Notes under the pieces: model-generated
What the model was told of the DNA's origin: nothing
Database searches by the model: none
Seen by the model: only the letters and a program-made list of their open reading frames with translations
Made by a program: the position numbers and the translations under genes
In this document: positions 1 to 64,000 of the stretch, one piece after another
Numbering within the stretch: the first letter of the stretch is position 1
How the letters are laid out: every line of letters begins with the position of its first letter
Origin: Amycolatopsis lexingtonensis
Lineage (GTDB): Bacteria; Actinomycetota; Actinomycetes; Mycobacteriales; Pseudonocardiaceae
Reading direction: 5' to 3'
NCBI RefSeq assembly: GCF_014873755.1
Contig: NZ_JADBEG010000001.1
Coordinates: 5,439,501-5,503,500, forward strand
Length of the DNA: 64,000 nt

Positions 1-636
1 GAGGACCTCGAACGCGGCCCGGACGCAGCCGAGCAGCCGGTCGCAGTCACGATCAGTGAGGAGGCGGGCGAGCCGGAACTCGACGAGTCCGAAACCGAAG
101 CAGCCGAGCCCGTCCCTGCCAAGACCCGCCCGGTCTGGCTCCGGCTCCCCGCCCTCCTCCTCGCCGCCGCCGTCGTCCTCACCGGCGCCGGCACCTGGTT
201 CACCGTCGAAGCCCACTCCGCCGCCGCCACCTCCGCCGCGGCCAACCTCGCGCTCACCGATGTCGGTGCCACCGCCGATGTCACCTCCGCGATCACCCTC
301 GCCGTGAACCGGATCTTCTCCTATTCCTACGATCGGACCGACGTCACCGAAAAGGCCGCCGCCGCGGTGCTGCGCGGTGCCGCCAAGGATTCGTACGACA
401 AGCTCTTCGCCCAGGTGCGGCAGAAAGCGCCCGAGCAGAAACTCGTCCTCACTTCGCGCGTTTCGGCTATCGCCGTCCAGGAACTCCGGGACAATCACGC
501 GCGGTTACTCGTCTTTCTCGATCAATCAGCCGTACGGGCCGACAACAATGCGACCGACAACGCGGCGGCGCAGCTTTCCGTGACCGCCGAACGCACCGGC
601 GGCACGTGGACGATAACCGCACTCGAACCGCGCTGA
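1..636 (+). CDS. Mce-associated membrane protein, 3' part
   Basis: The frame is open from the first base, so the 5' end lies outside the window; 211 residues are visible. An acidic, disordered stretch (about residues 1-40) precedes a single hydrophobic segment (about 45-68), followed by an extracytoplasmic domain of about 140 residues. This layout, with an acidic N-terminal region, one membrane helix and a small SnoaL/NTF2-like outer domain, is typical of Mce-associated proteins encoded at the 3' end of mce lipid-importer operons. Being the last gene visible before a separate secreted-protein gene, it probably closes such an operon. The family is inferred from architecture and from a Mce-like C-terminal segment (AERTGGTWTITALEPR); no Mce domain itself is visible. 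Confidence 0.6.
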   Translation, partial: EDLERGPDAAEQPVAVTISEEAGEPELDESETEAAEPVPAKTRPVWLRLPALLLAAAVVLTGAGTWFTVEAHSAAATSAAANLALTDVGATADVTSAITLAVNRIFSYSYDRTDVTEKAAAAVLRGAAKDSYDKLFAQVRQKAPEQKLVLTSRVSAIAVQELRDNHARLLVFLDQSAVRADNNATDNAAAQLSVTAERTGGTWTITALEPR

Positions 637-704
637 AACACCGAGCACTTCACCGTTTCCGGGAGCACCCGGGACGGACGGGAAAACGCAAAGGGAGAAC
701 AACT

Positions 705-1349
705 ATGTCCGTGGCAACGCAGCTGAGGAGACTGGCCGTCCTCACGTCGGCGGCGGCACTCGTGCTGACCGGGGTCGCCGTGACCCCGGCGTCGGCCGAC
801 GTCATCCCGATCCCCGTGTCCTACAAGGTGACCGGCAGCACCACGGTGAAGAAGACCGGCAGCACCATGAAGCTCGGCCCCGGCTCGCTCAAGGGCAACC
901 TGCTCATCGACGACCAGACCGGGTCGGTCGGGCTCAGCGCGGACCTGGCGCTGCCGCCGTCGCAGGCCGACATTTCGCTGCTGGCGGGCATCTTCCGGAT
1001 CAAGGCCAAGGTCAAGGTCATCCCGCTCGGCCCGGCCACCGGCACCATCGCCGACGGCAACCTGGTCACGAAGGCCAAGGCCAACATGCAGATCTACGAC
1101 ATCTGGGCCGGCCCGATCGTGCCGATCTTCCCGCTGCCGACCGTGCCGGGCAGCTGCACGACGAAGACCCCGCTCGACCTGACGCTGTCCGCGCAGAACA
1201 TCGACATCACCGCGCCGGCCATCACGGTGACCGGGACCTACACCATCCCCGAGTTCTCCAACTGCTTCATCGCCGACATCGCGCTCGGCGCCCTGGTTTC
1301 GGGGCCGGGCAACACCATTTCGCTCGACCTGGCCAGCGACGCCACCTGA
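705..1349 (+). CDS. Secreted protein of unknown function
   Basis: This is a 214-residue exported protein. The ATG at 705 was chosen because it follows AAGGGAG closely and starts a classical signal peptide (basic residues 8-9, hydrophobic core, cleavage after ASA at about residue 31). The mature part is rich in beta-strand-like sequence and has two cysteines, one near residue 157 in a PGSCTTKTPLDLTLS segment and one near residue 190 in an FSNCF segment. A similar arrangement of CxTKxxxxLTLS and PEFxxC is present in the second half of the protein at 3421-4824, so the two share a domain. No enzymatic motif is visible. I do not recognise a function; an envelope or secreted structural role is only a guess. 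Confidence 0.75.
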   Translation: MSVATQLRRLAVLTSAAALVLTGVAVTPASADVIPIPVSYKVTGSTTVKKTGSTMKLGPGSLKGNLLIDDQTGSVGLSADLALPPSQADISLLAGIFRIKAKVKVIPLGPATGTIADGNLVTKAKANMQIYDIWAGPIVPIFPLPTVPGSCTTKTPLDLTLSAQNIDITAPAITVTGTYTIPEFSNCFIADIALGALVSGPGNTISLDLASDAT

Positions 1350-1358
1350 GCCTGACCC

Positions 1359-1386
1359 GGGTGGCGGGCCGTCAAGCCCGCCACCC
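1359..1386. terminator. Bidirectional hairpin between convergent genes
   Basis: A perfect 11-bp inverted repeat (GGGTGGCGGGC with its complement) and a 6-nt loop lie in the 43-bp space between two convergent stop codons. No U-tract follows, as is common in high-GC actinobacteria. Confidence 0.6.
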
Positions 1387-1392
1387 GCCGGC

Positions 1393-2304
1393 TCAGCAGG
1401 GCGCGGCCGGGTCTTCCTTCAGCGCGAAGCTGTCGTTGTCCCCGGCCGAAACGGCGAACACCGGCCCGCACGAGAGCGGGGCCGTCTCCCCGACGAAGTT
1501 CGAGCCCCAGACCACGATGTCGCCGTTGGTCTTGTAGGCCACGTTGTGGTTGAACCCGGCGTCGATGCCCGCGACGTCCGACAGGGCCTCCGGCGGCACC
1601 TCGGTCTGGTGGAAGTTGTCGCGGCCCCACGCGTACACACGGCCCGCCTTCAGCGCCAGGCTGTGGTTGAACCCGGCCGAAACCGCGGTGACACCGGAAG
1701 AAAGCCCGGCCGGCACGGTCGTCTGGCCGTAGGTGTTGCTGCCCCAGGCCAGCACGCCGCCGTTCTTGAGCGCCAGGTTGTGGTCGCCACCGGCGGAAAT
1801 CGCGGTGACGCCGGACTGCGCCGACGCCGGCACGTCGGTCCGCGTTCCCCAGCTCACCACCAGCCCGCCTTGCTTGAGCGCCAGGCTGTGCATGTTGGAC
1901 GTCGAGATCGCGATCACGCCGCTCGACACCGACGCGGGCAGCGTGGTCTGGCCGTACCAGTTGTTTCCCCAGGCGATGACCTTGCCGCTCTTGAGCGCCA
2001 GCTCGTGGCCCCAGCCCGACGCGATCTGGCTGACGCCGGAGGTCGCCGCCGCGGGGATTTCGTTGGCGCCCCAGTTGTTCGCGCCCCACGCGAGGACCGC
2101 GCCACCCTTGAGCGCCAGCGCCGTCGTGCTGCCCGCCGACACGGCGGTGACGCCGGTCAGCGCGGCCGGCGGCGGGATCGTGACGTCGTAATCCGGTTTG
2201 CCCCAGGCGATCACGCCGCCCACCGTGGCCGCGGACGCGGGCTGGGCGAGCGACGAGACGGCCAGCGCCGCCGTCAGCGCGAATGCGGCACGTGTGAATG
2301 ACAC
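1393..2304 (-). CDS. Secreted RCC1-repeat (beta-propeller) protein
   Basis: The protein has a signal peptide (cleavage after PASA near residue 25) and then about seven repeats of roughly 40 residues, each carrying a W-G pair in strings such as VLAWGSNTYGQTTVP and VIAWGNNWYGQ and an LALK turn. These are RCC1/regulator-of-chromosome-condensation repeats, which fold as a seven-bladed propeller. In bacteria such exported propellers are usually binding modules rather than nucleotide exchange factors. The GTG at 2304 is preferred because it places a charged residue just before the hydrophobic core; another GTG at 2331 would add nine residues. The gene converges on the secreted-protein gene at 705-1349. 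Ligand and role are unknown. Confidence 0.85.
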   Translation of the reverse strand: MSFTRAAFALTAALAVSSLAQPASAATVGGVIAWGKPDYDVTIPPPAALTGVTAVSAGSTTALALKGGAVLAWGANNWGANEIPAAATSGVSQIASGWGHELALKSGKVIAWGNNWYGQTTLPASVSSGVIAISTSNMHSLALKQGGLVVSWGTRTDVPASAQSGVTAISAGGDHNLALKNGGVLAWGSNTYGQTTVPAGLSSGVTAVSAGFNHSLALKAGRVYAWGRDNFHQTEVPPEALSDVAGIDAGFNHNVAYKTNGDIVVWGSNFVGETAPLSCGPVFAVSAGDNDSFALKEDPAAPC

Positions 2305-2708
2305 CCGTCCACAACGTGAAGAACCCGGCACGATAGCCTCATTTCTCCGGTTTCGTTATCCGTGATTGCCCTCGCAAGATCACAAATGGTAGACCGTAGC
2401 CGACGGCGGATCGCCGCCGCGGGCGTTCTTTGTCACGATCCGCCAAATCCGGCGGCACCGCTGCGCGGCTTCGCACAAGAATTCAACGAAGCACTCCGGC
2501 GGCTCACCCGTGGGGGTCCAGAAGTCTTGTTCCGTAGTGAACTGGCGAGTAGCCTCGATTTCGGCAGATGGACCTCCACCTCGCACGCCGGTGAATCGCG
2601 TCCCGCCGCCCGGGGCAATCGGGGCGGGTGAAGCGATGGGGGATCAACGGCAGCGGGCAATCGATCAGCCAAAGCCGAGACTGAACTGAATCAAAGGAGA
2701 TGACAGGC
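2305..2708. other. Intergenic region between divergent secreted-protein genes
   Basis: This gap holds the 5' regions of the RCC1 gene (minus strand) and the exported-protein gene starting at 2709. A weak sigma-70-like pair, TTGTTC at 2527-2532 and TAGCCT at 2550-2555 with 17-bp spacing, points toward the plus-strand gene. A strong ribosome-binding site, AAAGGAG at 2693-2699, decides the start at 2709 over the in-frame ATG at 2700, which overlaps it. No other gene or repeat was seen. Confidence 0.4.
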
Positions 2709-3347
2709 ATGTCCCGACTCAGCAGACTGTCCGCCGGTATCGCCACGACCGCGACCGCCATCGGCGCCATCGCGGTGCTGACCGCGGGTACCGCGGCCGC
2801 CGCCACCGTCACCTACGCCGCCGGGGGCACGGCGGGCATCACCTACAACTGCACCTTCCCCGGCATCTCGCCGCAGCCGGTCGCGATCACCGCGCACCTC
2901 GACGCGCCGGACGTCGTCGGCGTCGGCACCACTGTCACGCCGAGCAACGTCGGCGGCTCGGCGACGATCAGCTCGACCGTCCACTCGCTGCTGACCGCGG
3001 TCGGCTACGACGGCATCCGGGGCAAGGCGACGGTGCCGGTGACGGCGTCGTCGGGCACGCTGTCGCAGCCGTCGGCCACCGGGCTGAACATCCCGGAGGT
3101 GATCTACCCGACCGGCGGGGCGATCACGGTGGTCATTTCGCAGGACTCGGGCTCCAGCATCCCGAGCTGGACCGCGCCGGCCACGGCGGGCACCGCCACC
3201 CTGTCGCTGACGAGCGGGCTGTCGGCGAACCTGGAGTTCCACAAGAAGTCGACCAACACCTGGTCGGCGTGGACGATGAACTGCACCCTCAAGGTGACCA
3301 GCCCGGCGCAGAACACCGCGTTCAGCCCGAGCATCACCGTTTCCTGA
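2709..3347 (+). CDS. Secreted two-cysteine protein, paralog A
   Basis: This 212-residue exported protein has a signal peptide of about 33 residues. The mature domain has one cysteine near its start (YNCTFPGI) and one near its end (MNCTLKVTSP), likely forming a disulfide. Other landmarks are GYDGIRG in the middle and LEFHKKSTNTW before the second cysteine. The same landmarks recur in the genes at 4834 and 5397, so the three are paralogs separated only by the larger exported protein at 3421. The fold resembles actinobacterial secreted DUF6801-type domains, but this is a memory-based suggestion. Function is unknown; a cell-envelope or exported structural role is likely. Confidence 0.8.
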   Translation: MSRLSRLSAGIATTATAIGAIAVLTAGTAAAATVTYAAGGTAGITYNCTFPGISPQPVAITAHLDAPDVVGVGTTVTPSNVGGSATISSTVHSLLTAVGYDGIRGKATVPVTASSGTLSQPSATGLNIPEVIYPTGGAITVVISQDSGSSIPSWTAPATAGTATLSLTSGLSANLEFHKKSTNTWSAWTMNCTLKVTSPAQNTAFSPSITVS

Positions 3348-3355
3348 CCGGGTTT

Positions 3356-3383
3356 CCCGGTGCGGGCACCCGCCCGCACCGGG
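3356..3383. terminator. Intergenic hairpin after paralog A
   Basis: A perfect 12-bp inverted repeat (CCCGGTGCGGGC and its complement) with a 4-nt loop starts 8 bases after the stop codon. It may end or attenuate transcription before the gene at 3421. No U-tract is present. Confidence 0.5.
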
Positions 3384-3420
3384 ACCACCCCGCCGCTTCC
3401 GCACGCACCCAGGGAAACCG

Positions 3421-4824
3421 ATGCCACGTCGAGTCCGGCCCCGCACCCTCACCCTCTCCGCACTGGCAGGCGTCGGCCTGCTGTCCGCGGTGAACGGCGC
3501 GCTGACGGGAGTCGGCTCGGCCGCCCCCGCGCCCGCCGTCCCACCGGACACCAAGGCGGCGACGTCGGTGTCGGTGACGTGCCCGTTCGCCGACCCGCCC
3601 GGCGCCCGCGCGCTCACCGTCGAAACGTCGGCCACGCTGCCAGCCCAGGCGCGGACCGGGACTTCCCTGGCCCTCGGCGCGTTCTCCGCGAAGCTCACGC
3701 TCCCCCGCGACGTCGCGCTGTCGTACCTCCCGGCCGGCGCCACCGCCGGCTCGCTGGCCGGCGAAGTGCAGCTCGATCTCAACGTGCACAAGGACGACCG
3801 CGCGGACAAGGTCCCGGTCACCCTCACCGTGCCGGCCACCCCGCTGCCGGAAACCGGCGACGTCACGCTGACCGCGGCCGGCACCGTGCCCGAGATCGCG
3901 CTGAACACCGTCGGCGCCGTCACCTTCGACGTCACCGCGCCGTCGCTCGCGCTCGCCGCCGTCCCGCCGCCCGCCGAGCCGGCCGCGAAGCCGGTCGCGT
4001 GCGCGCTGGACCCCGAGCAGCAGACGACGCTGGGCAAGGTGCTCGTCCTGCCGAAGGTGACGCCGGGCGCGAAGGCGAAGCAGCAGACCGCGAACGCGGC
4101 CGAGCCCGACCCGGGCGACCCGCCGACCGAAGACGAGTTCGCCGTCCCGCTGAGCCTGGTCACGATCCAGACGAAGTCGACGGTCCGGAAGCTCGGCGCG
4201 ACCGTCACCGCCGACCCCGCGTTCCTGTTCAACGGGTTGTTCATCCTCAACCTGATCGACGGCAGCTCACGGGTGACCGGCTCGACGACGTTCGCCCCGG
4301 CGACCGCCACGTTCCTCGGCTTCGGGTTCGTGCCGGTGACCGCGACCGTCGAGTTCCTGCCCGTCGACTACCGGAACAGCAAGATCATCGAGTTCGCCGG
4401 CAAGATCACCAGCGACCCGGACACCGGGGCCACCTTCCTGAACACGACGCTGAAGGTGCGGGCCCGGCTGAGCCACGCGAAGGTCAACGGCGTCCCGCTC
4501 GACCTCGGGCCCGAGTGCGTGACGAAGGACGACGTGACCCTCACGCTGAGCGGCCCGTACGAGGCGTTCGGCGTCGGCCACATCCGGACGGACGAGAAGA
4601 AGGGCTTCGACCTCCCGGAGTTCACCGGCTGCGGCGCCGCCGGCCAGGACCTGAACCCGCTGCTGTCCGGGATGAGCTCGGGCGGGGGCAACCAGGCGTT
4701 CGTCGACACGTACAACCTGGTCGTCTGCACCGACCCGGACCACACCCAGTGCCCGGACGGCTCGACGGGGCCTCCGCAGGGCTCCGCCGCGGCGAAGAAG
4801 GCGGCGGCCAAGAAACCGAACTGA
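3421..4824 (+). CDS. Two-domain secreted protein
   Basis: The 467-residue product has a signal peptide (about residues 1-35). An N-terminal domain begins with VSVTCPFADPPG and contains LSYLPAGATAGSLAG, a layout like actinobacterial DUF6801 domains. A linker rich in alanine, proline and lysine follows, then a C-terminal domain with ECVTKDDVTLTLSGP and LPEFTGCG that parallels the protein at 705-1349. The C-terminus is a basic, alanine-rich tail (AAAKKAAAKKPN) that could contact anionic wall polymers or nucleic acid. It sits in the same cluster as the three small two-cysteine proteins and is followed 9 bp later by paralog B. The biochemical role is unknown. Confidence 0.75.
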   Translation: MPRRVRPRTLTLSALAGVGLLSAVNGALTGVGSAAPAPAVPPDTKAATSVSVTCPFADPPGARALTVETSATLPAQARTGTSLALGAFSAKLTLPRDVALSYLPAGATAGSLAGEVQLDLNVHKDDRADKVPVTLTVPATPLPETGDVTLTAAGTVPEIALNTVGAVTFDVTAPSLALAAVPPPAEPAAKPVACALDPEQQTTLGKVLVLPKVTPGAKAKQQTANAAEPDPGDPPTEDEFAVPLSLVTIQTKSTVRKLGATVTADPAFLFNGLFILNLIDGSSRVTGSTTFAPATATFLGFGFVPVTATVEFLPVDYRNSKIIEFAGKITSDPDTGATFLNTTLKVRARLSHAKVNGVPLDLGPECVTKDDVTLTLSGPYEAFGVGHIRTDEKKGFDLPEFTGCGAAGQDLNPLLSGMSSGGGNQAFVDTYNLVVCTDPDHTQCPDGSTGPPQGSAAAKKAAAKKPN

Positions 4825-4833
4825 GGGGATCGC

Positions 4834-5400
4834 ATGAGGATCGGACCGGCCATAGCGGCGGCACTGCTCGTCACCGGCCTGGCGACGGGCACGGCCCACG
4901 CCGCGACGACCACGACGGGCACGGGCATGTTGACCTACAACTGCACGTTCCCGGGGGTCACGCCCCAGCCCATGACGCTGATGGCGCAGCTGGACGTCAC
5001 CGATCCCCATCCGGGTCAGCCGTTCACGGTCACGCCGTACGCCACGGTGACGTACACGGCCGCCGTGAAGTCGTTGCTGAACGCGCTCGGCTACGACCAG
5101 GTGCGCGGCTCGCTCAGCACGACGTTCAGCGTCGCCAACGCGACCCCGTCGACCGGGTTCCTCGCGGGCGATTTCCCGGCCAACGCGTTCACGGGCGGCT
5201 CGGTCGTCGGTACGCCCCAGGTGTTCACCGCCGGCGGGGCGGGTTCCGTCGGCTTCGCGATGGGCACGGGCATCTCCCAATCCCTCGAGCTGCACAAGAA
5301 GTCGACCGGGACGTGGACGCCGTGGGCGTCGAGCTGCACGCTGAAGGTCACCAGCCCGGCGCAGAACACCGCGTTCAGCCCGAGCATCGTGATCTCATGA
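4834..5400 (+). CDS. Secreted two-cysteine protein, paralog B
   Basis: This 188-residue exported protein has a signal peptide ending around TAHA (residue 23). It shares YNCTFPGV, GYDQVRG, LELHKKSTGTW and the C-terminal CTLKVTSPAQNTAFSPSI segment with paralog A; the last segment is almost identical at both levels, suggesting recent duplication or conversion. It starts 9 bp after the preceding stop and its own stop overlaps the start of paralog C, so the three genes from 3421 to 5969 are probably co-transcribed and translationally coupled. Function is unknown. Confidence 0.8.
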   Translation: MRIGPAIAAALLVTGLATGTAHAATTTTGTGMLTYNCTFPGVTPQPMTLMAQLDVTDPHPGQPFTVTPYATVTYTAAVKSLLNALGYDQVRGSLSTTFSVANATPSTGFLAGDFPANAFTGGSVVGTPQVFTAGGAGSVGFAMGTGISQSLELHKKSTGTWTPWASSCTLKVTSPAQNTAFSPSIVIS

Positions 5401-5969
5401 GGACCGCCATCGCCCTGGCGGCGGCACTCGTCGTCACCGGCCTGACCGCGGGCCCGGCCCACGCCGCGACGACCGCCCAGACCGGCACCCTGAACCACAG
5501 CTGCACGTACCCGGGCATCGCCCCGCTGACGTCGACGTTCGCGGGATCGCTCACGGCGCCCGACGCGGTTTCTTCCGGCAATCCGTTCACCGTCACCGGC
5601 ATCCAGCTGAGCCACGTCATGAGCCCGGCGGTTCGCTCGCTCTTCGTCGCGGCGGGCTACGACCGCGTGCAAGGCTCCTTCGCGGCGACGATCACCGCGA
5701 CGAACGCGGCCCCGGCCGCGGCGCCGATCTCGGGCAGCTACCCCGACCAGTCGATCACCGCCGCCGGCTCGCTCACGTTGGCCGCGCAGGCCGCCGACGT
5801 CACCTTCACCGCGGGCACCCCGGGCTCGATCGTGTTCGGGCTGGGCTCGCCGATCACCGAATCCCTGCAGTTCCACAAGAAGACGACCGACACGTGGGTG
5901 CCCATGCAGTCGGTGTGCACGCCGCGGGTGACCGACACGACGTTCCAGCCGGGGATCACCGTCTTCTGA
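5397..5969 (+). CDS. Secreted two-cysteine protein, paralog C
   Basis: This 190-residue exported protein starts at an ATG overlapping the previous stop codon (ATGA), which indicates translational coupling. After a signal peptide ending near PAHA it has HSCTYPGIAP, GYDRVQG, LQFHKKTTDTW and a second cysteine (SVCTP), the same skeleton as paralogs A and B but more diverged, without the KVTSPAQ tail. The three genes look like an expanding family of extracellular proteins. No catalytic motif was recognised. Confidence 0.8.
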   Translation: MRTAIALAAALVVTGLTAGPAHAATTAQTGTLNHSCTYPGIAPLTSTFAGSLTAPDAVSSGNPFTVTGIQLSHVMSPAVRSLFVAAGYDRVQGSFAATITATNAAPAAAPISGSYPDQSITAAGSLTLAAQAADVTFTAGTPGSIVFGLGSPITESLQFHKKTTDTWVPMQSVCTPRVTDTTFQPGITVF

Positions 5970-5995
5970 CGGGGACGTTCAGCGCGTGTGACGAG

Positions 5996-6076
5996 CTAGC
6001 GTCGCGCGTCCGAGGGTTGTTGACAGCGCCGGGAATGCGGCCCGGCTGTGAAACGACTTGCGACGCGCGACACTAG
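5996..6076. terminator. Long inverted repeat between convergent genes
   Basis: Arms of 15 bases at 5996-6010 and 6062-6076 pair with one mismatch around CTAGNGTCGCGCGTC. The second arm overlaps the stop codon of the PucR-type gene. The 51-base loop holds another short GC hairpin. It could act as a shared terminator, but the long loop keeps confidence low. Confidence 0.35.
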
Positions 6077-7350
6077 TTCGGCGTCCACTGTGGACGCGAG
6101 TGCCCGGTGCGCGGCGACGGCAGCAGGTCGCTCACCGGGTACCGCAGCGGCAACGGGGCCGCCCCCGCGCGCAACGCCAGCTCCATCTCGAAGCGGGCCG
6201 CCGGGTCGCGGAGGCTGTCGCCGAACGTCGCCTGGAGCTGGCGCATGCGGTAGCGGACCGTCTGGGGGTGGACGCCAAGGCGTTCGGCGATCTCCACCAC
6301 GTTGCCCTGGCTGTCCAGCCACGCGCGCAGCGTCTCCAGGAGGCGCTCCTGCTGCTTGCCCGTCATGTCCGCCAGCGGCGCGAACAGGCGGTGCCGCAAC
6401 GTGCCGACCAGGCCGGCGTCGGAGTTGACCAGCAGCGTCGCCAGGTGCTCCTCGGCGCGCAGCACCGGGCGCGGGGTCAGCACCCCGCGTTCGGCCAGCT
6501 GGAGCGCGTTCCGGGCCCAGCGCAGGGAATCCGCCACCGACGTGAGCGGCACGCACGGCCCGATCGACAGCCGGCAGTCCGGCAGGGCCACCTGCAGGGC
6601 CGCCAGGCGCGGGGCGCTCAGTTCGCCCGGGACCACCAGTTTCGGGTCCGCGGTGTCGAGTTCGGCGAGGACGTCCGCGTCCAGCCCGGCGTGGCGGCGG
6701 GCCGGGGCGACGCCGCCCGCGGGGCAGACCGCCACCGGGGTCGCGTCGGCCGGGACCGGCCAGCCGATCAGCTGGGCCAGCTCGGCGATCGCCTTGGGCG
6801 AGGCGGGCGGGGTCTCGAGGATCAGGTGGAGGAGCTTGCGGCGCCACGTTTCCAGCGCGCCCGCCGTACGCGCCTTCGCCTCCAGGTAGCCGTCCAGCGC
6901 GACGGACGCCAGTTCGTCCATGAACGCCAGCATCGCGTCGGCCAGCTGGGACATCACCGCCGACGAGAGCCCGCTTCGCCGTCCCACGCGCATGATCCGG
7001 CGCCACGACACCCGCGCGCCGACCCGGTACGCCGACTGCAGCGTGTCGAGGCTGCGGCCTTCGCGCATCTCGTTCTGCCCCAGCCGGTGGTGCACCTCGT
7101 GGGACTGCTCCTTCGACACCGTCGGGTCGGCGATCTGCGCGACGAACAACGTGATCGCGTATTCGACGCCGGCGCGGATCGACTTGCCGTAGGGCCCGTC
7201 GAGCGGGCGGGCGTAGGGGGGGATGGTCGCGCGGATCTCGTCGACGATCTCCGCGGCGAGGCTGGCCAGCTCGGGGCGCAGGATGTCCGCGAGCTTGCGG
7301 GGCAGGGCGGCCGGTGGCGCAGCGTGTTCGAATCCGCGCTCCACCGTCAT
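6073..7350 (-). CDS. PucR/CdaR-type transcriptional regulator
   Basis: The 425-residue protein ends in a PucR-type helix-turn-helix (about residues 350-405): LDSQGNVVEIAERLGVHPQT followed by VRYRMRQLQ is typical of the HTH_30 domain of PucR/CdaR regulators. The N-terminal half is an alpha-helical sensory region of the kind often annotated as RsbT co-antagonist-like or GGDEF-like in these proteins. The ATG at 7350 follows AAGGAG with good spacing; the frame stays open further upstream but lacks an equally good start. These regulators respond to metabolites, but neither ligand nor target is identifiable. It is transcribed away from the membrane-protein/GntR pair. Confidence 0.85.
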   Translation of the reverse strand: MTVERGFEHAAPPAALPRKLADILRPELASLAAEIVDEIRATIPPYARPLDGPYGKSIRAGVEYAITLFVAQIADPTVSKEQSHEVHHRLGQNEMREGRSLDTLQSAYRVGARVSWRRIMRVGRRSGLSSAVMSQLADAMLAFMDELASVALDGYLEAKARTAGALETWRRKLLHLILETPPASPKAIAELAQLIGWPVPADATPVAVCPAGGVAPARRHAGLDADVLAELDTADPKLVVPGELSAPRLAALQVALPDCRLSIGPCVPLTSVADSLRWARNALQLAERGVLTPRPVLRAEEHLATLLVNSDAGLVGTLRHRLFAPLADMTGKQQERLLETLRAWLDSQGNVVEIAERLGVHPQTVRYRMRQLQATFGDSLRDPAARFEMELALRAGAAPLPLRYPVSDLLPSPRTGHSRPQWTPN

Positions 7351-7616
7351 CGCAGCTCCTTCGCTCCGCCCCGGACTCCGGCGCGCGCACGCGCGACGGG
7401 AGACCCCGCACCTGAAGCGGGGTGACAACGGACACATCGAAAAACCAACGCCGAGTGTGTCACTTCCCTGAGAAGAAACCGATTTCTTGTCAGTTTTGTG
7501 ACAAGTTCACGGGACACCCCTGCGAAACGCTGACAATTACCCCGCCGACTGCACCTTCACTTGCGTACGAACGGACGAACCCGTGCCGGGTGCCCTGCGC
7601 TGCGGTTACCCGGTGT
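7351..7616. other. Divergent intergenic region
   Basis: No gene was seen. The region contains a perfect 7-bp inverted repeat, CTTGTCA and its complement, at 7486-7492 and 7499-7505, which could be an operator near the PucR-type gene. The operator at 7617-7642 follows immediately. Confidence 0.35.
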
Positions 7617-7642
7617 GCTTGTATCATGTGGTTGATACAAGC
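7617..7642. promoter_or_regulatory. Operator-like palindrome for the adjacent GntR regulator
   Basis: GCTTGTATCA and TGATACAAGC form a perfect 10-bp inverted repeat around a 6-bp spacer. It ends directly before the ribosome-binding site (GAGGAGG) of the membrane-protein gene at 7656, whose transcription unit also encodes a YtrA-like GntR repressor. A TATCAT hexamer inside the left arm may be the -10 element, so a bound repressor would cover the promoter. Autoregulation is inferred. Confidence 0.6.
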
Positions 7643-7655
7643 GAGGAGGTCCAGC

Positions 7656-8351
7656 ATGCCGTGGGACAACGTACTGGCGGTCGCGCTCTTCAGCGGGCTG
7701 ATCGGGCTGGCGATCCTGATCGTGCTCTGGCCGGGTGAGAAGCACGGTAAGCGCTTGCTCGAACGCTGGGGCGTCCCCGATCCCGACGCGGCCGAGGTCG
7801 CGCTGGCCGTCCGCTACCTCAAGCGGCGCCGGCTCTGGTACCCGTGGCTGTTCCTGGCGCTCCCGCCGCTGTTCGACGACACGACGACGGGCTCGCTCGT
7901 GGCCACCCTGCTGCTGGGCGGCCTGATCGCCGAGCTGCTGGCCCAGCGGCCCTCGCGCGGCCCGCGGCGGGAAGCCGACCTGGCCCCGCGCTCGCTGACG
8001 GCGATCGCGCCGGCCTGGGTGCTCGTGCTCGGCGCGCTGGCGGCCGCCGGGTCGATCACGCACCTCGCCGTGACGGCCCAGTGGAAGTTCCTCGCCGTCA
8101 CGGCTGGGACGGCCGTGCTCTGCGCGGCGATCACGGCGCTGGCGATCCGCCGCCCGGCGGCCGGCGCGGCACGGGCCGACCTGGCGCTGCGCTGCCGCAG
8201 CGCGCGGGTGGCGATCGGCCTCGGCATCGGCTCGGTGACGGCGCTCGGCTGGCCGGGCGGCAACCTGGTGTCGTTCCTGGTGGTCGTGGCGGGCGTCGCC
8301 GCGTTCCTGGCGGTGACGGCCCCGCTGAAACGGCTCCCGGCGGCGGCGTGA
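7656..8351 (+). CDS. Integral membrane protein, partner of GntR gene
   Basis: This 231-residue protein has about six hydrophobic helices, the first at residues 5-25, and a cytoplasmic-looking segment (PGEKHGKRLLERWGVPDPD) after it. The ATG at 7656 lies 7 bases after GAGGAGG. The stop overlaps the start of the GntR gene (GTGA), so the two are translationally coupled. Small membrane proteins paired with YtrA-type GntR repressors are common in actinobacteria and often relate to envelope stress or ABC export, but no ABC ATPase is nearby. Substrate and function are unknown. Confidence 0.8.
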   Translation: MPWDNVLAVALFSGLIGLAILIVLWPGEKHGKRLLERWGVPDPDAAEVALAVRYLKRRRLWYPWLFLALPPLFDDTTTGSLVATLLLGGLIAELLAQRPSRGPRREADLAPRSLTAIAPAWVLVLGALAAAGSITHLAVTAQWKFLAVTAGTAVLCAAITALAIRRPAAGAARADLALRCRSARVAIGLGIGSVTALGWPGGNLVSFLVVVAGVAAFLAVTAPLKRLPAAA

Positions 8352-8710
8352 AGATCGTCGTCGACACCGAAAACGGGCTGGCACCCTGGCGGCAGGTGCA
8401 CGACCAGGTGGTCCACGCGGTGACGACGGGGGCGCTGGCGGAGGGGACGCGGCTGCCGCCGATCCGCCAGCTGGCGCGGGACCTCGGCCTGGCGTCGGGG
8501 ACGGTGGCGCGCGCGTACCGCGAACTGGAGTCGGCGGGCTGGGTGACGACGGCCCGCGCCCGCGGCACGGTGGTGACGCTCCCGCCCGGCCGTCCGGCCC
8601 CCGCGGAGCTGCTCCTCGCCGCCGCCACCGCGTACCTGACCCAAGCCCGTGACCTGGGCGCCGACCTCGAAACGGCCCTGAACGCCGTCCGCGCCGCCCA
8701 CGACCGCTGA
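8348..8710 (+). CDS. GntR family regulator, YtrA type
   Basis: This 120-residue protein begins at a GTG overlapping the previous stop. A winged helix-turn-helix fills residues 10-75 (PWRQVHDQVVHAVTTGAL, LPPIRQLARDLGLASGTVAR, AYRELESAGWV). Only a short helical tail follows instead of a large effector domain, the hallmark of the YtrA subgroup. Such proteins repress their own operon by binding a palindrome near the promoter; the perfect palindrome at 7617-7642 is the obvious candidate. The effector is unknown. Confidence 0.88.
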   Translation: MKIVVDTENGLAPWRQVHDQVVHAVTTGALAEGTRLPPIRQLARDLGLASGTVARAYRELESAGWVTTARARGTVVTLPPGRPAPAELLLAAATAYLTQARDLGADLETALNAVRAAHDR

Positions 8711-8713
8711 GCC

Positions 8714-8774
8714 GAAGTCCGTGAATGCCACATTCACGGACACTTAGGCCCTCAATGTGGCATTCACGGACTTC
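8714..8774. repeat. Nested palindrome acting as shared terminator
   Basis: Outer arms of 21 bases at 8714-8734 and 8754-8774 are perfectly complementary. The left part also contains its own hairpin, TCCGTGAATG with CATTCACGGA. The element lies between convergent genes and overlaps the stop codon of the arginase-family gene, so a bidirectional terminator is likely. It shares the AATGTGGC motif with the palindromic elements at 14791 and 39803 but is otherwise different. Confidence 0.7.
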
Positions 8775-9558
8775 AGTGGCCCAGGAGGCGGCCGATCGCG
8801 GCTAGGACGGGCTCGAGGACTTCCACCTCACGCGCGGTGCCCACGCACTCCGTGATGCCCGCGCCGACGACCTCGTAGTCGGAGAGGGCGTCGAGTTCGG
8901 ACACCAGGCGGGCGATCGTCCAGCCGTCCGGCTCCGGGTAGTTCAGGCCGGGGAATTCCGCCGGGTCCAGCACGTCCAGATCCACGTGGACGTACAGCTT
9001 CTCCACGGCCAGCGCGTCCACCGACGTGACGGCCAAGCCGCGTGAGACGGCAGCACGCTCCTCCGGGTCGAACACCCGCGTCCCCAGCAACGCGACGTTC
9101 CCCGGCACCAGCGCCGGGTCGGCCGCGAAGTCCGGGTCGCCCTCGCCGAACAGCGACCGCAACACCATCCCGTGGAACGCGCCCGACGGCGACGTCGAAG
9201 CCGTGTTCAAATCCGGGTGGGCGTCGAACCACGCGACACCCAGGCCCGGCCCGTACCGGAACCGGGCCACGCCGATCGGGACCAGCTCGACGCCGCAGTC
9301 GCCGCCGATCGTCAGGACCGGGCCGCCCGGGGCCTCCAGAGCCGCCAGCTGGGCCGCGCGGTTCGGGCCGGTCAGCACCGCCCGCGACGCGACCCCGTGG
9401 TCCACTTCGGACACTTCACGCGTCTGCCGGACGTGGTGGACGGGCCGGCCGAGCACGTGCCCGGCCAGCTCCGCCAGCGCGAGGCAGCCGTCCGGCAGTT
9501 CCGCCGAACGCGGTCCCACCGCGCCCTGGCGCTGCGGGACCGCGTTGATCAGCGTCAT
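8773..9558 (-). CDS. Arginase-family (ureohydrolase) protein
   Basis: The 261-residue protein carries ureohydrolase metal motifs: WFDAHPDLN (about residues 119-127) and HVDLDVLDP (about 200-208). The usual first motif, GGDH, reads GGDCGVEL here, so one of the canonical manganese-ligand histidines is a cysteine. This form is seen in diverged family members, and the substrate (arginine, agmatine, a guanidino acid or another) cannot be assigned. The start codon overlaps the stop of pyruvate carboxylase by 4 bases, so the two are translationally coupled. The C-terminus overlaps a palindromic terminator. Confidence 0.82.
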   Translation of the reverse strand: MTLINAVPQRQGAVGPRSAELPDGCLALAELAGHVLGRPVHHVRQTREVSEVDHGVASRAVLTGPNRAAQLAALEAPGGPVLTIGGDCGVELVPIGVARFRYGPGLGVAWFDAHPDLNTASTSPSGAFHGMVLRSLFGEGDPDFAADPALVPGNVALLGTRVFDPEERAAVSRGLAVTSVDALAVEKLYVHVDLDVLDPAEFPGLNYPEPDGWTIARLVSELDALSDYEVVGAGITECVGTAREVEVLEPVLAAIGRLLGH

Positions 9559-12500
9559 TCCAGGACGAGCAGGAGATCGCCGCCCTCGACCTGCTGGACG
9601 GAGTTGATCGCGAGCCTGCCGACCTTGCCGCCCGCGGACGCGGTGATCGACGCCTCCATCTTCATGGCCTCGATCGTCGCGACCGTGGCACCGGCCTCGA
9701 CCGTGTCGCCCTCGGAAACCTGCAGCGTTACCACGCCGGCGAACGGCGCCGCGACCTGCTTCGGGTTGCCCTTCTCCGCCTTCTCGGTCGCCGGGATGTC
9801 CGAGGCGATCGAGCGGTCGCGGATCTGGATCGGCCGCAGCTGGCCGTTCAGCGTCGACATCACCGTGCGCACGCCGCGCTCGTCGGCCTCGCCGATCGCC
9901 TCCAGCTCGATGAGCAGCCGGACGCCCGGCTCGAGGTCGACCGGGTACTCCTCGCCCGGACGCAGGCCGTAGAAGAAGTCCTTGCTGGGCAGGACCGACG
10001 TGTCGCCGTAGGCCTCGCGGTGCGCCTCGAACTCCTTCGTCGGGCCGGGGAACAGCAGCCGGTTGAGCGTCCGGCGCGGGTGCTCCGAAAGCGCCGTACG
10101 GTCCTCTTCGGACAGTTCGACGACCGGCTTGGCCGCCGCGCGGCCCTCGAGGGCCTTGGTGCGGAACGGCTCCGGCCAGCCGCCGGGCGGGTCGCCCAGC
10201 TCGCCGCGCAGGAAGCCGATCACCGAGTCGGGGATGTCGAACTTGTTCGGCTCGGCCTCGAAGTCGGCCGGGGAGACGCCCGCGCCGACCAGGTGCAGCG
10301 CGAGGTCGCCGACGACCTTGGACGACGGCGTCACCTTCACCAGGTGGCCGAGGATCTTGTCGGCCGCGGCGTACATCGCCTCGATGTCCTCGAACCGGTC
10401 GCCCAGGCCCAGCGCGATGGCCTGCGTGCGCAGGTTCGACAGCTGCCCGCCGGGGATCTCGTGGTCGTAGACGCGCCCGGTCGGCGACGCCAGGCCGGCC
10501 TCGAACGGCGCGTAGATCTTGCGCACGCTCTCCCAGTACGGCTCCAGGTCCCCGATCGCCCGCAGGTCGAGCCCGGTGGTGCGGGCGGAGTGGTCGGTGG
10601 CCGCCACGATCGACGACAGCGACGGCTGCGACGTCGTGCCCGCCATCGACGAGACCGCGCCGTCGACGGCGTCCGCGCCCGCGTTGATCGCCGCGAGGTA
10701 GGTGGCCAGCTGGCCGCCCGCGGTGTCGTGGGTGTGGATGTGCACCGGCAGGTCGAACTCCTTGCGCAGCGCGGTGACCAGCTTGGTCGCCGCGGGCGCG
10801 CGCAGCAGCCCGGCCATGTCCTTGATCGCCAGGACGTGCGCCCCGGCGCCGACGATCTGCTCGGCCAGCTTGAGGTAGTAGTCGAGCGTGTAGAGCTTCT
10901 CGCCCGGGTCGGACAGGTCCGAGGTGTAGCAGAGCGCCACCTCGGCGACCGCGGACCCGGTCTCGCGCACGGCTTCGATGGCCGGGCGCATCTGCTCGAC
11001 GTCGTTGAGCGCGTCGAAGATCCGGAAGATGTCGATGCCGGTCTTCGTGGCCTCTTCGACGAAGGCGTTCGTGACCTCGGTCGGGTACGGCGTGTACCCG
11101 ACGGTGTTGCGCCCGCGCAGCAGCATCTGGAGGCAGATGTTCGGCACGGCTTCGCGCAGCGCGGCGAGGCGCTCCCACGGGTCCTCGGCGAGGAAGCGCA
11201 GCGCGACGTCGTAGGTCGCGCCGCCCCAGCACTCCAGCGACAGCAGTTCCGGCAGCGTGTTCGCGACGACCGGCGCCACCGCCAGGAGGTCCTTGGTGCG
11301 GACGCGGGTGGCGAGCAGCGACTGGTGCGCGTCGCGGAACGTCGTGTCGGTGACACCGATGTGCGGCGACTCCCGCAGCCAGCGCGCGAACCCGGCCGGG
11401 CCCAGCTCGGCGAGCTTCTGCTTCGACCCCGGTGCCGGCTGGGCGTCCTTCGGCAGCTTCGGCAGCTTGACCGTGGCGTCCGGCGTCCTCGGGCGCTCGC
11501 CGTGCGGCTTGTTGACCGTCTGGTCGGCGAGGTAGGTCAGCAGCCGCGTGCCGCGGTCGGCGGACTGCCGCGCGGTGAGCAGCTGCGGGCGCTCCTCGAT
11601 GAACGACGTCGTCACGCGCCCGGCGCGGAAGTCTTCGTCGTCGAGAACCGCTTGCAGGAACGGGATGTTCGTCGCGACACCGCGGATCCGGAACTCCGCG
11701 ACCGCGCGGCGCGCGCGGCCGACGGCGGTCTTGAAGTCGCGGCCACGGCAGGTGAGCTTCACCAGCAGCGAGTCGAAGTGGGCGCTGATCTCGGTGCCGG
11801 AGAAGGCGGTGCCGCCGTCGAGCCGGATGCCGGAGCCGCCCGGCGAGCGGTAGGCGGAGATCATCCCGGTGTCCGGGCGGAAGCCGTTGGCCGGGTCCTC
11901 GGTGGTGATGCGGCACTGCAGCGCGGCGCCGCGCAGGTAGATCTTGTCCTGGCTCAGGCCGAGGTCGTCGAGGGTCTCGCCGGAGGCGATCCGCAGCTGC
12001 GACTGCACGAGGTCGACGTCGGTGACCTCTTCGGTGACCGTGTGCTCGACCTGGATGCGCGGGTTCATCTCGATGAAGACGTGGTTGCCCTGCTTGTCGA
12101 GCAGGAACTCGACGGTGCCGGCGTTGCGGTAGCCGATCTGCTTCGCGAACTTGACGGCGTCCGCGCAGATCCGGTCGCGCAGCTCCGGGTCGAGGTTCGG
12201 CGCCGGGGCCAGCTCGACGACCTTCTGGTGGCGCCGCTGCACCGAGCAGTCGCGCTCGTAGAGGTGGATGATGTTGCCCGCGCCGTCGGCGAGGATCTGC
12301 ACCTCGATGTGCCGCGGCTCGACGACGGCCTTCTCCAGGAAGACGGTCGGGTCACCGAAGGCGGACTCGGCCTCGCGCGCGGCGGCCTCGATGGACTCGC
12401 GCAGCACGGCGGGGTCCTCGACGCGGCGCATGCCGCGCCCGCCACCGCCGGCGACGGCCTTGACGAACACCGGGAAGCCCAGCTCTTCGGCGGCCGCGAC

Positions 12501-12932
12501 CAGCGCGTCGACGTCGCTGGAGGGGTCGGACGACCCGAGCACGGGCACGCCGGCCTCGCGCGCGGCCTTGACCGCGCGGGCCTTGTTGCCGGTGAGTTCG
12601 AGGATCTCGGCGCTCGGCCCGACGAAGGTGATGCCCGCTTCCTCGCACGCGCGCGCGAGGTCGGGGTTCTCCGAGAGGAAGCCGTAACCGGGGTAGACGG
12701 CGTCGGCCCCGGCCTTCTTCGCCGCGGCGACGATCTCGTCGACCGAGAGGTAGGCGCGCACGGGGTGACCGGGTTCCCCGATCTCGTACGCCTCGTCGGC
12801 CTTCAGCCGGTGCAGGGAGTTGCGGTCTTCGTGCGGAAACACGGCGACGGTCCCCGCGCCCAGTTCGTAGCCGGCGCGGAACGCTCGGATCGCGATCTCC
12901 CCGCGGTTGGCCACCAGCACCTTGCGGAACAT
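9555..12932 (-). CDS. pyc: Pyruvate carboxylase
   Basis: The 1125-residue protein has full single-chain architecture. A biotin carboxylase domain (residues 1-450) starts MFRKVLVANRGEIAIRAF and has GGGGRGMR and the EMNPRIQVEHTVTEEVT segment. A carboxyltransferase domain (about 530-800) contains DTTFRDAHQSLLATR, and a C-terminal biotinyl domain carries EAMKMEAS with the biotin-accepting lysine. It makes oxaloacetate from pyruvate, ATP and bicarbonate to replenish the TCA cycle. The ATG at 12932 follows GGAAGGA. The gene occupies the same relative place as in mycobacteria (downstream of recG), but here several accessory genes intervene. Confidence 0.97.
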   Translation of the reverse strand: MFRKVLVANRGEIAIRAFRAGYELGAGTVAVFPHEDRNSLHRLKADEAYEIGEPGHPVRAYLSVDEIVAAAKKAGADAVYPGYGFLSENPDLARACEEAGITFVGPSAEILELTGNKARAVKAAREAGVPVLGSSDPSSDVDALVAAAEELGFPVFVKAVAGGGGRGMRRVEDPAVLRESIEAAAREAESAFGDPTVFLEKAVVEPRHIEVQILADGAGNIIHLYERDCSVQRRHQKVVELAPAPNLDPELRDRICADAVKFAKQIGYRNAGTVEFLLDKQGNHVFIEMNPRIQVEHTVTEEVTDVDLVQSQLRIASGETLDDLGLSQDKIYLRGAALQCRITTEDPANGFRPDTGMISAYRSPGGSGIRLDGGTAFSGTEISAHFDSLLVKLTCRGRDFKTAVGRARRAVAEFRIRGVATNIPFLQAVLDDEDFRAGRVTTSFIEERPQLLTARQSADRGTRLLTYLADQTVNKPHGERPRTPDATVKLPKLPKDAQPAPGSKQKLAELGPAGFARWLRESPHIGVTDTTFRDAHQSLLATRVRTKDLLAVAPVVANTLPELLSLECWGGATYDVALRFLAEDPWERLAALREAVPNICLQMLLRGRNTVGYTPYPTEVTNAFVEEATKTGIDIFRIFDALNDVEQMRPAIEAVRETGSAVAEVALCYTSDLSDPGEKLYTLDYYLKLAEQIVGAGAHVLAIKDMAGLLRAPAATKLVTALRKEFDLPVHIHTHDTAGGQLATYLAAINAGADAVDGAVSSMAGTTSQPSLSSIVAATDHSARTTGLDLRAIGDLEPYWESVRKIYAPFEAGLASPTGRVYDHEIPGGQLSNLRTQAIALGLGDRFEDIEAMYAAADKILGHLVKVTPSSKVVGDLALHLVGAGVSPADFEAEPNKFDIPDSVIGFLRGELGDPPGGWPEPFRTKALEGRAAAKPVVELSEEDRTALSEHPRRTLNRLLFPGPTKEFEAHREAYGDTSVLPSKDFFYGLRPGEEYPVDLEPGVRLLIELEAIGEADERGVRTVMSTLNGQLRPIQIRDRSIASDIPATEKAEKGNPKQVAAPFAGVVTLQVSEGDTVEAGATVATIEAMKMEASITASAGGKVGRLAINSVQQVEGGDLLLVLE

Positions 12933-13064
12933 GCCCGGTCCTTCCCGTATGGATCGGTAAGTCAACGCACGTTACCCGGTTCTTCCCGCTCTGCGGGAGT
13001 TCCATACCAGGTGATGGACATCATGCGCGTGGAAGATTCGCCGGGCCGCCGGTTGGGCAGCTTC

Positions 13065-13958
13065 TCAGGTTCCCGGCGGCGCGTAAAGCAGCCGGTTGGC
13101 CGTGCCGTCCGGGACGCCCTTGAGCACGTCCGTCGTCGCGGCCTGAACAAGCGCTTGGTCCACCTGCGCGGGGGCCATTTCCGGGTGCTGGGCGCGGTAG
13201 AGCGCCGCCACGCCGGCGGCGAACGCGGCCGCCATCGACGTCCCCGATTCGGGCCCGGCGCCGGTGCCGCCCGCGATCGGGCCGGGGACGTCGACGCCCG
13301 GGGCGTAGAGGTCGACGTCCTGGCCGAAGTTGGACGCCTTGTCGGGGTGGTCCTGCGTGTCGGTGGCCCCGACCGTGAGCGCCTCGGTGACCCGGCCCGG
13401 GGAGAACCCGCTCGCGTCGGCCGTCTCGCTGCCCGCCGGGACCGCGATCGGGACCACCGCGGCCAGCCGCTTCACCGCGGCGTCGAGCTGGTCGTTCGGC
13501 ACCCCGCCGATGCCGAGGACGGCGACCGCGGGCTGCTGGGCGTTCTGCGCGACCCAGTCGATGCCGGCGATGATCTGGTCGGTCGCGCCGCCGCCGTCCT
13601 TGTCGAGCACCCGCACCGGCACGATCTGCGCGCCCTTCGCGACGCCGTAGTCCTTGCCCGCGGCGATCCCGGCGAGGCGGGTGCCGTGGCCATTGGTGTC
13701 CGCGGTGTCGGCGCCGCCGTTCAGGAAGTCCCGCCCGGGCGCGACGCGGCCCTGGAAGTCGGGGTGGTTCGCGTCGACGCCGGTGTCGATCACGTAGATC
13801 GTGACGCCCGAGCCGTCGCTCGCGTAGTGGTAGGCGTGGTCCAGGCCGGTGCGCTGGTCGATCCGGTCCAGCCCCCAGCTGGGCGGATCGGGCTGCACCC
13901 CGACGGCCGCTGCCGGCCCGGCGAGGACGGTGGCCACGGCCGCGAGAAGCATCTTCAT
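13065..13958 (-). CDS. Secreted S8 subtilisin-like protein without propeptide
   Basis: The 297-residue protein has a short signal peptide and then PPSWGLDRIDQRTG, the usual start of a mature proteinase K-type catalytic domain. The triad motifs are present: DTGVD (Asp), NGHGT (His) and SGTSMAAAFAAG (Ser). Two things are odd. There is no I9 propeptide between signal and catalytic domain, and the oxyanion-hole asparagine region, normally like AAGN, reads PAGSE. It may be a weakly active or inactive exported protease-like protein. The ATG at 13958 gives the best signal peptide; the ribosome-binding site is weak. No substrate can be inferred from neighbours. Confidence 0.85.
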   Translation of the reverse strand: MKMLLAAVATVLAGPAAAVGVQPDPPSWGLDRIDQRTGLDHAYHYASDGSGVTIYVIDTGVDANHPDFQGRVAPGRDFLNGGADTADTNGHGTRLAGIAAGKDYGVAKGAQIVPVRVLDKDGGGATDQIIAGIDWVAQNAQQPAVAVLGIGGVPNDQLDAAVKRLAAVVPIAVPAGSETADASGFSPGRVTEALTVGATDTQDHPDKASNFGQDVDLYAPGVDVPGPIAGGTGAGPESGTSMAAAFAAGVAALYRAQHPEMAPAQVDQALVQAATTDVLKGVPDGTANRLLYAPPGT

Positions 13959-13995
13959 GATCGTCGTGGTACCCCGGCGGTGCGGCCGCGACAAC

Positions 13996-16353
13996 TCAGG
14001 GCTGTCCCTCGATCGGCTGATTCCGCCGGGCCAGGACCACGACGTCGATCGCGAGCAGCAGCACGGCGCCGGACGCGATCACCTGCCCGGCGACGGTCGA
14101 GTGCTCCACGACGGCCACGAACGTCGGCGCGAGGACGCCGGCCAGCCCGGCGGTCCCGGTGGCCAGCACGGCCCACCCGGCGCCGGGCAGCGTCACCGCG
14201 ACGACGGGGACGAGCAGGGCCAGCAGCGCACCGAGCACGAAATAGGCGGCGGCGCGTTCGGCCTCGCTGTCGCTGTGCTCGGCGAGCTCGGCCAGCTGCG
14301 TCAGCCAAGCGGCGGCGAGGACGACACCCAGCCCGGCCGCGGCCCACGCCGGCCAGCCGCGCACCCGGCGGTCGCTGGCGTTGCGGCGCAGCACGATCGG
14401 CGCGCAGACCAGGGCGGCCGTCCAGGCGAGGTGCGCGAGGAGGAGGAAGGTGAAGCCGGCACCGAGTTCGGCGTCGCCACCCTGGCTGAGGGTGATGACG
14501 TCGCCGAGGAAGCGGAGGAGGCCGAAGAGCGCGGCCAGCCCGGTGCCGAGCAAGAGCGCGGGGCCGGTCCGGGTTCGGGTCCGCGGGGCGAGGGTCAGGA
14601 TGCCGGAGAGGAGGGCGCACGCGGCGACGATCCCGACGTAGGTTTCCATGCCGGGGCGGTAGTAGGTGAGGGGTTCGCCGTAGCGGTAGGCGAGCCCGAG
14701 CCCGATGACGGCGAGGACGGCGCCGGTGATCGCGGCGATCCCGCCGAAGCCGCCGACCGGATCGACTGGCTGCGCTTCGGGTCCGGGAGTGCGCCCCAAT
14801 GTGGCCTTGGTTGCGTCTGACGCACCCAATGTGGCCTTCGGTGCGTCTGACGCACCGAAGGCCACATTGGGGCGCTTGGTGGGGTCGGGTGCGGCTTCGG
14901 GTTCGGCCTCCACCGGAGCCCCGGGAGCGGTGGCCGGCGCAGCCGATTCCGGTGCGGGCTCCGGCGCAGGCTCACGGGCAGGCGCGCTTTCGGGCTCGGC
15001 GGCGACTGGCTCGGGTGCGGGCGTGGAGACGGGCGAAGGTTCCGGTGCGAGCGCGGGGCTCGGCGCGGGTGCGGAGTCTGGCGCCGGTGCGGGGTCCGGC
15101 GCGGGTGCGGGGTCCGGCGCGGGCGCCGGGATCGCCTCGATCTCCACCCCCACCACCACATCCCCGGTGGGCCCGCTCACCACCACCTTCCCCCGCCGGG
15201 TCCCCGTCTCGCCCGCCGTCACCGTCAGCTCCGCCCCACCCGCCGACTCCACGACCGCGATCCACGGGTGCGAAGCCTCGAACCGCACCTCCCGCGCCAC
15301 CGGCGGCCCCAACGCTCGCACGGAAGCCGAAGCCACCTCCCCCGCCGGGGCCGACAACCGCACCTCCGGCGCGTCCACCCGCACCACCACATCGCCCAAC
15401 GCGTCCGAAGCCGCAGCAGCGATGTGCTCGATGTCCGTGGCCGCCATCGACCGAAGGGCCTCGAACGCGCCCATCGCCACCGGCAGGTTGTCGCTCGACA
15501 GGCGGCGGCGCAGCTCCGCCACCGCGCCCAGCCTCGTGAACGGGTTATCCGCCGCGATCGCCGCCGCCAGGTCCGGTGGGATCGGGGACGGCTTGATGCG
15601 GCGGCGCCGGCTCTTCGCCAGGTACAGCTCGCCCTGCATCTCGATGTCGCGACTGGGCGTCTGCTTCGGGTTGCGCTCGCGGACCCGGTCGAACAGGTAC
15701 TCGTACAGCTCCCCCAGCGCGATCCAGCCGTCCTCGTCGCGGTCGGCCTCGCCCGTCCGCAGGCCCTCCACCAGCGCCGACGTGAACACCGATGGCCGCG
15801 CCGGCTCGTCCGAGGCCAGGCGGGCGCCCTCGAAGGCGTACTCGATCGAGTTCGACGCCGTGATCACCGCCCGGCCGCGGCCGCCGCGGAAGCTGTCCAG
15901 GACGTTCGCGTCGCCCGACGCGCGGACCGCCACGCCCTGGCCGAACGCCCCGCCGTAGCAGCAGTCCAGCAGCAGCACGATGCTGCGCGAGCGGCTCTGG
16001 CGGATGCACTGCTGGACGAAGTGCGCGGGCACCGCAGTCGAGCGCAGGCGGTCCGGGCGCGTGTTGCGGGCCGCGAAGTACAAGCCGCCCGAGTCGTCTT
16101 TCAAGCCGTGGCAGGAAAAGTGCAGCAGCAGGACGTCGTCCGGGCGGCCCTCGGCGCACAGGTCCTCGATCTCCGCCTGGACCACGTGCGCGGTTTCGTT
16201 GCGGACCACGCGGACGTCGAAGTCGCTGATGGTCCGGTCGGCCAGCACCCCGGCCAGGGCGTCGGCGTCCGCCGCGGGTGAGCCCAGGCGCTGCAAACCC
16301 GCGTTGTCGTACTCGCCGTTGGCGACGATCAACGCCCGCCTCCGCCCGGCCAT
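13996..16353 (-). CDS. Membrane-anchored caspase-like (C14) protein
   Basis: The 785-residue protein starts with a caspase/metacaspase domain (residues 4-260): RRALIVANGEYDNAGL, the catalytic His in HFSCHGLKDDSGG (about 82) and the catalytic Cys in LLLDCCYGGAFG (about 132). A DRDEDGWIALGEL segment follows, resembling the calcium-site or EAD-like loop often seen in these proteins. Then come a helical repeat region (about 270-320), an Ig-like beta domain (about 325-410), a Pro/Ala/Glu-rich linker and about six transmembrane helices (about 535-785). Bacterial caspases with membrane modules act as signalling proteases in regulated death or stress responses; that role is inferred. The linker carries an in-frame palindromic DNA element (14791-14875). 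Confidence 0.85.
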   Translation of the reverse strand: MAGRRRALIVANGEYDNAGLQRLGSPAADADALAGVLADRTISDFDVRVVRNETAHVVQAEIEDLCAEGRPDDVLLLHFSCHGLKDDSGGLYFAARNTRPDRLRSTAVPAHFVQQCIRQSRSRSIVLLLDCCYGGAFGQGVAVRASGDANVLDSFRGGRGRAVITASNSIEYAFEGARLASDEPARPSVFTSALVEGLRTGEADRDEDGWIALGELYEYLFDRVRERNPKQTPSRDIEMQGELYLAKSRRRRIKPSPIPPDLAAAIAADNPFTRLGAVAELRRRLSSDNLPVAMGAFEALRSMAATDIEHIAAAASDALGDVVVRVDAPEVRLSAPAGEVASASVRALGPPVAREVRFEASHPWIAVVESAGGAELTVTAGETGTRRGKVVVSGPTGDVVVGVEIEAIPAPAPDPAPAPDPAPAPDSAPAPSPALAPEPSPVSTPAPEPVAAEPESAPAREPAPEPAPESAAPATAPGAPVEAEPEAAPDPTKRPNVAFGASDAPKATLGASDATKATLGRTPGPEAQPVDPVGGFGGIAAITGAVLAVIGLGLAYRYGEPLTYYRPGMETYVGIVAACALLSGILTLAPRTRTRTGPALLLGTGLAALFGLLRFLGDVITLSQGGDAELGAGFTFLLLAHLAWTAALVCAPIVLRRNASDRRVRGWPAWAAAGLGVVLAAAWLTQLAELAEHSDSEAERAAAYFVLGALLALLVPVVAVTLPGAGWAVLATGTAGLAGVLAPTFVAVVEHSTVAGQVIASGAVLLLAIDVVVLARRNQPIEGQP
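14791..14875. repeat. Palindromic element inserted in frame in the caspase gene
   Basis: A direct copy beginning CCAATGTGGCCTT is followed by a near-perfect palindrome with 23-base arms (14825-14847 and 14849-14871) around one base; outer arms of 18 bases at 14791-14808 and 14858-14875 also pair. The same two-part design occurs between genes at 39803. Read on the minus strand it encodes the peptide PNVAFGASDAPKATLG and its repeats (about residues 493-521) without breaking the frame. Confidence 0.75.
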
Positions 16354-16406
16354 ACCGGTAGGAAACGCCCGCGAACCCACTACGGCAATCAGCCGAACGG
16401 GCACAC

Positions 16407-17540
16407 CTATTCGGCGCCGGGCCCGAAAATCGTTTCCTGCCCTTTCAGGCAGACCACCGCGTCGAACGCCGATGCGACGTCGACCGACACGGTCATGTGC
16501 GCGTGCCGGATGCCCGACGCCGCCGGACGCGCGACCACGCACGGCGCCTGATCCGCGAGCAGCGCCTCGACACTGCCTTCCGCTGGGTCCCCGAGGTCCT
16601 GCGGAAACATCCGGAACCCGAGCCGCTCGCCTTCGTCGGGCGCCAGTCCGGTCGTCGTCCCCGAGACCGCGGTCAACGCGAGCGCGAAATACCGGTCGCC
16701 CAGCTCCGCGGCCAGGTGGGTGCCCGCCGACGGCGCCGTCATCCCGGGCATCGGCGAGAACGGCACGCGCTGGAGGTGTCCGTTGTGGAGCATCAGCACG
16801 ATCTTCTCGCCCGGAAAACGCCGTCGCAGCAACCGGACGGTGGCCGCCATGTACGTGTCCCGCGACGAACTCTGCGGCTCCGGCGCCTGCCCGGCCATCA
16901 GCGCGGCCAGCTCCCGCAGGTACAGGTCGACGCGCAGCGCGCCCTCCGCGTCGTGCGCGGCTTCGGGCGCCAGCGACTCGACGTGTCCTTTGAGGACGGT
17001 CAGCGCAGTGGTGGCCGCGTCCCGCGCCGCGACGCTCATCTCCTGGTACCGCCCCGGCGCGACCGCGCTGCTCACCGACGCGTACGGCTCGCAGGCCGCC
17101 AGCGCCGTGTCCACAAGGGACACATTGGCGGGGTCCACCCGCGACAGGACTTCGCGGACCGCCCGCAGCGCGGGCACCGGCGAGCCCGCCGAACCCGGTA
17201 CGTCCAGCCCGAAGAACCGGACGCCGCGGCCGCGCAGCCAGGTCAGCATCGCATGCACCTCGGCCGAGTCGCCCAGGCCGAAGGTGAAGCCGTCCCGCGC
17301 GATGCCGGCGACGTCGCCCGGGCCACCGCGCAGCCACTCGTCGACGAGGTGCCCCTCCGGGAAGCCCCCTTCGAACCCGAGGACGGTGAACCCGCGCTCG
17401 GTGACGAGGTGGCGCAGCAGGCGGTCGCGCAGCGCGCCGAACTCGCGGATGTGATGGTTGTTCTCACCGATCGCGACGACCTCGGCGTCGCCGATCAGGT
17501 CGGCGACCGAAGCGACGGCGACGGACTCGGTTTCTGGCAT
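16407..17540 (-). CDS. Erythromycin esterase family protein
   Basis: The 377-residue protein has the erythromycin-esterase/EreA fold signature: VVAIGENNHHIREF near residue 20, GFEGGFPEGHLVDEWLRG, RFFGLDVPGS, and MLHNGHLQRVP with a conserved histidine. In macrolide esterases the conserved His/Glu residues hydrolyse the lactone ring, but most family members in actinobacteria have unknown esterase or succinoglycan-type roles. The ATG at 17540 is 31 bp from the divergent TetR gene at 17572, so the two promoters must overlap and the TetR protein is the likely repressor. It is a candidate resistance determinant. Confidence 0.8.
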   Translation of the reverse strand: MPETESVAVASVADLIGDAEVVAIGENNHHIREFGALRDRLLRHLVTERGFTVLGFEGGFPEGHLVDEWLRGGPGDVAGIARDGFTFGLGDSAEVHAMLTWLRGRGVRFFGLDVPGSAGSPVPALRAVREVLSRVDPANVSLVDTALAACEPYASVSSAVAPGRYQEMSVAARDAATTALTVLKGHVESLAPEAAHDAEGALRVDLYLRELAALMAGQAPEPQSSSRDTYMAATVRLLRRRFPGEKIVLMLHNGHLQRVPFSPMPGMTAPSAGTHLAAELGDRYFALALTAVSGTTTGLAPDEGERLGFRMFPQDLGDPAEGSVEALLADQAPCVVARPAASGIRHAHMTVSVDVASAFDAVVCLKGQETIFGPGAE

Positions 17541-17571
17541 ACTGGGCACACTAACGCAACAGGAGTAGCAG

Positions 17572-18204
17572 TTGGCAACCGAGATTTCCGGCACCAGACG
17601 GCCGGGCGGCCGCACCGAGCGGACCCGCCTCGCCGCGCTCAACGCCACCCTGGAACTGCTCGGGGAACGCGGGTACGCCGAGCTGACCGTCGAGGCGGTC
17701 GCCGAGCGCTCCGGCGTGCACAAGACGACGCTGTACCGGCGGTGGGAGTCGGCCGAAGGCCTGGTCGCGGCGGCCCTGCTGATGGGTACCGAGCAGGAGT
17801 GGGCCGCGCCGGACACCGGTTCGCTCGAGGGCGACCTGCGCGAGGTCAACCTGGAGCTCGTCCACTACTTCACCTCGCCGGGCGAGCGCGAGCTCCCGAC
17901 CGCGTCGATCTCGGCCGCGTTCCTCTCCGCGCGCGCCGCGGACGCCCTGCGCGAGTTCTACGTCGACCGCCATGCCCGCTCCGCGCCGATCGTCGAGCGG
18001 GCCGTCGAGCGCGGCGAGGTCCCGCCCGGGACCGACCCGGTCGAGGTCGTGCGCGTGGCCTGCGGGCCGGTCTTCTACCGCCTGTTCGTCTCCCGGGAAG
18101 GCGTGACGCCGAAGGACGCCGGAGTGGCCGCCGCCGCGGCCGCCGCGGCCGCGAAAGCCGGGGTGTTCACGACGGACGGCGGAACCGCACCACGTCCAGC
18201 GTGA
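17572..18204 (+). CDS. TetR family transcriptional regulator
   Basis: The 210-residue protein has an N-terminal helix-turn-helix (about residues 15-62) with LGERGYAELTVEAVAERSGV followed by HKTTLYRRWES, the classical TetR pattern. A helical ligand domain follows and the end is an alanine run. The start is TTG, 7 bases after AGGAG. It is divergent from the erythromycin-esterase-family gene with only 31 bp between starts, which suggests it represses that gene and itself. Its 3' end overlaps the convergent GNAT gene by 38 bp. Confidence 0.88.
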   Translation: MATEISGTRRPGGRTERTRLAALNATLELLGERGYAELTVEAVAERSGVHKTTLYRRWESAEGLVAAALLMGTEQEWAAPDTGSLEGDLREVNLELVHYFTSPGERELPTASISAAFLSARAADALREFYVDRHARSAPIVERAVERGEVPPGTDPVEVVRVACGPVFYRLFVSREGVTPKDAGVAAAAAAAAAKAGVFTTDGGTAPRPA

Positions 18205-18571
18205 CTTCGCCGAGCGTCTCGGTCCCGGTTTCGCCGTCGGCACGCCAGCCCTGCCGGACGTAGAACGCCTTCGCCCGCTCGTTCGTCGCGAGCACCCACA
18301 GGACGGCGTCGCCGGACAACTCCTCGAGAACGCGGTCGTGGAGTGCCCGGCCCAGGCCGCGGCCCCAGTACCGCGGCAGCAGGTACAGCGCGTAGAGCCG
18401 GTCCGGCGCGAAGGCGGCGAACCCCGCGACGGCCCCCGCCTCTTCGACGACCAGCACCCGCCCGCCGCCGGCGATGCGCTCCGCCCAGGTGGCCGCCTGT
18501 TCCCCGGCCGAGAGGTGCGCGAGGAAGCCGTCCGGCAGCAGGCCCGCGTACGCCGCCCGCCAGGACGCCAC
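18167..18571 (-). CDS. GNAT family N-acetyltransferase, start uncertain
   Basis: The readable 134-residue frame has GNAT acetyl-CoA motifs: LYLLPRYWGRGLGRALHDRV (the RGxGR-type pyrophosphate loop) and FYVRQGWRADGE. The first conventional start is a GTG at 18571, but in-frame sequence above it encodes LIRRATLADAPAIGEVH, the normal first strand and helix of this family, running into the end of recG without an ATG, GTG or TTG. Either a CTG at the recG stop is used or the gene is N-terminally truncated. It lies directly after recG and could be read through from it. The acetylated substrate is unknown. Confidence 0.7.
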   Translation of the reverse strand: MASWRAAYAGLLPDGFLAHLSAGEQAATWAERIAGGGRVLVVEEAGAVAGFAAFAPDRLYALYLLPRYWGRGLGRALHDRVLEELSGDAVLWVLATNERAKAFYVRQGWRADGETGTETLGEVTLDVVRFRRPS

Positions 18572-18618
18572 GTGGACCTCGCCGATCGCCGGGGCGTCGG
18601 CGAGCGTGGCCCGGCGGA

Positions 18619-20772
18619 TCAGCTCTTCTCCAGGTACTCCGCACGGTCGACGTCGACGACGTCGTCGACCATCTGGGCCAGGCCGCGGTACTTCTTCAGC
18701 TCCGGGTCCTTCTCGACGATCTCCTGCGCGCTCGCCCGCGACGCGGCGATGACGTCCTCGTCGCGCAGCAGCGACAGCAGCTTCAGCGTCGACCGCTTGC
18801 CGGACTGCGCCGCGCCGAGGATGTCGCCTTCCCGCCGCAGCTCCAGGTCGAGGCGGGACAGCTCGAAGCCGTCGGTCGTCGACTCCACCGCCGCCAGCCG
18901 CTCACGGGTCGCCGTGCCGTCGAGGGCCTCGGTGACCAGCAGGCACAGCCCCGGCACGCTGCCCCGGCCGACGCGGCCGCGCAGCTGGTGCAGCTGGCTG
19001 ACACCGAAGCGGTCGGCGTCCATGATCACCATCGCGGTCGCGTTCGGCACGTTCACGCCGACCTCGATGACGGTCGTCGCCACGAGGACGTCCAGCTTGG
19101 CCGCGGAGAACGCGCGCATCACCGCGTCCTTGTCGTCCGGGGGCATCCGGCCGTGCAGCACACCGATCTTCAGGCCCTGCAACGGACCGTGCTCCAGCTC
19201 GGGCGCGACTTCGAGGACCGCGAGCGGCGGCCGCTTGTCGCTCTTGTCCGACGGCGGCTCGTCGCCGATCCGCGGGCAGACGACGTAGGCCTGGTGCCCC
19301 TTGCCGACCTCTTCGCGGACGCGCTGCCAGATCCGCTCGAACCAGGCGGGTTTTTCGGCGACCGGCACGACCGTGGTGGCGATCGGCGAGCGCCCGACCG
19401 GCATCTCGCGCAGCGCGGAGACCTCCAGGTCGCCGTACACGGTCATCGCGACCGTGCGCGGGATCGGCGTCGCCGTCATGACGAGGACGTGCGGGCTGGT
19501 GTCGCCGGCACCGCGGGTGCGCAGCGCGTCCCGCTGCTCGACGCCGAAGCGGTGCTGCTCGTCGACCACGGCGAGGCCGAGGTCGGCGAACTCGACGTGG
19601 TCCTGGATCAGCGCGTGCGTGCCGACGACGATCCCGGCTTCGCCGCTGACGATCTCCAGCAGCGACTTCTTGCGCTCCTTCGCGCCCATCGACCCGGTCA
19701 ACAGCGTCACGCGAGTGGCGTTCTCCGCCGCGCCCAGCTCGCCCGCCTGGCCGAGGTCGCCGAGCATTTCCCGCAGCGAACGCGCGTGCTGCGCGGCGAG
19801 GACCTCGGTCGGCGCGAGCATCGCGGCCTGCCGCCCGTTGTCGACGACCTGCAGCATCGCCCGCAGCGCGACGACCGTCTTGCCCGAGCCGACCTCGCCC
19901 TGCAGCAGCCGGTTCATCGGGTGCTCGGTCGCGAGGTCCGCGGCGATCTCGTCGCCGATCCCCCGCTGGCCCGCGGTGAGGTCGAAGGGCAGCCGCTTGT
20001 CGAAGGCGTCCATGAGCCCGCCGCTGACGTGCGGGTTCGGCTTCGCCGGCCGCGAGATGGCCGAGTGGCGCCGCTGGGCGAAGATCAGCTGGACGGCCAT
20101 GGCCTCGTCCCACTTCAGCCGCTTCTTCGACGCCTCGAGGTGCGCCCAGTTGCTCGGGCGGTGGATGCCGTGCAGCGCGGTGTCGAGGTCGGACAGCTTG
20201 TGCAGCCGCCGCAGCTCGGCGGGCATCGGGTCGTCGTCGACCTCGAGGACGTCGAGGACCTGCCGCACGCACTTGGCGATCGACCACGTCGGCATGCCCT
20301 GCGCCGCCGGGTAGACCGGGATGATCGCGGCGAGGAAGTCGTCCATCGCCTCGTCGGCGCGGTCGGCTTCGAACAGCTCGTACTCGGGGTTGGTCAGCTG
20401 CAGGGTGTCGCGGAAGGCCGACACCTTGCCGGCGAACAGGCCGGTCTTGCCGGGCACGAGGTCCTTCTCCCGCCACGCCTGGTTGAAGAACGCGCAGCTG
20501 AGCCGGCGTTTCCCGTCGGTGATCACCATGTCGAGGATGGTGCCGTTGCGCGCCTTCATCCGGCGCTTGCTCACCTTTTCGACGCGCGCCAGCACGGTGG
20601 CGTGCTCGCCCAGCTCGAGGCCGGCGATGTCGGTGAGCTCGCCGCGCTCGGCGTAGCGGCGCGGGTAGTGGCGCAGCAGGTCGCTGACCGTCTCGATGTC
20701 CAACGACGTGGCGAGCGCCTTCGCCGTCTTGGCGCCCAGCAGCAACGGCAGCTTGTCGCGCAGTCCGGCCAT
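18619..20772 (-). CDS. recG: ATP-dependent DNA helicase RecG
   Basis: The 717-residue protein has an N-terminal OB-like wedge domain (about residues 1-160), then two helicase domains with Walker A GEVGSGKTVVALRAML (about 290), the DEQH box in VVDEQHRFGVEQRD, motif III in LVMTATPIPRT, and motif VI HQLRGRVGRGS. RecG drives branch migration and rescues stalled replication forks. It begins 4 bp after the DAK2-domain gene, so the two are in one operon, the same order as in mycobacteria. Confidence 0.97.
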   Translation of the reverse strand: MAGLRDKLPLLLGAKTAKALATSLDIETVSDLLRHYPRRYAERGELTDIAGLELGEHATVLARVEKVSKRRMKARNGTILDMVITDGKRRLSCAFFNQAWREKDLVPGKTGLFAGKVSAFRDTLQLTNPEYELFEADRADEAMDDFLAAIIPVYPAAQGMPTWSIAKCVRQVLDVLEVDDDPMPAELRRLHKLSDLDTALHGIHRPSNWAHLEASKKRLKWDEAMAVQLIFAQRRHSAISRPAKPNPHVSGGLMDAFDKRLPFDLTAGQRGIGDEIAADLATEHPMNRLLQGEVGSGKTVVALRAMLQVVDNGRQAAMLAPTEVLAAQHARSLREMLGDLGQAGELGAAENATRVTLLTGSMGAKERKKSLLEIVSGEAGIVVGTHALIQDHVEFADLGLAVVDEQHRFGVEQRDALRTRGAGDTSPHVLVMTATPIPRTVAMTVYGDLEVSALREMPVGRSPIATTVVPVAEKPAWFERIWQRVREEVGKGHQAYVVCPRIGDEPPSDKSDKRPPLAVLEVAPELEHGPLQGLKIGVLHGRMPPDDKDAVMRAFSAAKLDVLVATTVIEVGVNVPNATAMVIMDADRFGVSQLHQLRGRVGRGSVPGLCLLVTEALDGTATRERLAAVESTTDGFELSRLDLELRREGDILGAAQSGKRSTLKLLSLLRDEDVIAASRASAQEIVEKDPELKKYRGLAQMVDDVVDVDRAEYLEKS

Positions 20773-20776
20773 CTCG

Positions 20777-22354
20777 CTATTCGACTCCCATCAGCAGCAC
20801 GGCGCCGGTCTGGCCGCTGGCGTAGCTGGTCAGCTCCACCTCGGGGTGCTCCACCCGCAGCTGCTCCGCGAGCTCCCCGGCGACCCCGGGCGGCGCGGCG
20901 GCGCCGCTCAGCACCGTCACGAGCTCGCCGCCGAGCGCCAGCATGCGGTTCAGCACGTTCATCGCGGCGGCGACCAGGTTCGTCTCCGACGCGGGCGCCG
21001 GCTCGATCAGGACCACCTCGTCGTCGACCAGGCCCACGACGTCACCGGACTGGGCCCGGCCCACCCAGGTTAGCGACTCCTCCTGCGCGATCCGCAGTTC
21101 GCCACGCCTGGTCGCGGCGGCCGCTTCGGCCATCGCGACGACGTCGTCGTTCGTGCGGCGCCCGGCGTCGTGCACGGCGAGGGCGGCCAGCACCTGCACC
21201 GGCGACACGCAGGGGATGACGACGACGTCCCGGTCGGCGGCCACGGCGTGCCCGGCCGCGGTGTCGACCGCCGCGGTCAGCTCGACACTGCTCGGCAGCA
21301 CCGTGACGTGCTGCCCGGCGGCCTCGTTGAGCAGGCTGATCATGTCTTCGACGCTCGGCGTCTCGCCCTCGGGCACGGCGAGCACGGGGATGCTCTCGGC
21401 GCGCAGCAGCTCGGCCAGCGCGCCGCCGTGCACGACGGCGACGACCGTGCGGTCGATCCCGCCGCCCGGTTCGATCGGCGTCGGCGTGAGCAGCGGCTCG
21501 ACCCGGATCTTGCGCGGGCGGCCGAGCGTGAGCCCGGCCTCGATGGCGGCGCCGATGTCCGCGCAGTGGACGTGCACGGCGTGGCTGCCCGAGCCGTCGC
21601 CGGCGACGGTGACGCTGTCGCCGAGGCCGCTGAGCTCCTTGCGCAGGGTCGGCAGGCTCGCCTCGTCGACGCCGTCCAGGAGGTACATGACCTCCCACGC
21701 ATAGGCCTCGGCCTGCGGGACGGCGTGCACCTCGAGGGCGTGCTCCTGCTCGATGGGCGCGCCGGTGAGCACCCCGACCAGGGCGTCGAGCACCGCGACC
21801 AGCCCGCGCGCGCCGGCGTCGACCACGCCGGCCCTGGCCAGCGCGGGCAGCTGCTCCGGCGTCTTCTCCAGGGCGTACGCGGCTTCCTTCGCGGCTTTCC
21901 GGGCCACTTCGCCGAGCGTGCTCGTCTCCCCGCGCACGGCGAGGGCGACGGCGTGCAGCACGGTGAGGATGGTCCCGGCGACCGGGCGGCTGACGGCGCC
22001 GGTGGCGACCTCGTCGGCGTGGCCCAGCGCCCCGGCCAGCCACGCACCGTCGAGGTCCCCTTCGGCCCGGTCCGCGAGCCCGCGCACGACCTGGGACAGG
22101 ATCACGCCGGAGTTGCCCTTGGCCGAGGCGACGGCTCCGCGCGCGAGAATCCTCAGCGCTTCGGCGGCGTCCGCGGGGTTCGCTTCCGCCAGTTCGGCGG
22201 CCGCGCCGCGCATGGTGAAGAGCATGTTGGAGCCGGTGTCGGAGTCCGCCACGGGGTAGACGTTGATCCCGTCGATGGCCGGGCGCAGGGTCGCGAGGCT
22301 GTGCACGCAGCCCGCCGCCCAGTCCGCCACCGCCGCCGCGTCCAGCACCCGCAC
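20777..22354 (-). CDS. DAK2 domain protein, FakA-like
   Basis: The 525-residue protein starts with a DAK2 (dihydroxyacetone kinase L-type) domain: DGINVYPVADSDTGSNML (about 31-48) holds the metal-binding aspartates, and GAVASAKGNSGVILSQ follows. A linker and a C-terminal DegV-related region complete the FakA layout. Firmicute FakA phosphorylates fatty acids carried by FakB; no fakB is nearby, so the acyl substrate is inferred. A GTG at 22354 follows AGGAGG with 7-base spacing and beats longer upstream reading. It is upstream of recG in one operon and divergent from rpmB. Confidence 0.88.
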   Translation of the reverse strand: MRVLDAAAVADWAAGCVHSLATLRPAIDGINVYPVADSDTGSNMLFTMRGAAAELAEANPADAAEALRILARGAVASAKGNSGVILSQVVRGLADRAEGDLDGAWLAGALGHADEVATGAVSRPVAGTILTVLHAVALAVRGETSTLGEVARKAAKEAAYALEKTPEQLPALARAGVVDAGARGLVAVLDALVGVLTGAPIEQEHALEVHAVPQAEAYAWEVMYLLDGVDEASLPTLRKELSGLGDSVTVAGDGSGSHAVHVHCADIGAAIEAGLTLGRPRKIRVEPLLTPTPIEPGGGIDRTVVAVVHGGALAELLRAESIPVLAVPEGETPSVEDMISLLNEAAGQHVTVLPSSVELTAAVDTAAGHAVAADRDVVVIPCVSPVQVLAALAVHDAGRRTNDDVVAMAEAAAATRRGELRIAQEESLTWVGRAQSGDVVGLVDDEVVLIEPAPASETNLVAAAMNVLNRMLALGGELVTVLSGAAAPPGVAGELAEQLRVEHPEVELTSYASGQTGAVLLMGVE

Positions 22355-22432
22355 CCCGTAACCTCCTACCTGGTCCCGGGGCAGCGTATCGACCCGGTGC
22401 TCGGGGCCGGGAACGCAGTAGTTACTATGGTT

Positions 22433-22480
22433 GAGTTGCCCAGTGCATCTGGGCTCATTTCTATGACCCAGATCCAAAGG
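22433..22480 (+). promoter_or_regulatory. rpmB promoter and leader hairpin
   Basis: A TACTAT hexamer at 22433-22438 is a possible -10 site. The leader then holds an inverted repeat, ATCTGGG (22447-22453) with CCCAGAT (22467-22473), ending just before the AAAGGAG ribosome-binding site. The hairpin could influence initiation of L28 translation. No convincing -35 box was found. Confidence 0.35.
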
Positions 22481-22488
22481 AGTTCGAC

Positions 22489-22680
22489 GTGGCTGCCGTG
22501 TGCGACGTCTGTGGCAAGGGACCCGGCTTCGGCAAGTCGGTCTCGCACTCCCACCGCCGTACCAACCGCCGGTGGAACCCGAACATCCAGACCGTCCACG
22601 CCAAGGTGGGTGTGTCCCAGCGCAAGCGCCTGAACGTGTGCACCTCGTGCATCAAGGCGGGCAAGGTCGTTCGCGGCTGA
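22489..22680 (+). CDS. rpmB: 50S ribosomal protein L28
   Basis: This 63-residue basic protein (GTG start after AAAGGAG) is L28: [20 protein letters not shown], the RTNRRWNPN segment and the C-terminal CTSC. The two CxxC pairs make it the zinc-binding C+ type, as opposed to the cysteine-free paralog used under zinc limitation. The gene is divergent from the DAK2/recG operon and ends at a textbook intrinsic terminator. Confidence 0.97.
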
Positions 22681-22695
22681 GGCGAGAAAAGTTCG

Positions 22696-22733
22696 AAAAT
22701 GGCGGGTGCTCTCCGGAGCACCCGCCATTTTTT
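22696..22733 (+). terminator. Intrinsic terminator of rpmB
   Basis: A perfect stem of 16 bases (AAAATGGCGGGTGCTC with its complement) and a 4-base loop are followed by a run of T. It starts 15 bases after the rpmB stop; because the stem begins with A residues it can also serve the convergent hydrolase gene. Confidence 0.92.
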
Positions 22734-22737
22734 GTGC

Positions 22738-23508
22738 CTACTTCAGGAAGCCGGTCAGCAGGTCCTTCAGCGTTTCCGGGTACTGGAGGACTCCGTGGTC
22801 CTGCCCCGCCAGGGTTTCGTGGCGGGCGCCCGGCACCGCCGCGGCCGCCGCGCGAGCGCCTGCCTGGAGCGCTTCGTCGCTCGCGCCGCCGCCGATGACC
22901 AGCGTCGGGATCGAGATCTTCGCCAGGTGGTCCGTGCGGGGGCGGGCGCCCGGGCCGCAGATCGTCAGGTCGTACGGGAGCGTGTGTGCCAGCGCCGTGA
23001 ACCAGCCCCACACCGGCGCCTGCTTCATCCCCTCGACCATCTCCGCCGGGGTGCCCGCGACCTGCAGGAACGTCGACACCGCGCCGTCACGGTCGCCCGC
23101 CGCCAGCTGCGCGTCGACCTCGTCCAGGACATCGCCCCGGGCGTGCTCGGGCGTCGCGTACGGCGGCTCGTACGCCACCAGCTTGTCGATCGGGAGCCCC
23201 GCGGCCGCCGCCTCCAGGGCCAGCACCGCGCCCGACGAGTGGCCGAAGACCGACGCCGTCCCGCCCGCGTGGACGATCAGCGCCGCGATGTCCTCGATCT
23301 CCCGCTCCAGCGCGTACGGCGCGGAGTCGCCGGAATCACCGCGCCCCCGCCGGTCGTACGCGATCGTCGTGAAGTCCGCGGCCAGGACTTCCGCCAGGCC
23401 CGCGACGGTCGTGCGGTCGTTGAACGCGCCGCCCACCAGGATCACGGGCGCGCCCGAACCACGCTGCTCGAAGAAGATCGAAGTGCCGTCGGCCGATGTG
23501 ACGTTCAT
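22738..23508 (-). CDS. Alpha/beta hydrolase
   Basis: The 256-residue protein has an alpha/beta-hydrolase fold: LVGGAFNDRTT (oxyanion region), DRRGRGDSGDS, the nucleophile elbow GHSSG near residue 91, and a C-terminal GQDHGVL with the probable catalytic histidine. The sequence resembles non-haem chloroperoxidase and proline-iminopeptidase-like esterases widespread in actinobacteria. No partner gene hints at a substrate; it is monocistronic and convergent with rpmB. Confidence 0.85.
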   Translation of the reverse strand: MNVTSADGTSIFFEQRGSGAPVILVGGAFNDRTTVAGLAEVLAADFTTIAYDRRGRGDSGDSAPYALEREIEDIAALIVHAGGTASVFGHSSGAVLALEAAAAGLPIDKLVAYEPPYATPEHARGDVLDEVDAQLAAGDRDGAVSTFLQVAGTPAEMVEGMKQAPVWGWFTALAHTLPYDLTICGPGARPRTDHLAKISIPTLVIGGGASDEALQAGARAAAAAVPGARHETLAGQDHGVLQYPETLKDLLTGFLK

Positions 23509-23572
23509 TGCGGGTCCTCCAAGGTTCGTTTCCCCCTGGTCGGAGCCGTCACCCGGATCCGGACACCGATCC

Positions 23573-24250
23573 TCAGGGAAGTTTCCAATCGACGGGCGCC
23601 GCGCCCTGCTGCTCCAGCATCTGGTTGGCCCGGCTGAACGGGCGCGACCCGAAAAAGCCGTTGTGCGCCGAGAGCGGGCTGGGGTGTGCCGACTCGATGC
23701 ACGGGACGTCGCCCAGCATCGGCCGCAGGTTCCGCGCGTTGCGGCCCCAGAGGATCGCCACCATCGGCTCCGACCGGGCCGCGAGGGCTTTGATCGCCTG
23801 CTCGGTGACCGCTTCCCAGCCCTTGCCCTGGTGGGAGTTCGACTTCCCGGGCTGCACGGTCAGCGACCTGTTGAGCAGCAGCACGCCCTGCTCGGCCCAC
23901 GGCGTCAGGTCGCCGTTGGACGGCAGCGGGTGGCCGAGGTCGTCGGCGTACTCCTTGTAGATGTTGACCAGGCTCTTCGGGATCGGCCGGACGTCCGGCG
24001 CCACCGAGAAGCTCAGGCCGACCGCGTGCCCGGGCGTCGGGTACGGGTCCTGGCCCACGATCAGCACGCGCACGTCGTGGAACGGCTGCTTGAACGCGCG
24101 GAGGACGTGCTCACCCGCCGGCAGGTACGTCCGGCCCGCGGCGATCTCCGCGCGGAGGAACTCCCCCATCGCGGCGACCTGCGGCGCCACCGGTTCCAGG
24201 GCCTCGGCCCAGCCTGCCTCGACGATGTCCTGCAGCGGTCGTGCGGTCAC
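23573..24250 (-). CDS. ung: Uracil-DNA glycosylase
   Basis: The 225-residue family-1 enzyme has the water-activating loop [18 protein letters not shown] (catalytic Asp), [11 protein letters not shown], and [11 protein letters not shown] with the catalytic histidine and leucine loop. It removes uracil from DNA, which matters in a GC-rich genome prone to cytosine deamination. The GTG at 24250 gives [10 protein letters not shown], the usual family start; an ATG at 24259 would add three residues. Its position between thiL and the DAK2/recG pair matches the mycobacterial order, with accessory genes inserted on both sides. Confidence 0.96.
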
Positions 24251-24280
24251 GGCGCGCAAGCCTACCGGGCGTGGCCGGCG

Positions 24281-24811
24281 TCACCCGAGCGGGTCGAGCC
24301 GCCGCAGCTCGGTCCGGAACCGCTTGCCGCGCTCGACGTAGGAGTCCACCACCAGCGCGATGCTCTCCGGCCCGAACGACTTGTTCTCCCGCACCTTCGC
24401 CGGCACGCCGAGGGCGATCTCGCCGGTCTTCACGTACGAGCCGTACGACAGCACCGCGCCCGCGCCGACCATGCCGCCGTCCTCGATCACCGAGCCGTTG
24501 AGCACCACCGAGCCGGACGCGATCAGGCACCCGGTGCCGATCGTCGCGCCCTCGACGTGCACCGCGTGCCCGATCGCCGACGACGGCCCGAGGATCGTCG
24601 GGTGCCGCTCGGTGCAGTGCAGGACGCAGCCGTCCTGGACGTTGGAGCGCTCGCCGATCTCGATGTAGCCGTGGTCGCCGCGCAGCACGGTCTGCGGCCA
24701 CACCGACGCGTGCGCGCCGATCCGGACGTCGCCGATCACCGTGGCGTCGGGGTGGACGTAGGCGTCGGGGTGGATCGTCGGCTCGAGGGATCCGAGTGCG
24801 TAGATCGGCAT
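24281..24811 (-). CDS. Gamma carbonic anhydrase-like hexapeptide protein
   Basis: The 176-residue protein is a left-handed beta-helix: repeated hexapeptides such as IHPDAY, VIGDVR, SVWPQTVLRGD and SNVQDGCVLHC. Histidines in LHCTERHP and IGHAVHVEG match the metal ligands of the PaaY/YrdA gamma-carbonic anhydrase group. The usual role is CO2 hydration or a related metal-dependent activity; activity was not proven for many members. It lies just upstream of ung (30 bp), likely co-transcribed. Confidence 0.9.
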   Translation of the reverse strand: MPIYALGSLEPTIHPDAYVHPDATVIGDVRIGAHASVWPQTVLRGDHGYIEIGERSNVQDGCVLHCTERHPTILGPSSAIGHAVHVEGATIGTGCLIASGSVVLNGSVIEDGGMVGAGAVLSYGSYVKTGEIALGVPAKVRENKSFGPESIALVVDSYVERGKRFRTELRRLDPLG

Positions 24812-24868
24812 GCCGCCTCCGGGGTGACTGCGGTTTCACTTCCCGTGCGATTGGATCACGGCATCGCC

Positions 24869-26047
24869 GTGAAGCCGAAAACCAGCCCGCTCGTACTCGT
24901 CCTCGTCGTGCTGACGTGGCTGCTCAGCCTGCCCGTCGCGACCCCGGCGCTCGCGAACGGCCTGGCCGGGACGCCGCCGATGGGCTGGAACAGCTGGAAC
25001 CAGGTCCGCTGCTACGACCTCACGGAAGACGTCGTCAAGAAAGCGGCCGACGCGCTCGCCGACACCGGGCTGCGTGACGCGGGTTACAAGTACGTCGTCG
25101 TCGACGACTGCTGGCAGGCCCCCGCGCGCGCCTCCGACGGATCACTGCAGGCGGATCCGAAGCGGTTCCCGCACGGCATCGCCGACCTCGCCGACTACGT
25201 GCACTCGCGCGGCCTGCTGTTCGGCATCTACGCGGTGCCCGGCAGCCGGACGTGCGCGATGGCCAACGACGCCTACCCCGCGTCCGGCATCGGCTCGCTC
25301 GGCCACGAACGCCAGGACGCGGAGACGTTCGACGTCTGGGGCGTCGACTACCTCAAGTACGACTGGTGCAACGCCGACACCGTCGACGGCCTCGACCGGA
25401 AGGCCGCGTTCGAGAAGATGCGCGACGAGCTCGCCGCGCTGCCCCGCCCGATCGTCTACGCGATCTCCGAATACGGCGTCTCGAGCCCGTGGACCTGGGC
25501 ACGGCCGGTGGCGAACCTGTGGCGGACGACCTACGACCTCGTGCCGACCTGGGACTCCGTGCTCGCGACGATCGACCAGCAGGCCACCGTCGCCGTGCAC
25601 AGCGGCTCTCCGGGCGGGTGGAACGACCCGGACATGCTGCAGGTGGGCAACGGCACGCTGACCACCGACGAGTCCCGCGCGCACTTCAGCGTCTGGGCCG
25701 TGCTGAACGCGCCGCTGTTCGCCGGCACCGACCCGGCGAAGCTGGGTGACGCGGATCTCGCGACGCTCGCCAACGCCGAGGCGATCGCGGTCGACCAGGA
25801 CTTCGCGGGCGGCCAGGGCCGGCGGCTCGAGGCGGGCCCGGGCTACCAGGTGTGGGGAAAACCCTTGTCCGGCGGCGGTTTCGCGGTGGTGCTGCTCAAC
25901 ACCGGCAGCACCACCGCGACCGTCTCCGCGTCGCTGCCCGGCTCGTGGACCGTCCGGGACCTGTGGGCGCACCAGGACACCGGCACCGACGTCTCGGCGT
26001 CGCTGCGGCCGCACGCGGCGGCCTTCCTCAAGCTCACACCGAGGTGA
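24869..26047 (+). CDS. Secreted GH27 alpha-galactosidase-like enzyme
   Basis: The 392-residue protein has a signal peptide and a glycoside hydrolase family 27 (beta/alpha)8 domain beginning GTPPMGWNSWNQVRC. Key motifs are VVVDDCWQ, the nucleophile aspartate in YLKYDWCN, and the acid/base aspartate in GGWNDPDML. A C-terminal beta-sandwich of about 80 residues follows. It probably hydrolyses alpha-linked galactose or related sugars outside the cell. The GTG at 24869 was chosen for the signal peptide; no clear ribosome-binding site exists, and an in-frame TTG at 24851 is possible. It overlaps the convergent GNAT gene by 14 bp. Confidence 0.9.
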   Translation: MKPKTSPLVLVLVVLTWLLSLPVATPALANGLAGTPPMGWNSWNQVRCYDLTEDVVKKAADALADTGLRDAGYKYVVVDDCWQAPARASDGSLQADPKRFPHGIADLADYVHSRGLLFGIYAVPGSRTCAMANDAYPASGIGSLGHERQDAETFDVWGVDYLKYDWCNADTVDGLDRKAAFEKMRDELAALPRPIVYAISEYGVSSPWTWARPVANLWRTTYDLVPTWDSVLATIDQQATVAVHSGSPGGWNDPDMLQVGNGTLTTDESRAHFSVWAVLNAPLFAGTDPAKLGDADLATLANAEAIAVDQDFAGGQGRRLEAGPGYQVWGKPLSGGGFAVVLLNTGSTTATVSASLPGSWTVRDLWAHQDTGTDVSASLRPHAAAFLKLTPR

Positions 26048-26513
26048 GGTCCTTGCCGTAGCAGCGGCTTTCCGGCTCGTCCTTGTACACGCCGAACTTC
26101 GGGATTTCGGCGTAGCCCGACGAGGTGTACAGCGCGATGGCCTCGGGCTGCTTGGTCCCGGTTTCCAGGATCGCGCGCTTGCGGCCGCACAGCGCCGCCG
26201 TGCGCTCCAGCTCGGACAGGATCATCCGCGCGAACCCGCGGCCGCGGGCGGAATCGGCGACGTACATCCGCTTGAACTCGGCGTCGCCGTCCTGGAAGTC
26301 CGGCGCGGGGCCGTCGTGGGCGCGCCACGCACCGCACGCGACCGCTTCCTCACCTTGGTAGCCGACGAGGAAAACGCCCTGCGGCGGGTCGAAGTCGGCC
26401 GGGCTCATCGGGGTCACGTCCTCGTCGCCGTAGCGCTCGACGTACACCTGCTGCACCGCGGCCATGAGCTTGGCCGCGTCGGGGTGGTCGTAGGGGACCG
26501 GAACGATTCTCAC
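26034..26513 (-). CDS. GNAT family N-acetyltransferase
   Basis: The 159-residue protein has a central GNAT motif, KRMYVADSARGRGFARMILS, then AILETGTKQPEAIALYTSSGY. This is the layout of small-molecule or antibiotic-type acetyltransferases. The GTG at 26513 is 16 bases after the thiL stop codon, so it belongs to the thiL transcription unit. Substrate unknown. Confidence 0.86.
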   Translation of the reverse strand: MRIVPVPYDHPDAAKLMAAVQQVYVERYGDEDVTPMSPADFDPPQGVFLVGYQGEEAVACGAWRAHDGPAPDFQDGDAEFKRMYVADSARGRGFARMILSELERTAALCGRKRAILETGTKQPEAIALYTSSGYAEIPKFGVYKDEPESRCYGKDLTSV

Positions 26514-26529
26514 GCTTCCGGAGCCTAGA

Positions 26530-27486
26530 TCAGCGCCAGTGCGTCCAGCCGCCTTCTCGCGAAAACGGTTTCCCGTCCACGGTGATCCCGGAGTCGGCCA
26601 TCGTGACCACGCCGATGGTGCGCCAGCCCTCCGGCAGTTCGGTGAAGGGCGGGAAGGTGGCCACGAGGGCGTGGTCTTCGCCACCGGTGAGGACCCAGTC
26701 GAGGGGGTCGGCGCCCAGCGCGGCGCCGACTTCGGTGAGCCGGCCGGGGATGTCGAGGTCGGCGGTGCGGACGTCGATGCCGACACCGGAGGCCTCGCCG
26801 ATGTGCCCGAGGTCGGCGAGCAGGCCGTCGGAGACGTCGATCATGGCCGTGGCCCCGGCCAGCGCCGCGCGCGGACCGGCTTCGTACGGCGGTTCGGGGC
26901 AGCGCTGGGCGTTGACGACGCCGACCGGGGACCGGAACCCGCGGCCGAGCACGGCCAGGCCGGCGGCGGCCCAGCCGAGCCGCCCGCACACCGCGAGGAG
27001 GTCGCCAGGCCGGGCGCCCGAGCGCGTCACCGGTTCGCGGTCGCCGAGGTCGCCGAGCGCGGTGACGCTGATCACGAGCTGGTCGGCGCGCACCATGTCG
27101 CCGCCGGAAACACCGATGCCGGCGCGTTCGGCTTCGGCCCACATGCCGTCGGCGAGGCCGGTGACGACCTCGCGCGGGGTGTCGGGCGGGCAGGCGATCC
27201 CGACCAGGACGGTGGTCGGGGTGGCGCCCATGGCGGCGATGTCGGCCAGGTTGACCGCGACGGCCTTGCGCCCGACGTGCTCGGGCGGCGACCAGTCGAG
27301 CCGGAAGTGCACGCCCTGCACGAGCACGTCGGTGCTGGCGACCACGCGGCCGTCGGGGGCGGCGACGACGGCGGCGTCGTCACCGGGGCCGAGCAACGTG
27401 CCCGGCGGCTGGCGCCGTCCTTCGGTGACGGCTCGGATGAGCGCGAACTCCCCGGTCTCGGCGACCGTTCCGTCGTTCGGTGACAC
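26530..27486 (-). CDS. thiL: Thiamine-monophosphate kinase
   Basis: The 318-residue protein belongs to the PurM/ThiL superfamily: GEFALIRAVTEG, LLGPGDDAAVV, the STDVLVQGVHFRLDW metal/ATP segment, VSGGDMVRADQLVISVTALG, IDVSDGLLADLGHI and the VLTGGEDHALVAT end motif. It adds the second phosphate to thiamine monophosphate to give the cofactor ThDP. It starts with GTG and is divergent from the AsnC-type gene; a GNAT gene follows it in the same direction. Confidence 0.96.
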   Translation of the reverse strand: MSPNDGTVAETGEFALIRAVTEGRRQPPGTLLGPGDDAAVVAAPDGRVVASTDVLVQGVHFRLDWSPPEHVGRKAVAVNLADIAAMGATPTTVLVGIACPPDTPREVVTGLADGMWAEAERAGIGVSGGDMVRADQLVISVTALGDLGDREPVTRSGARPGDLLAVCGRLGWAAAGLAVLGRGFRSPVGVVNAQRCPEPPYEAGPRAALAGATAMIDVSDGLLADLGHIGEASGVGIDVRTADLDIPGRLTEVGAALGADPLDWVLTGGEDHALVATFPPFTELPEGWRTIGVVTMADSGITVDGKPFSREGGWTHWR

Positions 27487-27610
27487 CGGTCACCTCTGCT
27501 TTCTCTACCGGGACAAAGGTCGATCACCGATAGTCGGATGCCCTATGTTTTTCGATGAGCTGGCGATACGTTCCTACCTGAGCTGACCGATCCCGACGAA
27601 AGGGCGCGCC

Positions 27611-27844
27611 GTGGTCCACGCATACATCCTCATCCAGACCGAGGTCGGCAAGGCGGCCGCGGTGGCGGCCGAGATCTCCAGCATCGCGGGCGTCACCAGT
27701 TCGGAGGATGTCACCGGGCCGTACGACGTCATCGTCCGCGCGGCCGCCGACACCGTCGACCAGCTGGGCCAGCTCGTGGTCGCGAAGGTGCAGAACGTGG
27801 AAGGCATCACGCGGACGCTGACCTGCCCGGTCGTGCACCTCTGA
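27611..27844 (+). CDS. Stand-alone AsnC/Lrp ligand-binding domain protein
   Basis: The 77-residue protein is only the RAM (regulation of amino-acid metabolism) effector domain of Lrp/AsnC regulators: MVHAYILIQTEVGKAA, ITSSEDVTGPYD-like ligand loop and the QNVEGITRTLTCPV strand. It has no helix-turn-helix. Such proteins form decamers that bind small amino-acid-like ligands; whether they act on DNA-binding partners is unknown. GTG start after a purine-rich stretch. The same small gene is present beside ddl and thiL in relatives. Confidence 0.88.
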   Translation: MVHAYILIQTEVGKAAAVAAEISSIAGVTSSEDVTGPYDVIVRAAADTVDQLGQLVVAKVQNVEGITRTLTCPVVHL

Positions 27845-27863
27845 GCAGTGGTGTAGTGGTGTC

Positions 27864-28400
27864 GTGCCTGAATCCGACACCGGTGCACCGCCCAAGGTGG
27901 TCCTCGTCACCGCCGCCGCGCTCGCCGTGGCCCTGGCGGTCGCCGTCGCCGTCTTCGCGCTGACCCAGCGCTCCGCCTCGGACACCGCGGGGCCACTGCC
28001 CTTGGTCCCGGTACCGGCGCCCGCCGCGGGCTCGCCCGGGTGCACGACGCTGCTGGGCGCGGTCCCCACGGAACTGACGTCCAACGGGGCTTCCTTGAAG
28101 GTGCGGGCCTTGGCGGACCCGGCCCCGCCCGCGACGGTGGCCTGGGGCACGACCGACCCGCTGGTGCTGCGCTGCGGCCTGGACCGTCCCCCGGAGCTGA
28201 CCCCGACCGCGGCGCTGCGGCTGGTGAACAAGGTGCAGTGGCTGCAGGTGCCGGGCGAAGGCGCGTCGACGTGGTACGTCGTGGACCGCGAGGTCTACGC
28301 GGCGCTGACGGTGCCGGACAGCGCCGGCACGGGCCCGCTGCAGCAGATCTCGGACACGGTGGCCGCGAAACTCCCGCCGCGGCCGCTGCGGTTCTCCTAG
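27864..28400 (+). CDS. DUF3515 family membrane-anchored protein
   Basis: The 178-residue protein has one N-terminal membrane helix (about residues 11-33) and an outer domain with cysteines at [10 protein letters not shown] and LRCGL, followed by [10 protein letters not shown] and [10 protein letters not shown]. This is the DUF3515 family, found next to ddl across mycobacteria and relatives, so a cell-wall-related function is plausible but unproven. Its stop codon shares bases with the convergent ddl stop. Confidence 0.87.
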
Positions 28401-29491
28401 CGGAGGCCGGTGCCGCGAGCGACGGCCGTGTCGATGAGGGTGCTCAGCAGCGTCGAGTAGTCCACGCCGGTGACCTCCCACATCTTCGGGTAGGCGGACT
28501 TCGTCGTGAAGCCGGGCATGGTGTTGACCTCGTTGATGGTCAGCTCGCCGTCTTCACCGACGAAGAAGTCGACGCGGGCGAGGCCCTGGCAGTCGAGTGC
28601 TTTGAAGGCTTCCACGGCCATGGCGCGGAGCTTCTCGGTCAGCGCGTCGTCGAGCTTGGCGGGGATGTCCAGCTCGGCGTCGTCCCCGAGGTACTTGGTT
28701 TCGAAGTCGTACCAAGCGTTTTCGTCTTCGGAGAGCACCCGGATCTCGGCGGGCAGCGACGCCTCGACGCGGCCGTCCGGGAACTCGAGCACCCCGCACT
28801 CGACCTCCCGCCCGACGACCGCGGCTTCGACGAGCACCTTGGGATCGGTCGCGCGCGCCAGCTCGATGGCGGCGTCGAGGTCGTCCCACGTGGTCACCCG
28901 GCTGATGCCGACGGACGACCCGGCGCGCGAGGGCTTGACGAAGACGGGCAGCCCGAGCTTGGCCCGCTCGCCGTCGTCCAAAGTAGACTGATCGCGCTTC
29001 AGCGCGACGAAGGTCCCGACCGGAAGCCCTTCGGCGGCAAGGAGTTTCTTCGCGGTTTCCTTGTCCATGGCGGCGGCACTGGCGAGCACGCCGGGCCCGA
29101 CGTACGGGATGCCGGCGAGTTCGAGGAGGCCCTGGATGGTGCCGTCCTCGCCGAAGGCGCCGTGCAGCACCGGGAAGACGACGTCCACCTGCGAGAGCAG
29201 CTCGCTTTCCCGCCCGGCCTCGACGGCGACGAGCCCCTGGCTGGAGGGGTCACCGGCGAGCACGAGCCCCTTGCCGTCGTCCACGGAGGGCAATTCCCGC
29301 CCGCGGATGGCGAGCTGCGCGGAGTCCCCGGTACCCAGCACCCAGCGGCCTTCGCGGGTGATCCCGACCGGCACGGCCTCGAACCGCGCGGGGTCGAGGT
29401 GACCCAGGACGCTGCCGGCGGACAGGCAGGAGATGGTGTGCTCACTGCTGCGCCCACCGAACACGACCGCCACCCGGATCTTCTCGCTCAT
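28397..29491 (-). CDS. ddl: D-alanine--D-alanine ligase
   Basis: The 364-residue ATP-grasp enzyme begins with [20 protein letters not shown] and contains [48 protein letters not shown] and the ending [10 protein letters not shown]. It joins two D-alanines for peptidoglycan precursor synthesis. The binding-site signature looks like a D-Ala-D-Ala ligase rather than a VanA-type depsipeptide ligase, though that distinction was made by eye. The gene marks the left edge of the accessory block that separates it from gpsA. Confidence 0.96.
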
Positions 29492-29715
29492 GGTGAGCCA
29501 CCGTACCCGGTGACCTCGCGGAACAGCCCAGCCCCGTACGCCGGGCGGCGCCGGGTGAGCGACGAACGCAACCGGTGAGGGGCGTGGGGCGTCCGGTACA
29601 TCGAGGGACTCGTGGGCCCGGGGCCGGGCCCCGCCCTCCCTGGGGGCTCACCGCCACTTCGAGCGTATCGGGGTGGGGTGACGGGAAAGTGGCGAAGGCC
29701 GCTGTCGGGGCGGGA

Positions 29716-29745
29716 TTGTCCACAGGGCGGCTGGGTTGTGGACAA
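29716..29745. promoter_or_regulatory. Inverted pair of DnaA-box-like sites
   Basis: TTGTCCACA at 29716-29724 faces TGTGGACAA at 29737-29745 with 12 bases between. TTGTCCACA is the preferred DnaA box form in GC-rich actinobacteria. The same pair with identical spacing lies at 43648-43677. It could be a DnaA target or titration site upstream of ddl, or a short hairpin; function unproven. Confidence 0.5.
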
Positions 29746-29924
29746 TGTTTGGTGCGGGCGGTGGCCTGGCCGGTGCTGTGGGCAGGCCAAAGCCGCAGCC
29801 AGCAGCTGAATCGGCACCCCAAGTCAGCGCCCGAACACGGCACCGCAACCGAGGCTGCAGTTCAGGCCTGACCGGGATCGCCGCCTACCACCGCGACCAG
29901 CACTCGACCTGCACCACAGCCAGC

Positions 29925-29977
29925 GTCTTGAATGAGTCATTCAGGTCCCCGGAAGTCCTGAATGACTCATTCAAGAC
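29925..29977. repeat. TGAATGASTCATTCA double palindrome, copy 1
   Basis: Two 21-base arms (29925-29945, 29957-29977) are perfect complements around an 11-base loop. Each arm contains the self-palindromic core TGAATGASTCATTCA. It begins 22 bases after the MocR-type stop in transcription order, so it may end that transcript. Confidence 0.75.
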
Positions 29978-29998
29978 ACGCCGCCGCCCCCAAACCCC

Positions 29999-31369
29999 TC
30001 AGCGCAGCAAGGACACCAGTGTCGGCAAAGCCGCCGCCAAAGCCTCCCGCGAACACCCCGCGTACCCGATCGCCACCCCGTGCGCGGACGGCGTCCCCGC
30101 GAAATGCCGCGCCAGCCCATCCAGCCGAATCCCCCGCCGCTCGGCCGAAGCGATCACCGACGCCTCCACCTCGGCCGACGAAAACGGCACCACCAGATGC
30201 GCCCCGGCGTCATCCCCCCGCACCGGGATACCCGCCGCCGCCAACGCCCCCGCCAGCAAAGTCCGCCGCTCCGCCATCTCCCGGCGCAGCTTCCGCAGGT
30301 GCCGCCCCAAATCCCCGTTCCGAGCGAACTCGTACAACACCCGCTGCCCCGCCGGCGACGGCCGCGTCCCCGTCGAATCCCGGTACGCCAGCACCGCCGA
30401 AGTGATCGCCTCCGGCGCCACCATCCACCCCGCGCCCAGCGTCGGCGTGAGGATCTTCGACGTCGTCCCCAGGTGCGCCACGACGTCCGGGGCCAGCGAA
30501 GCCAGCATCGGCAGCGGCGCCACGTCGAACCGCAGCTCACCGTCGTAGTCGTCCTCGATGACCAACATGGACGAAGAACGCGCGCGCTCCACCAGCGAGA
30601 CCCGCCGGGCCGCGCTCAGGCGGCTGCCCATCGGGTACTGGTGCGCCGGCGAGCAGTACACCGCCCTGGCGTCCGCGGGGATCGCCTCCGGCCGCAGCCC
30701 CTCGAGGTCCACCGGCACCCCGACGACCCGCATGCCCGCGCGGCGGAACGCCTGCACCGCGCGCTGGTAGCCCGGTTCCTCGACGGCGACGACGTCCCCG
30801 CGCTCCAGGACCGCGGCCGCCAGCTCGACCACCGCCGCCGTCGTGCCGCCGGTCGCCAGTACCGAACCGGCGGCGAGACCGCGGTGGCGCAGCAGGTGCT
30901 CCGACACCGCCGCCCGGTACTCCGGGAGGCCCGCGCGGTGGGCGCGGACCAGGGGATCCGGGTCGGCCGCCGCCCGCCAGGCGCGGCGCCAGGCCGCGCG
31001 GTCCAGGCCGTCCGCCCACGGTGTGCCGGGGCCCAGGTCGAGCAGCGAAGGTGCCACCGCCTCGGGCGCCGGCACCGCGGGCGCGGGGACCTGAGAGGCC
31101 GAAAAGGACGGCGGCGTCGTCACGTACGTGCCGGAGCCGTGCCGTCCGGCGATCCAGCCCTCGGCGTGCAGCTGCTCGTAGGCCGCCGACGTCACCGTGC
31201 GGCTGACGCCGAGGCGCCCCGCCAGCGCCCGCGTCGACGGGAGCCGGTCGCCGCCCCGGAGGTGGCCGGAAGCGGCCGCTTCGCGCAGTGCGTCGGCGAG
31301 CTGGACGGCCAGCGGCGTGACGGCGGCGCGGTCGAGGCTGACCGGGAGCGCGGTGTCGGCGTGGGACAC
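29999..31369 (-). CDS. MocR/PdxR-type regulator (GntR + aminotransferase fold)
   Basis: The 456-residue protein fuses a GntR winged helix-turn-helix (residues 15-85: LADALREAAASGHL, LPSTRALAGRLGVSRTVTSA, YEQLHAEGWI) to a fold-type I aminotransferase domain. The PLP-binding lysine is in GTTSKILTPTLGAGW and EDDYDGELRF carries the PLP aspartate. MocR proteins sense PLP or a PLP-dependent ligand; PdxR members control vitamin B6 synthesis or salvage. It is divergent from a flavin split-barrel gene of the pyridoxamine-oxidase type, a pairing that supports a B6-related role. Confidence 0.92.
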   Translation of the reverse strand: MSHADTALPVSLDRAAVTPLAVQLADALREAAASGHLRGGDRLPSTRALAGRLGVSRTVTSAAYEQLHAEGWIAGRHGSGTYVTTPPSFSASQVPAPAVPAPEAVAPSLLDLGPGTPWADGLDRAAWRRAWRAAADPDPLVRAHRAGLPEYRAAVSEHLLRHRGLAAGSVLATGGTTAAVVELAAAVLERGDVVAVEEPGYQRAVQAFRRAGMRVVGVPVDLEGLRPEAIPADARAVYCSPAHQYPMGSRLSAARRVSLVERARSSSMLVIEDDYDGELRFDVAPLPMLASLAPDVVAHLGTTSKILTPTLGAGWMVAPEAITSAVLAYRDSTGTRPSPAGQRVLYEFARNGDLGRHLRKLRREMAERRTLLAGALAAAGIPVRGDDAGAHLVVPFSSAEVEASVIASAERRGIRLDGLARHFAGTPSAHGVAIGYAGCSREALAAALPTLVSLLR

Positions 31370-31379
31370 GGGACCTCCA

Positions 31380-31411
31380 AGAGTGGACTTCCCAAGTGTA
31401 CGAGAAGTGGA
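31380..31411. promoter_or_regulatory. Candidate MocR operator region
   Basis: AGTGGA occurs at 31382-31387 and again at 31406-31411, a direct repeat, between the divergent MocR and flavin-protein genes. MocR regulators commonly bind direct repeats in such shared promoters. TACACT on the minus strand may be the -10 site of the regulator gene. Confidence 0.4.
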
Positions 31412-31449
31412 TGTTTTCCGATGCCACTGCGCCAGGAGACGCTGGTCGC

Positions 31450-32091
31450 ATGCTGTCCACCACGCCCCGCACCACGCTAGGCCGCAAGAAGCACCGCGCC
31501 GTGACCGACCGCTCGGCGCTGTACGCGGTCCTCGACGAAGGGCTCATCTGCCACCTCGGCGTCGTCCGCGACGGCGTCCCGCTGGTCCTGCCGACCGGCT
31601 ACGGACGCGACGGCGACACGCTCTACCTGCACGGTTCCACCGGCGCGGCCAGCCTCCGCACGGCGGCGCAGGACCTCGAGGTGTGCGTCACGGTGACGCT
31701 CCTCGACGGCATCGTCTACTCGCGCTCGGTGAACAACCACTCGATGAACTACCGCAGCGCGGTCATCCTCGGGCAGGCGAAGCCGGTCCTGGACGCCGAA
31801 GCGAAGATGCACGGCCTGAAGGTGCTCACCGACCACCTCGCGCCGGGTTCGTGGGAGCACGCGCGCGAGGTCAACGCCAAGGAGTTCGCCGCGGTGAGCG
31901 TGCTCGCGCTCGACCTCGCCGAGGCGTCGGTGAAGATGCGCGCCGAGGGCCCCGGCGACGAGCCCGAGGACGTCGAGGCGGACGCGGCCTGGGCCGGGGT
32001 GCTGCCGGTCCGGACGGTTTTCGGCACGCCCGAGCCGTCCGAGGACCTCTCCCCCGGCTGGACGATCCCGGAGCACGTGACCGGCCGGTGA
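31450..32091 (+). CDS. Pyridoxamine 5'-phosphate oxidase-like FMN split-barrel protein
   Basis: The 213-residue protein is an FMN-binding split barrel: VTDRSALYAVLDEGLICHLG, LVLPTGYGRDGDTLYLHGS and the SRSVNNHSMNYRSAVILG strand pair fit the PNPOx-like group. It probably binds FMN or F420 and acts as oxidase or reductase. The ATG at 31450 is preceded by AGGAG; an earlier in-frame ATG lies in the shared promoter. Divergent from the MocR-type regulator, which likely controls it. Confidence 0.87.
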   Translation: MLSTTPRTTLGRKKHRAVTDRSALYAVLDEGLICHLGVVRDGVPLVLPTGYGRDGDTLYLHGSTGAASLRTAAQDLEVCVTVTLLDGIVYSRSVNNHSMNYRSAVILGQAKPVLDAEAKMHGLKVLTDHLAPGSWEHAREVNAKEFAAVSVLALDLAEASVKMRAEGPGDEPEDVEADAAWAGVLPVRTVFGTPEPSEDLSPGWTIPEHVTGR

Positions 32092-32161
32092 GCCGGTGTC
32101 GATCCGCGCGGCTGCCGTTCGTGTAGCGGGTGGCAGATCCACCGAAGCGGAAGGACCCCCG

Positions 32162-32755
32162 ATGCGCTCGCTCACCGTCACCATGAACGTCACCCTCGAC
32201 GGCGTCGTCCAGGGCCTCGGCCGCCCCGACGAGGACACCCGCGGCGGCTTCCGCCACGGCGGCTGGGGCACCCGGTACCAGGACGACGTCCTGGCCGCGG
32301 AGATGGGCCGGGGCATGAGCCGGGCCGGCGACATGCTCTTCGGCCGCCGCACCTGGGAGGACTTCACGGCGGTGTGGAGCCGGCGCGAGGACGGCAACCC
32401 GTTCACCACGCACATGGACGCCGTCACCAAATACGTCGCCTCGACCACCCTCGAAGACGCCGCCGCGTGGCGGAACTCGGTGCTGCTGCGCGGAGCGGCC
32501 ACCCGGACCGTCACCGAACTGAAGGCGCGGCCCGGCGGCGACCTGTCGGTCGTCGGGAGCGCGTCGCTGGTGCGCGCGCTGCACGCGGCCGGCCTGGTCG
32601 ACCGCTACACGCTGGTGATCCACCCGCTCACGCTCGGCACCGGCGCGCGCCTGTTCGACGAAGGGGCGCCGCTCACCGAGTTCACGCTCACCCGCAGCGT
32701 CACGACCACGAAGGGCGTGCTCATCGCCCACTACGACCGGCGAGCGGGAGCCTGA
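32162..32755 (+). CDS. Dihydrofolate-reductase-like (RibD C-terminal) protein
   Basis: The 197-residue protein has the DHFR/RibD C-terminal fold used by many bacterial reductases: LTVTMNVTLDGVVQG at the start, MLFGRRTWEDF, SVVGSASLVRALHAAGLVDR and YTLVIHPLTLGTGARLF. The ATG at 32162 follows GGAAGGA. It is probably an NADPH-dependent reductase of unknown substrate. Its end overlaps the convergent histidine kinase gene by 35 bp. Confidence 0.9.
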   Translation: MRSLTVTMNVTLDGVVQGLGRPDEDTRGGFRHGGWGTRYQDDVLAAEMGRGMSRAGDMLFGRRTWEDFTAVWSRREDGNPFTTHMDAVTKYVASTTLEDAAAWRNSVLLRGAATRTVTELKARPGGDLSVVGSASLVRALHAAGLVDRYTLVIHPLTLGTGARLFDEGAPLTEFTLTRSVTTTKGVLIAHYDRRAGA

Positions 32756-34154
32756 CCGTGAACGTGGTCCGGCCCGGTTCCGAGGCGACCGAGACCGTCC
32801 CGCCGTGTGCCGTCACCAGGGACTGGACCACCGAAAGTCCCAGCCCGGTGCCGCCGTTGCCGCGGGTGCGGGAGTCGTCGACGCGGAAGAAGCGGTCGAA
32901 GATCCGCTCCCGGTCGGCCGGCGCGATGCCGGGTCCGGCATCGGTGACCGCCACGACGGCCTCGCCGGGGGAAGACCCCACCGCGAGGTGCACCGCGGTC
33001 CCGGGCGGGGTGTGCACGGCGGCGTTGGCCAGCAGGTTGTCGAGCACCTGCCGCAACCGCACGGGGTCGGCGTCCACGAAGGCCGGCTCGAACGACGACG
33101 TCAGCGGGTGGTCCGGCCGCCCGGCGGCGAACGCGTCCGCGGCGTCGCCCGCCAGCTCGGCCAGGTCGACGCGCTCGGGCCGCAACGGCGTCTCGGCGGC
33201 GCGCGCGTCGAGGCGGGCCAGCAGCAGGAGGTCGTCGATCAGCACCGTCATCCGCGCGGTCTCCTCGCGGATCTTGGCCAGGTGGGCCTCACGCTCGGCC
33301 GGCTCGTTCGCCGCGGCGTAGCGGAAGAGGTCCGCGTAGCCGCGGATCGACGTCAGCGGCGTGCGCAGCTCGTGCGAGGCGTCCGCGACGAACCGGCGCA
33401 GGCGCTCGTTCGCCTCGGTCTTCGCCGCCAGGGAGGTGTCGATGTGCGCCAGCATCACGTTGAACGCCGTCCGCAGCTCGTCGACTTCGGCGCCGCCGCC
33501 GGTGCCGGCCGCGCGCACCGGCAGAGCGGCGTTCGCGGTGAGGTCGTGGGAGGCGATGTCGTGCGCGGTCCCGGCCATGTCGGCCAGCGGGCGCAGGCCG
33601 CGGCGTAGCACCAGCCGTCCGACGACCACCAGGACGCCCAGCGCGAGCGAGAAGGCGGCCACCTCGACCCAGATCAGCTGCTGAACGGTCCCGTCGAGAT
33701 CCTTCTGGGGCGCGGCCGAGAGCAGCACCGACCCGTTGTCGACCGGGCAGGCCCGGACCCGGTACGGCCCGTCCTCGTGCAGGTAGATCGTGCGCGTGAC
33801 GTCGCCGCCGACCGCGTCCGCGGCGATCTTCGCCAGCTGCTCGGCGTCGTCCGGCAGCTTGCCGCCCGGTTCGGGCGTCGCGATGCCGCCGCGCACCTTG
33901 TACAGCGCCGAATACCAGGAGTACACCGACTGCGGCGAGCCGTGCGTCTCGCGCAGCTGCGGGAGCTGGGTGTTCTGGCTCTTGGACAGCTGCTCGTCGA
34001 GCCGGCGGTCGAGGTAGCCGTGCATGATCCCGACCATCGTGACGCCGACGGCCGCGAACACGACCAGCGCGAGTGCGCCGAGCCCCAGCGTGATCCGGGT
34101 GCCCAGCCGCGTGCGCTGCCAGGCCCCGTACCACTTCGCGAAGCAGCGCTTCAC
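32721..34154 (-). CDS. Sensor histidine kinase
   Basis: The 477-residue kinase has two membrane helices (about 22-45 and 165-187) bounding an extracytoplasmic loop, a HAMP linker (RRGLRPLADMAG), the H-box ADASHELRTPLTSIRGY with the phosphorylated histidine, N-box LDNLLANAAVHTPPG, and G-boxes DAGPGIAP and GGTGLGLSVV. It starts overlapping the response-regulator stop (4 bases). The pair faces the flavin-transfer operon, suggesting control of exported redox functions, but the signal is unknown. Confidence 0.95.
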   Translation of the reverse strand: MKRCFAKWYGAWQRTRLGTRITLGLGALALVVFAAVGVTMVGIMHGYLDRRLDEQLSKSQNTQLPQLRETHGSPQSVYSWYSALYKVRGGIATPEPGGKLPDDAEQLAKIAADAVGGDVTRTIYLHEDGPYRVRACPVDNGSVLLSAAPQKDLDGTVQQLIWVEVAAFSLALGVLVVVGRLVLRRGLRPLADMAGTAHDIASHDLTANAALPVRAAGTGGGAEVDELRTAFNVMLAHIDTSLAAKTEANERLRRFVADASHELRTPLTSIRGYADLFRYAAANEPAEREAHLAKIREETARMTVLIDDLLLLARLDARAAETPLRPERVDLAELAGDAADAFAAGRPDHPLTSSFEPAFVDADPVRLRQVLDNLLANAAVHTPPGTAVHLAVGSSPGEAVVAVTDAGPGIAPADRERIFDRFFRVDDSRTRGNGGTGLGLSVVQSLVTAHGGTVSVASEPGRTTFTVRLPLAGRSGR

Positions 34155-34861
34155 CGGTTGACCTGGCGCACGACGTAGCCGACGCCGCGCACGGTGTGGA
34201 TCAGCGGTTCGCCGCCACCCGCGTCGACCTTGCGCCGCAGGTGCGAGATGACCAGTTCGACCACATTGGACCGGCCGCCGAAGTCGTACTCCCAGACGTG
34301 GTCGAGGATCTGCGCCTTCGTCAGCACCGCGGGCGAGCGGCGCATGAGGTAGCGCAGCAGCTCGTACTCGGTCGGGGTCAGCTCGGCCAGGCGGTCGCCG
34401 CGGCGGACCTCGCGGGTGTCCTCGTCCAGCGTGAGGTCCCCGACCCGCAGCACGGCGCCGCGCGCGGCGGTCTGGACCCCGCCGTGGCTGCGCCGCAGCA
34501 CCGCGCGCAGCCGCGCCATCAGCTCCTCGACGGAAAACGGTTTCACGAGGTAGTCGTCCCCGCCGCGGGTGAGCCCGGCGATCCGGTCGGCCGTCGCGTC
34601 CTTGGCCGTGAGGAACACCACGGGCACCGCGTTGCCGTTCTCGCGCAGGCGGTCGAGCACGGTGAAGCCGTCGAGGTCGGGCAGCATCAGGTCGAGCACG
34701 ACGATGTCCGGGCCGAACGCCGCCGCCTCGGTCAGCGCGGCCTTGCCGGAGCCCGCGGTGACCGCCTGCCAGCCCTCGTACCGGGCGACGGTGGCGACGA
34801 GGTCGGCGATGTGCGGCTCGTCGTCGACGACGAGCAGGCGCACGGTCTCGGAGCTCTGCAC
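34151..34861 (-). CDS. OmpR-family response regulator
   Basis: The 236-residue protein has a receiver domain with VDDEP (acidic pocket), the phosphoacceptor aspartate in VVLDLMLPDLDGF and LVKPF, followed by a winged-helix domain (ELTPTEYELLRYLMRRSPAV, HVWEYDFGGRSNVVELVISH, TVRGVGYVVR). It starts at GTG 34861, though a GTG at 34843 is also possible. It is the first gene of the pair with the histidine kinase and lies divergent from the operon starting at 35000. Two CCGACAG repeats exactly 11 bp apart in between may be its binding site. Confidence 0.94.
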   Translation of the reverse strand: MQSSETVRLLVVDDEPHIADLVATVARYEGWQAVTAGSGKAALTEAAAFGPDIVVLDLMLPDLDGFTVLDRLRENGNAVPVVFLTAKDATADRIAGLTRGGDDYLVKPFSVEELMARLRAVLRRSHGGVQTAARGAVLRVGDLTLDEDTREVRRGDRLAELTPTEYELLRYLMRRSPAVLTKAQILDHVWEYDFGGRSNVVELVISHLRRKVDAGGGEPLIHTVRGVGYVVRQVNR

Positions 34862-34910
34862 TCCCCCATCCTCTCCCGGCGCGCGCGGTGCGGGCGAGCC
34901 GTGGCGCGGG

Positions 34911-34928
34911 CCGACAGGAATCCGACAG
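34911..34928. promoter_or_regulatory. Direct repeat, candidate response-regulator site
   Basis: CCGACAG occurs at 34911-34917 and 34922-34928, one helical turn (11 bp) apart, in the gap between the two-component genes and the flavin operon. Direct repeats of that spacing are the usual target of OmpR-family dimers. Binding is inferred. Confidence 0.5.
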
Positions 34929-34999
34929 CCCGCACCCAGCCCCGCCACAGGCTCCGTGGCGAGTCTGGCCTTCGTGAACCGAAACCGAAGGGGATCCGT

Positions 35000-36355
35000 G
35001 TGACCACCATGACGCAGACCGCCGAGGCCACGCGCCCGGCGATCCGCCCCCGGATCGCCGCGAAATCCGGCCTCTTCACCTTCCTGGGCGCCAACGTGGC
35101 GGCCGTCACCGCGCTGTTCGCGGAGGCCGGCCTGTCGCCGAACGTGCTGATCAGCATCGGGCGGCTCGCCGGGATGTACGGCGCGCTGGCCATGGCGTTC
35201 CAGCTGCTGCTCGTGGCGCGGCTGCCCTGGCTGGACCGGCGGATCGGGATGGACCGGCTCACCACGTGGCACCGCTGGACCGGCTTCACGATCCTGTGGA
35301 CGCTGCTCGCGCACCTGGTGTTCATCGCGTTCGGCTACGCGGAGGTGTCCGACAAGGGCGTGGTCGACGAGCTGGTCGAGATGGCGAACACCCTCGAAGG
35401 CATCCTGCGGGCGCTGGTCGCGTTCGCCGTGATCCTGATCGTGGGCGCGGCTTCGGCGAAGTTCGCGCGCAAGCGGCTGGCCTACGAGACGTGGCACTTC
35501 ATCCACCTCTACACCTACGCCGCTATCGTGCTGGCGTTCACGCACCAGATCGCGCTCGGCACGTCGTTCGCGAGCGCGCCGACGGCCAAGGCGTACTGGT
35601 GGACGATGTGGCTGGGCGCCGGTGCCGCCGTGCTCGCCGGGCGCGTCGTGCTCCCGCTGTGGCGCAACGTGCGCCACCGGCTGCGCGTCACCGCGGTCGT
35701 TTCCGAGGCCCCGGACGTCGTTTCGGTGTACATGACCGGCAAGCACCTGGACAAGATGCCGGCGCGGGCGGGGCAGTTCTTCCTGTGGCGGTTCCTCACG
35801 AAGGACCGCTGGTGGCAGGCCAACCCGTTCTCGCTGTCCGCCGCGCCCGACGGCCGCACGCTGCGGCTGACCGCGAAGGCGCTCGGCGACTCGAGTGCGT
35901 CGCTGCGGAGCCTGCGCGTCGGGACGCGGGTGTTCGCCGAAGGCCCGTACGGCGCGTTCACGACCCTCCACCAGCGGCGGCCCAACGCGCTGCTCGTCGC
36001 GGGCGGGGTCGGCATCACGCCGATCCGCGCGCTGCTGGAGGACATCGAGGGGCACGTCGTCGTGCTGTACCGGGTCCGTTCCCAGGCCGACGCGGTGCTG
36101 CTGCCGGAGCTGAACGGGCTGGCCAAGGCCCGCGGCGCCGACATCAGCGTCCTCACCGGACCGGACCAGGCGGTCGGCCCGCGCGGGGCGATGCTCGGGC
36201 CGGCGAACCTGCACATGATGGTGCCGGACGTGCACGACCGGGACGTGTTCGTCTGCGGCCCGCCGGGGATGACGTCGGCCGTGCTGCGCAGCCTGCGCGA
36301 GCTGAAGGTGCCGAAGACCCAGGTCCACGCCGAACGCTTCAGCCTCGCGGCCTAA
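35000..36355 (+). CDS. Ferric-reductase-like membrane flavocytochrome
   Basis: The 451-residue protein has about six membrane helices with histidines placed for haem binding (TWHRWTG, LLAHLVF, ETWHFIHLYTY, FTHQIALG), then a ferredoxin-reductase module: NPFSLSA for FAD, GGVGITPIRALLED for the nucleotide and VFVCGPPGMTSAV near the C-terminus. It would pass electrons from cytosolic NAD(P)H through FAD and haem across the membrane. The GTG at 35000 follows AAGGGGA. It is the first gene of an operon with an exported FMN-binding protein and ApbE. Confidence 0.9.
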   Translation: MTTMTQTAEATRPAIRPRIAAKSGLFTFLGANVAAVTALFAEAGLSPNVLISIGRLAGMYGALAMAFQLLLVARLPWLDRRIGMDRLTTWHRWTGFTILWTLLAHLVFIAFGYAEVSDKGVVDELVEMANTLEGILRALVAFAVILIVGAASAKFARKRLAYETWHFIHLYTYAAIVLAFTHQIALGTSFASAPTAKAYWWTMWLGAGAAVLAGRVVLPLWRNVRHRLRVTAVVSEAPDVVSVYMTGKHLDKMPARAGQFFLWRFLTKDRWWQANPFSLSAAPDGRTLRLTAKALGDSSASLRSLRVGTRVFAEGPYGAFTTLHQRRPNALLVAGGVGITPIRALLEDIEGHVVVLYRVRSQADAVLLPELNGLAKARGADISVLTGPDQAVGPRGAMLGPANLHMMVPDVHDRDVFVCGPPGMTSAVLRSLRELKVPKTQVHAERFSLAA

Positions 36356-36369
36356 GGGGATCTTTCAAG

Positions 36370-36804
36370 GTGAAGAAGACCATTTTCGTCGTCGCGCTCT
36401 CGATCGCGGGGTTCATCGCGGTCTGGCGGTTCGAGCCGGGGCCGCTGCACAACGCCGCCGCCGTCGCGCAGGCGCCGCCCAGTACCAGCGCACCGGCCGC
36501 GCCGTCGACCGCACCCTCCACTTCGGACGGTGGGGACCCGACGGTGACCACGCAGGGCACCGCCGAATCCAGCAAGTACGGCGTCGTGCAGGTCCAGGTG
36601 ACGTTCACCGGTTCGCGGCTCACCGCCATCACCCTGCTGCAGGCGCCGAACGAAGGCCGGGCGCTGACCGCGTTGCCGCGGCTGCAGGACGAAGCGATGC
36701 AGGCCCAGAGCGCCGACATCGACACGATCACCGGCGCGACCGAGACCAGCGAGTCCTACAAGACCTCGCTGCAGGCCGCGATCGACCAGCGGGGGAACCG
36801 ATGA
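36370..36804 (+). CDS. Exported FMN-binding domain protein
   Basis: The 144-residue protein has one membrane anchor or signal helix (about residues 4-20), a Ser/Thr/Pro linker, and an FMN-binding (FMN_bind) domain with the flavinylation motif DTITGATETS, in which the threonine accepts FMN by a phosphoester bond. It starts at GTG 36370, 15 bases after the upstream stop, and its end overlaps apbE (ATGA). It likely accepts electrons from the haem/FAD membrane protein outside the cytoplasm. Confidence 0.92.
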   Translation: MKKTIFVVALSIAGFIAVWRFEPGPLHNAAAVAQAPPSTSAPAAPSTAPSTSDGGDPTVTTQGTAESSKYGVVQVQVTFTGSRLTAITLLQAPNEGRALTALPRLQDEAMQAQSADIDTITGATETSESYKTSLQAAIDQRGNR

Positions 36805-37541
36805 GCGTCCGCGTCGAGCAGATCATGGGACTGCCGATTTCCCTGGACCTGCGCGACGATGCGGACTTCGCCGAGGCCGTCGACGACGTCTTCGCCTGGT
36901 TCCACGACGTCGACGCCCGGTTCAGCCCGTTCAAGGAGGACAGCGAAGTCAGCCGGTACGACCGCGGCGAGCTCGCGGCCGCCGAGCTGAGCGACGACCT
37001 CCTGGAGGTCCTGGAGCTCTGCGCGTACTACGAGCAGCTTTCCGGCGGCGCGTTCCGGGCGCGGCTGCCCGGACGCGGCCTCGACCCGTGCGCGGTGGTG
37101 AAGGGCTGGGCGGTGCAGCGCGCCGCGGACATGCTGAAGGCCGAGGGCGCGACGACGTTCTGCCTCAACGCCGGCGGCGACGTCGTCACCGCGGGCGAGC
37201 CGGAGCCCGGCCGCCCGTGGCGGGTCGGCGTCCGCCACCCCGAGCAGCCACTGGCGGTGTGCGCGGTGCTGGAGTCGCGCAACGGCGCGATCGCGACGTC
37301 GGCGGCGTACGAGCGCGGTTCCCACATCCTCGACGGCCGGTCCGGGACACCCGCGACGGGCCTGATGAGCGTCACCGTCGTGGCCGGCGACCTGGTCACG
37401 GCGGACGCGCTGGCCACGGCGGCGTTCGCGATGGGCGAGGAGGGCATCACGTGGGCGGCCGACCGGCCGGACTGCGAGATCCTCATCGTCGACGACAGCC
37501 GCCGTGTGCACCGGACGGCGGGTCTCGCGCTGGCGTCCTGA
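36801..37541 (+). CDS. apbE: FAD:protein FMN transferase ApbE
   Basis: The 246-residue protein has ApbE signatures: RFSPFKEDSEVSR, LDPCAVVKGWAVQRAADML, the NAGGDV motif and DGRSGTPATGLMSVTV, with TADALATAAFAMG. The enzyme transfers FMN from FAD onto a Thr of the FMN-binding partner. It overlaps the FMN-binding gene, so substrate and modifier are made together. No export signal is obvious, so modification may happen on either side of the membrane. Confidence 0.92.
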   Translation: MSVRVEQIMGLPISLDLRDDADFAEAVDDVFAWFHDVDARFSPFKEDSEVSRYDRGELAAAELSDDLLEVLELCAYYEQLSGGAFRARLPGRGLDPCAVVKGWAVQRAADMLKAEGATTFCLNAGGDVVTAGEPEPGRPWRVGVRHPEQPLAVCAVLESRNGAIATSAAYERGSHILDGRSGTPATGLMSVTVVAGDLVTADALATAAFAMGEEGITWAADRPDCEILIVDDSRRVHRTAGLALAS

Positions 37542-37605
37542 AATCGGCTCGCCCCGGCGCTTCGCCTGAGCCAGACTCGGCGGCACCCGTCTGCCGAGGA
37601 GTGCC

Positions 37606-37986
37606 ATGCCTTCGTCCGTCCTGCACGTGTCCGTCGACTGCGCCGACCCGTACCAGCTGTGCCAGTTCTGGAGCCAGGTCACCGGGAAGCCGGTTCCCGA
37701 GGAGGACCAGCCCGGCGACGACGAGTGCGGCATCGCCCTCGAGGGCGGCATCGACCTGCTGTTCCTGCGGGTCCCCGAGCCGAAGACGGTGAAGAACCGG
37801 CTGCACGTCTGCCTGCAGCCGGACGTCCCGCGCGACGAAGAGGTTTCCCGGCTCCTCGGCCTGGGCGCGACGCTGGTCGACGACCTGCGCAAGCCCGACG
37901 GCACCGGCTGGGCGGTGCTCGCGGACCCCGAGGGCAACGAATTTTGCGTCCTGCGCAGCGCGGCCGAACGCGCGGCGACGTCGTGA
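37606..37986 (+). CDS. VOC (glyoxalase/bleomycin resistance) family protein
   Basis: The 126-residue protein is a VOC-superfamily metal-binding fold: VLHVSVDCADPYQLCQFWSQ, KNRLHVCLQPDV and WAVLADPEGNEFCVL. Members bind or isomerise small molecules or sequester antibiotics; no specific ligand is visible. The following methyltransferase start overlaps its stop codon, so the two are co-translated. Confidence 0.88.
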   Translation: MPSSVLHVSVDCADPYQLCQFWSQVTGKPVPEEDQPGDDECGIALEGGIDLLFLRVPEPKTVKNRLHVCLQPDVPRDEEVSRLLGLGATLVDDLRKPDGTGWAVLADPEGNEFCVLRSAAERAATS

Positions 37987-38804
37987 CGGACTCGTTCGCC
38001 GTCAACAAGGCGAACTGGGACGAGCGCGCGGTCCTGCACGCGGCTTCGCCGGACTACAACTTCGCGGACTTCGCCGCGGATCCCGCGTACCTGAGCGCTG
38101 TCGTGCGGTTCGACCGGCCGCGCCTGGGCGACATCGGCGGGCTGCGCGCGGTGCACCTGCAGTGCCACATCGGCACGGACACGGTGTCGCTCGCGCGGCT
38201 CGGCGCTTCGGTGACCGGCCTGGACTTCTCGGGTGCGGCGCTGGCGGAAGCCCGGAAGCTCGCCGCGGCGGCCGGCGCGTCGATCGACTTCCGCGAAGCC
38301 AATGTGTACGACGCCGTCGAGGTGCTGGGCGCCGGCGAGTTCGACCTGGTCTACACCGGAATCGGGGCGCTGTGCTGGCTGCCGTCGATGGCGCGCTGGG
38401 CGTCGGTGGTCGCGGGCCTGCTGCGCCCGGGCGGGCGGCTCTTCGTCCGGGAGGGTCATCCGATGCTGGGGACGCTGGACGAGAACGACCCGGCGGCGCC
38501 GCGCTACCCGTACTTCGAGCACGCCGAGCCGCTGGTGTTCGACGAGCCCGAGACCTACGTCGCCACCGACCGGCCGCTCACCCACAGCGTCAGCCACTCG
38601 TGGAACCACTCGCTGGGCGAGATCATCACCGCGCTGCTGGACAACGGCCTCACGCTGACCGCGTTCACCGAGCACGACAGCGTGCCGTGGAACGCGATCC
38701 CCGGCCAGATGACGCACGACGAAGCCACCGACGAGTGGCGGCTGAAGGACACGCCCTCGCGGCTCGCGGCGAGCTACACGCTCCAGGCGGTCAAGCACGG
38801 CTGA
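37983..38804 (+). CDS. SAM-dependent methyltransferase
   Basis: The 273-residue protein has a class I Rossmann methyltransferase fold: VHLQCHIGTDTVSLARLGAS (motif I region), VTGLDFSGAAL, DLVYTGIGALCWLPSM and LRPGGRLFVRE. The GTG start overlaps the VOC stop (GTGA). The substrate is unknown; the tail (LRLKDTP-like, YTLQAVKHG) is usual for this family in actinobacteria. It ends 14 bp before asparaginase. Confidence 0.88.
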   Translation: MTDSFAVNKANWDERAVLHAASPDYNFADFAADPAYLSAVVRFDRPRLGDIGGLRAVHLQCHIGTDTVSLARLGASVTGLDFSGAALAEARKLAAAAGASIDFREANVYDAVEVLGAGEFDLVYTGIGALCWLPSMARWASVVAGLLRPGGRLFVREGHPMLGTLDENDPAAPRYPYFEHAEPLVFDEPETYVATDRPLTHSVSHSWNHSLGEIITALLDNGLTLTAFTEHDSVPWNAIPGQMTHDEATDEWRLKDTPSRLAASYTLQAVKHG

Positions 38805-38818
38805 ATAGGGTGGGCCGC

Positions 38819-39793
38819 ATGCCCTTGATCGCGGTCGCCACCCTCGGCGGAACCATCTCGATGGCCCCGGCTCCCGGGTCCGGCGCCGTCCCGCGGCTGG
38901 GTGCGGCCGAACTGATCGGCGCGCTCGGCGACCTGCCAGTGGACGTCCTCGCCGAAACCCTGGCGGGGATCGGCAGCGCGTCGATGGACTTCGCGACGCT
39001 GCTGCGGTGCCGCGACTGGGGCCTGCGCCAGGACGCCGACGGGTTCGTCGTCGTGCAGGGCACCGACACCCTCGAGGAGACCGCGTACTTCCTCGACCTG
39101 TGCTGGCCGTCGGAGATCCCCGTGGTCGTCACCGGCGCGATGCGCAACGCGGGCCTGCTCAGCCCGGACGGCCCGGCGAACCTGCGGAACGCGCTGACCG
39201 TGGCGGCCGATCCCCGCAGCCGCGGCCGGGGCGCGCTGGTCACGCTGAACGACGACGTCCACGCGGCGCGCTGGGTGCGGAAAGCGCATTCGAGCCACCT
39301 GGAGGCGTTCACGTCGGCGCCCGCGGGGCCGCTGGGCATGGTCGTGGAGCACGCGGTGCACTACTTCCACCCGTCGCCGCCGCGGCCCCCGGCGCTCAGC
39401 GGCGAGGACTTCGGCGGGCTGGTCCCGGTGGTCGAAGCCGGTCTCGACGACTCGGGCGCGGTCCTCGCGCACGCGGCCACGCAGCCGGGCGTGCGCGGGA
39501 TCGTGCTGGCGGCGACGGGCGCGGGCCACGTCTCGTCCGGCACCGCCGACGTGGTGGCCCGGCTGCTGCCTTCGCTGCCGGTGGTCGTCGCTTCGCGGAC
39601 CGGCGCCGGGCCGACGTTGCGCTCGACGTACGGCTTCCACGGTTCGGAGTCGAGCCTGATCGCGATGGGCGCGACGATGGCGGGCTGGCTGGACGCGCGG
39701 AAGTCCCGGATCCTGTTGCACACGCTGCTGGCTTCCGGTGCCGGCCGCGACGTGATCGAGCGCGAGTTCCGCCTACGCGGCGACCTGGACTAA
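38819..39793 (+). CDS. L-asparaginase
   Basis: The 324-residue protein has both asparaginase catalytic segments: TLGGTISM (first Thr) and VVQGTDTLEETAYFLDL (TDT), plus PVVVTGAMRNAGLLSPDGP. There is no signal peptide, so it is cytoplasmic. It converts asparagine to aspartate and ammonia. The ATG at 38819 is preferred; a GTG 9 bases upstream is possible. Its downstream terminator-like palindrome has been split by the insertion sequence. Confidence 0.93.
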   Translation: MPLIAVATLGGTISMAPAPGSGAVPRLGAAELIGALGDLPVDVLAETLAGIGSASMDFATLLRCRDWGLRQDADGFVVVQGTDTLEETAYFLDLCWPSEIPVVVTGAMRNAGLLSPDGPANLRNALTVAADPRSRGRGALVTLNDDVHAARWVRKAHSSHLEAFTSAPAGPLGMVVEHAVHYFHPSPPRPPALSGEDFGGLVPVVEAGLDDSGAVLAHAATQPGVRGIVLAATGAGHVSSGTADVVARLLPSLPVVVASRTGAGPTLRSTYGFHGSESSLIAMGATMAGWLDARKSRILLHTLLASGAGRDVIEREFRLRGDLD

Positions 39794-39802
39794 CCGGCCC
39801 AA

Positions 39803-39881
39803 AGCACCCCAATGTGGCGTTCGGTGCGTCCAGCGCACCCAATGTGGCGTTCGGTGCGTCTGACGCACCCAACGCCACATT
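39803..39881. repeat. Palindromic element interrupted by the IS
   Basis: Same two-part design as at 14791: a direct AATGTGGCGTTCGGTGCGTC copy, then a palindromic copy with arms from 39838. The right outer arm is cut after AACGCCACATT and resumes as GGGGTGCT at 40965-40972. With the IS removed, AGCACCCCAATGTGGCGTT pairs perfectly with its far arm (19 bp). It lay between convergent asparaginase and cysteine-dioxygenase genes. Confidence 0.8.
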
Positions 39882-40961
39882 GGGGTTGTTTCATCGTGAT
39901 TTGCGCTGGTCAGGATGGGCTGATCAGGTCTGGTAATGCTCAGGCTTCTGCTGTCCGGGCGGTGTCGCGGACGCTCTGCTCGTGCTGGGTGAGCACGAGC
40001 AGAGCGCGCAGCAGGGTGGTGGCGTGGCGGGTGTCGAGGCGGAGTTTGTCGAGGATGTGCCAGTGTTTGAGGGCGGCGAAGCCGCCTTCTACCGCACACC
40101 GCATCGCCGCGAACACCGCGTTGGCCTGCTTCTGCGTCTTGGTCAGCGGTCGGCGGGCTTCGGCTTTGTAGGGAGTGAGCACGATCTGCTCACACGGTCC
40201 CTCACAGTCTGGGCAGTCGCGGGTGGTGCGGACGTCTTTGTGCCAGCCGTGGAAGCCTTTGTCTCCGGCCGGGGTCAGGCCGTGGGCGTGCAGGTGCTGG
40301 CGGATGCGCAGCCGGCGGGCGGCGGTGATGTCGGCGGTCTTGCCCGGCAACGCTGCCGAGACCCACAGCAGCCGGCCGGTCTCGTCGGTCAGGGCGAGCA
40401 CGACCAGGCCGTGGTGTTTGTGCTTGCCGTTGTAGTGGGCCCGGTTGGCTTTGCCGGTGCGGCGGCGGGTCCGGATCAGGGTGCCGTCCACCAGCACCAC
40501 CGTCGCGGCCTGGGCGGCCTGGCGGCGCAGGACCCGGTTCAGGCGAGTGGCGCGGGCGGCGAGCAGGGTGATGACTTCCAGCACCCACCGCCGGACCGTG
40601 GCCGCGGAGACACCCATGCCGGCTCCGAGGTGGGCCAGACGCGGGTCGTCGCGCAGCACGGCGAGTACGACCAGAGCCTGGCCGGCGGGGCCGGCTTTGC
40701 GCCAGCGCGACCGCAACCGCCGTCGGTGGGCACAGATCAACCCCGCGACCAGTTGCAGGGTCTGCCGGGACAGCGGAAGGGCGACCTGGTAGGAAAGAGG
40801 ACCGAAGCCCTCGGCGGATGGTTGACTCACATCTCGATCCTGCCGAGGGCTTCACCCATCTCCAGGTTCGCCACGCTGGTCCCAGCACCACTTCCTGTCA
40901 CGACAGGAAACCACCACAAAACCGACACCCTGACCAGCCACAACCAGGATGAAACAACCCC
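39882..40961 (-). mobile_element. IS5-family-like insertion sequence
   Basis: The element is 1080 bp. Its ends carry a perfect 14-bp inverted repeat, GGGGTTGTTTCATC, with further matching bases (GCTGGTCAGG) inward. A 3-bp target duplication, ATT, flanks it (39879-39881 and 40962-40964), matching the ANT duplications of the ISL2 group of IS5. One intact transposase gene fills it. Confidence 0.9.
39940..40830 (-). CDS. IS5-family transposase
   Basis: The 296-residue protein has an N-terminal helix-turn-helix region (GMGVSAATVRRWVLEV) and a DDE nuclease core: VVLVDGTLIRT (first Asp), ALPGKTADITAA and PAGDKGFHGWHKD (second Asp), and CAVEGGFAALKHW with the glutamate. This is the DDE_Tnp_4 type of IS5/PIF elements. 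The frame is intact, so the element may be active. Confidence 0.92.
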   Translation of the reverse strand: MSQPSAEGFGPLSYQVALPLSRQTLQLVAGLICAHRRRLRSRWRKAGPAGQALVVLAVLRDDPRLAHLGAGMGVSAATVRRWVLEVITLLAARATRLNRVLRRQAAQAATVVLVDGTLIRTRRRTGKANRAHYNGKHKHHGLVVLALTDETGRLLWVSAALPGKTADITAARRLRIRQHLHAHGLTPAGDKGFHGWHKDVRTTRDCPDCEGPCEQIVLTPYKAEARRPLTKTQKQANAVFAAMRCAVEGGFAALKHWHILDKLRLDTRHATTLLRALLVLTQHEQSVRDTARTAEA

Positions 40962-40976
40962 ATTGGGGTGCTCGGG

Positions 40977-41456
40977 TCAGTCCAGGACCGGGCCGCCCAG
41001 CGGGTCGAGGTGGTAGGAGCGCATCGCGCGGGCCGCGTCGCGGTAGACGTGGACCGACACCGCCGGGTCCGGGCCGTCGTTGCGCACCTCGTGGACGTAC
41101 CCCGGGCCGAACACCCGCGACTGCCCCGCCGCGAGGGCGTGCAGCTCGGTGACCGCGCGGCCGCCCGGGGCCCGGCGGGCCACCGCCTCCGTCAGGTGCC
41201 CGCTGACCACGGTGAACGCGCCGCTGGCGAACGCGTGGTCGTGCAGGTCGGTGCGCTGGCCGGGCAGCCAGCTCATCAGCCAGACCTCCTGCCGCTCGTC
41301 CTTCTCGACGAGCGCGGCGAAGCGCTCGTCGGGGTCGTAGCGCAGCAGGTGCTTCCAGCGGTCACGGTCGGCGGCGACCTCCAGCGCGACGCGCACCGGG
41401 TGGCGCAGCGCGGGGTTTTCGGGACGCAGCAGGGTGTTGTCCGGAACGGCGAACAT
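40977..41456 (-). CDS. Cysteine dioxygenase
   Basis: The 159-residue cupin has the iron-binding HDH pair in DLHDHAFASGAFTVVSGHLTE and the third histidine in PGYVHEVRND, typical of cysteine dioxygenase type I. It oxidises cysteine to cysteine sulfinate. The start follows GAGGA. Its 5' region carries a cysteine-rich short reading frame (41507-41587), which suggests control by cysteine supply. Its 3' end lies 2 bp from the interrupted palindromic element. Confidence 0.93.
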   Translation of the reverse strand: MFAVPDNTLLRPENPALRHPVRVALEVAADRDRWKHLLRYDPDERFAALVEKDERQEVWLMSWLPGQRTDLHDHAFASGAFTVVSGHLTEAVARRAPGGRAVTELHALAAGQSRVFGPGYVHEVRNDGPDPAVSVHVYRDAARAMRSYHLDPLGGPVLD

Positions 41457-41506
41457 GGAGGGTCCTCACGGAAGAAAAGGGGTGTCGAGCTGGGCCGGGG
41501 CTGGGT

Positions 41507-41587
41507 TCACCGACAACAGCGACACGCGCACACGACGGCGCGGAAGCCCATGCGGCCCCGCGGCTCGGTCATTTCGTGCGCGAACAT
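41507..41587 (-). CDS. Leaderless short reading frame ending in a Cys cluster
   Basis: This 26-codon frame starts at ATG 41587 and ends VVCACRCCR, four cysteines in the last seven residues. On the same strand TTGACC (41622-41617), a 17-base spacer and GACTCT (41599-41594) place the predicted transcription start exactly on the A of the ATG, so it should be leaderless. Its stop lies 50 bases before the cysteine dioxygenase start. Polycysteine leaderless frames acting as cysteine-responsive attenuators are known in mycobacteria; the assignment here is by analogy. Confidence 0.7.
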   Translation of the reverse strand: MFAHEMTEPRGRMGFRAVVCACRCCR

Positions 41588-41593
41588 GCGACC

Positions 41594-41622
41594 AGAGTCG
41601 CAGCCGCTCCCCGCCCGGTCAA
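41594..41622 (-). promoter_or_regulatory. Promoter of the Cys-rich leader and cysteine dioxygenase
   Basis: TTGACC at -35 and GACTCT at -10, 17 bases apart, end 6 bases before the ATG of the short frame. No ribosome-binding site precedes that ATG. Confidence 0.55.
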
Positions 41623-41643
41623 GAGCTCCCACCTGCCGGGAGA

Positions 41644-42660
41644 TCAGGACCACTCGTGCTTTTGCGACCGCCCCAGCAGCTCGGCGCCCGCCCGCCGCGG
41701 GTCAACGCCCTCGTGGCAGACGCGGTGCATCGCGTCGGTGATCGGCATGTCGACACCCAGGCTCCGCGCGAGCGCCCGGATCGACGAGCAGGACATGACA
41801 CCCTCGGCGACCTGCCCGCCGGCCGCCGCCTGCGCCTGTTCGAGCGTCTCACCGCGGCCGAGGCGCTCGCCGAACGTCCGGTTGCGCGAAAGCGGCGACG
41901 AGCAGGTCGCGACCAGGTCGCCGACGCCGGCGAGCCCGGCGAACGTCAGCGGGTCCGCGCCCAGCTTCGCCCCGAGCCGGGCCATCTCGGCGAGGCCGCG
42001 CGTGATGAGCGTCGCCATCGTGTTGGTGCCCAGGCCCAGCCCGGCGGCCATGCCGGTGCTGAGCGCGATCACGTTCTTGCAGGCGCCGCCGAGCTCGCAG
42101 CCGACGACGTCGGTGTTGGTGTAGGGCCGGAAGTAGGAGTTGGCGCAGGCGCGCTGGATCGCGACGGCGCGCTCGTGGTCGGCGCAGGCCAGCACGGACG
42201 CGGACGGCTGCCCGGCGGCGATCTCCTTGGCCAGGTTCGGCCCGGTCACGACGACGACCTCGTTCGGATTCATCCCGACGATCTCGCCGATGACCTCGCT
42301 CATCCGCTTGAGCGTGCCGAGTTCGACGCCCTTCGCGAGGCTGACGAGGATCGCGTCCGGCGGCAGCAGATCGCGCCACGACGTCAGGTTGGCGCGCAAG
42401 CTCTGGCTGGGCACGGCGAGCACGACGGCTTCGGCGCCTTCGAGCGCCTTCGCCGGGTCGCTGGTGGCGGTGATGTTCTCCGGCAGCTCGACGCCGGGCA
42501 GGTACGCGCTGTTGGCGTGCCGCTCGCGGATGTCCTCGGCGACCTCTTCGCGGCGCGCCCACATCGTGACGTCGCGACCGGCGTCCCCGAGGACCTTCGC
42601 GAAGGCGGTGCCCCACGACCCGGCCCCGAGCACGGTGACCCGCTGCACGTCGGCGCGCAT
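41644..42660 (-). CDS. gpsA: NAD(P)H-dependent glycerol-3-phosphate dehydrogenase
   Basis: The 338-residue protein begins with a Rossmann signature, [20 protein letters not shown], and has [20 protein letters not shown], with the catalytic lysine, and [18 protein letters not shown]. It makes sn-glycerol-3-phosphate for phospholipids. Its start overlaps the plsC stop by one base (TGATG), so the acylation enzyme and the dehydrogenase are coupled in one lipid operon. It marks the right edge of the accessory block. Confidence 0.97.
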
Positions 42661-43364
42661 CAGGCGGTTTCCCCCGGCTTCTCCGACGGCGGTTCTTCGT
42701 CCCGGATCTCGGCGAGCAGCCGGGTCACCTCGTCCATCATGACCTTGGTGACCTCACGCAGCTTGGACGCGCTGCGGACGCTGCCTTCGCGGTAGACCGA
42801 CAGGTCGAGCGGGTCGCCGACGCGGTGGGTGATGGTCTTGCGCGGGAACGGCTTGAACTTCTTGGTGTAGCCGTTGAAGAGCTGGCTGGTGCCCCAGCGG
42901 GCGATGGGGATCACGGGGACGTCGTTCTGGATCGCGAGCCGCGCGGCGCCGGTGAAGGACTCCTTCGGCCAGCCGGCCGGGTCCTTGGTGATGGTGCCCT
43001 CGGGGTAGATCACGACGACCTTGCCCGCCTGCAGCGCCTCGTGCGCGGCCTTGAGACTGTCCCCGGCGGCGGCCGACCCGCGCGAGACGGGGATCTGCCC
43101 CGAGCCGACGAAGATCTTCCCGAAGATCGGGGTCCGGGTCAGGCTCTCCTTGCCGAGGAACCGCGGCACCCGCTTCGCCCGGTGCACGAAGACGGCGTCG
43201 ACGACCGGGTCGAGGTGCGAGATGTGGTTCAGCACGAGCAGCGCGGGCCCCTGCCGCGGCACCTTCTCGTCCCCGACGTAGACCCGCCGCGCGATCCCGG
43301 TGATCGGGTAGAACAGTACGGCGGCGAGCCCCACCCAGAAGCCACCCTTTTCACGCCGGGCCAC
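42660..43364 (-). CDS. plsC: 1-acylglycerol-3-phosphate acyltransferase
   Basis: The 234-residue protein has the acyltransferase motifs NHISHLD and YPEGTITKD and a membrane-associated N-terminal helix. It acylates lysophosphatidic acid, the step after gpsA. The GTG at 43364 sits just after GGAGGAGGAG; a longer GTG start at 43379 would overlap that ribosome-binding site, so the shorter is preferred. Confidence 0.92.
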
Positions 43365-43546
43365 GATCTCCTCCTCCACGTCTCACGTCCGGTGCTGATC
43401 CTGCCGCGCCGGGGTCGGGGCAGTCCAGGGAGGGTGCGTTCAACCGGCGGCGAGGCGGTCCGGGCCGGCTGGGCGCCCTGGTCCGGGGCCGGACGCCAGG
43501 GCCCCGGCAAAGGTGCTGCGGCTCGCTCGGCGGCGGCTTCGCCGAC

Positions 43547-43599
43547 GTCTTGAATGACTCATTCAGGTCTTCCGAGGTCCTGAATGAGTCATTCAAGAC
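43547..43599. repeat. TGAATGASTCATTCA double palindrome, copy 2
   Basis: Perfect 21-base arms (43547-43567, 43579-43599) surround an 11-base loop; the core TGAATGACTCATTCA is itself palindromic. Unlike the other copies this one lies in a divergent promoter region, not at a gene's 3' end. Confidence 0.75.
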
Positions 43600-43647
43600 A
43601 CCACCGGCCCACCCGTCACGAGGATCGCCGAGCCCACCACCCCCGAG

Positions 43648-43677
43648 TTGTCCACAACTGCCCTCACCTGTGGACAA
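43648..43677. promoter_or_regulatory. Inverted pair of DnaA-box-like sites
   Basis: TTGTCCACA at 43648-43656 and TGTGGACAA at 43669-43677 are 12 bases apart, the same spacing and sequence as the pair at 29716. It lies 51 bases upstream of the cofC start. Confidence 0.5.
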
Positions 43678-43727
43678 CCCGCCCCACTCCCCGACACCAG
43701 CCCGACCTTTCCGGTAAAGATGGACAC

Positions 43728-44348
43728 GTGGACGTAGACCTGGTCGTGCCGATGAAACACCCCCGCGACGGCAAGTCGCGGCTGCGTGGCGCGGTCGAAC
43801 CGGACCACCACCCGGCCCTGGTACTGGCCCTCGCCGCCGACACGCTCGCCGCCGTCGTCTCGGCCGGGCGGGTGCGGCGCGTCCTGCTCGTCGCCGCCGA
43901 CCCCGAGGCCGTCCGGGAACTCGCGGAACTCGGCGTCGAAATCATCCGCGAACCCCCGCACGGAGGTCTCAACGAAGCTTTCCGCCACGGCGAAGCCCAG
44001 CTCCGCAAGGACGACCCCGCGGCCATAGTGGGCGCCCTCCAAGCCGACCTCCCCGCCCTGCGCGCCGGCGACCTGACCGAGGCGATCACCGAAGCGGCCG
44101 GGAACCGGGCCTTCGTCGCCGACCGGCAGGGCACCGGCACCACCCTCCTGCTCTCCGCGCCGGGTGCTCCGCTCGAGCCGCGGTTCGGGCTGGGGTCGGC
44201 GGCCGCGCACCGCCGGTCCGGGGCCGTTCCCCTGCGGGCGCCGCTCGCCACCCTCCGCAGCGACGTCGACACCGCGGACGATCTTGCCCACGTCCGCGCG
44301 CTGGGTGTCGGAAAACACACGGCGGAAGCGTGTGCGGGACCGCGCTGA
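43728..44348 (+). CDS. cofC: Phosphoenolpyruvate/2-phospholactate guanylyltransferase (F420)
   Basis: The 206-residue protein has the nucleotidyltransferase signature VDVDLVVPMKHPRDGKSRLR, then PPHGGLNEAF, VGALQADLPAL and ATLRSDVDTADDL. It activates phosphoenolpyruvate or 2-phospholactate in F420 synthesis (CofC in methanogens, FbiD in mycobacteria). GTG start with a weak ribosome-binding site. Its place before ppk1 matches the mycobacterial order. Confidence 0.92.
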   Translation: MDVDLVVPMKHPRDGKSRLRGAVEPDHHPALVLALAADTLAAVVSAGRVRRVLLVAADPEAVRELAELGVEIIREPPHGGLNEAFRHGEAQLRKDDPAAIVGALQADLPALRAGDLTEAITEAAGNRAFVADRQGTGTTLLLSAPGAPLEPRFGLGSAAAHRRSGAVPLRAPLATLRSDVDTADDLAHVRALGVGKHTAEACAGPR

Positions 44349-44403
44349 GCTGTTCATCTGACCTTCACCACGCCCTGCGCAATTCCGCGTGGCTTGGTGA
44401 AGA

Positions 44404-46767
44404 ATGGGGGCCGTGAGCACAGACGACGGCGGCACGCCCGCACCGCGGAGGCGACGGAACCCGGCAAGCGGATCTTCGGAGACGGCGAAGAAAACCACCA
44501 GCCGGGCGAGCACGGCCAAGAAGGTCCCGTCGAAGGCCACCGCACGCGACACCGCCGCCCGGGCCACCGCCGGGAAACCCCGGGAGCGCAAGGCCACCCC
44601 GGCGACCACCCGCCGCCGCAGCGCTTCGCACGGCAACGGGCGCAACGCCGAGGAGTTCCGCTCCGTGCCGTCGGCGCCGCCCGCGGTCACCGCCGCGCCG
44701 GCCGCCGTCGAGACGCTGCCGGACGACCGGTACTTCAACCGCGAGCTGTCGTGGCAGGACTTCAACGCGCGGGTGCTCGCGCTGGCCGAGGACGAGTCGC
44801 AGCCGCTGCTGGAGCGGACGAAGTTCCTCGCCATCTTCGCGTCCAATCTGGACGAGTTCTACATGGTCCGCGTCGCCGGCCTGAAGCGCCGCGACGAGAC
44901 CGGCCTGCTGGTGCGCAGCGCGGACGGGCTCACCCCGCGCGAGCAGCTCGGCTACATCGCCAAGCGCAACCAGGACCTGGTCGAGCGCCAGACCGGCGCC
45001 TTCGAAAAGCACCTGCGCCCGCAGCTGGCCGAGCACGACATCCACATCGTCGGCTGGGCCGACCTGCCCGGCGCCGACCAGCTGCGGCTGTCGAGCTACT
45101 TCTCCGAGCAGATCTTCCCGGTGCTGACGCCGCTGGCCGTCGACCCGGCGCACCCGTTCCCGTACATCTCGGGCCTGTCGCTCAACCTCGCGGTCACCGT
45201 CCGGGACCCGGAGGGCGGCACCGAGCGGTTCGCCAGGGTGAAGGTGCCGAGCAACGTGCCGCGGCTGATGCGCGTCGAAACCGACCGCGCCAGCCGCACC
45301 GCGACCTTCCTGCCGCTCGAGGAGCTCATCGCCGCGCACCTCGGCGAGCTGTTCACCGGCATGGACGTCACCGAGCACCACGTCTTCCGCGTCACCCGCA
45401 ACGCCGACTTCGAGGTCGACGAAGACCGCGACGAAGACCTGCTGCAGGCCCTCGAGCGCGAGCTGGCGCAGCGCCGGTTCGGGCCGCCGGTCCGGCTCGA
45501 GGTCGCGCAGGACATGAGCGAGCACATGCTCGAGCTGCTGCTGCGCGAGCTGGACGTCGACCCGGCGGACGTCGTCGAGGTGCCCGGCCTGCTGGACCTG
45601 ACCTGCCTGCACCAGCTGTCCGGTGTGGACCGCAAGGAGCTCAAGGACCGGCCGTTCGTGCCGGCGACGCACCCGGCGTTCGGCGAGCGGGAGACGCCGA
45701 AGAGCGTCTTCGCCACGCTGCGCGAGGGCGACGTGCTGGTGCACCACCCGTACGACTCGTTCTCCACCAGCGTGCAGCGGTTCATCGAGCAGGCGGCGGC
45801 CGACTCGAAGGTGCTCGCGATCAAGCAGACGCTGTACCGGACCTCGGGCGACTCCCCGATCGTCGACGCGCTGATCGACGCGGCCGAGGCAGGCAAGCAG
45901 GTCGTCGCGCTGGTCGAGATCAAGGCGCGGTTCGACGAGCAGGCCAACATCACCTGGGCGCGGACGCTGGAACGCGCGGGCGTGCACGTCGTGTACGGCC
46001 TGGTCGGGCTGAAGACGCACTGCAAGGTGTCGATGATCGTGCGCCAGGAGGGCTCGACGATCCGGCGCTACTGCCACATCGGCACCGGCAACTACAACCC
46101 GAAGACCGCGCGGCTCTACGAGGACATCGGCCTGTTCACCGCCGACCCGAGCATCGGCGCGGACGTCACCGACCTGTTCAACGTGCTCACCGGCTACTCC
46201 CGCCAGGACACCTACCGGACGATCCTCACGTCGCCGCACGGCATCCGCCGGGGCATCGTCCGCGCGATCGGCGAAGAGATCGAGCTGGCGCGGGCCGGGC
46301 AGCAGGCCGGGATCCGGATCAAGTGCAACTCGCTGGTCGACGAGCAGGTCATCGACGCGCTCTACCACGCGTCGCAGGCCGGGGTGCCGGTCGAGATCGT
46401 GGTGCGCGGCATCTGCACGCTCAAGCCCGGCGTCGAAGGGCTGTCGGAGAACATCCACGTCCGGTCGATCCTGGGCCGGTTCCTGGAGCACTCGCGGGTC
46501 TTCCACTTCCGCGCGGGCGGCACGCACTGGATCGGCAGCGCGGACATGATGCACCGGAACCTGGACCGGCGGATCGAGGCGCTGGTGCGGGTGAAGGACC
46601 CGAAGCTGACCCGGCAGCTCGACGACATCTTCGACTCGGCGCTCGATCCGGCGACGCGCTGCTGGGTGCTGACCGACAGCGGCGAGTGGGCGCCGTTCCC
46701 GGCGGACGGCTCGCGGGTGCGTGACCACCAGCTGGAGCTGGCGAAGCTGCACGGGGCCGCCGGATGA
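44404..46767 (+). CDS. ppk1: Polyphosphate kinase
   Basis: The 787-residue protein has a long basic Ala/Lys/Arg-rich N-terminal extension (residues 1-90), then a PPK1 core beginning [20 protein letters not shown]. The autophosphorylated histidine is in [20 protein letters not shown] and a second histidine region follows in a helical domain ending [12 protein letters not shown]. It makes polyphosphate from ATP. A GTG at 44413 is an alternative start with a better GGGGG site. Its end overlaps mutT1 (ATGA). Confidence 0.96.
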
Positions 46768-47717
46768 CCCACGAGGTACGGGCGGCCGGCGCGGTGCTGT
46801 GGCGCGTCGCCGGCGGGGTGACCGAGGTCGCCCTGGTCCACCGCCCGCGGTACGACGACTGGTCGCTGCCGAAGGGGAAGCTCGACGCGGGCGAGACGAT
46901 CGCCGAGGCCGCCGTCCGCGAAGTACGCGAGGAGACCGGGTTCGCCGCGGTCCTGGGCCGGTACGTGGCGCGCACGACCTACGCGGTGCCGTCGCGCACC
47001 GGGTCCGGGACGGTGCCGAAGACGGTCGACTACTTCGCCGCGGAAGCGGTTTCCGGCGAGTTCGCGGCGAACGACGAGGTCGACGAGCTGCGCTGGCTCG
47101 CCCCGCAGGCCGCGGAAAAGCTGCTGACGCGGCCGGGGGACGTGCGCGTGCTGCGGGCGTTCTGCGAGCTGCCCGTCGGCCTGTCGACGGTGTTGCTGGT
47201 GCGGCACGCGAAGGCGGGCAAGCGCGACGAGTGGACCGGCGACGACGACCTGCGCCCGCTTTCCGAAGCGGGCCAGCGGCAGGCGGCCGGGCTCCGGCGC
47301 GTGCTGGCGCTGTTCGGGCCCGCCCGGGTGCTGTCCGCGCCGCGGCTGCGGTGCGTGCAGACGGTGCACGGGATCGCGGACGACCTCGGCGCCGAAGTCC
47401 GGCACGAACCGCTGTTCTCCGAGGAGGGCTACTGGCCCGACCCGGTGCTCGGCGTGGCGCGGCTGCTGGCCGTGGCCGGCGACGCCGGGACGCCGGTGGT
47501 GTGCAGCCAGGGCGGCGTGATCCCGGACCTGGTGAGCGCGCTGGCCGACCGCGACGGCGTGGAGCTTTCCGCCGCGCGCGGCGGGGTCGTGCCCAGCAAG
47601 AAGGGCTCGTTCTGGGTCCTGTCGTTCCGCCCGCCGACGGCCGAGGAAGGCCCGCTGCTCCTGGCGGCGGACTACTACCCGAGCGCGCTTCCCGCGCCGG
47701 CGCCCACTCGCTCCTGA
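46764..47717 (+). CDS. mutT1: Nudix hydrolase with histidine phosphatase domain (MutT1)
   Basis: The 317-residue protein has a Nudix box, [20 protein letters not shown] followed by TGF (about residues 38-60), and a C-terminal histidine-phosphatase domain beginning [14 protein letters not shown]. This fusion is the mycobacterial MutT1 type, which breaks down 8-oxo-dGTP, 8-oxo-GTP and related dinucleotides. It is translated with ppk1. Confidence 0.94.
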
Positions 47718-47796
47718 CTCGGGGCCGGACAACGAGACAGCGTCCTGACAGTAGATCTTGGTGTACTGGTCCCGGGTCCCGCTGGGCTGCGCCGGG

Positions 47797-50643
47797 CTAG
47801 GGGTACGGCGCATCCCCGGGCGAGGGCTCGTCTGTCGGCACCGTGGCCAGCAGGGCTTGGATCTCCGTGACCCGGGGGTCGCCGAGGCGCTGGCTCACGG
47901 TCAGCGCCTCGGTCCAGTGTCCCCCTGCCTCGCGGCCGCGGCCGGTTCGCTGTTTGAGCCGGCCCAGGGTGATCTGGACGTCGATGGTGCCGTAGTCGGC
48001 GTTCAGCTCTTTCAGCTCGGCGAGCGCGTCGAGTCCCGCCTTCTCCGCTTCGTCGTGTCTTCCCGCCCCGGCGAGCGCTTCGGCGACGTTCCCTAGGGCG
48101 AGCGCCGCGTGGTAGCGGTCGCCCAGCTCGGCGAAGGCTTCGTGCGCGGCCTCGGCGGCTTCGGCCGCGTGGTCGTAGTCGTGCAGGCCGATGCGGCTGG
48201 CGCTGACGTTCAGCAGCGCGTGCGGGACGAAGGTGCGCTGCCCGTGGTCGCGCGCGAGGTGGACGGCTTGGAGGGCGTAGCGCTCGGCTTCCGCGTACTC
48301 GGCGCGGACGTAGTAGGCGCCGGCGAGGTTCGACAGGATCGCCACGGCCAGCGCGGTGCCACCGCCGGACTCCGAGGCCGCGCGGGCCTCCTCCAGCGCT
48401 TCCAGCGCCTGGTCGGGCTGGAGCGTGCGCAGGTAGGCCGAGCCGAGGTTGTTGGCGCTGTACTGGAGACCGGTGTTGTCGCCGGCGTCGCGGGTGACGG
48501 CGACCGCCGCGCGCGCGGTGGTGATCCAGTCGTCGCGGTCGTGGCGTTCGGCGAAGAAGCCGCGCAGGAGCCACGCGAGCTTCCAGGCGTGGGCGGTCCA
48601 GCCGCGGTCGGCGGCGATGCCGACCAGCGCGGTGAGGGCCGGCCGTTCCGTGGCGTACCAGGCGATCGTCTGCTCGTGCTGGGTGAAGTGGACGGCGGGC
48701 ACCGGCGGCGGGCCGAGGGTGATGTCCTCGGTGAGCAGGTCGGGGCGGACGAGCTTGTTCGCCTCCGCGACCGTGGCGAGGTACCAGTCGAGGAGCCGGC
48801 GCAGCGCGGCTTCGCGGTCGTCCGCCGTCGTTTCGGATTCGACGAGTTCCGCGGCGTAGACGCGCAGGAGGTCGTGGAACTGGTAGCGGTCGGTGCCGGG
48901 CTGGTTGAGCAGGTGCGCGGCGGCGAGCTGGTCGGCGAGTTCGCGGGCTTCACGCAGGTTGGCACCGGCGAGCGCGGCGGCCGCGGACAGGCTGAAGCCG
49001 TGGCCGGGGTGCAGGCCGAGCAGCCGGAAGAACCGCGCGGCGGCCGGGCGGAGGGCCTTGTAGGACCAGGAGAACGCGGCGCGGAGGTCGGTGCCGGCGT
49101 CCTGCGGGTCGCGCAGGGTGTCCAGGCGCAGCCGCTGGTCGCGGAGTTCTTCGACGATCCCGGCGAGCGAAACGCCGGGAAAGCGGGAAGCGCGTTCTCC
49201 GGCCAGCGCGAGCGCGAGCGGCAGGCGCCCGCAGAGCTGGACGAGTTCGGCGACGGCATCGGGTTCGGCGGCCAGGCGCCGCGGGCCGACGCTGCCGGCG
49301 AGCAGCGCGGCGGCGTCCCCGTCGTCGAAGGACCGTAGCGCGATGCGGCGGGCGCCGTCGCGCGCGACGAGGCCCCGCAACTGGTTTCGGCTGGTCACGA
49401 CGACGAGGTTCCCGGAACCGGGCAGCAACGGGCGGACCTGGTCGGCGTCGCGGGCGTTGTCGAGCAGCATCAGCGTGCGGCTGCCGTCGAGCCGGCTGCG
49501 CAGCAGGGCCGAGCGTTCCTCCACTGTGGAAGGCACGGACTCGGGCGGGACGCCGAGGGCGCGGAGGAAGCCGGCGAGCGCGGCGTCCGGCGTGACGGGG
49601 GTGCCCGCGGAGTGGCCGCGCAGGTCGAGGAACAGCTGGCCGCCGGGGAAGCGATCGCGGACGCGGTGCGACCAGTGCACGGCCAGCGACGTCTTCCCGA
49701 CCCCGGCGGTGCCTTCGATGACGACGATGCCGGAGGCGCCGCCGGGCGGCAGCCGGTCGAGCTCGGCGAGTTCGGCACCGCGGCCGGTGAAGCCGGCGAC
49801 GTCGAAGGGCAGCTGCCGCGGCACGGTGGGCACGGCGGGCCCGGCGTCGGCGGCGAGCAGTTCGGCGTGCAGGCGCCGCAGGTCTTCACCGGGTTCGACA
49901 CCGAGTTCGTCGGCCAGCAGCGCGCGCAGGTTGGCGTAGCGCGCGAGTGCTTCGGCGCGGCGCCCGGACCGGGCGAGGGCACGGACCAGCCGTTCCCACA
50001 ACGACTCCCGCAGCGGGTGCTGGGCGACGAGGTCGGTCAGCTCGGCGACGAGCCGCGCGTCGGGGACCAGCCCGGTGTCGAGGTCGATGCGCTGCTCCAC
50101 GGCGAAGAGGTGCCGTTCGGTGAGCAGCGGCTCCCATTCGGCGGCGAGCGCGGGCGAACCGACGCCTTCCAGCGGCGTCCCGCCCCAGGTGGCGAGCGCG
50201 GCGGTGAGCAGCGCCCGCCGCTGCGCGGGATCGGTCGTGGCGGCGGCTTGGTCGAGGGCGCGCAGGAACCGCAGCGCGTCCACCCGGGACGGGTCGACGA
50301 CCAGCCGGTAGCCGTCCGGTTCGGTGACGACGGTGTCCTCGCCGCAGAGCCGGCGCAGGCGCATGACGTAGGTCTGCAGGCTGCCCCGGATGTGCGCGGG
50401 CGGCGTCTCGCCCCAGACCCCGCGCGCGAGCGCGTCGATCGACACCAGCCGGCCCGCGGCGAGGGCGAGGGTGGCGAGCAGCGCGCGCTGGCGGGAACTG
50501 GTCAGCACGACCGGGGAACCGCCGACGAGCACCTGGAACGGGCCGAGCAGCCGGATGTCGATGGTGGTCGCCCCCAGGTTAGCCGTCGCGCGCCGCCGGG
50601 CCCGCACCGCACGCGGGCCCCGAGGAACGCAGCGTGGCACCAC
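47797..50643 (-). CDS. AfsR/SARP-type regulator with NB-ARC and TPR
   Basis: The 948-residue protein begins with an OmpR-like winged helix (RQRALLATLALAAGRLVSID, QTYVMRLRRL), followed by a bacterial transcriptional activation domain (about 115-265), an NB-ARC ATPase with Walker A GTAGVGKTSLAVHWSH and VLLDNARDADQ-like sequence, and C-terminal TPRs (about 680-940). AfsR-type proteins activate secondary-metabolite or stress genes in streptomycetes. No biosynthetic cluster is in view. The start is uncertain: GTGs at 50643 or 50607 are both possible. Confidence 0.9.
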   Translation of the reverse strand: MVPRCVPRGPRAVRARRRATANLGATTIDIRLLGPFQVLVGGSPVVLTSSRQRALLATLALAAGRLVSIDALARGVWGETPPAHIRGSLQTYVMRLRRLCGEDTVVTEPDGYRLVVDPSRVDALRFLRALDQAAATTDPAQRRALLTAALATWGGTPLEGVGSPALAAEWEPLLTERHLFAVEQRIDLDTGLVPDARLVAELTDLVAQHPLRESLWERLVRALARSGRRAEALARYANLRALLADELGVEPGEDLRRLHAELLAADAGPAVPTVPRQLPFDVAGFTGRGAELAELDRLPPGGASGIVVIEGTAGVGKTSLAVHWSHRVRDRFPGGQLFLDLRGHSAGTPVTPDAALAGFLRALGVPPESVPSTVEERSALLRSRLDGSRTLMLLDNARDADQVRPLLPGSGNLVVVTSRNQLRGLVARDGARRIALRSFDDGDAAALLAGSVGPRRLAAEPDAVAELVQLCGRLPLALALAGERASRFPGVSLAGIVEELRDQRLRLDTLRDPQDAGTDLRAAFSWSYKALRPAAARFFRLLGLHPGHGFSLSAAAALAGANLREARELADQLAAAHLLNQPGTDRYQFHDLLRVYAAELVESETTADDREAALRRLLDWYLATVAEANKLVRPDLLTEDITLGPPPVPAVHFTQHEQTIAWYATERPALTALVGIAADRGWTAHAWKLAWLLRGFFAERHDRDDWITTARAAVAVTRDAGDNTGLQYSANNLGSAYLRTLQPDQALEALEEARAASESGGGTALAVAILSNLAGAYYVRAEYAEAERYALQAVHLARDHGQRTFVPHALLNVSASRIGLHDYDHAAEAAEAAHEAFAELGDRYHAALALGNVAEALAGAGRHDEAEKAGLDALAELKELNADYGTIDVQITLGRLKQRTGRGREAGGHWTEALTVSQRLGDPRVTEIQALLATVPTDEPSPGDAPYP

Positions 50644-50888
50644 TCGGCCGGGCGCTCAAGCAACTTTGCGAAATTGAGCGGAACCGGTCCCGGGCGCGGG
50701 GTTGGGCCGGGCGGGTGGGGTGCGGGTCCCGTGCGGGATGGGGAAGTTGGCGGTGAGTGACTTTCGGGAGTGGGCGGGTTCGGGAGCGGGCTTGCGGTTG
50801 CGGGCGCGGGCGGGATCGCTTCTGCCGCACCGGTGCGGGCAGGGTCCGGGCAACGCCGCGCCGGTGCAGTCCACAGCATCCCGCCGAC

Positions 50889-50941
50889 GTCTTGAATGAC
50901 TCATTCAGGTCTTCGGAGGTCCTGAATGAGTCATTCAAGAC
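50889..50941. repeat. TGAATGASTCATTCA double palindrome, copy 3
   Basis: Perfect 21-base arms at 50889-50909 and 50921-50941 with an 11-base loop (TCTTCGGAGGT). Located between hupB and the AfsR-type gene. Confidence 0.75.
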
Positions 50942-51060
50942 GTTGGGCGAGCCGATCACGCGCGGCAGAGTGGCCTGGCCGAGCGGCGACAACCCACCCT
51001 CGGCCGGTGCGGCAGGCTCCTGCCGGCCCGGATCGCTCCTGCCGCACCGGCCCGGACATG

Positions 51061-51097
51061 CGGCAGGGCCCCACGCACTTCGCGCGGGGCCCTGCCG
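51061..51097 (-). terminator. Hairpin downstream of hupB
   Basis: CGGCAGGGCCCC (51061-51072) pairs perfectly with its complement at 51086-51097; the loop has 13 bases. It lies 84 bases after the hupB stop and has no U-tract, so termination is likely but not certain. Confidence 0.5.
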
Positions 51098-51181
51098 GAA
51101 AAGTCGCTCACCTGACCAGAGGTCGCCCCCTGGGGACCCCCTGATTTCACGTTACCGCAGGGGTCCGACAGTTTTCGGAGG

Positions 51182-51874
51182 TCAGCTCTTCTTCGCCGCG
51201 GTCGAGGTCCGCCTGGCCGGGGCTTTCGCCGCGGTCGTCTTCCGGGCCGTGGTCGTCTTCGCCGCGGCGGGCTTCGCCGCCGTGGTCTTGGCCGCGGCCG
51301 GCTTCGCCGCGGCGGTCTTGGCCGCAGCAGGCTTCGCCGCGGTCGTCCTCGCGGCCGGCGCCTTCGCGCGCGTCGTCGTGGTCTTGGCCGCGGCCGCCTT
51401 CGGGGCCGCCGCCCGGGTCCGCGTGGTCGCCGGCTTCGCCGCGGCCGGCTTCGCCGCCGTCGCGCGGGTGCGCGTCGCCGTCGCGCGGGCCGTCGCCGGC
51501 TTGGCCGCCGCCGCGCGCGGGGTGGTCGCGCGCGTTGTCGTGGAGGCTCGCGTGCCAGCCGCCGCGCGCTTCGCCGGCGTCGCCTTGGCCAGCTTCTTCG
51601 CGCCGGAAATGACGTCCTTGAACGTGGTTCCGGCGCGGAACGCCGGCACGTTCGTCTTCTTGACGCGCACGGCCTCGCCGGTGCGGGGGTTCCGGGCCGT
51701 CCGGGCCGCGCGGGCGCGCTTCTCGAACACACCGAAGCCGGTGATGTTGACCTTCTCGCCCTTGTTGACCGTCCGGATGATGATGTCGACCAGACCGTCG
51801 ACCGCCTCGGAAGCGGCCTTCTTGTCGCCCAGGCGCTCCGACAGCGCCTCGATCAGCTGGGCCTTGTTGGCCAT
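51182..51874 (-). CDS. hupB: Histone-like DNA-binding protein HU with long basic tail
   Basis: The 230-residue protein starts [19 protein letters not shown] and has a normal HU domain to about residue 92 ([36 protein letters not shown]). The rest is an Ala/Lys/Pro/Thr-rich tail with [10 protein letters not shown]-type repeats, like the HupB of mycobacteria. HU bends and compacts DNA; the tail adds binding strength and is a substrate for acetylation in relatives. It is downstream of leuD, separated by an intrinsic terminator. Confidence 0.96.
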
Positions 51875-52050
51875 TCCAGTCCTCCAAGAAGGGAGTACCC
51901 GTCCTCGGCCCGGTCGGCCGACCAGCACACGGTATTACCAAGGCAGCACAAATTCCAAACGGCACGCGAACCCTTTCCCTTGCCCCGGGGCGGGTTCCGC
52001 CTCTCGAAGAGAGGCTCGCGAGGGCCGTCCGGCATTGTTCGGAGCGGGCA

Positions 52051-52093
52051 CAAAAAACGGCGGGATCCCTTGCCGCACAAGAGATCCCGCCGT
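52051..52093 (-). terminator. Intrinsic terminator of leuCD
   Basis: ACGGCGGGATC (52057-52067) pairs perfectly with its complement (52083-52093). Read on the minus strand it is followed by a T run (52052-52057). It begins 8 bases after the leuD stop, a textbook Rho-independent structure. Confidence 0.92.
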
Positions 52094-52101
52094 GAAACGA
52101 A

Positions 52102-52704
52102 CTAGCCCGCGGTGATCGGCGTCGTGGTCGGCTTCCAGGACGGGCGGTCACCTTCGAAGGCATCGATCTCACCGGCATGGCGCAACGTGAGAGCGATGTC
52201 GTCGAGGCCCTCCAGCAGCCGCCAGCGGACGTAGTCGTCGATCTGGAAGGGCGCGGTGAAGTCCTTGGCCCGCACGGTCTTGGTCTCGAGGTCGACCGTG
52301 ACCTCCGTGCCGGGCTCGTTCTCGAGCAGCTTCCAGAGCAGTTCGACGTCGTGCTGCTCGCACTGCGCGGCCACCAGGCCGCCCTTGCCGGAGTTGCCGC
52401 GGAAGATGTCGGCGAAGCGAGCGGAGATGACGGCCCGGAAGCCGTAGTCCATCAGCGCCCAGACGGCGTGCTCGCGGGAGGAACCGGTTCCGAAGTCCGG
52501 TCCCGCGACCAGCACGCTGCCGTTCTTGAACGGCTCCTGGTTCAGGATGAAGTCCTCGTTGCCGCGCCAGGCGGCGAACAGGCCGTCTTCGAAGCCGGTC
52601 CGGGTGACCCGCTTGAGGTAGACCGCCGGGATGATCTGGTCGGTGTCCACGTTGGACCGGCGCAGCGGGACGCCGACGCCGGTGTGCTGGGTGAACGGTT
52701 CCAT
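52102..52704 (-). CDS. leuD: 3-isopropylmalate dehydratase small subunit
   Basis: The 200-residue protein has the LeuD swivelling domain: [40 protein letters not shown] and [20 protein letters not shown]. With LeuC it isomerises 2-isopropylmalate to 3-isopropylmalate in leucine synthesis. It starts 21 bases after leuC and ends at an intrinsic terminator. Confidence 0.97.
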
Positions 52705-52725
52705 GGTGGGAGCTCCTCGGGTGGG

Positions 52726-54159
<1,434 letters not shown>

Positions 54160-54266
54160 CTCCGGCTCCTTCCACGGTTCGACGTCGGAACTCGGGCGCG
54201 CACCGGCGGAACGGATGCGAGCCGCGAAGGAAGGGCGCAGCTCGAGTTCAGGGTTTTCCCAGATGC

Positions 54267-54303
54267 TGGACTTCCCAAAGTGCGGGACGCTAGTATCGGG
54301 TCG
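54267..54303 (+). promoter_or_regulatory. Leaderless promoter of the IclR gene
   Basis: TGGACT (54267-54272) and TAGTAT (54291-54296) are spaced 18 bp. The predicted transcription start, 7 bases after the -10, is the first G of the GTG start codon at 54303, so the mRNA should be leaderless. The same region must hold the leuC promoter on the other strand. Confidence 0.55.
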
Positions 54304-55004
54304 TGGGACAGCATAGCGGTATCGGAGTACTGGACAAAGCAGTGGCCGTGCTGCAGGCGGTCGCGGACGACCCCTGCGGCCTGGCGGAACTGTGCACGCG
54401 GACCGGTCTGCCGCGCGCCACCGCGCACCGGCTCGCGGTCGGGCTCGAGGTGCACCGGTTGCTGCGCCGCGGTCCGGACGGGCGCTGGCGCCCCGGTACC
54501 GCACTGGCCGAACTGGCGGGCGGCTCGACGGACCCCCTGCTCGACGCGGCGGGCGTGGTGCTGCCGAAGCTGCGGGACGTCACCGGCGAAAGCGTGCAGC
54601 TCTACCGGCGTGACGGCGTCCAGCGCGTGTGCGTCGCGACGGCCGAGCCGCCGAGCGGCCTGCGCGACACCGTCCCGATCGGGTCGCGCCTGCCGATGAC
54701 GGCCGGCTCGGGCGCGAAGGTCCTCGCGGCCTGGGCCGACCCGCACACGCAGCGCACGATCCTGGCCGACGCGGTCTTCGGCGAGCGCACGCTCCTGGAG
54801 GTGCGGCGGCGCGGGTGGGCCCAGAGCGTGGCCGAGCGCGAACCCGGCGTGGCCAGCATTTCGGCGCCGGTGCGCGATTCGGCGGGCACGGTCGTGGCCG
54901 CGGTGTCGGTGTCCGGCCCGATCGAGCGCATCGGCCGCAAGCCCGGCGCCCGCTGGGCGGCGGACCTCCTCGCGGCGGCGGACGCGTTGCAGGAACGGCT
55001 TTAG
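54303..55004 (+). CDS. IclR family regulator, NdgR-like
   Basis: The 233-residue protein has an N-terminal winged helix ([40 protein letters not shown]) and an IclR effector domain ending [20 protein letters not shown]. Divergent NdgR proteins regulate leuC/leuD and amino-acid metabolism in streptomycetes; the same arrangement holds here and in mycobacteria. The start is GTG with no ribosome-binding site, consistent with leaderless translation. Confidence 0.92.
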
Positions 55005-55154
55005 CAATCGCGCCGGTGCCCCGGCTTGACCGGTTTCGACCGCTGTCGTGCTCGTGTTGTCGTGGTGGACCGTTCGGGGGAACCTCGCGGAATCCGCGTA
55101 TTCGGTGACGGCGGTCACGTCTCCTTCAAGACAGCTCCACGGAGGGGGACCACG

Positions 55155-55400
55155 ATGTTGAACAGACGGGCATTGGCGATGTTGCGGGCGGTCGGCGCCG
55201 GCCGCGCGGAACTGACCTGCAGCTGCGAACCGGACCTGCGGGTCGACGGCCTGCCGTGCTGCGACCAGGCGACCGCGCACGAGCTGGCGCGGGCGGGTCT
55301 GATCCGGCCGGCACGGGTCGTCGCCGTCGGGCAGTGGACGCGGGCGGAGCTCACCGACGACGGGCAGCGGGCGCTGGGCGGGACTCTCGCCGCGGCCTGA
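55155..55400 (+). CDS. Small cysteine-containing protein of unknown function
   Basis: The 81-residue protein follows GGAGGGGG with good spacing. It has two cysteine pairs, TCSCEPDL and LPCCDQ, surrounded by helical segments that could form a small winged-helix-like or metal-binding fold (AHELARAGLIRPA, WTRAELTDDGQRAL). I do not recognise the family. It lies between the NdgR-like gene and a lipoprotein gene with no obvious link. Confidence 0.65.
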   Translation: MLNRRALAMLRAVGAGRAELTCSCEPDLRVDGLPCCDQATAHELARAGLIRPARVVAVGQWTRAELTDDGQRALGGTLAAA

Positions 55401-55457
55401 AGCAACCGTCCGGCAGGCTCGCGCGTGTACCCGCCGAGGACACCGCGAGGGGGACCC

Positions 55458-56036
55458 ATGAAATTCGCTCCGGGGCTGCTCGGCGCCTGCCTGCTGCTGA
55501 CCGCGTGCTCCGGCGCGCCCCCGGCGGCGCCGCCGACCGTGACCGTGACGGCACCCGCGACGCCGTCGGCGCCCGCCACCGCCGACCCGGCCGTGCTCGG
55601 CTGGATGGACGGATTCTGCGCCGTGATCCACGGCTACCGCGAACGCACCAACGACGAAGCGGGGGCGCCGAAGCCCGATCCGGGCTCGGTGGCCGAAGCG
55701 CAGCAGGTGCTGAGCGCGACCCTGGGCGGCATCGCGGCCCGCACCGGCGAGGTGGTCGACAAGCTGACGGCCCTGCCGCCGGCCCCGGTCCCGGTCGCCG
55801 AGAAGGTCCGGCAGGCATTCGTGACCAAGTACACGACGGCCCGCGACCGCGCGGCGGAGGCGAAGAAGGCCCTGGACGCCGCCAAACCGGGCGACGGCGC
55901 CTCCCAGGGGCCGGCCGCGGACGCTGTGAAGCAGGCACAACAGGACATCGACGGTACTTACGACCCGGTCGCGCCGATGGCGGAATCGCCGGAGCTGATG
56001 ATGGCCGCGGCGACGGCGCCGGGCTGCAAGGGCTGA
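55458..56036 (+). CDS. Lipoprotein of unknown function
   Basis: The 192-residue protein has a lipoprotein signal (LLLTACSGAPP) with the lipidated cysteine at about residue 17, then a Pro/Ala/Thr-rich linker and a mostly helical domain rich in alanine and lysine (AEKVRQAFVTKYTTARDRAA). No domain was recognised. The ATG at 55458 follows GAGGGGG. Its gene is convergent with a GH3 enzyme and separated by a double palindrome. Confidence 0.8.
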   Translation: MKFAPGLLGACLLLTACSGAPPAAPPTVTVTAPATPSAPATADPAVLGWMDGFCAVIHGYRERTNDEAGAPKPDPGSVAEAQQVLSATLGGIAARTGEVVDKLTALPPAPVPVAEKVRQAFVTKYTTARDRAAEAKKALDAAKPGDGASQGPAADAVKQAQQDIDGTYDPVAPMAESPELMMAAATAPGCKG

Positions 56037-56096
56037 CGCGCGCCGCGACCGAGTGCCGCAGCCCGGCCAGGCACCCGCCGCCTCATCTCGCCCAAC

Positions 56097-56149
56097 GTCT
56101 TGAATGACTCATTCAGGTCCTCGGAGGTCCTGAATGACTCATTCAAGAC
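56097..56149. repeat. TGAATGASTCATTCA double palindrome, copy 4
   Basis: Arms at 56097-56117 and 56129-56149 match with one mismatch around an 11-base loop. It separates two convergent genes, a classical terminator position. Confidence 0.75.
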
Positions 56150-56168
56150 GTGCGGTGAGGAAGCCGCC

Positions 56169-58220
56169 TCACCGCACCAGGGACGCCCGCAGCGGCAAGG
56201 ACCGCGAAGAGTCACCGACCGACACCGTGAACCCGCCGCGCACCGGCTGCCACGCGTGCCCGGCCGTGTCCCACACCGAAAAGTCGCGCGCGTCCAGCCG
56301 GATCGTCACCCGCCGGGACTCCCCCGGCGCCAGCGAGACCCGCGAGAACCCCTTCAGCTGCCGAGGCGGTTCCCCGGCCGCCGCCGGGAAGCCCAGGTAC
56401 AACTGGGCCACCTCGGCACCGGCCCGCCGCCCGGTGTTGCGGATCGTGAACGTCGCCGTCGCGCCGTCACCCGTGTTCCGCACCGACAGACCCGAGAACG
56501 CGAACGTCGTGTACGACAGGCCGTACCCGAACGGGAACAGCGGCGCCCGGCCCTGCGCGTCGAACCACCGGTACCCGACCTGCAGCCCCTCCGAATAAGT
56601 CGCGACCCCGTCCACCCCCGGGAACTGCGAAACCGTGTTCGCCGGGGTGTCCGCGTCCGCCGCCGGGAACGTGATCGGCAGCTTCGCCGACGGGTTGACG
56701 TCGCCGAACAGCACGCTCGCCACCGCCGCGCCGTCCTGCTGGCCGGGGTACCACGCCTGCAGGATCGCGGGCACCGAAGCCGCCCACGGCATCAGGACCG
56801 GGCCACCGCTCTTCACCACGACCACCGTGTGCGGGTTCGCCGCGGCGACGGCGGCCACCAGCGCGTCCTGGTCGCCCTCCAGCGCCAGGCTCGGCCGGTC
56901 CTTGCCCTCGGTCTCGTTGTCGCCGACCATCACGACGCTGACGTCCGCGGTGCCCGCCAGCGCGGCCGCCCGCGCGACGTCGCTGCCGTCATCGAGCGTC
57001 ACCGCCGCACCCGGTACACGCTGCTGGAGGCCGGGTAATGGGTCCACTGTGGACGTCGGGATGACGGCCGAGCTGCCGCCGCCCCCGGTCTTGGCCCGGG
57101 TGGCGAACGGGCCGATGAGCGCGATCGACTTCACCGAAGGATCCAGCGGGAGCTGGGCGTGCTCATTGCGGAGCAGCACCATGCCGCGTTCGGCGAACTC
57201 CTTCGCGGCGGCGTCGTGCCGGTCGGTCGGCAGCGGCGAGAGCACCGGCGGGTGGTCGAACTGCCCGAAGGCGAACATCGTGCGGAACCGCGGCAGGAGC
57301 AGCTCGTCCACGCGCTGTTCGGTGACCTGCCCGGCGAGCACGGCCTGCTTCAGCTTGTCGCCGTACCAGGTGCCGTCGATCATCTCGAGGTTCATGCCCG
57401 CGGCCGCCGACCCGATCGTGCTGTGCGCGGCGCCCCAGTCCGACTGGACGAAGCCCTCGAAACCCCAGTCATCGCGCAGCTTGCCCTGCAGCAACGCCGG
57501 GTTCTCGCACATGAAGACGCCGTTGATCTTCGGGAACGCGCACATCACCGAGCCGGCGCGGCCTTCGACGACCGCCTGCTCGAAGTGCGGCAGGTAGATC
57601 TCGTTGAGCGTGCGCTCGTCGATGTGCTCGTCGATGCTGAAGCGCTGGGTCTCCTGGTTGTTCGCCGCGTAGTGCTTGACCTCGGCGATGGTGCCGTTCT
57701 CCTGGATGCCGCGGATGTCGGCGGCGGCCAGCGCGCCGGCGAGCACCGGGTCCTCCCCCGTGCCTTCGAACGTCCGGCCGTTGCGCGGGACGCGGGCGAT
57801 GTTGATGTCCGGCGCCTCGGACACGTTGTGCGCGAGCGCGCGGGTTTCGGCGCCGATCAGCCGGCCGTAGCGGCGTGCGACGCCGGTGTCGAACGTCGAC
57901 GCCAGCGCCATCGTGGCCGGCAGCGCGGTCGCCGGTTTCTGCGGTTTGTCGTCGGCCGGGCCCATGCCCGCCGGGCCGTTGGCGATGCGGAAGCCGGGCA
58001 CGCCCAGACGCGGGATCGGCGGCACGAACCGCTGGTGCTCCGCGTCCGGCTGCAGGTGCAGCTGGGAGATCTTCTCGTCGAGGGTCATCGCCGCGATCAG
58101 CTCGGCGGCCCGGCGATCCGGTGCCTGCCGGGCATCGCGCCAAGGCTGCGTATCGGCCGCCGCCGGCGTCGCCAGCGACAAACCCAGGACCACCGCGAGA
58201 ACGAGCCGTCCGGTGCGCAT
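56169..58220 (-). CDS. Secreted GH3 beta-glucosidase-like enzyme
   Basis: The 683-residue protein has a signal peptide (cleavage near ATPAAA) and a glycoside hydrolase family 3 architecture: an N-terminal barrel with KISQLHLQPD, VKHYAANNQETQ and the nucleophile aspartate in FEGFVQSDWGAAHST, an alpha/beta sandwich (VVVVKSGGPVLMPWAASVPA), and a C-terminal fibronectin-like domain ending with FTVSVGDSSRSLPL. It probably hydrolyses beta-linked oligosaccharides outside the cell. The ATG at 58220 gives the signal peptide without the extra residues of an upstream start. Confidence 0.95.
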   Translation of the reverse strand: MRTGRLVLAVVLGLSLATPAAADTQPWRDARQAPDRRAAELIAAMTLDEKISQLHLQPDAEHQRFVPPIPRLGVPGFRIANGPAGMGPADDKPQKPATALPATMALASTFDTGVARRYGRLIGAETRALAHNVSEAPDINIARVPRNGRTFEGTGEDPVLAGALAAADIRGIQENGTIAEVKHYAANNQETQRFSIDEHIDERTLNEIYLPHFEQAVVEGRAGSVMCAFPKINGVFMCENPALLQGKLRDDWGFEGFVQSDWGAAHSTIGSAAAGMNLEMIDGTWYGDKLKQAVLAGQVTEQRVDELLLPRFRTMFAFGQFDHPPVLSPLPTDRHDAAAKEFAERGMVLLRNEHAQLPLDPSVKSIALIGPFATRAKTGGGGSSAVIPTSTVDPLPGLQQRVPGAAVTLDDGSDVARAAALAGTADVSVVMVGDNETEGKDRPSLALEGDQDALVAAVAAANPHTVVVVKSGGPVLMPWAASVPAILQAWYPGQQDGAAVASVLFGDVNPSAKLPITFPAADADTPANTVSQFPGVDGVATYSEGLQVGYRWFDAQGRAPLFPFGYGLSYTTFAFSGLSVRNTGDGATATFTIRNTGRRAGAEVAQLYLGFPAAAGEPPRQLKGFSRVSLAPGESRRVTIRLDARDFSVWDTAGHAWQPVRGGFTVSVGDSSRSLPLRASLVR

Positions 58221-58350
58221 CGGCCAAGCTAACCCCATACGTGACCGGGAAACACAGCCACGACGATGTTCACGTACATGAAATTTCCGGCGGACTCAAC
58301 CGTTTCCCCGGCTCAAGCGTGGGAGGAGCACGAAGGAGAGGGGACGAACC

Positions 58351-58836
58351 ATGGTCAAGAAAACCCTGATCGGCCTAATGGCGGCGAGCGCGGCGACGGT
58401 CGCGCTCGCGGCCCCGGCGAGCGCGTCCGACGTCGGCTGGGGACTGACCCAGCAGGTGGAGCCGGGCGGCCGGGTCGACGCGGAAACCCACGCGGCGCTG
58501 GGCGGCTGCTCGCCGAAGACCGCGGTCACGTCGAAGGGATTCGCCGCGCCGCTGGTGTTCACCGAGGGCGGCAACTGGGGCCGCGCCGGCGGCCACACCA
58601 CGGCGATCATGACGCCGGGCAAGTACACCGCGCAGTTCACCTGCTCGGACGGGCGCGTGGCCACCGGCAGCTTCACCATCCTCGGCACGCCGCCGCCGAG
58701 CAGCTCGGCGCACCCGAAACCGCCCACGACGAAGCCGAAGCCGCCGGCGACGTCGAAGGCCCCCAAGCCGGCGAAGCCGCAGGTCGCGGTCAAGCCGGCC
58801 GGTGCACCGCAGACGGGGGACGGCTCGCTGAGCTGA
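58351..58836 (+). CDS. Secreted Pro/Lys-tailed protein
   Basis: The 161-residue protein has a signal peptide (cleavage after PASA near residue 25), a beta-rich domain with two cysteines (LGGCSPKTAV and FTCSDGRVA), and a basic tail of PK/KP repeats ending APQTGDGSLS. Such tails, ending near a TG motif, occur on wall-associated actinobacterial proteins, but there is no LPXTG motif and no membrane helix here. It starts after GGAGAGG. Function unknown; wall binding is plausible from the basic tail. Confidence 0.8.
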   Translation: MVKKTLIGLMAASAATVALAAPASASDVGWGLTQQVEPGGRVDAETHAALGGCSPKTAVTSKGFAAPLVFTEGGNWGRAGGHTTAIMTPGKYTAQFTCSDGRVATGSFTILGTPPPSSSAHPKPPTTKPKPPATSKAPKPAKPQVAVKPAGAPQTGDGSLS

Positions 58837-58851
58837 TCCCCACCCCGGACA

Positions 58852-58890
58852 CCCCGGGCGGCGCGTGCTCCCCAGGCCCGCCGCCCGGGG
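58852..58890. terminator. Hairpin between convergent genes
   Basis: CCCCGGGCGGCG (58852-58863) pairs perfectly with its complement at 58879-58890. It lies between the secreted protein and the NurA-like gene; no U-tract. Confidence 0.6.
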
Positions 58891-58897
58891 CCCGGCG

Positions 58898-59869
58898 TCA
58901 ACGGACCGCGGCCAGCCGCAACGCCCGGTACACGAACTGCTGGTCCCCCAGCCGGTGCCGCAGGTCGCGCTCCAGCCCCGCGATCGGGTACAGGTTCTGC
59001 GGCGCCCGCGAATCCTTGTAAGCCACCGAAGCGAACCGTCCCAGCACCGCCTGCGTGAGGTTCGCCAGCCCGGCCACCTCGGCGCGCCCGAGGTGCGGCG
59101 CCGCCTCCACCCGCACGACCCCGGACCACGGCGGCCCGCCCACCGACGGCAGGCGCAGGTACCAGGAGTGCCGGACCCAGGTGGTCCCCATCAGGAACAC
59201 CGGCGTGCGCTGGTGCGGCCCGAGCGCGCCGACCATCGCGTTGAGCTCGCCGGGCAGGTACGTCGTCTGGTGGCTCTTGATGAACCCGACCGCCCGCTCG
59301 AGGTGCGCGCGCCCGCGCAGCGGACCGTCCACGACCAGCAGGTCGCCGCGCACGTGGCTCGCCGTGCGCGCCCGGACCGCCGTCTCCTCCTCGACCAGCG
59401 CCAGCTGTTCCTGCAACGCCGAGGACAGCACCACCGGCAGCGGCTTGTCGTCCTTGGCCGCCGCGCGGTGGGCCGTGTAGAGGCCGGCCGGGGTCGCGAT
59501 GTCGTCGGCCTGCGGGGCCACCGTGAACAGCCCGCGCCGGACGTCGGTGCCGACGACGTGCGCCTGCCCCTCGCAGCAGCACACCACGCCGGCCGCGTAG
59601 GAGGCGCAGATCCCGATCGACGCCGAGTTCGTGCCCGCCGGGTCGTCGATCCAGACGCGCGCGTCGATCCGCCGGACGCCGTCGACGAACAGCACGGCTT
59701 CGGGCGGTGTCACCGGCGAAGGGTCGATCGGCGCCCACTCGTCTTCCGGGACTTCGACGTCGAGCTCGACCTCGGCCTGGGAGCGGCCCAGTTCCTCGGC
59801 CTCCATCGAGCTGCCGTAGCCCGGGTCCCAGGTGTCGATGCTGAAGTTCATGCCTGCCACGGCGGTCAT
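58898..59869 (-). CDS. NurA-like nuclease candidate
   Basis: The 323-residue protein has an LFVDGVRRIDARVWIDD segment near residue 61 and LLVVDGPLRGRAHLERAVGF near residue 177, positions where NurA nucleases place conserved acidic residues. A CCC run (AAGVVCCCEGQAHV) is unusual. NurA is a 5'-3' nuclease that in archaea works with HerA, Mre11 and Rad50; here it is translationally coupled (ATGA overlap) to sbcC, the Rad50 counterpart. No HerA gene is visible. The assignment is from context plus partial motifs. Confidence 0.6.
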   Translation of the reverse strand: MTAVAGMNFSIDTWDPGYGSSMEAEELGRSQAEVELDVEVPEDEWAPIDPSPVTPPEAVLFVDGVRRIDARVWIDDPAGTNSASIGICASYAAGVVCCCEGQAHVVGTDVRRGLFTVAPQADDIATPAGLYTAHRAAAKDDKPLPVVLSSALQEQLALVEEETAVRARTASHVRGDLLVVDGPLRGRAHLERAVGFIKSHQTTYLPGELNAMVGALGPHQRTPVFLMGTTWVRHSWYLRLPSVGGPPWSGVVRVEAAPHLGRAEVAGLANLTQAVLGRFASVAYKDSRAPQNLYPIAGLERDLRHRLGDQQFVYRALRLAAVR

Positions 59870-62800
59870 GCGCCCTCCCTGCCGATGTGCGAGCCGGAAC
59901 CGTCGCGGGTGACCAGGAACCGCACCGGGACGCGCTCGGCCAGCGCGGGCACGTGCGTGATCACCCCGACCATCCGGGAGCCGGTGGCGGCGAGGTTCTC
60001 CAGCGTGGACGCCACGACGTCGAGGGTGGCTTCGTCCAGCGTCCCGAAGCCTTCGTCGAGGAAGATGGACTCGAGCCGGGTCGCGCCCTCCGCGGCCATC
60101 GCGCCGAGCTGGGACGACAACGCCAGCGCCAGCGAAAGCGACGCCTGGAACGTCTCCCCGCCGGACAGCGTCTTGACCGGGCGCCGGGCGTCGGCCTCGT
60201 TGTGGTCCACCACCAGGAAGTCGCCCTTGTCGTGGGTGAGCTCGAACTGGCCGCCGGAGAGTTCGAGCAGCGACGCCGACGCCTCGGCGACCAGCGTGTC
60301 GAGCGCACCGGCGATGAGCCAGCGCGGGAACTTGTCCGAGCGCAGCAGATCCGCGAGCAGCCGCGCGACCTGCGCGTCGGACTCGGCGGCCGCGATGTCG
60401 CCCTGCAGCCCGGCCACGTGCGCCACGCGCCGCTTCATTTCCGTGTGGTCGGCTTCGGCGCGGGCGCGGGCGGTCGCGAGGGCCACCGGGGCCCGGTCCC
60501 GCACCGATCCTTCCGGCAGCGGGACTTCGAGCGCGGTGATGTCGTCGGCGACCGCGCGTTCGGCCGCCCGCAACGCTTCGGCGGCTTCGTCCTCGGCTTT
60601 TCCGGCGGCGGCCAGCCGGGTGCGGTGCTCGGCCGCCTGCCCGGCTGCCCAGTCCGTGAGCGCGGTCCAGGCGCCGAGGAGGCTTTCGCCGTCGATCGGC
60701 GGCGCACCCAGACCGACGAGGGGATCGCGTGCGCGGGACAGCCGCTGCCGTTCCGCCGCCACCTGCTCGGCGACGCGGGCCTGGGCTTCCGCCGCTTGTT
60801 TCGCGGCCGCGCGGGCGGTCCGCAGGCCGGCGTCGGCGGCTTTCGCGGCTCGTTCCAGTTCGGCGACCCGCGCGAGCTGCTCGGTGACGGCTTCGGCCGA
60901 CGGCGCGTCCTTCAGCGTTTCGACCAGTTCACCGTGCCGGCGCCGGGTCGTGGTCAGCGTGGTGCTCGCCGACTGTTCGGCCAGTGCCGCTTCTTCCGCT
61001 TGCTTCCGGCGCTGCTCGGCGGTCCGTTCCGCGGAGGCGAGGTCGTCCGCCGCGACGACGGCTTCCTTGCCCGCGGCTTCGGCGGCCGCTTCGAGCGCGG
61101 CCAGCGCGGTCCGCCGTTCCTCGAGCGCCGACGCCGCCCACGACGTCAGCAGCCGCCAGCCCGCCGGGACGTCGCCGGTGTCGACGGCGGGCGCGCCCAG
61201 TTCCACCAGCGGATCGCGGGCCGCGCGCAGGGCTTCCTTGGCCGCGGCGAACGACTTCTCGACGACCTCCGCTTCGCGCTGCGCGGCCGCGCGGTCGGTG
61301 CGGGCCGCCGCCAGTTCCTTGTCGGCGGCGTTCGCGGCCTCGGCGACGCGGGTGCGGGCGTCGATCGTCTTCGACAGCCACTCCCCCCGCTCGCGCACGG
61401 CCGTGACGAGGTCCGCGTAGTCCTGCTCGGAAAACGCCGCTTCGACCGGGCGGCGCAGAACCACCGACTCGGGTGGTCCGGCCACTTCCGCGAGCACCAC
61501 GCGCAGTTCTTCCGCCTGCGCGGCCGCCGTCGCGGCCGAGTCGGCGTCGCGGTCCACGGCCCGCTCCAGCTTGCGCAGCGCGGACTCCGCGGTCGCGCGG
61601 CCGGCTTCCGCCCGCTCGAGGCGTTCGCGCGCCTCGGCCAGGTGGGCGTGCCCGCCGGCGTCGGGCAGGGTCGCGACTTCCTGCTCGCACACCGGGCACG
61701 GGTGCCCGACGGCGAGCCCGGCCCGCAGGCCCAGCGCCTGCCCGGCCCGTTCGGCTTCGGTGACCGCAGCCTTCGCCGCGGTGACTTCGGCGTCGGCGTG
61801 GGCGAAGGCGCTCCGCGCCGCCTCGAGTTCCGTGCGGCGCGCGGCCTGCTCGGGCGCGGCCTTCCGCTGGGCTTCGGCCACCGCGTAGAGCGTCCGGGCG
61901 TCGGAACGCGCGGCGGCGAGCGGGGCGACGTCGGGCCGTGCGGCCAGCGCCGCGCGGGCTTCGGCGTCGGCGGCCTCGGCGGCACGCAGGCGGGCATCGG
62001 CTTCGGCGGTGCGCTTCGCCACCCGCGCCGCCTCTTCCGACAGGTCCCCGAGATCCGCCGGCGGCCGCACCCCGGCCAGCCGGTCGCGTTCCCGGCGTGC
62101 GACGTCGGCCCGCGCGGCCGCGTCTTCGGCGGCCCGCGCGGTGGTGTCCCGGGTCTTGCGGGCCGTCTCGACCGCCGCCACGGCTTCGGCGACCGCCGCC
62201 GACGCGGCCGTCTTCGCCTCCGTCGCCGCTTTCGCCGCTTCTTCCAGGCCCGGGAGCGCCTTCTCGGCTTCGGCGAGTTCCGTGCGCGCGGCGCGGATCC
62301 GCTCCAGCCCGCTCCGGTCGGGTGCGGCGGCCAGCGCGGCACGGGCCGCTTCGTCCGCCGCCTCGCCGGTTTCCAGCCCGGCCTGCGCGGCCGTCACGGC
62401 GTCGGCCGCGGCCTGGCGCCGGGATTCGAGGTCTTCGACGCCGTCCGGGCGTTCCAGCGCGTCGAGGACGCCGAGTTCCTTGGTCAGCGTGGCGACGCGT
62501 TGCCGGGCTTCGTCGTGCGCGCGGGTCGCGTCGTTCAGCCCCGGCAACGCCGCGGTCACGCGCGCGTCCAGCTCGGCGAGGGCGGTCATCCGCGCGGCGA
62601 GCGCTTCGACGGCTTCCTCGGTCGCGTCGGCGTAGCTGCCGAGCTGTTCGGTCAGGACGGCGGCCCGCAGCTTCTGCTGTTCGGCGGTGACCCCGGCGCG
62701 GCGGCCGATCCGCTCGTAGACCTCCAGGCCCAGCAGCTTGATGAGGATCTTCTGCCGGTCGGCTGCCTTGGCGTGCAGGAACTCGGCGAAGTCGCCCTGC

Positions 62801-63267
62801 GGCAGCGCCACGCAGGTGCAGAAGTGCTTGAACGTCAACCCGAGCAGGCGTTCGACCGCCGGGGTGACCTCGGAGTCCGCGGCGACCGGGTCGGCGTCGT
62901 CCTCCGGGCCGCCGAGCGCGGTGGGGTCGATCAGCCGTTCCAAGCGGACGTTCTTGACGCTGACCGTGGGTTTCTTCCCGCCGCTGCGCCGGACTTCCCG
63001 CACGACGTGGTAGCGCGCGCCGCCCGCGTCGAAGACCAGCCGCACGGTGGCGCGGTTCGCCGTCGGCGCGAGCGCGGGCGAGACCAGGCCTTCGTGGTCC
63101 CAGCGGGCGACGGAGCCGTAGAGGGCGAAGGTGAGCGCGTCGATCACGGTGCTCTTGCCCGCGCCGGTCGGCCCGACGAGCGCGAAGTAGTCCGTGTCCG
63201 CGAAGCTGACTTCGGTCTTCTCGCGGAAGGACGCGAACCCGGTCATCTCCAGCAGCACTGGCCGCAT
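59866..63267 (-). CDS. sbcC: Exonuclease subunit SbcC
   Basis: The 1133-residue SMC-like ATPase starts with SFREKTEVSFADTDYFALVG and Walker A VGPTGAGKSTVIDALTFALY. Long coiled coils flank a zinc-hook motif CPVC (about residue 524). The C-terminal half has KTLSGGETFQASLSLALALS (signature) and SIFLDEGFGTLDEATLDVVA (Walker B). With SbcD it processes hairpins and double-strand breaks. It begins 1 bp after the sbcD stop. Confidence 0.96.
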   Translation of the reverse strand: MRPVLLEMTGFASFREKTEVSFADTDYFALVGPTGAGKSTVIDALTFALYGSVARWDHEGLVSPALAPTANRATVRLVFDAGGARYHVVREVRRSGGKKPTVSVKNVRLERLIDPTALGGPEDDADPVAADSEVTPAVERLLGLTFKHFCTCVALPQGDFAEFLHAKAADRQKILIKLLGLEVYERIGRRAGVTAEQQKLRAAVLTEQLGSYADATEEAVEALAARMTALAELDARVTAALPGLNDATRAHDEARQRVATLTKELGVLDALERPDGVEDLESRRQAAADAVTAAQAGLETGEAADEAARAALAAAPDRSGLERIRAARTELAEAEKALPGLEEAAKAATEAKTAASAAVAEAVAAVETARKTRDTTARAAEDAAARADVARRERDRLAGVRPPADLGDLSEEAARVAKRTAEADARLRAAEAADAEARAALAARPDVAPLAAARSDARTLYAVAEAQRKAAPEQAARRTELEAARSAFAHADAEVTAAKAAVTEAERAGQALGLRAGLAVGHPCPVCEQEVATLPDAGGHAHLAEARERLERAEAGRATAESALRKLERAVDRDADSAATAAAQAEELRVVLAEVAGPPESVVLRRPVEAAFSEQDYADLVTAVRERGEWLSKTIDARTRVAEAANAADKELAAARTDRAAAQREAEVVEKSFAAAKEALRAARDPLVELGAPAVDTGDVPAGWRLLTSWAASALEERRTALAALEAAAEAAGKEAVVAADDLASAERTAEQRRKQAEEAALAEQSASTTLTTTRRRHGELVETLKDAPSAEAVTEQLARVAELERAAKAADAGLRTARAAAKQAAEAQARVAEQVAAERQRLSRARDPLVGLGAPPIDGESLLGAWTALTDWAAGQAAEHRTRLAAAGKAEDEAAEALRAAERAVADDITALEVPLPEGSVRDRAPVALATARARAEADHTEMKRRVAHVAGLQGDIAAAESDAQVARLLADLLRSDKFPRWLIAGALDTLVAEASASLLELSGGQFELTHDKGDFLVVDHNEADARRPVKTLSGGETFQASLSLALALSSQLGAMAAEGATRLESIFLDEGFGTLDEATLDVVASTLENLAATGSRMVGVITHVPALAERVPVRFLVTRDGSGSHIGREGA

Positions 63268-63268
63268 G

Positions 63269-64000
63269 TCACACCCCGCTCGTCTCTTCGTCGTGCAGCC
63301 GCGCGAAGAGCGACTGGACGCGCTTGTCGTCGACGGTCCGCTCCTCGCAGTAGGACGCGAACAGCTCCCCCGGTGAGCGGTCCGCGATCGCGCGGTCGCC
63401 GCCCGCCGCCGTCACCGGCGCGGCGAACTCCGGGTCGATGCGGATTTCCAGGGCGTGGGGCAGGACCTCCTGGATTTCCTCGCGCAGCCCGGCCCTGGTC
63501 GCCTCGCGGACGTAGACGCGCAGGTAGTCCTCGCCGAACTCCGCCGCGCGGCCGATCAGCTCGGCCACCGTGCCGTGGACGGTCCGCAGCCGCCGCCCCG
63601 AGGTCAGCGGGATGTCGGTGATCTTCGCCGGCGTCGACGGCGAAACCTCGACCGCCAGCACGACGCTCTTGTTGTCCTGCTCGCCGAAGTCGACGGCGAA
63701 CGGCGAACCGCTGTAGTGCACCGGGCACGCGGCGGGCAGCGACTGGCGGCGGTGCAGGTGGCCGAGGGCGACGTAGTGCGGGTCGGCGCCGAACGCCGTG
63801 GCCGGCACGTGGTACTCGAAGATGGACTGGGCCGCGCGTTCCCCGCCGCCCATGGCGCCGCCGGTCACCGTCAGGTGCGCCATGACGAGGTTCACCGCGC
63901 CGGGCGTGAAGCCGCCCTTGAGGTGCTCCAGGATGTCGCGCACGCGCTGGTCGTACTCGCCGACGTTGTCCGCCGGGGTCCCGGTGAGCAGCTCGGCGGC
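63269..64000 (-). CDS. sbcD: Exonuclease subunit SbcD, C-terminal part
   Basis: The frame is open to the window edge, so the N-terminus is missing; 243 residues remain. Visible phosphoesterase motifs include MAHLTVTGGAMGGGERA, ALGHLHRRQSLPA (metal-binding GHxH) and HYSGSPFAVDFGEQDNK, followed by a C-terminal capping domain. It is the nuclease of the SbcCD complex. The genes sbcD, sbcC and the NurA-like gene form one operon. Confidence 0.94.
   Translation of the reverse strand, partial: AAELLTGTPADNVGEYDQRVRDILEHLKGGFTPGAVNLVMAHLTVTGGAMGGGERAAQSIFEYHVPATAFGADPHYVALGHLHRRQSLPAACPVHYSGSPFAVDFGEQDNKSVVLAVEVSPSTPAKITDIPLTSGRRLRTVHGTVAELIGRAAEFGEDYLRVYVREATRAGLREEIQEVLPHALEIRIDPEFAAPVTAAGGDRAIADRSPGELFASYCEERTVDDKRVQSLFARLHDEETSGV

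Follow-up and report, generated by a model that had tools for sequence, protein, structure and literature searches.

A leaderless-type leader-peptide frame before cysteine dioxygenase in Amycolatopsis is a likely cis-acting cysteine attenuator

In the passages cited below, the known cysteine attenuators serve genes of cysteine supply, whereas cysteine dioxygenase (CDO) is an enzyme that destroys cysteine. This raises the question of what a short reading frame ending in a cluster of cysteine codons does directly before a CDO gene. The frame lies in a 64,000-nucleotide stretch of Amycolatopsis lexingtonensis DNA (the window) from a genome of 10.7 Mb in a single contig. A first-pass annotation had described 26 codons ending in VVCACRCCR, 50 nt before CDO, without naming a strand, and we confirmed this frame on the minus strand (Table 1).

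The minus-strand gene order runs from an acyltransferase through gpsA, the short frame and CDO to an IS5-like transposase; 56 nt separate the end of gpsA from the start of the leader frame, and the 50 nt spacer ends at the CDO ATG (41456). The transposase gene (window 39940-40830, minus strand) lies directly 3' of CDO and matches Pfam DDE_Tnp_4 above the cut-off and NCBIfam IS5 below it. CDO itself looks like the target of the leader because no close same-strand gene follows 3' of it, as judged by eye at 13 named loci. The CDO protein scores 55.4 bits against PF05995 (cut-off 23), and the solved sequences closest to it carry the name cysteine dioxygenase. Residues H72, H74, H122, H136 and Y138 are invariant in an alignment of 23 CDO sequences (locus L078 was omitted), and we take them to be the three iron-binding histidines and the His-x-Tyr pair. 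Use of L-cysteine or of another thiol substrate is set by an Arg- or Gln-type residue; R45-F46 is invariant in the 23 sequences, and the alignments leave the residue at the key substrate position unfixed. By their CDO, the named relatives are chiefly Amycolatopsis.

Table 1. Features of the CDO leader region, in window coordinates.
Feature	Position	Strand	Remarks
-35 element TTGACC	41617..41622	-	In 86 of 93 regions, TTG[AC]C at 35-37 nt upstream of the leader start
Putative -10 element GACTCT	41594..41599	-	6 nt before ATG; weak consensus match
Leader frame	41507..41587	-	26 codons plus TGA; encodes MFAHEMTEPRGRMGFRAVVCACRCCR followed by stop; C-terminus VVCACRCCR
Cys run TGC GCG TGT CGC TGT TGT (leader codons 20-25)	41513..41530	-	
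Predicted spacer hairpin	41482..41525	-	Cys codons (5' arm) with spacer CAG..CGACAC, then pyrimidine-rich tract; MFE and consensus folds
CDO Shine-Dalgarno sequence GAGGA	41463..41467	-	SD-like site at 93 of 93 CDO starts
Cysteine dioxygenase (PF05995, CDO_I), presumed target	40977..41456	-	Pfam match and nearest solved sequences

A frame was counted as short when its start lay no more than 45 codons from the stop. Short frames with four or more Cys in their last eight codons occur at a single one of the 1395 stop codons on both strands of the window, and that one is the leader. A chance test for such Cys tails at 79 named loci (854,694 strand-bases) yielded three others outside the 20-120 nt zone ahead of CDO, and the observation is thus confirmed as real and beyond chance. 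The leaders also have a codon preference: TGT makes up 282 of their 323 Cys codons versus 14 of 147 in the gpsA frames of the named loci, and this rare codon would be decoded slowly in the Cys tract. The tract pattern alone is uninformative, since a search of the same genome for C-x-C-C-x-stop-like tracts returned 74 matches versus 107 for the reversed pattern. A stop codon closes 31 of the 74, the CDO leader among them; of the other 30, we checked 21 for a short frame and left nine, and the checked set contained a noteworthy tract at moeZ and two loci (L232 and L247) with short GTG frames.

The first-pass annotation had proposed comparing the frame and its spacing among relatives, and both are kept. 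A CDO-family match was present in 80 of 80 genomes in the genus search, the best 30 of which became loci (one genome, G074, had a weaker paralogue match alone), and a scan of named genomes confirmed 111 places, 80 of which were kept. After we dropped a paralogue (L002) and a locus with no upstream DNA (L077), 109 loci collapsed to 94 distinct upstream regions by identity of the last 200 nt. In each region, we took as leader, among the frames that end 25-110 nt before CDO, the one with the most Cys, and at least one, in its last 10 codons. In 93 of the 94 regions there is such a Cys-containing short frame, and its end lies 41-76 nt from CDO. With starts as selected, the 93 frames span 8 to 32 codons, and within their last 12 codons 91 hold at least two Cys and 79 at least three. 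The A. sacchari leader, for example, reads MFALCPCR and that of Lentzea MSFNACCCCTWR. The sole region without a leader (L009) retains only ~25 nt directly ahead of CDO. The inverted repeat GGGCACGTCGTT..AACGACGTGCCC nearby suggests an insertion element, and the leader was probably lost by insertion. Thirty-one leaders are 26-codon versions with the CRCCR ending. Codons 21-26 and the stop, GCG TGT CGC TGT TGT CGG TGA, are identical in 30 of them and one base off in the other, and codon 20 is Cys in 14 and Arg in 17. A codon-position test for peptide selection on these 31 versions found third positions no freer than the others; part of the constraint on the leader therefore acts on nucleotides.

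The same regions bear on how the frame would be expressed. The TTGACC-N17-GACTCT promoter of the first-pass annotation was said to place the transcription start on the leader ATG. Its layout holds exactly, as the two elements plus 6 nt end at the ATG, and the regions share its placement: of the 93, the window's own included, 86 have TTG[AC]C at 35-37 nt upstream of the leader start, versus 10 of 2120 control windows. The -10 element, however, is a weak one, and a sigma-70 scan of 41300-41800 found no promoter. The base before the leader start is C in 98% of the tabulated regions. An SD-like site occurs at one of the 93 leader starts versus all 93 CDO starts, where the test also accepted AAGG. 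From the conserved spacing and the absence of an SD-like site in 92 of 93 regions, we infer a fit with initiation at a 5'-terminal start codon. An in-frame GTG upstream would give a 48-codon version of the frame; we favour the 26-codon ATG start because the promoter position is conserved. The comparison of relatives thus supports a Cys-rich leader of leaderless type that goes with CDO. At many Lentzea loci (L082-L108), the -35 element and the leader start flank a palindrome, GAGGGTCCCGG..CCGGGACCCTC, that resembles a repressor operator. Another side observation concerns the first codons: the leader (41587-41579, minus strand) and CDO (41456-41448, minus strand) both open with ATG TTC GC(G/C), which encodes MFA. 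In the passages of the S. lividans study cited here (PMC8079986), leaderless leaders are common, trpL1 begins with MFAH and metL (MSTTSDRTPATEATTTPGARCMCRRMCAF) has three Cys; an MFA opening is possibly a favoured leaderless start context.

Across actinomycete families, the leader trait is broad but patchy. A Cys-rich short frame precedes CDO at 19 of 21 loci of f33 and 6 of 6 of f8, which by inference are Streptomyces and Mycobacteriaceae, and at 3 of 4 loci of f34, where two leaders read MRCCC followed by a stop. A 40-locus set that includes five f8 and four f34 loci has a leader in 14, among them two of eight in f41, one of ten in f31, one of three in f32 and the single loci of f54 and f56, and in none of the two loci each of f23, f27, f28 and f43. 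Four further loci of f23, f32 and f43 had no leader, and an order-wide family search gave a clear leader at only 2 of 30 loci. Two NCBIfam models cover leaders of this kind: NF042936 (Ms4527A family Cys-rich leader peptide) and NF042934 (cis_reg_atten, putative leader peptide). Of ten CDO leaders tested from other families, four match at least one of the two models and one scores above a cut-off, whereas the window's leader, scanned as its 48-codon extension, matched neither and hit no family at E up to 10. Pfam matched none of ten leader peptides, the window's included, and Rfam at gathering thresholds matched nothing in the whole window.

The host genome carries further leaders of this type before genes whose names (sirA, DUF4395, cysA2, MoeZ, rhodanese) we assigned by reading the proteins. 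Its sirA is preceded by the leader VTHAGVFLVARRHVDLVRVASALCAPVR, and an NF042934 leader precedes a DUF4395-like gene and cysA2; these two places gave the two NF042934 matches above the cut-off. Elsewhere in the genome (L259, C1:6236426-6238426, minus strand), MGEGLFACACCA followed by a stop lies 37 nt before a MoeZ-like gene (ThiF plus rhodanese) and may be another Cys attenuator. At L002 (C1:5649610-5652942), a second member of the CDO family stands ahead of a rhodanese-like gene and has a one-Cys leader, MSADAPATPVTRGSFWRRRTIDLLLVASAGCTRARLR, of the form RxxIDLxLVASAGC.

We modelled how much energy it takes to open the ribosome-binding site of the downstream gene, once with the leader free and once with a ribosome footprint covering the Cys codons, and compared the results with dinucleotide shuffles. 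Groups were thinned for the 10-sequence sirA model, the parameter-setting test and the CDO tree. For the sirA leader, the change caused by the footprint is -4.4 kcal/mol in 10 sequences (shuffles -0.3; group means from -3.2 to +1.4), and -2.9 over 29 sequences with the footprint at the first Cys. The cysA2 and moeZ leaders of the same genome gave about 0 and at most -1, which marks a limit of the model. At CDO, outside the lineage to which the window belongs, the change is -3.8 kcal/mol for A. sacchari-type leaders (15 sequences), -2.6 for Lentzea (18), -4.5 for Prauserella, Saccharomonospora, Haloechinothrix and Actinophytocola (8), -6.4 for Umezawaea and Saccharothrix (5), -5.4 for f33 (18 of its 21 loci), -1.6 for f8 (5) and -6.0 for f34 (3). 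It is not above zero in 69 of the 72 sequences of these seven groups, with shuffle means of -0.5 to +0.3. Several of these leaders have Cys codons directly complementary to the CDO SD, such as TGTGTCCTT with AAGGACACA, and a Cys tract-SD duplex test was above shuffles on average in the three groups that it covered outside the window's lineage, with only 22-50% of sequences reaching p 0.05. Since the footprint eases access to the CDO site and, in several leaders, the Cys codons complement the SD, pausing is predicted to switch CDO on, as for supply genes. Outside the window's lineage, the modelled geometry thus predicts the ordinary sign, the same as for the biosynthetic sirA leader, which is puzzling if the enzyme breaks cysteine down. 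The first-pass annotation had expected inverted logic, with CDO favoured when cysteine is high; as a general rule, this finds no support in the model, where those 69 sequences have the ordinary sign of sirA.

Within the window's lineage, to which A. rifamycinica and A. eburnea also belong, the model behaves differently. The footprint changes the opening energy by +1.5 (27 sequences), +1.0 (10) and +1.5 (10) kcal/mol in the three subgroups, against shuffles of -0.3 to 0.0, and the change is above zero in 40 of 47 sequences. The free CDO site opens more easily than in shuffles, and Cys tract-SD complementarity falls below shuffles in the duplex test. In the CDO tree, the three subgroups share a fork (support 83/79) with one row that keeps Cys-Pro-Cys, and therefore the 47 sequences represent one or two changes, not 47. 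Across eight parameter settings, the sign contrast between lineages mostly holds; with the narrowest definition of the binding site, the effect shrinks to -0.3 in Lentzea, -0.6 in f33 and about 0 in the A. orientalis subgroup. The modelled sign in the window's lineage is compatible with inversion, and weakly so.

Taken together, we consider it likely that the leader acts in cis as a cysteine attenuator, its frame being leaderless and encoding the leader peptide of cysteine dioxygenase. On comparative grounds, the frame is very likely translated, cysteine-sensing and in the service of CDO, and ribosomes pausing for want of cysteine probably tune the amount of CDO. Several results weigh against this reading: the weak -10 element and the negative sigma-70 scan, the patchy occurrence among families, third codon positions that are no freer than the rest, the small model values for cysA2 and moeZ, the similar effect of a ribosome at the stop, the smaller changes under the narrowest binding-site definition and, in the window's lineage, a Cys tract that pairs with neither the SD nor the spacer beyond shuffles. 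The transcript would start at the leader ATG, as the conserved spacing implies, and the leader would be translated without an SD. When charged tRNA-Cys is scarce, the ribosome would slow at the rare TGT run before the stop. Its position would then select among leader and spacer hairpins and, in the folding model, set the accessibility of the CDO ribosome-binding site. In most sequences outside the window's lineage, pausing would turn CDO on, and in several the Cys codons may pair with the CDO SD themselves. In the window's lineage, pausing would act more weakly because the site, free of this pairing, is open from the outset; the effect may be a mild closing, or may occur at the level of transcription through the spacer hairpin.

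This last variant, an ordinary-sign transcription attenuation in the window's lineage, is possible, though we would not bet on it. The spacer hairpin and the pyrimidine tract would terminate transcription once the ribosome leaves, and a paused ribosome would cover the 5' arm and permit readthrough. The hairpin does appear in the lineage folds with the nucleotide-conserved Cys codons as its 5' arm, and the tract before the SD has a pyrimidine fraction of 0.80-0.82 and a T fraction of 0.32-0.42. However, there is no uninterrupted U-run, a terminator scan of 41300-41800 found none, and the hairpin z-scores are mild (-1.2 to -1.7). In no group does the median pairing of the Cys tract with the spacer exceed shuffles (median p 0.92 for the window's lineage).

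An inverted attenuator in the window's lineage is rather unlikely. According to this reading, local hairpins leave the CDO site open when cysteine is plentiful; when it is scarce, the paused ribosome breaks them, upstream RNA pairs with the SD flank and CDO falls. The raised opening energy in 40 of 47 sequences fits this, as does a free site that is easier to open than shuffles, and the part of the first-pass claim that concerns this lineage is thus compatible with the opposite sign found there; the effect is small, however, and inversion is not established. Leader codons 2-3 and the SD flank could also form a long-range helix, which fits as well: 92.6% of cells are paired, and one pair covaries. 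The probability of the helix is low, about 0.16 free and 0.20 with the ribosome, and its covariation may be, and probably is, one inherited change; we therefore rejected it as a candidate. The A. orientalis subgroup drops to about 0 under one parameter setting, and the 47 sequences again count as one or two changes. Inversion would follow a reversal of sign within one genus: an ancestral leader would have turned CDO on when the ribosome paused, and after the SD-pairing Cys-Pro-Cys codons became Cys-Arg-Cys, uncoupling the Cys codons from the SD, pausing would now lower CDO and plentiful cysteine would favour it. We regard such a history as doubtful.

Still less probable is that the leader is only a translated or structured 5' region, acting by translational coupling without cysteine sensing. 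In the model, a ribosome placed at the stop codon has much the same effect as one on the Cys codons and opens the CDO site about equally in the other groups, as coupling alone would predict. Against this, Cys codons occur in all 93 frames, with TGT preferred, despite lengths of 8 to 32 codons and changes at most other codons. Finally, short frames are common in GC-rich DNA here, but a chance frame without function is already contradicted by the conservation in 93 of 94 regions, the conserved promoter placement and the uniqueness of the frame in the window, and is extremely improbable.

We therefore retain the cysteine attenuator as the preferred reading. A conserved attenuator before CDO would mean either that one sensor is wired to opposite needs, or that the actinomycete "cysteine dioxygenase" has another purpose, for example sulphur salvage from another thiol. 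The relatives form a natural series, from 8 to 32 codons and with or without Cys-SD pairing, for how leader peptides change their output.

In the published model of polycysteine attenuators, the leader RNA reportedly hides the ribosome-binding site of the next gene, and a ribosome paused at the Cys codons frees it. Modelling finds such sequestration in 69 of the 72 sequences outside the window's lineage, but not within it. Because of this, we say that the window's leader works like the polycysteine attenuators and do not file it as a member. Mycobacterial polycysteine leaderless short-ORF attenuators are described by Shell et al. 2015 (PMC4633059), and the attenuator work of Canestrari et al. 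2020 is cited in PMC9094748, PMC9031893 and PMC13236596; the targets named in the cited passages of these four sources are cysA2, nirA, Rv0485 and "cysteine biosynthetic genes". A literature search, with most subscription journals outside its reach, gave no published Cys leader before cysteine dioxygenase among the matches listed, by title. The cited passages of the S. lividans study (PMC8079986) cover eight leaders, none cysteine-dependent, and leave the dioxygenase unmentioned, whereas the leader in the window is Cys-rich and precedes CDO. Like the mycobacterial attenuators of those passages, it has a terminal Cys-codon cluster in a short frame and a putative leaderless-type start, and lies directly before a cysteine-metabolism gene. 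Unlike them, its presumed target is a cysteine-degrading enzyme, and Cys tract-SD pairing in its lineage is not above shuffles. Cys-rich leaderless attenuators are already known from mycobacteria; what appears new here is a probable leader of this kind before a degradative enzyme.
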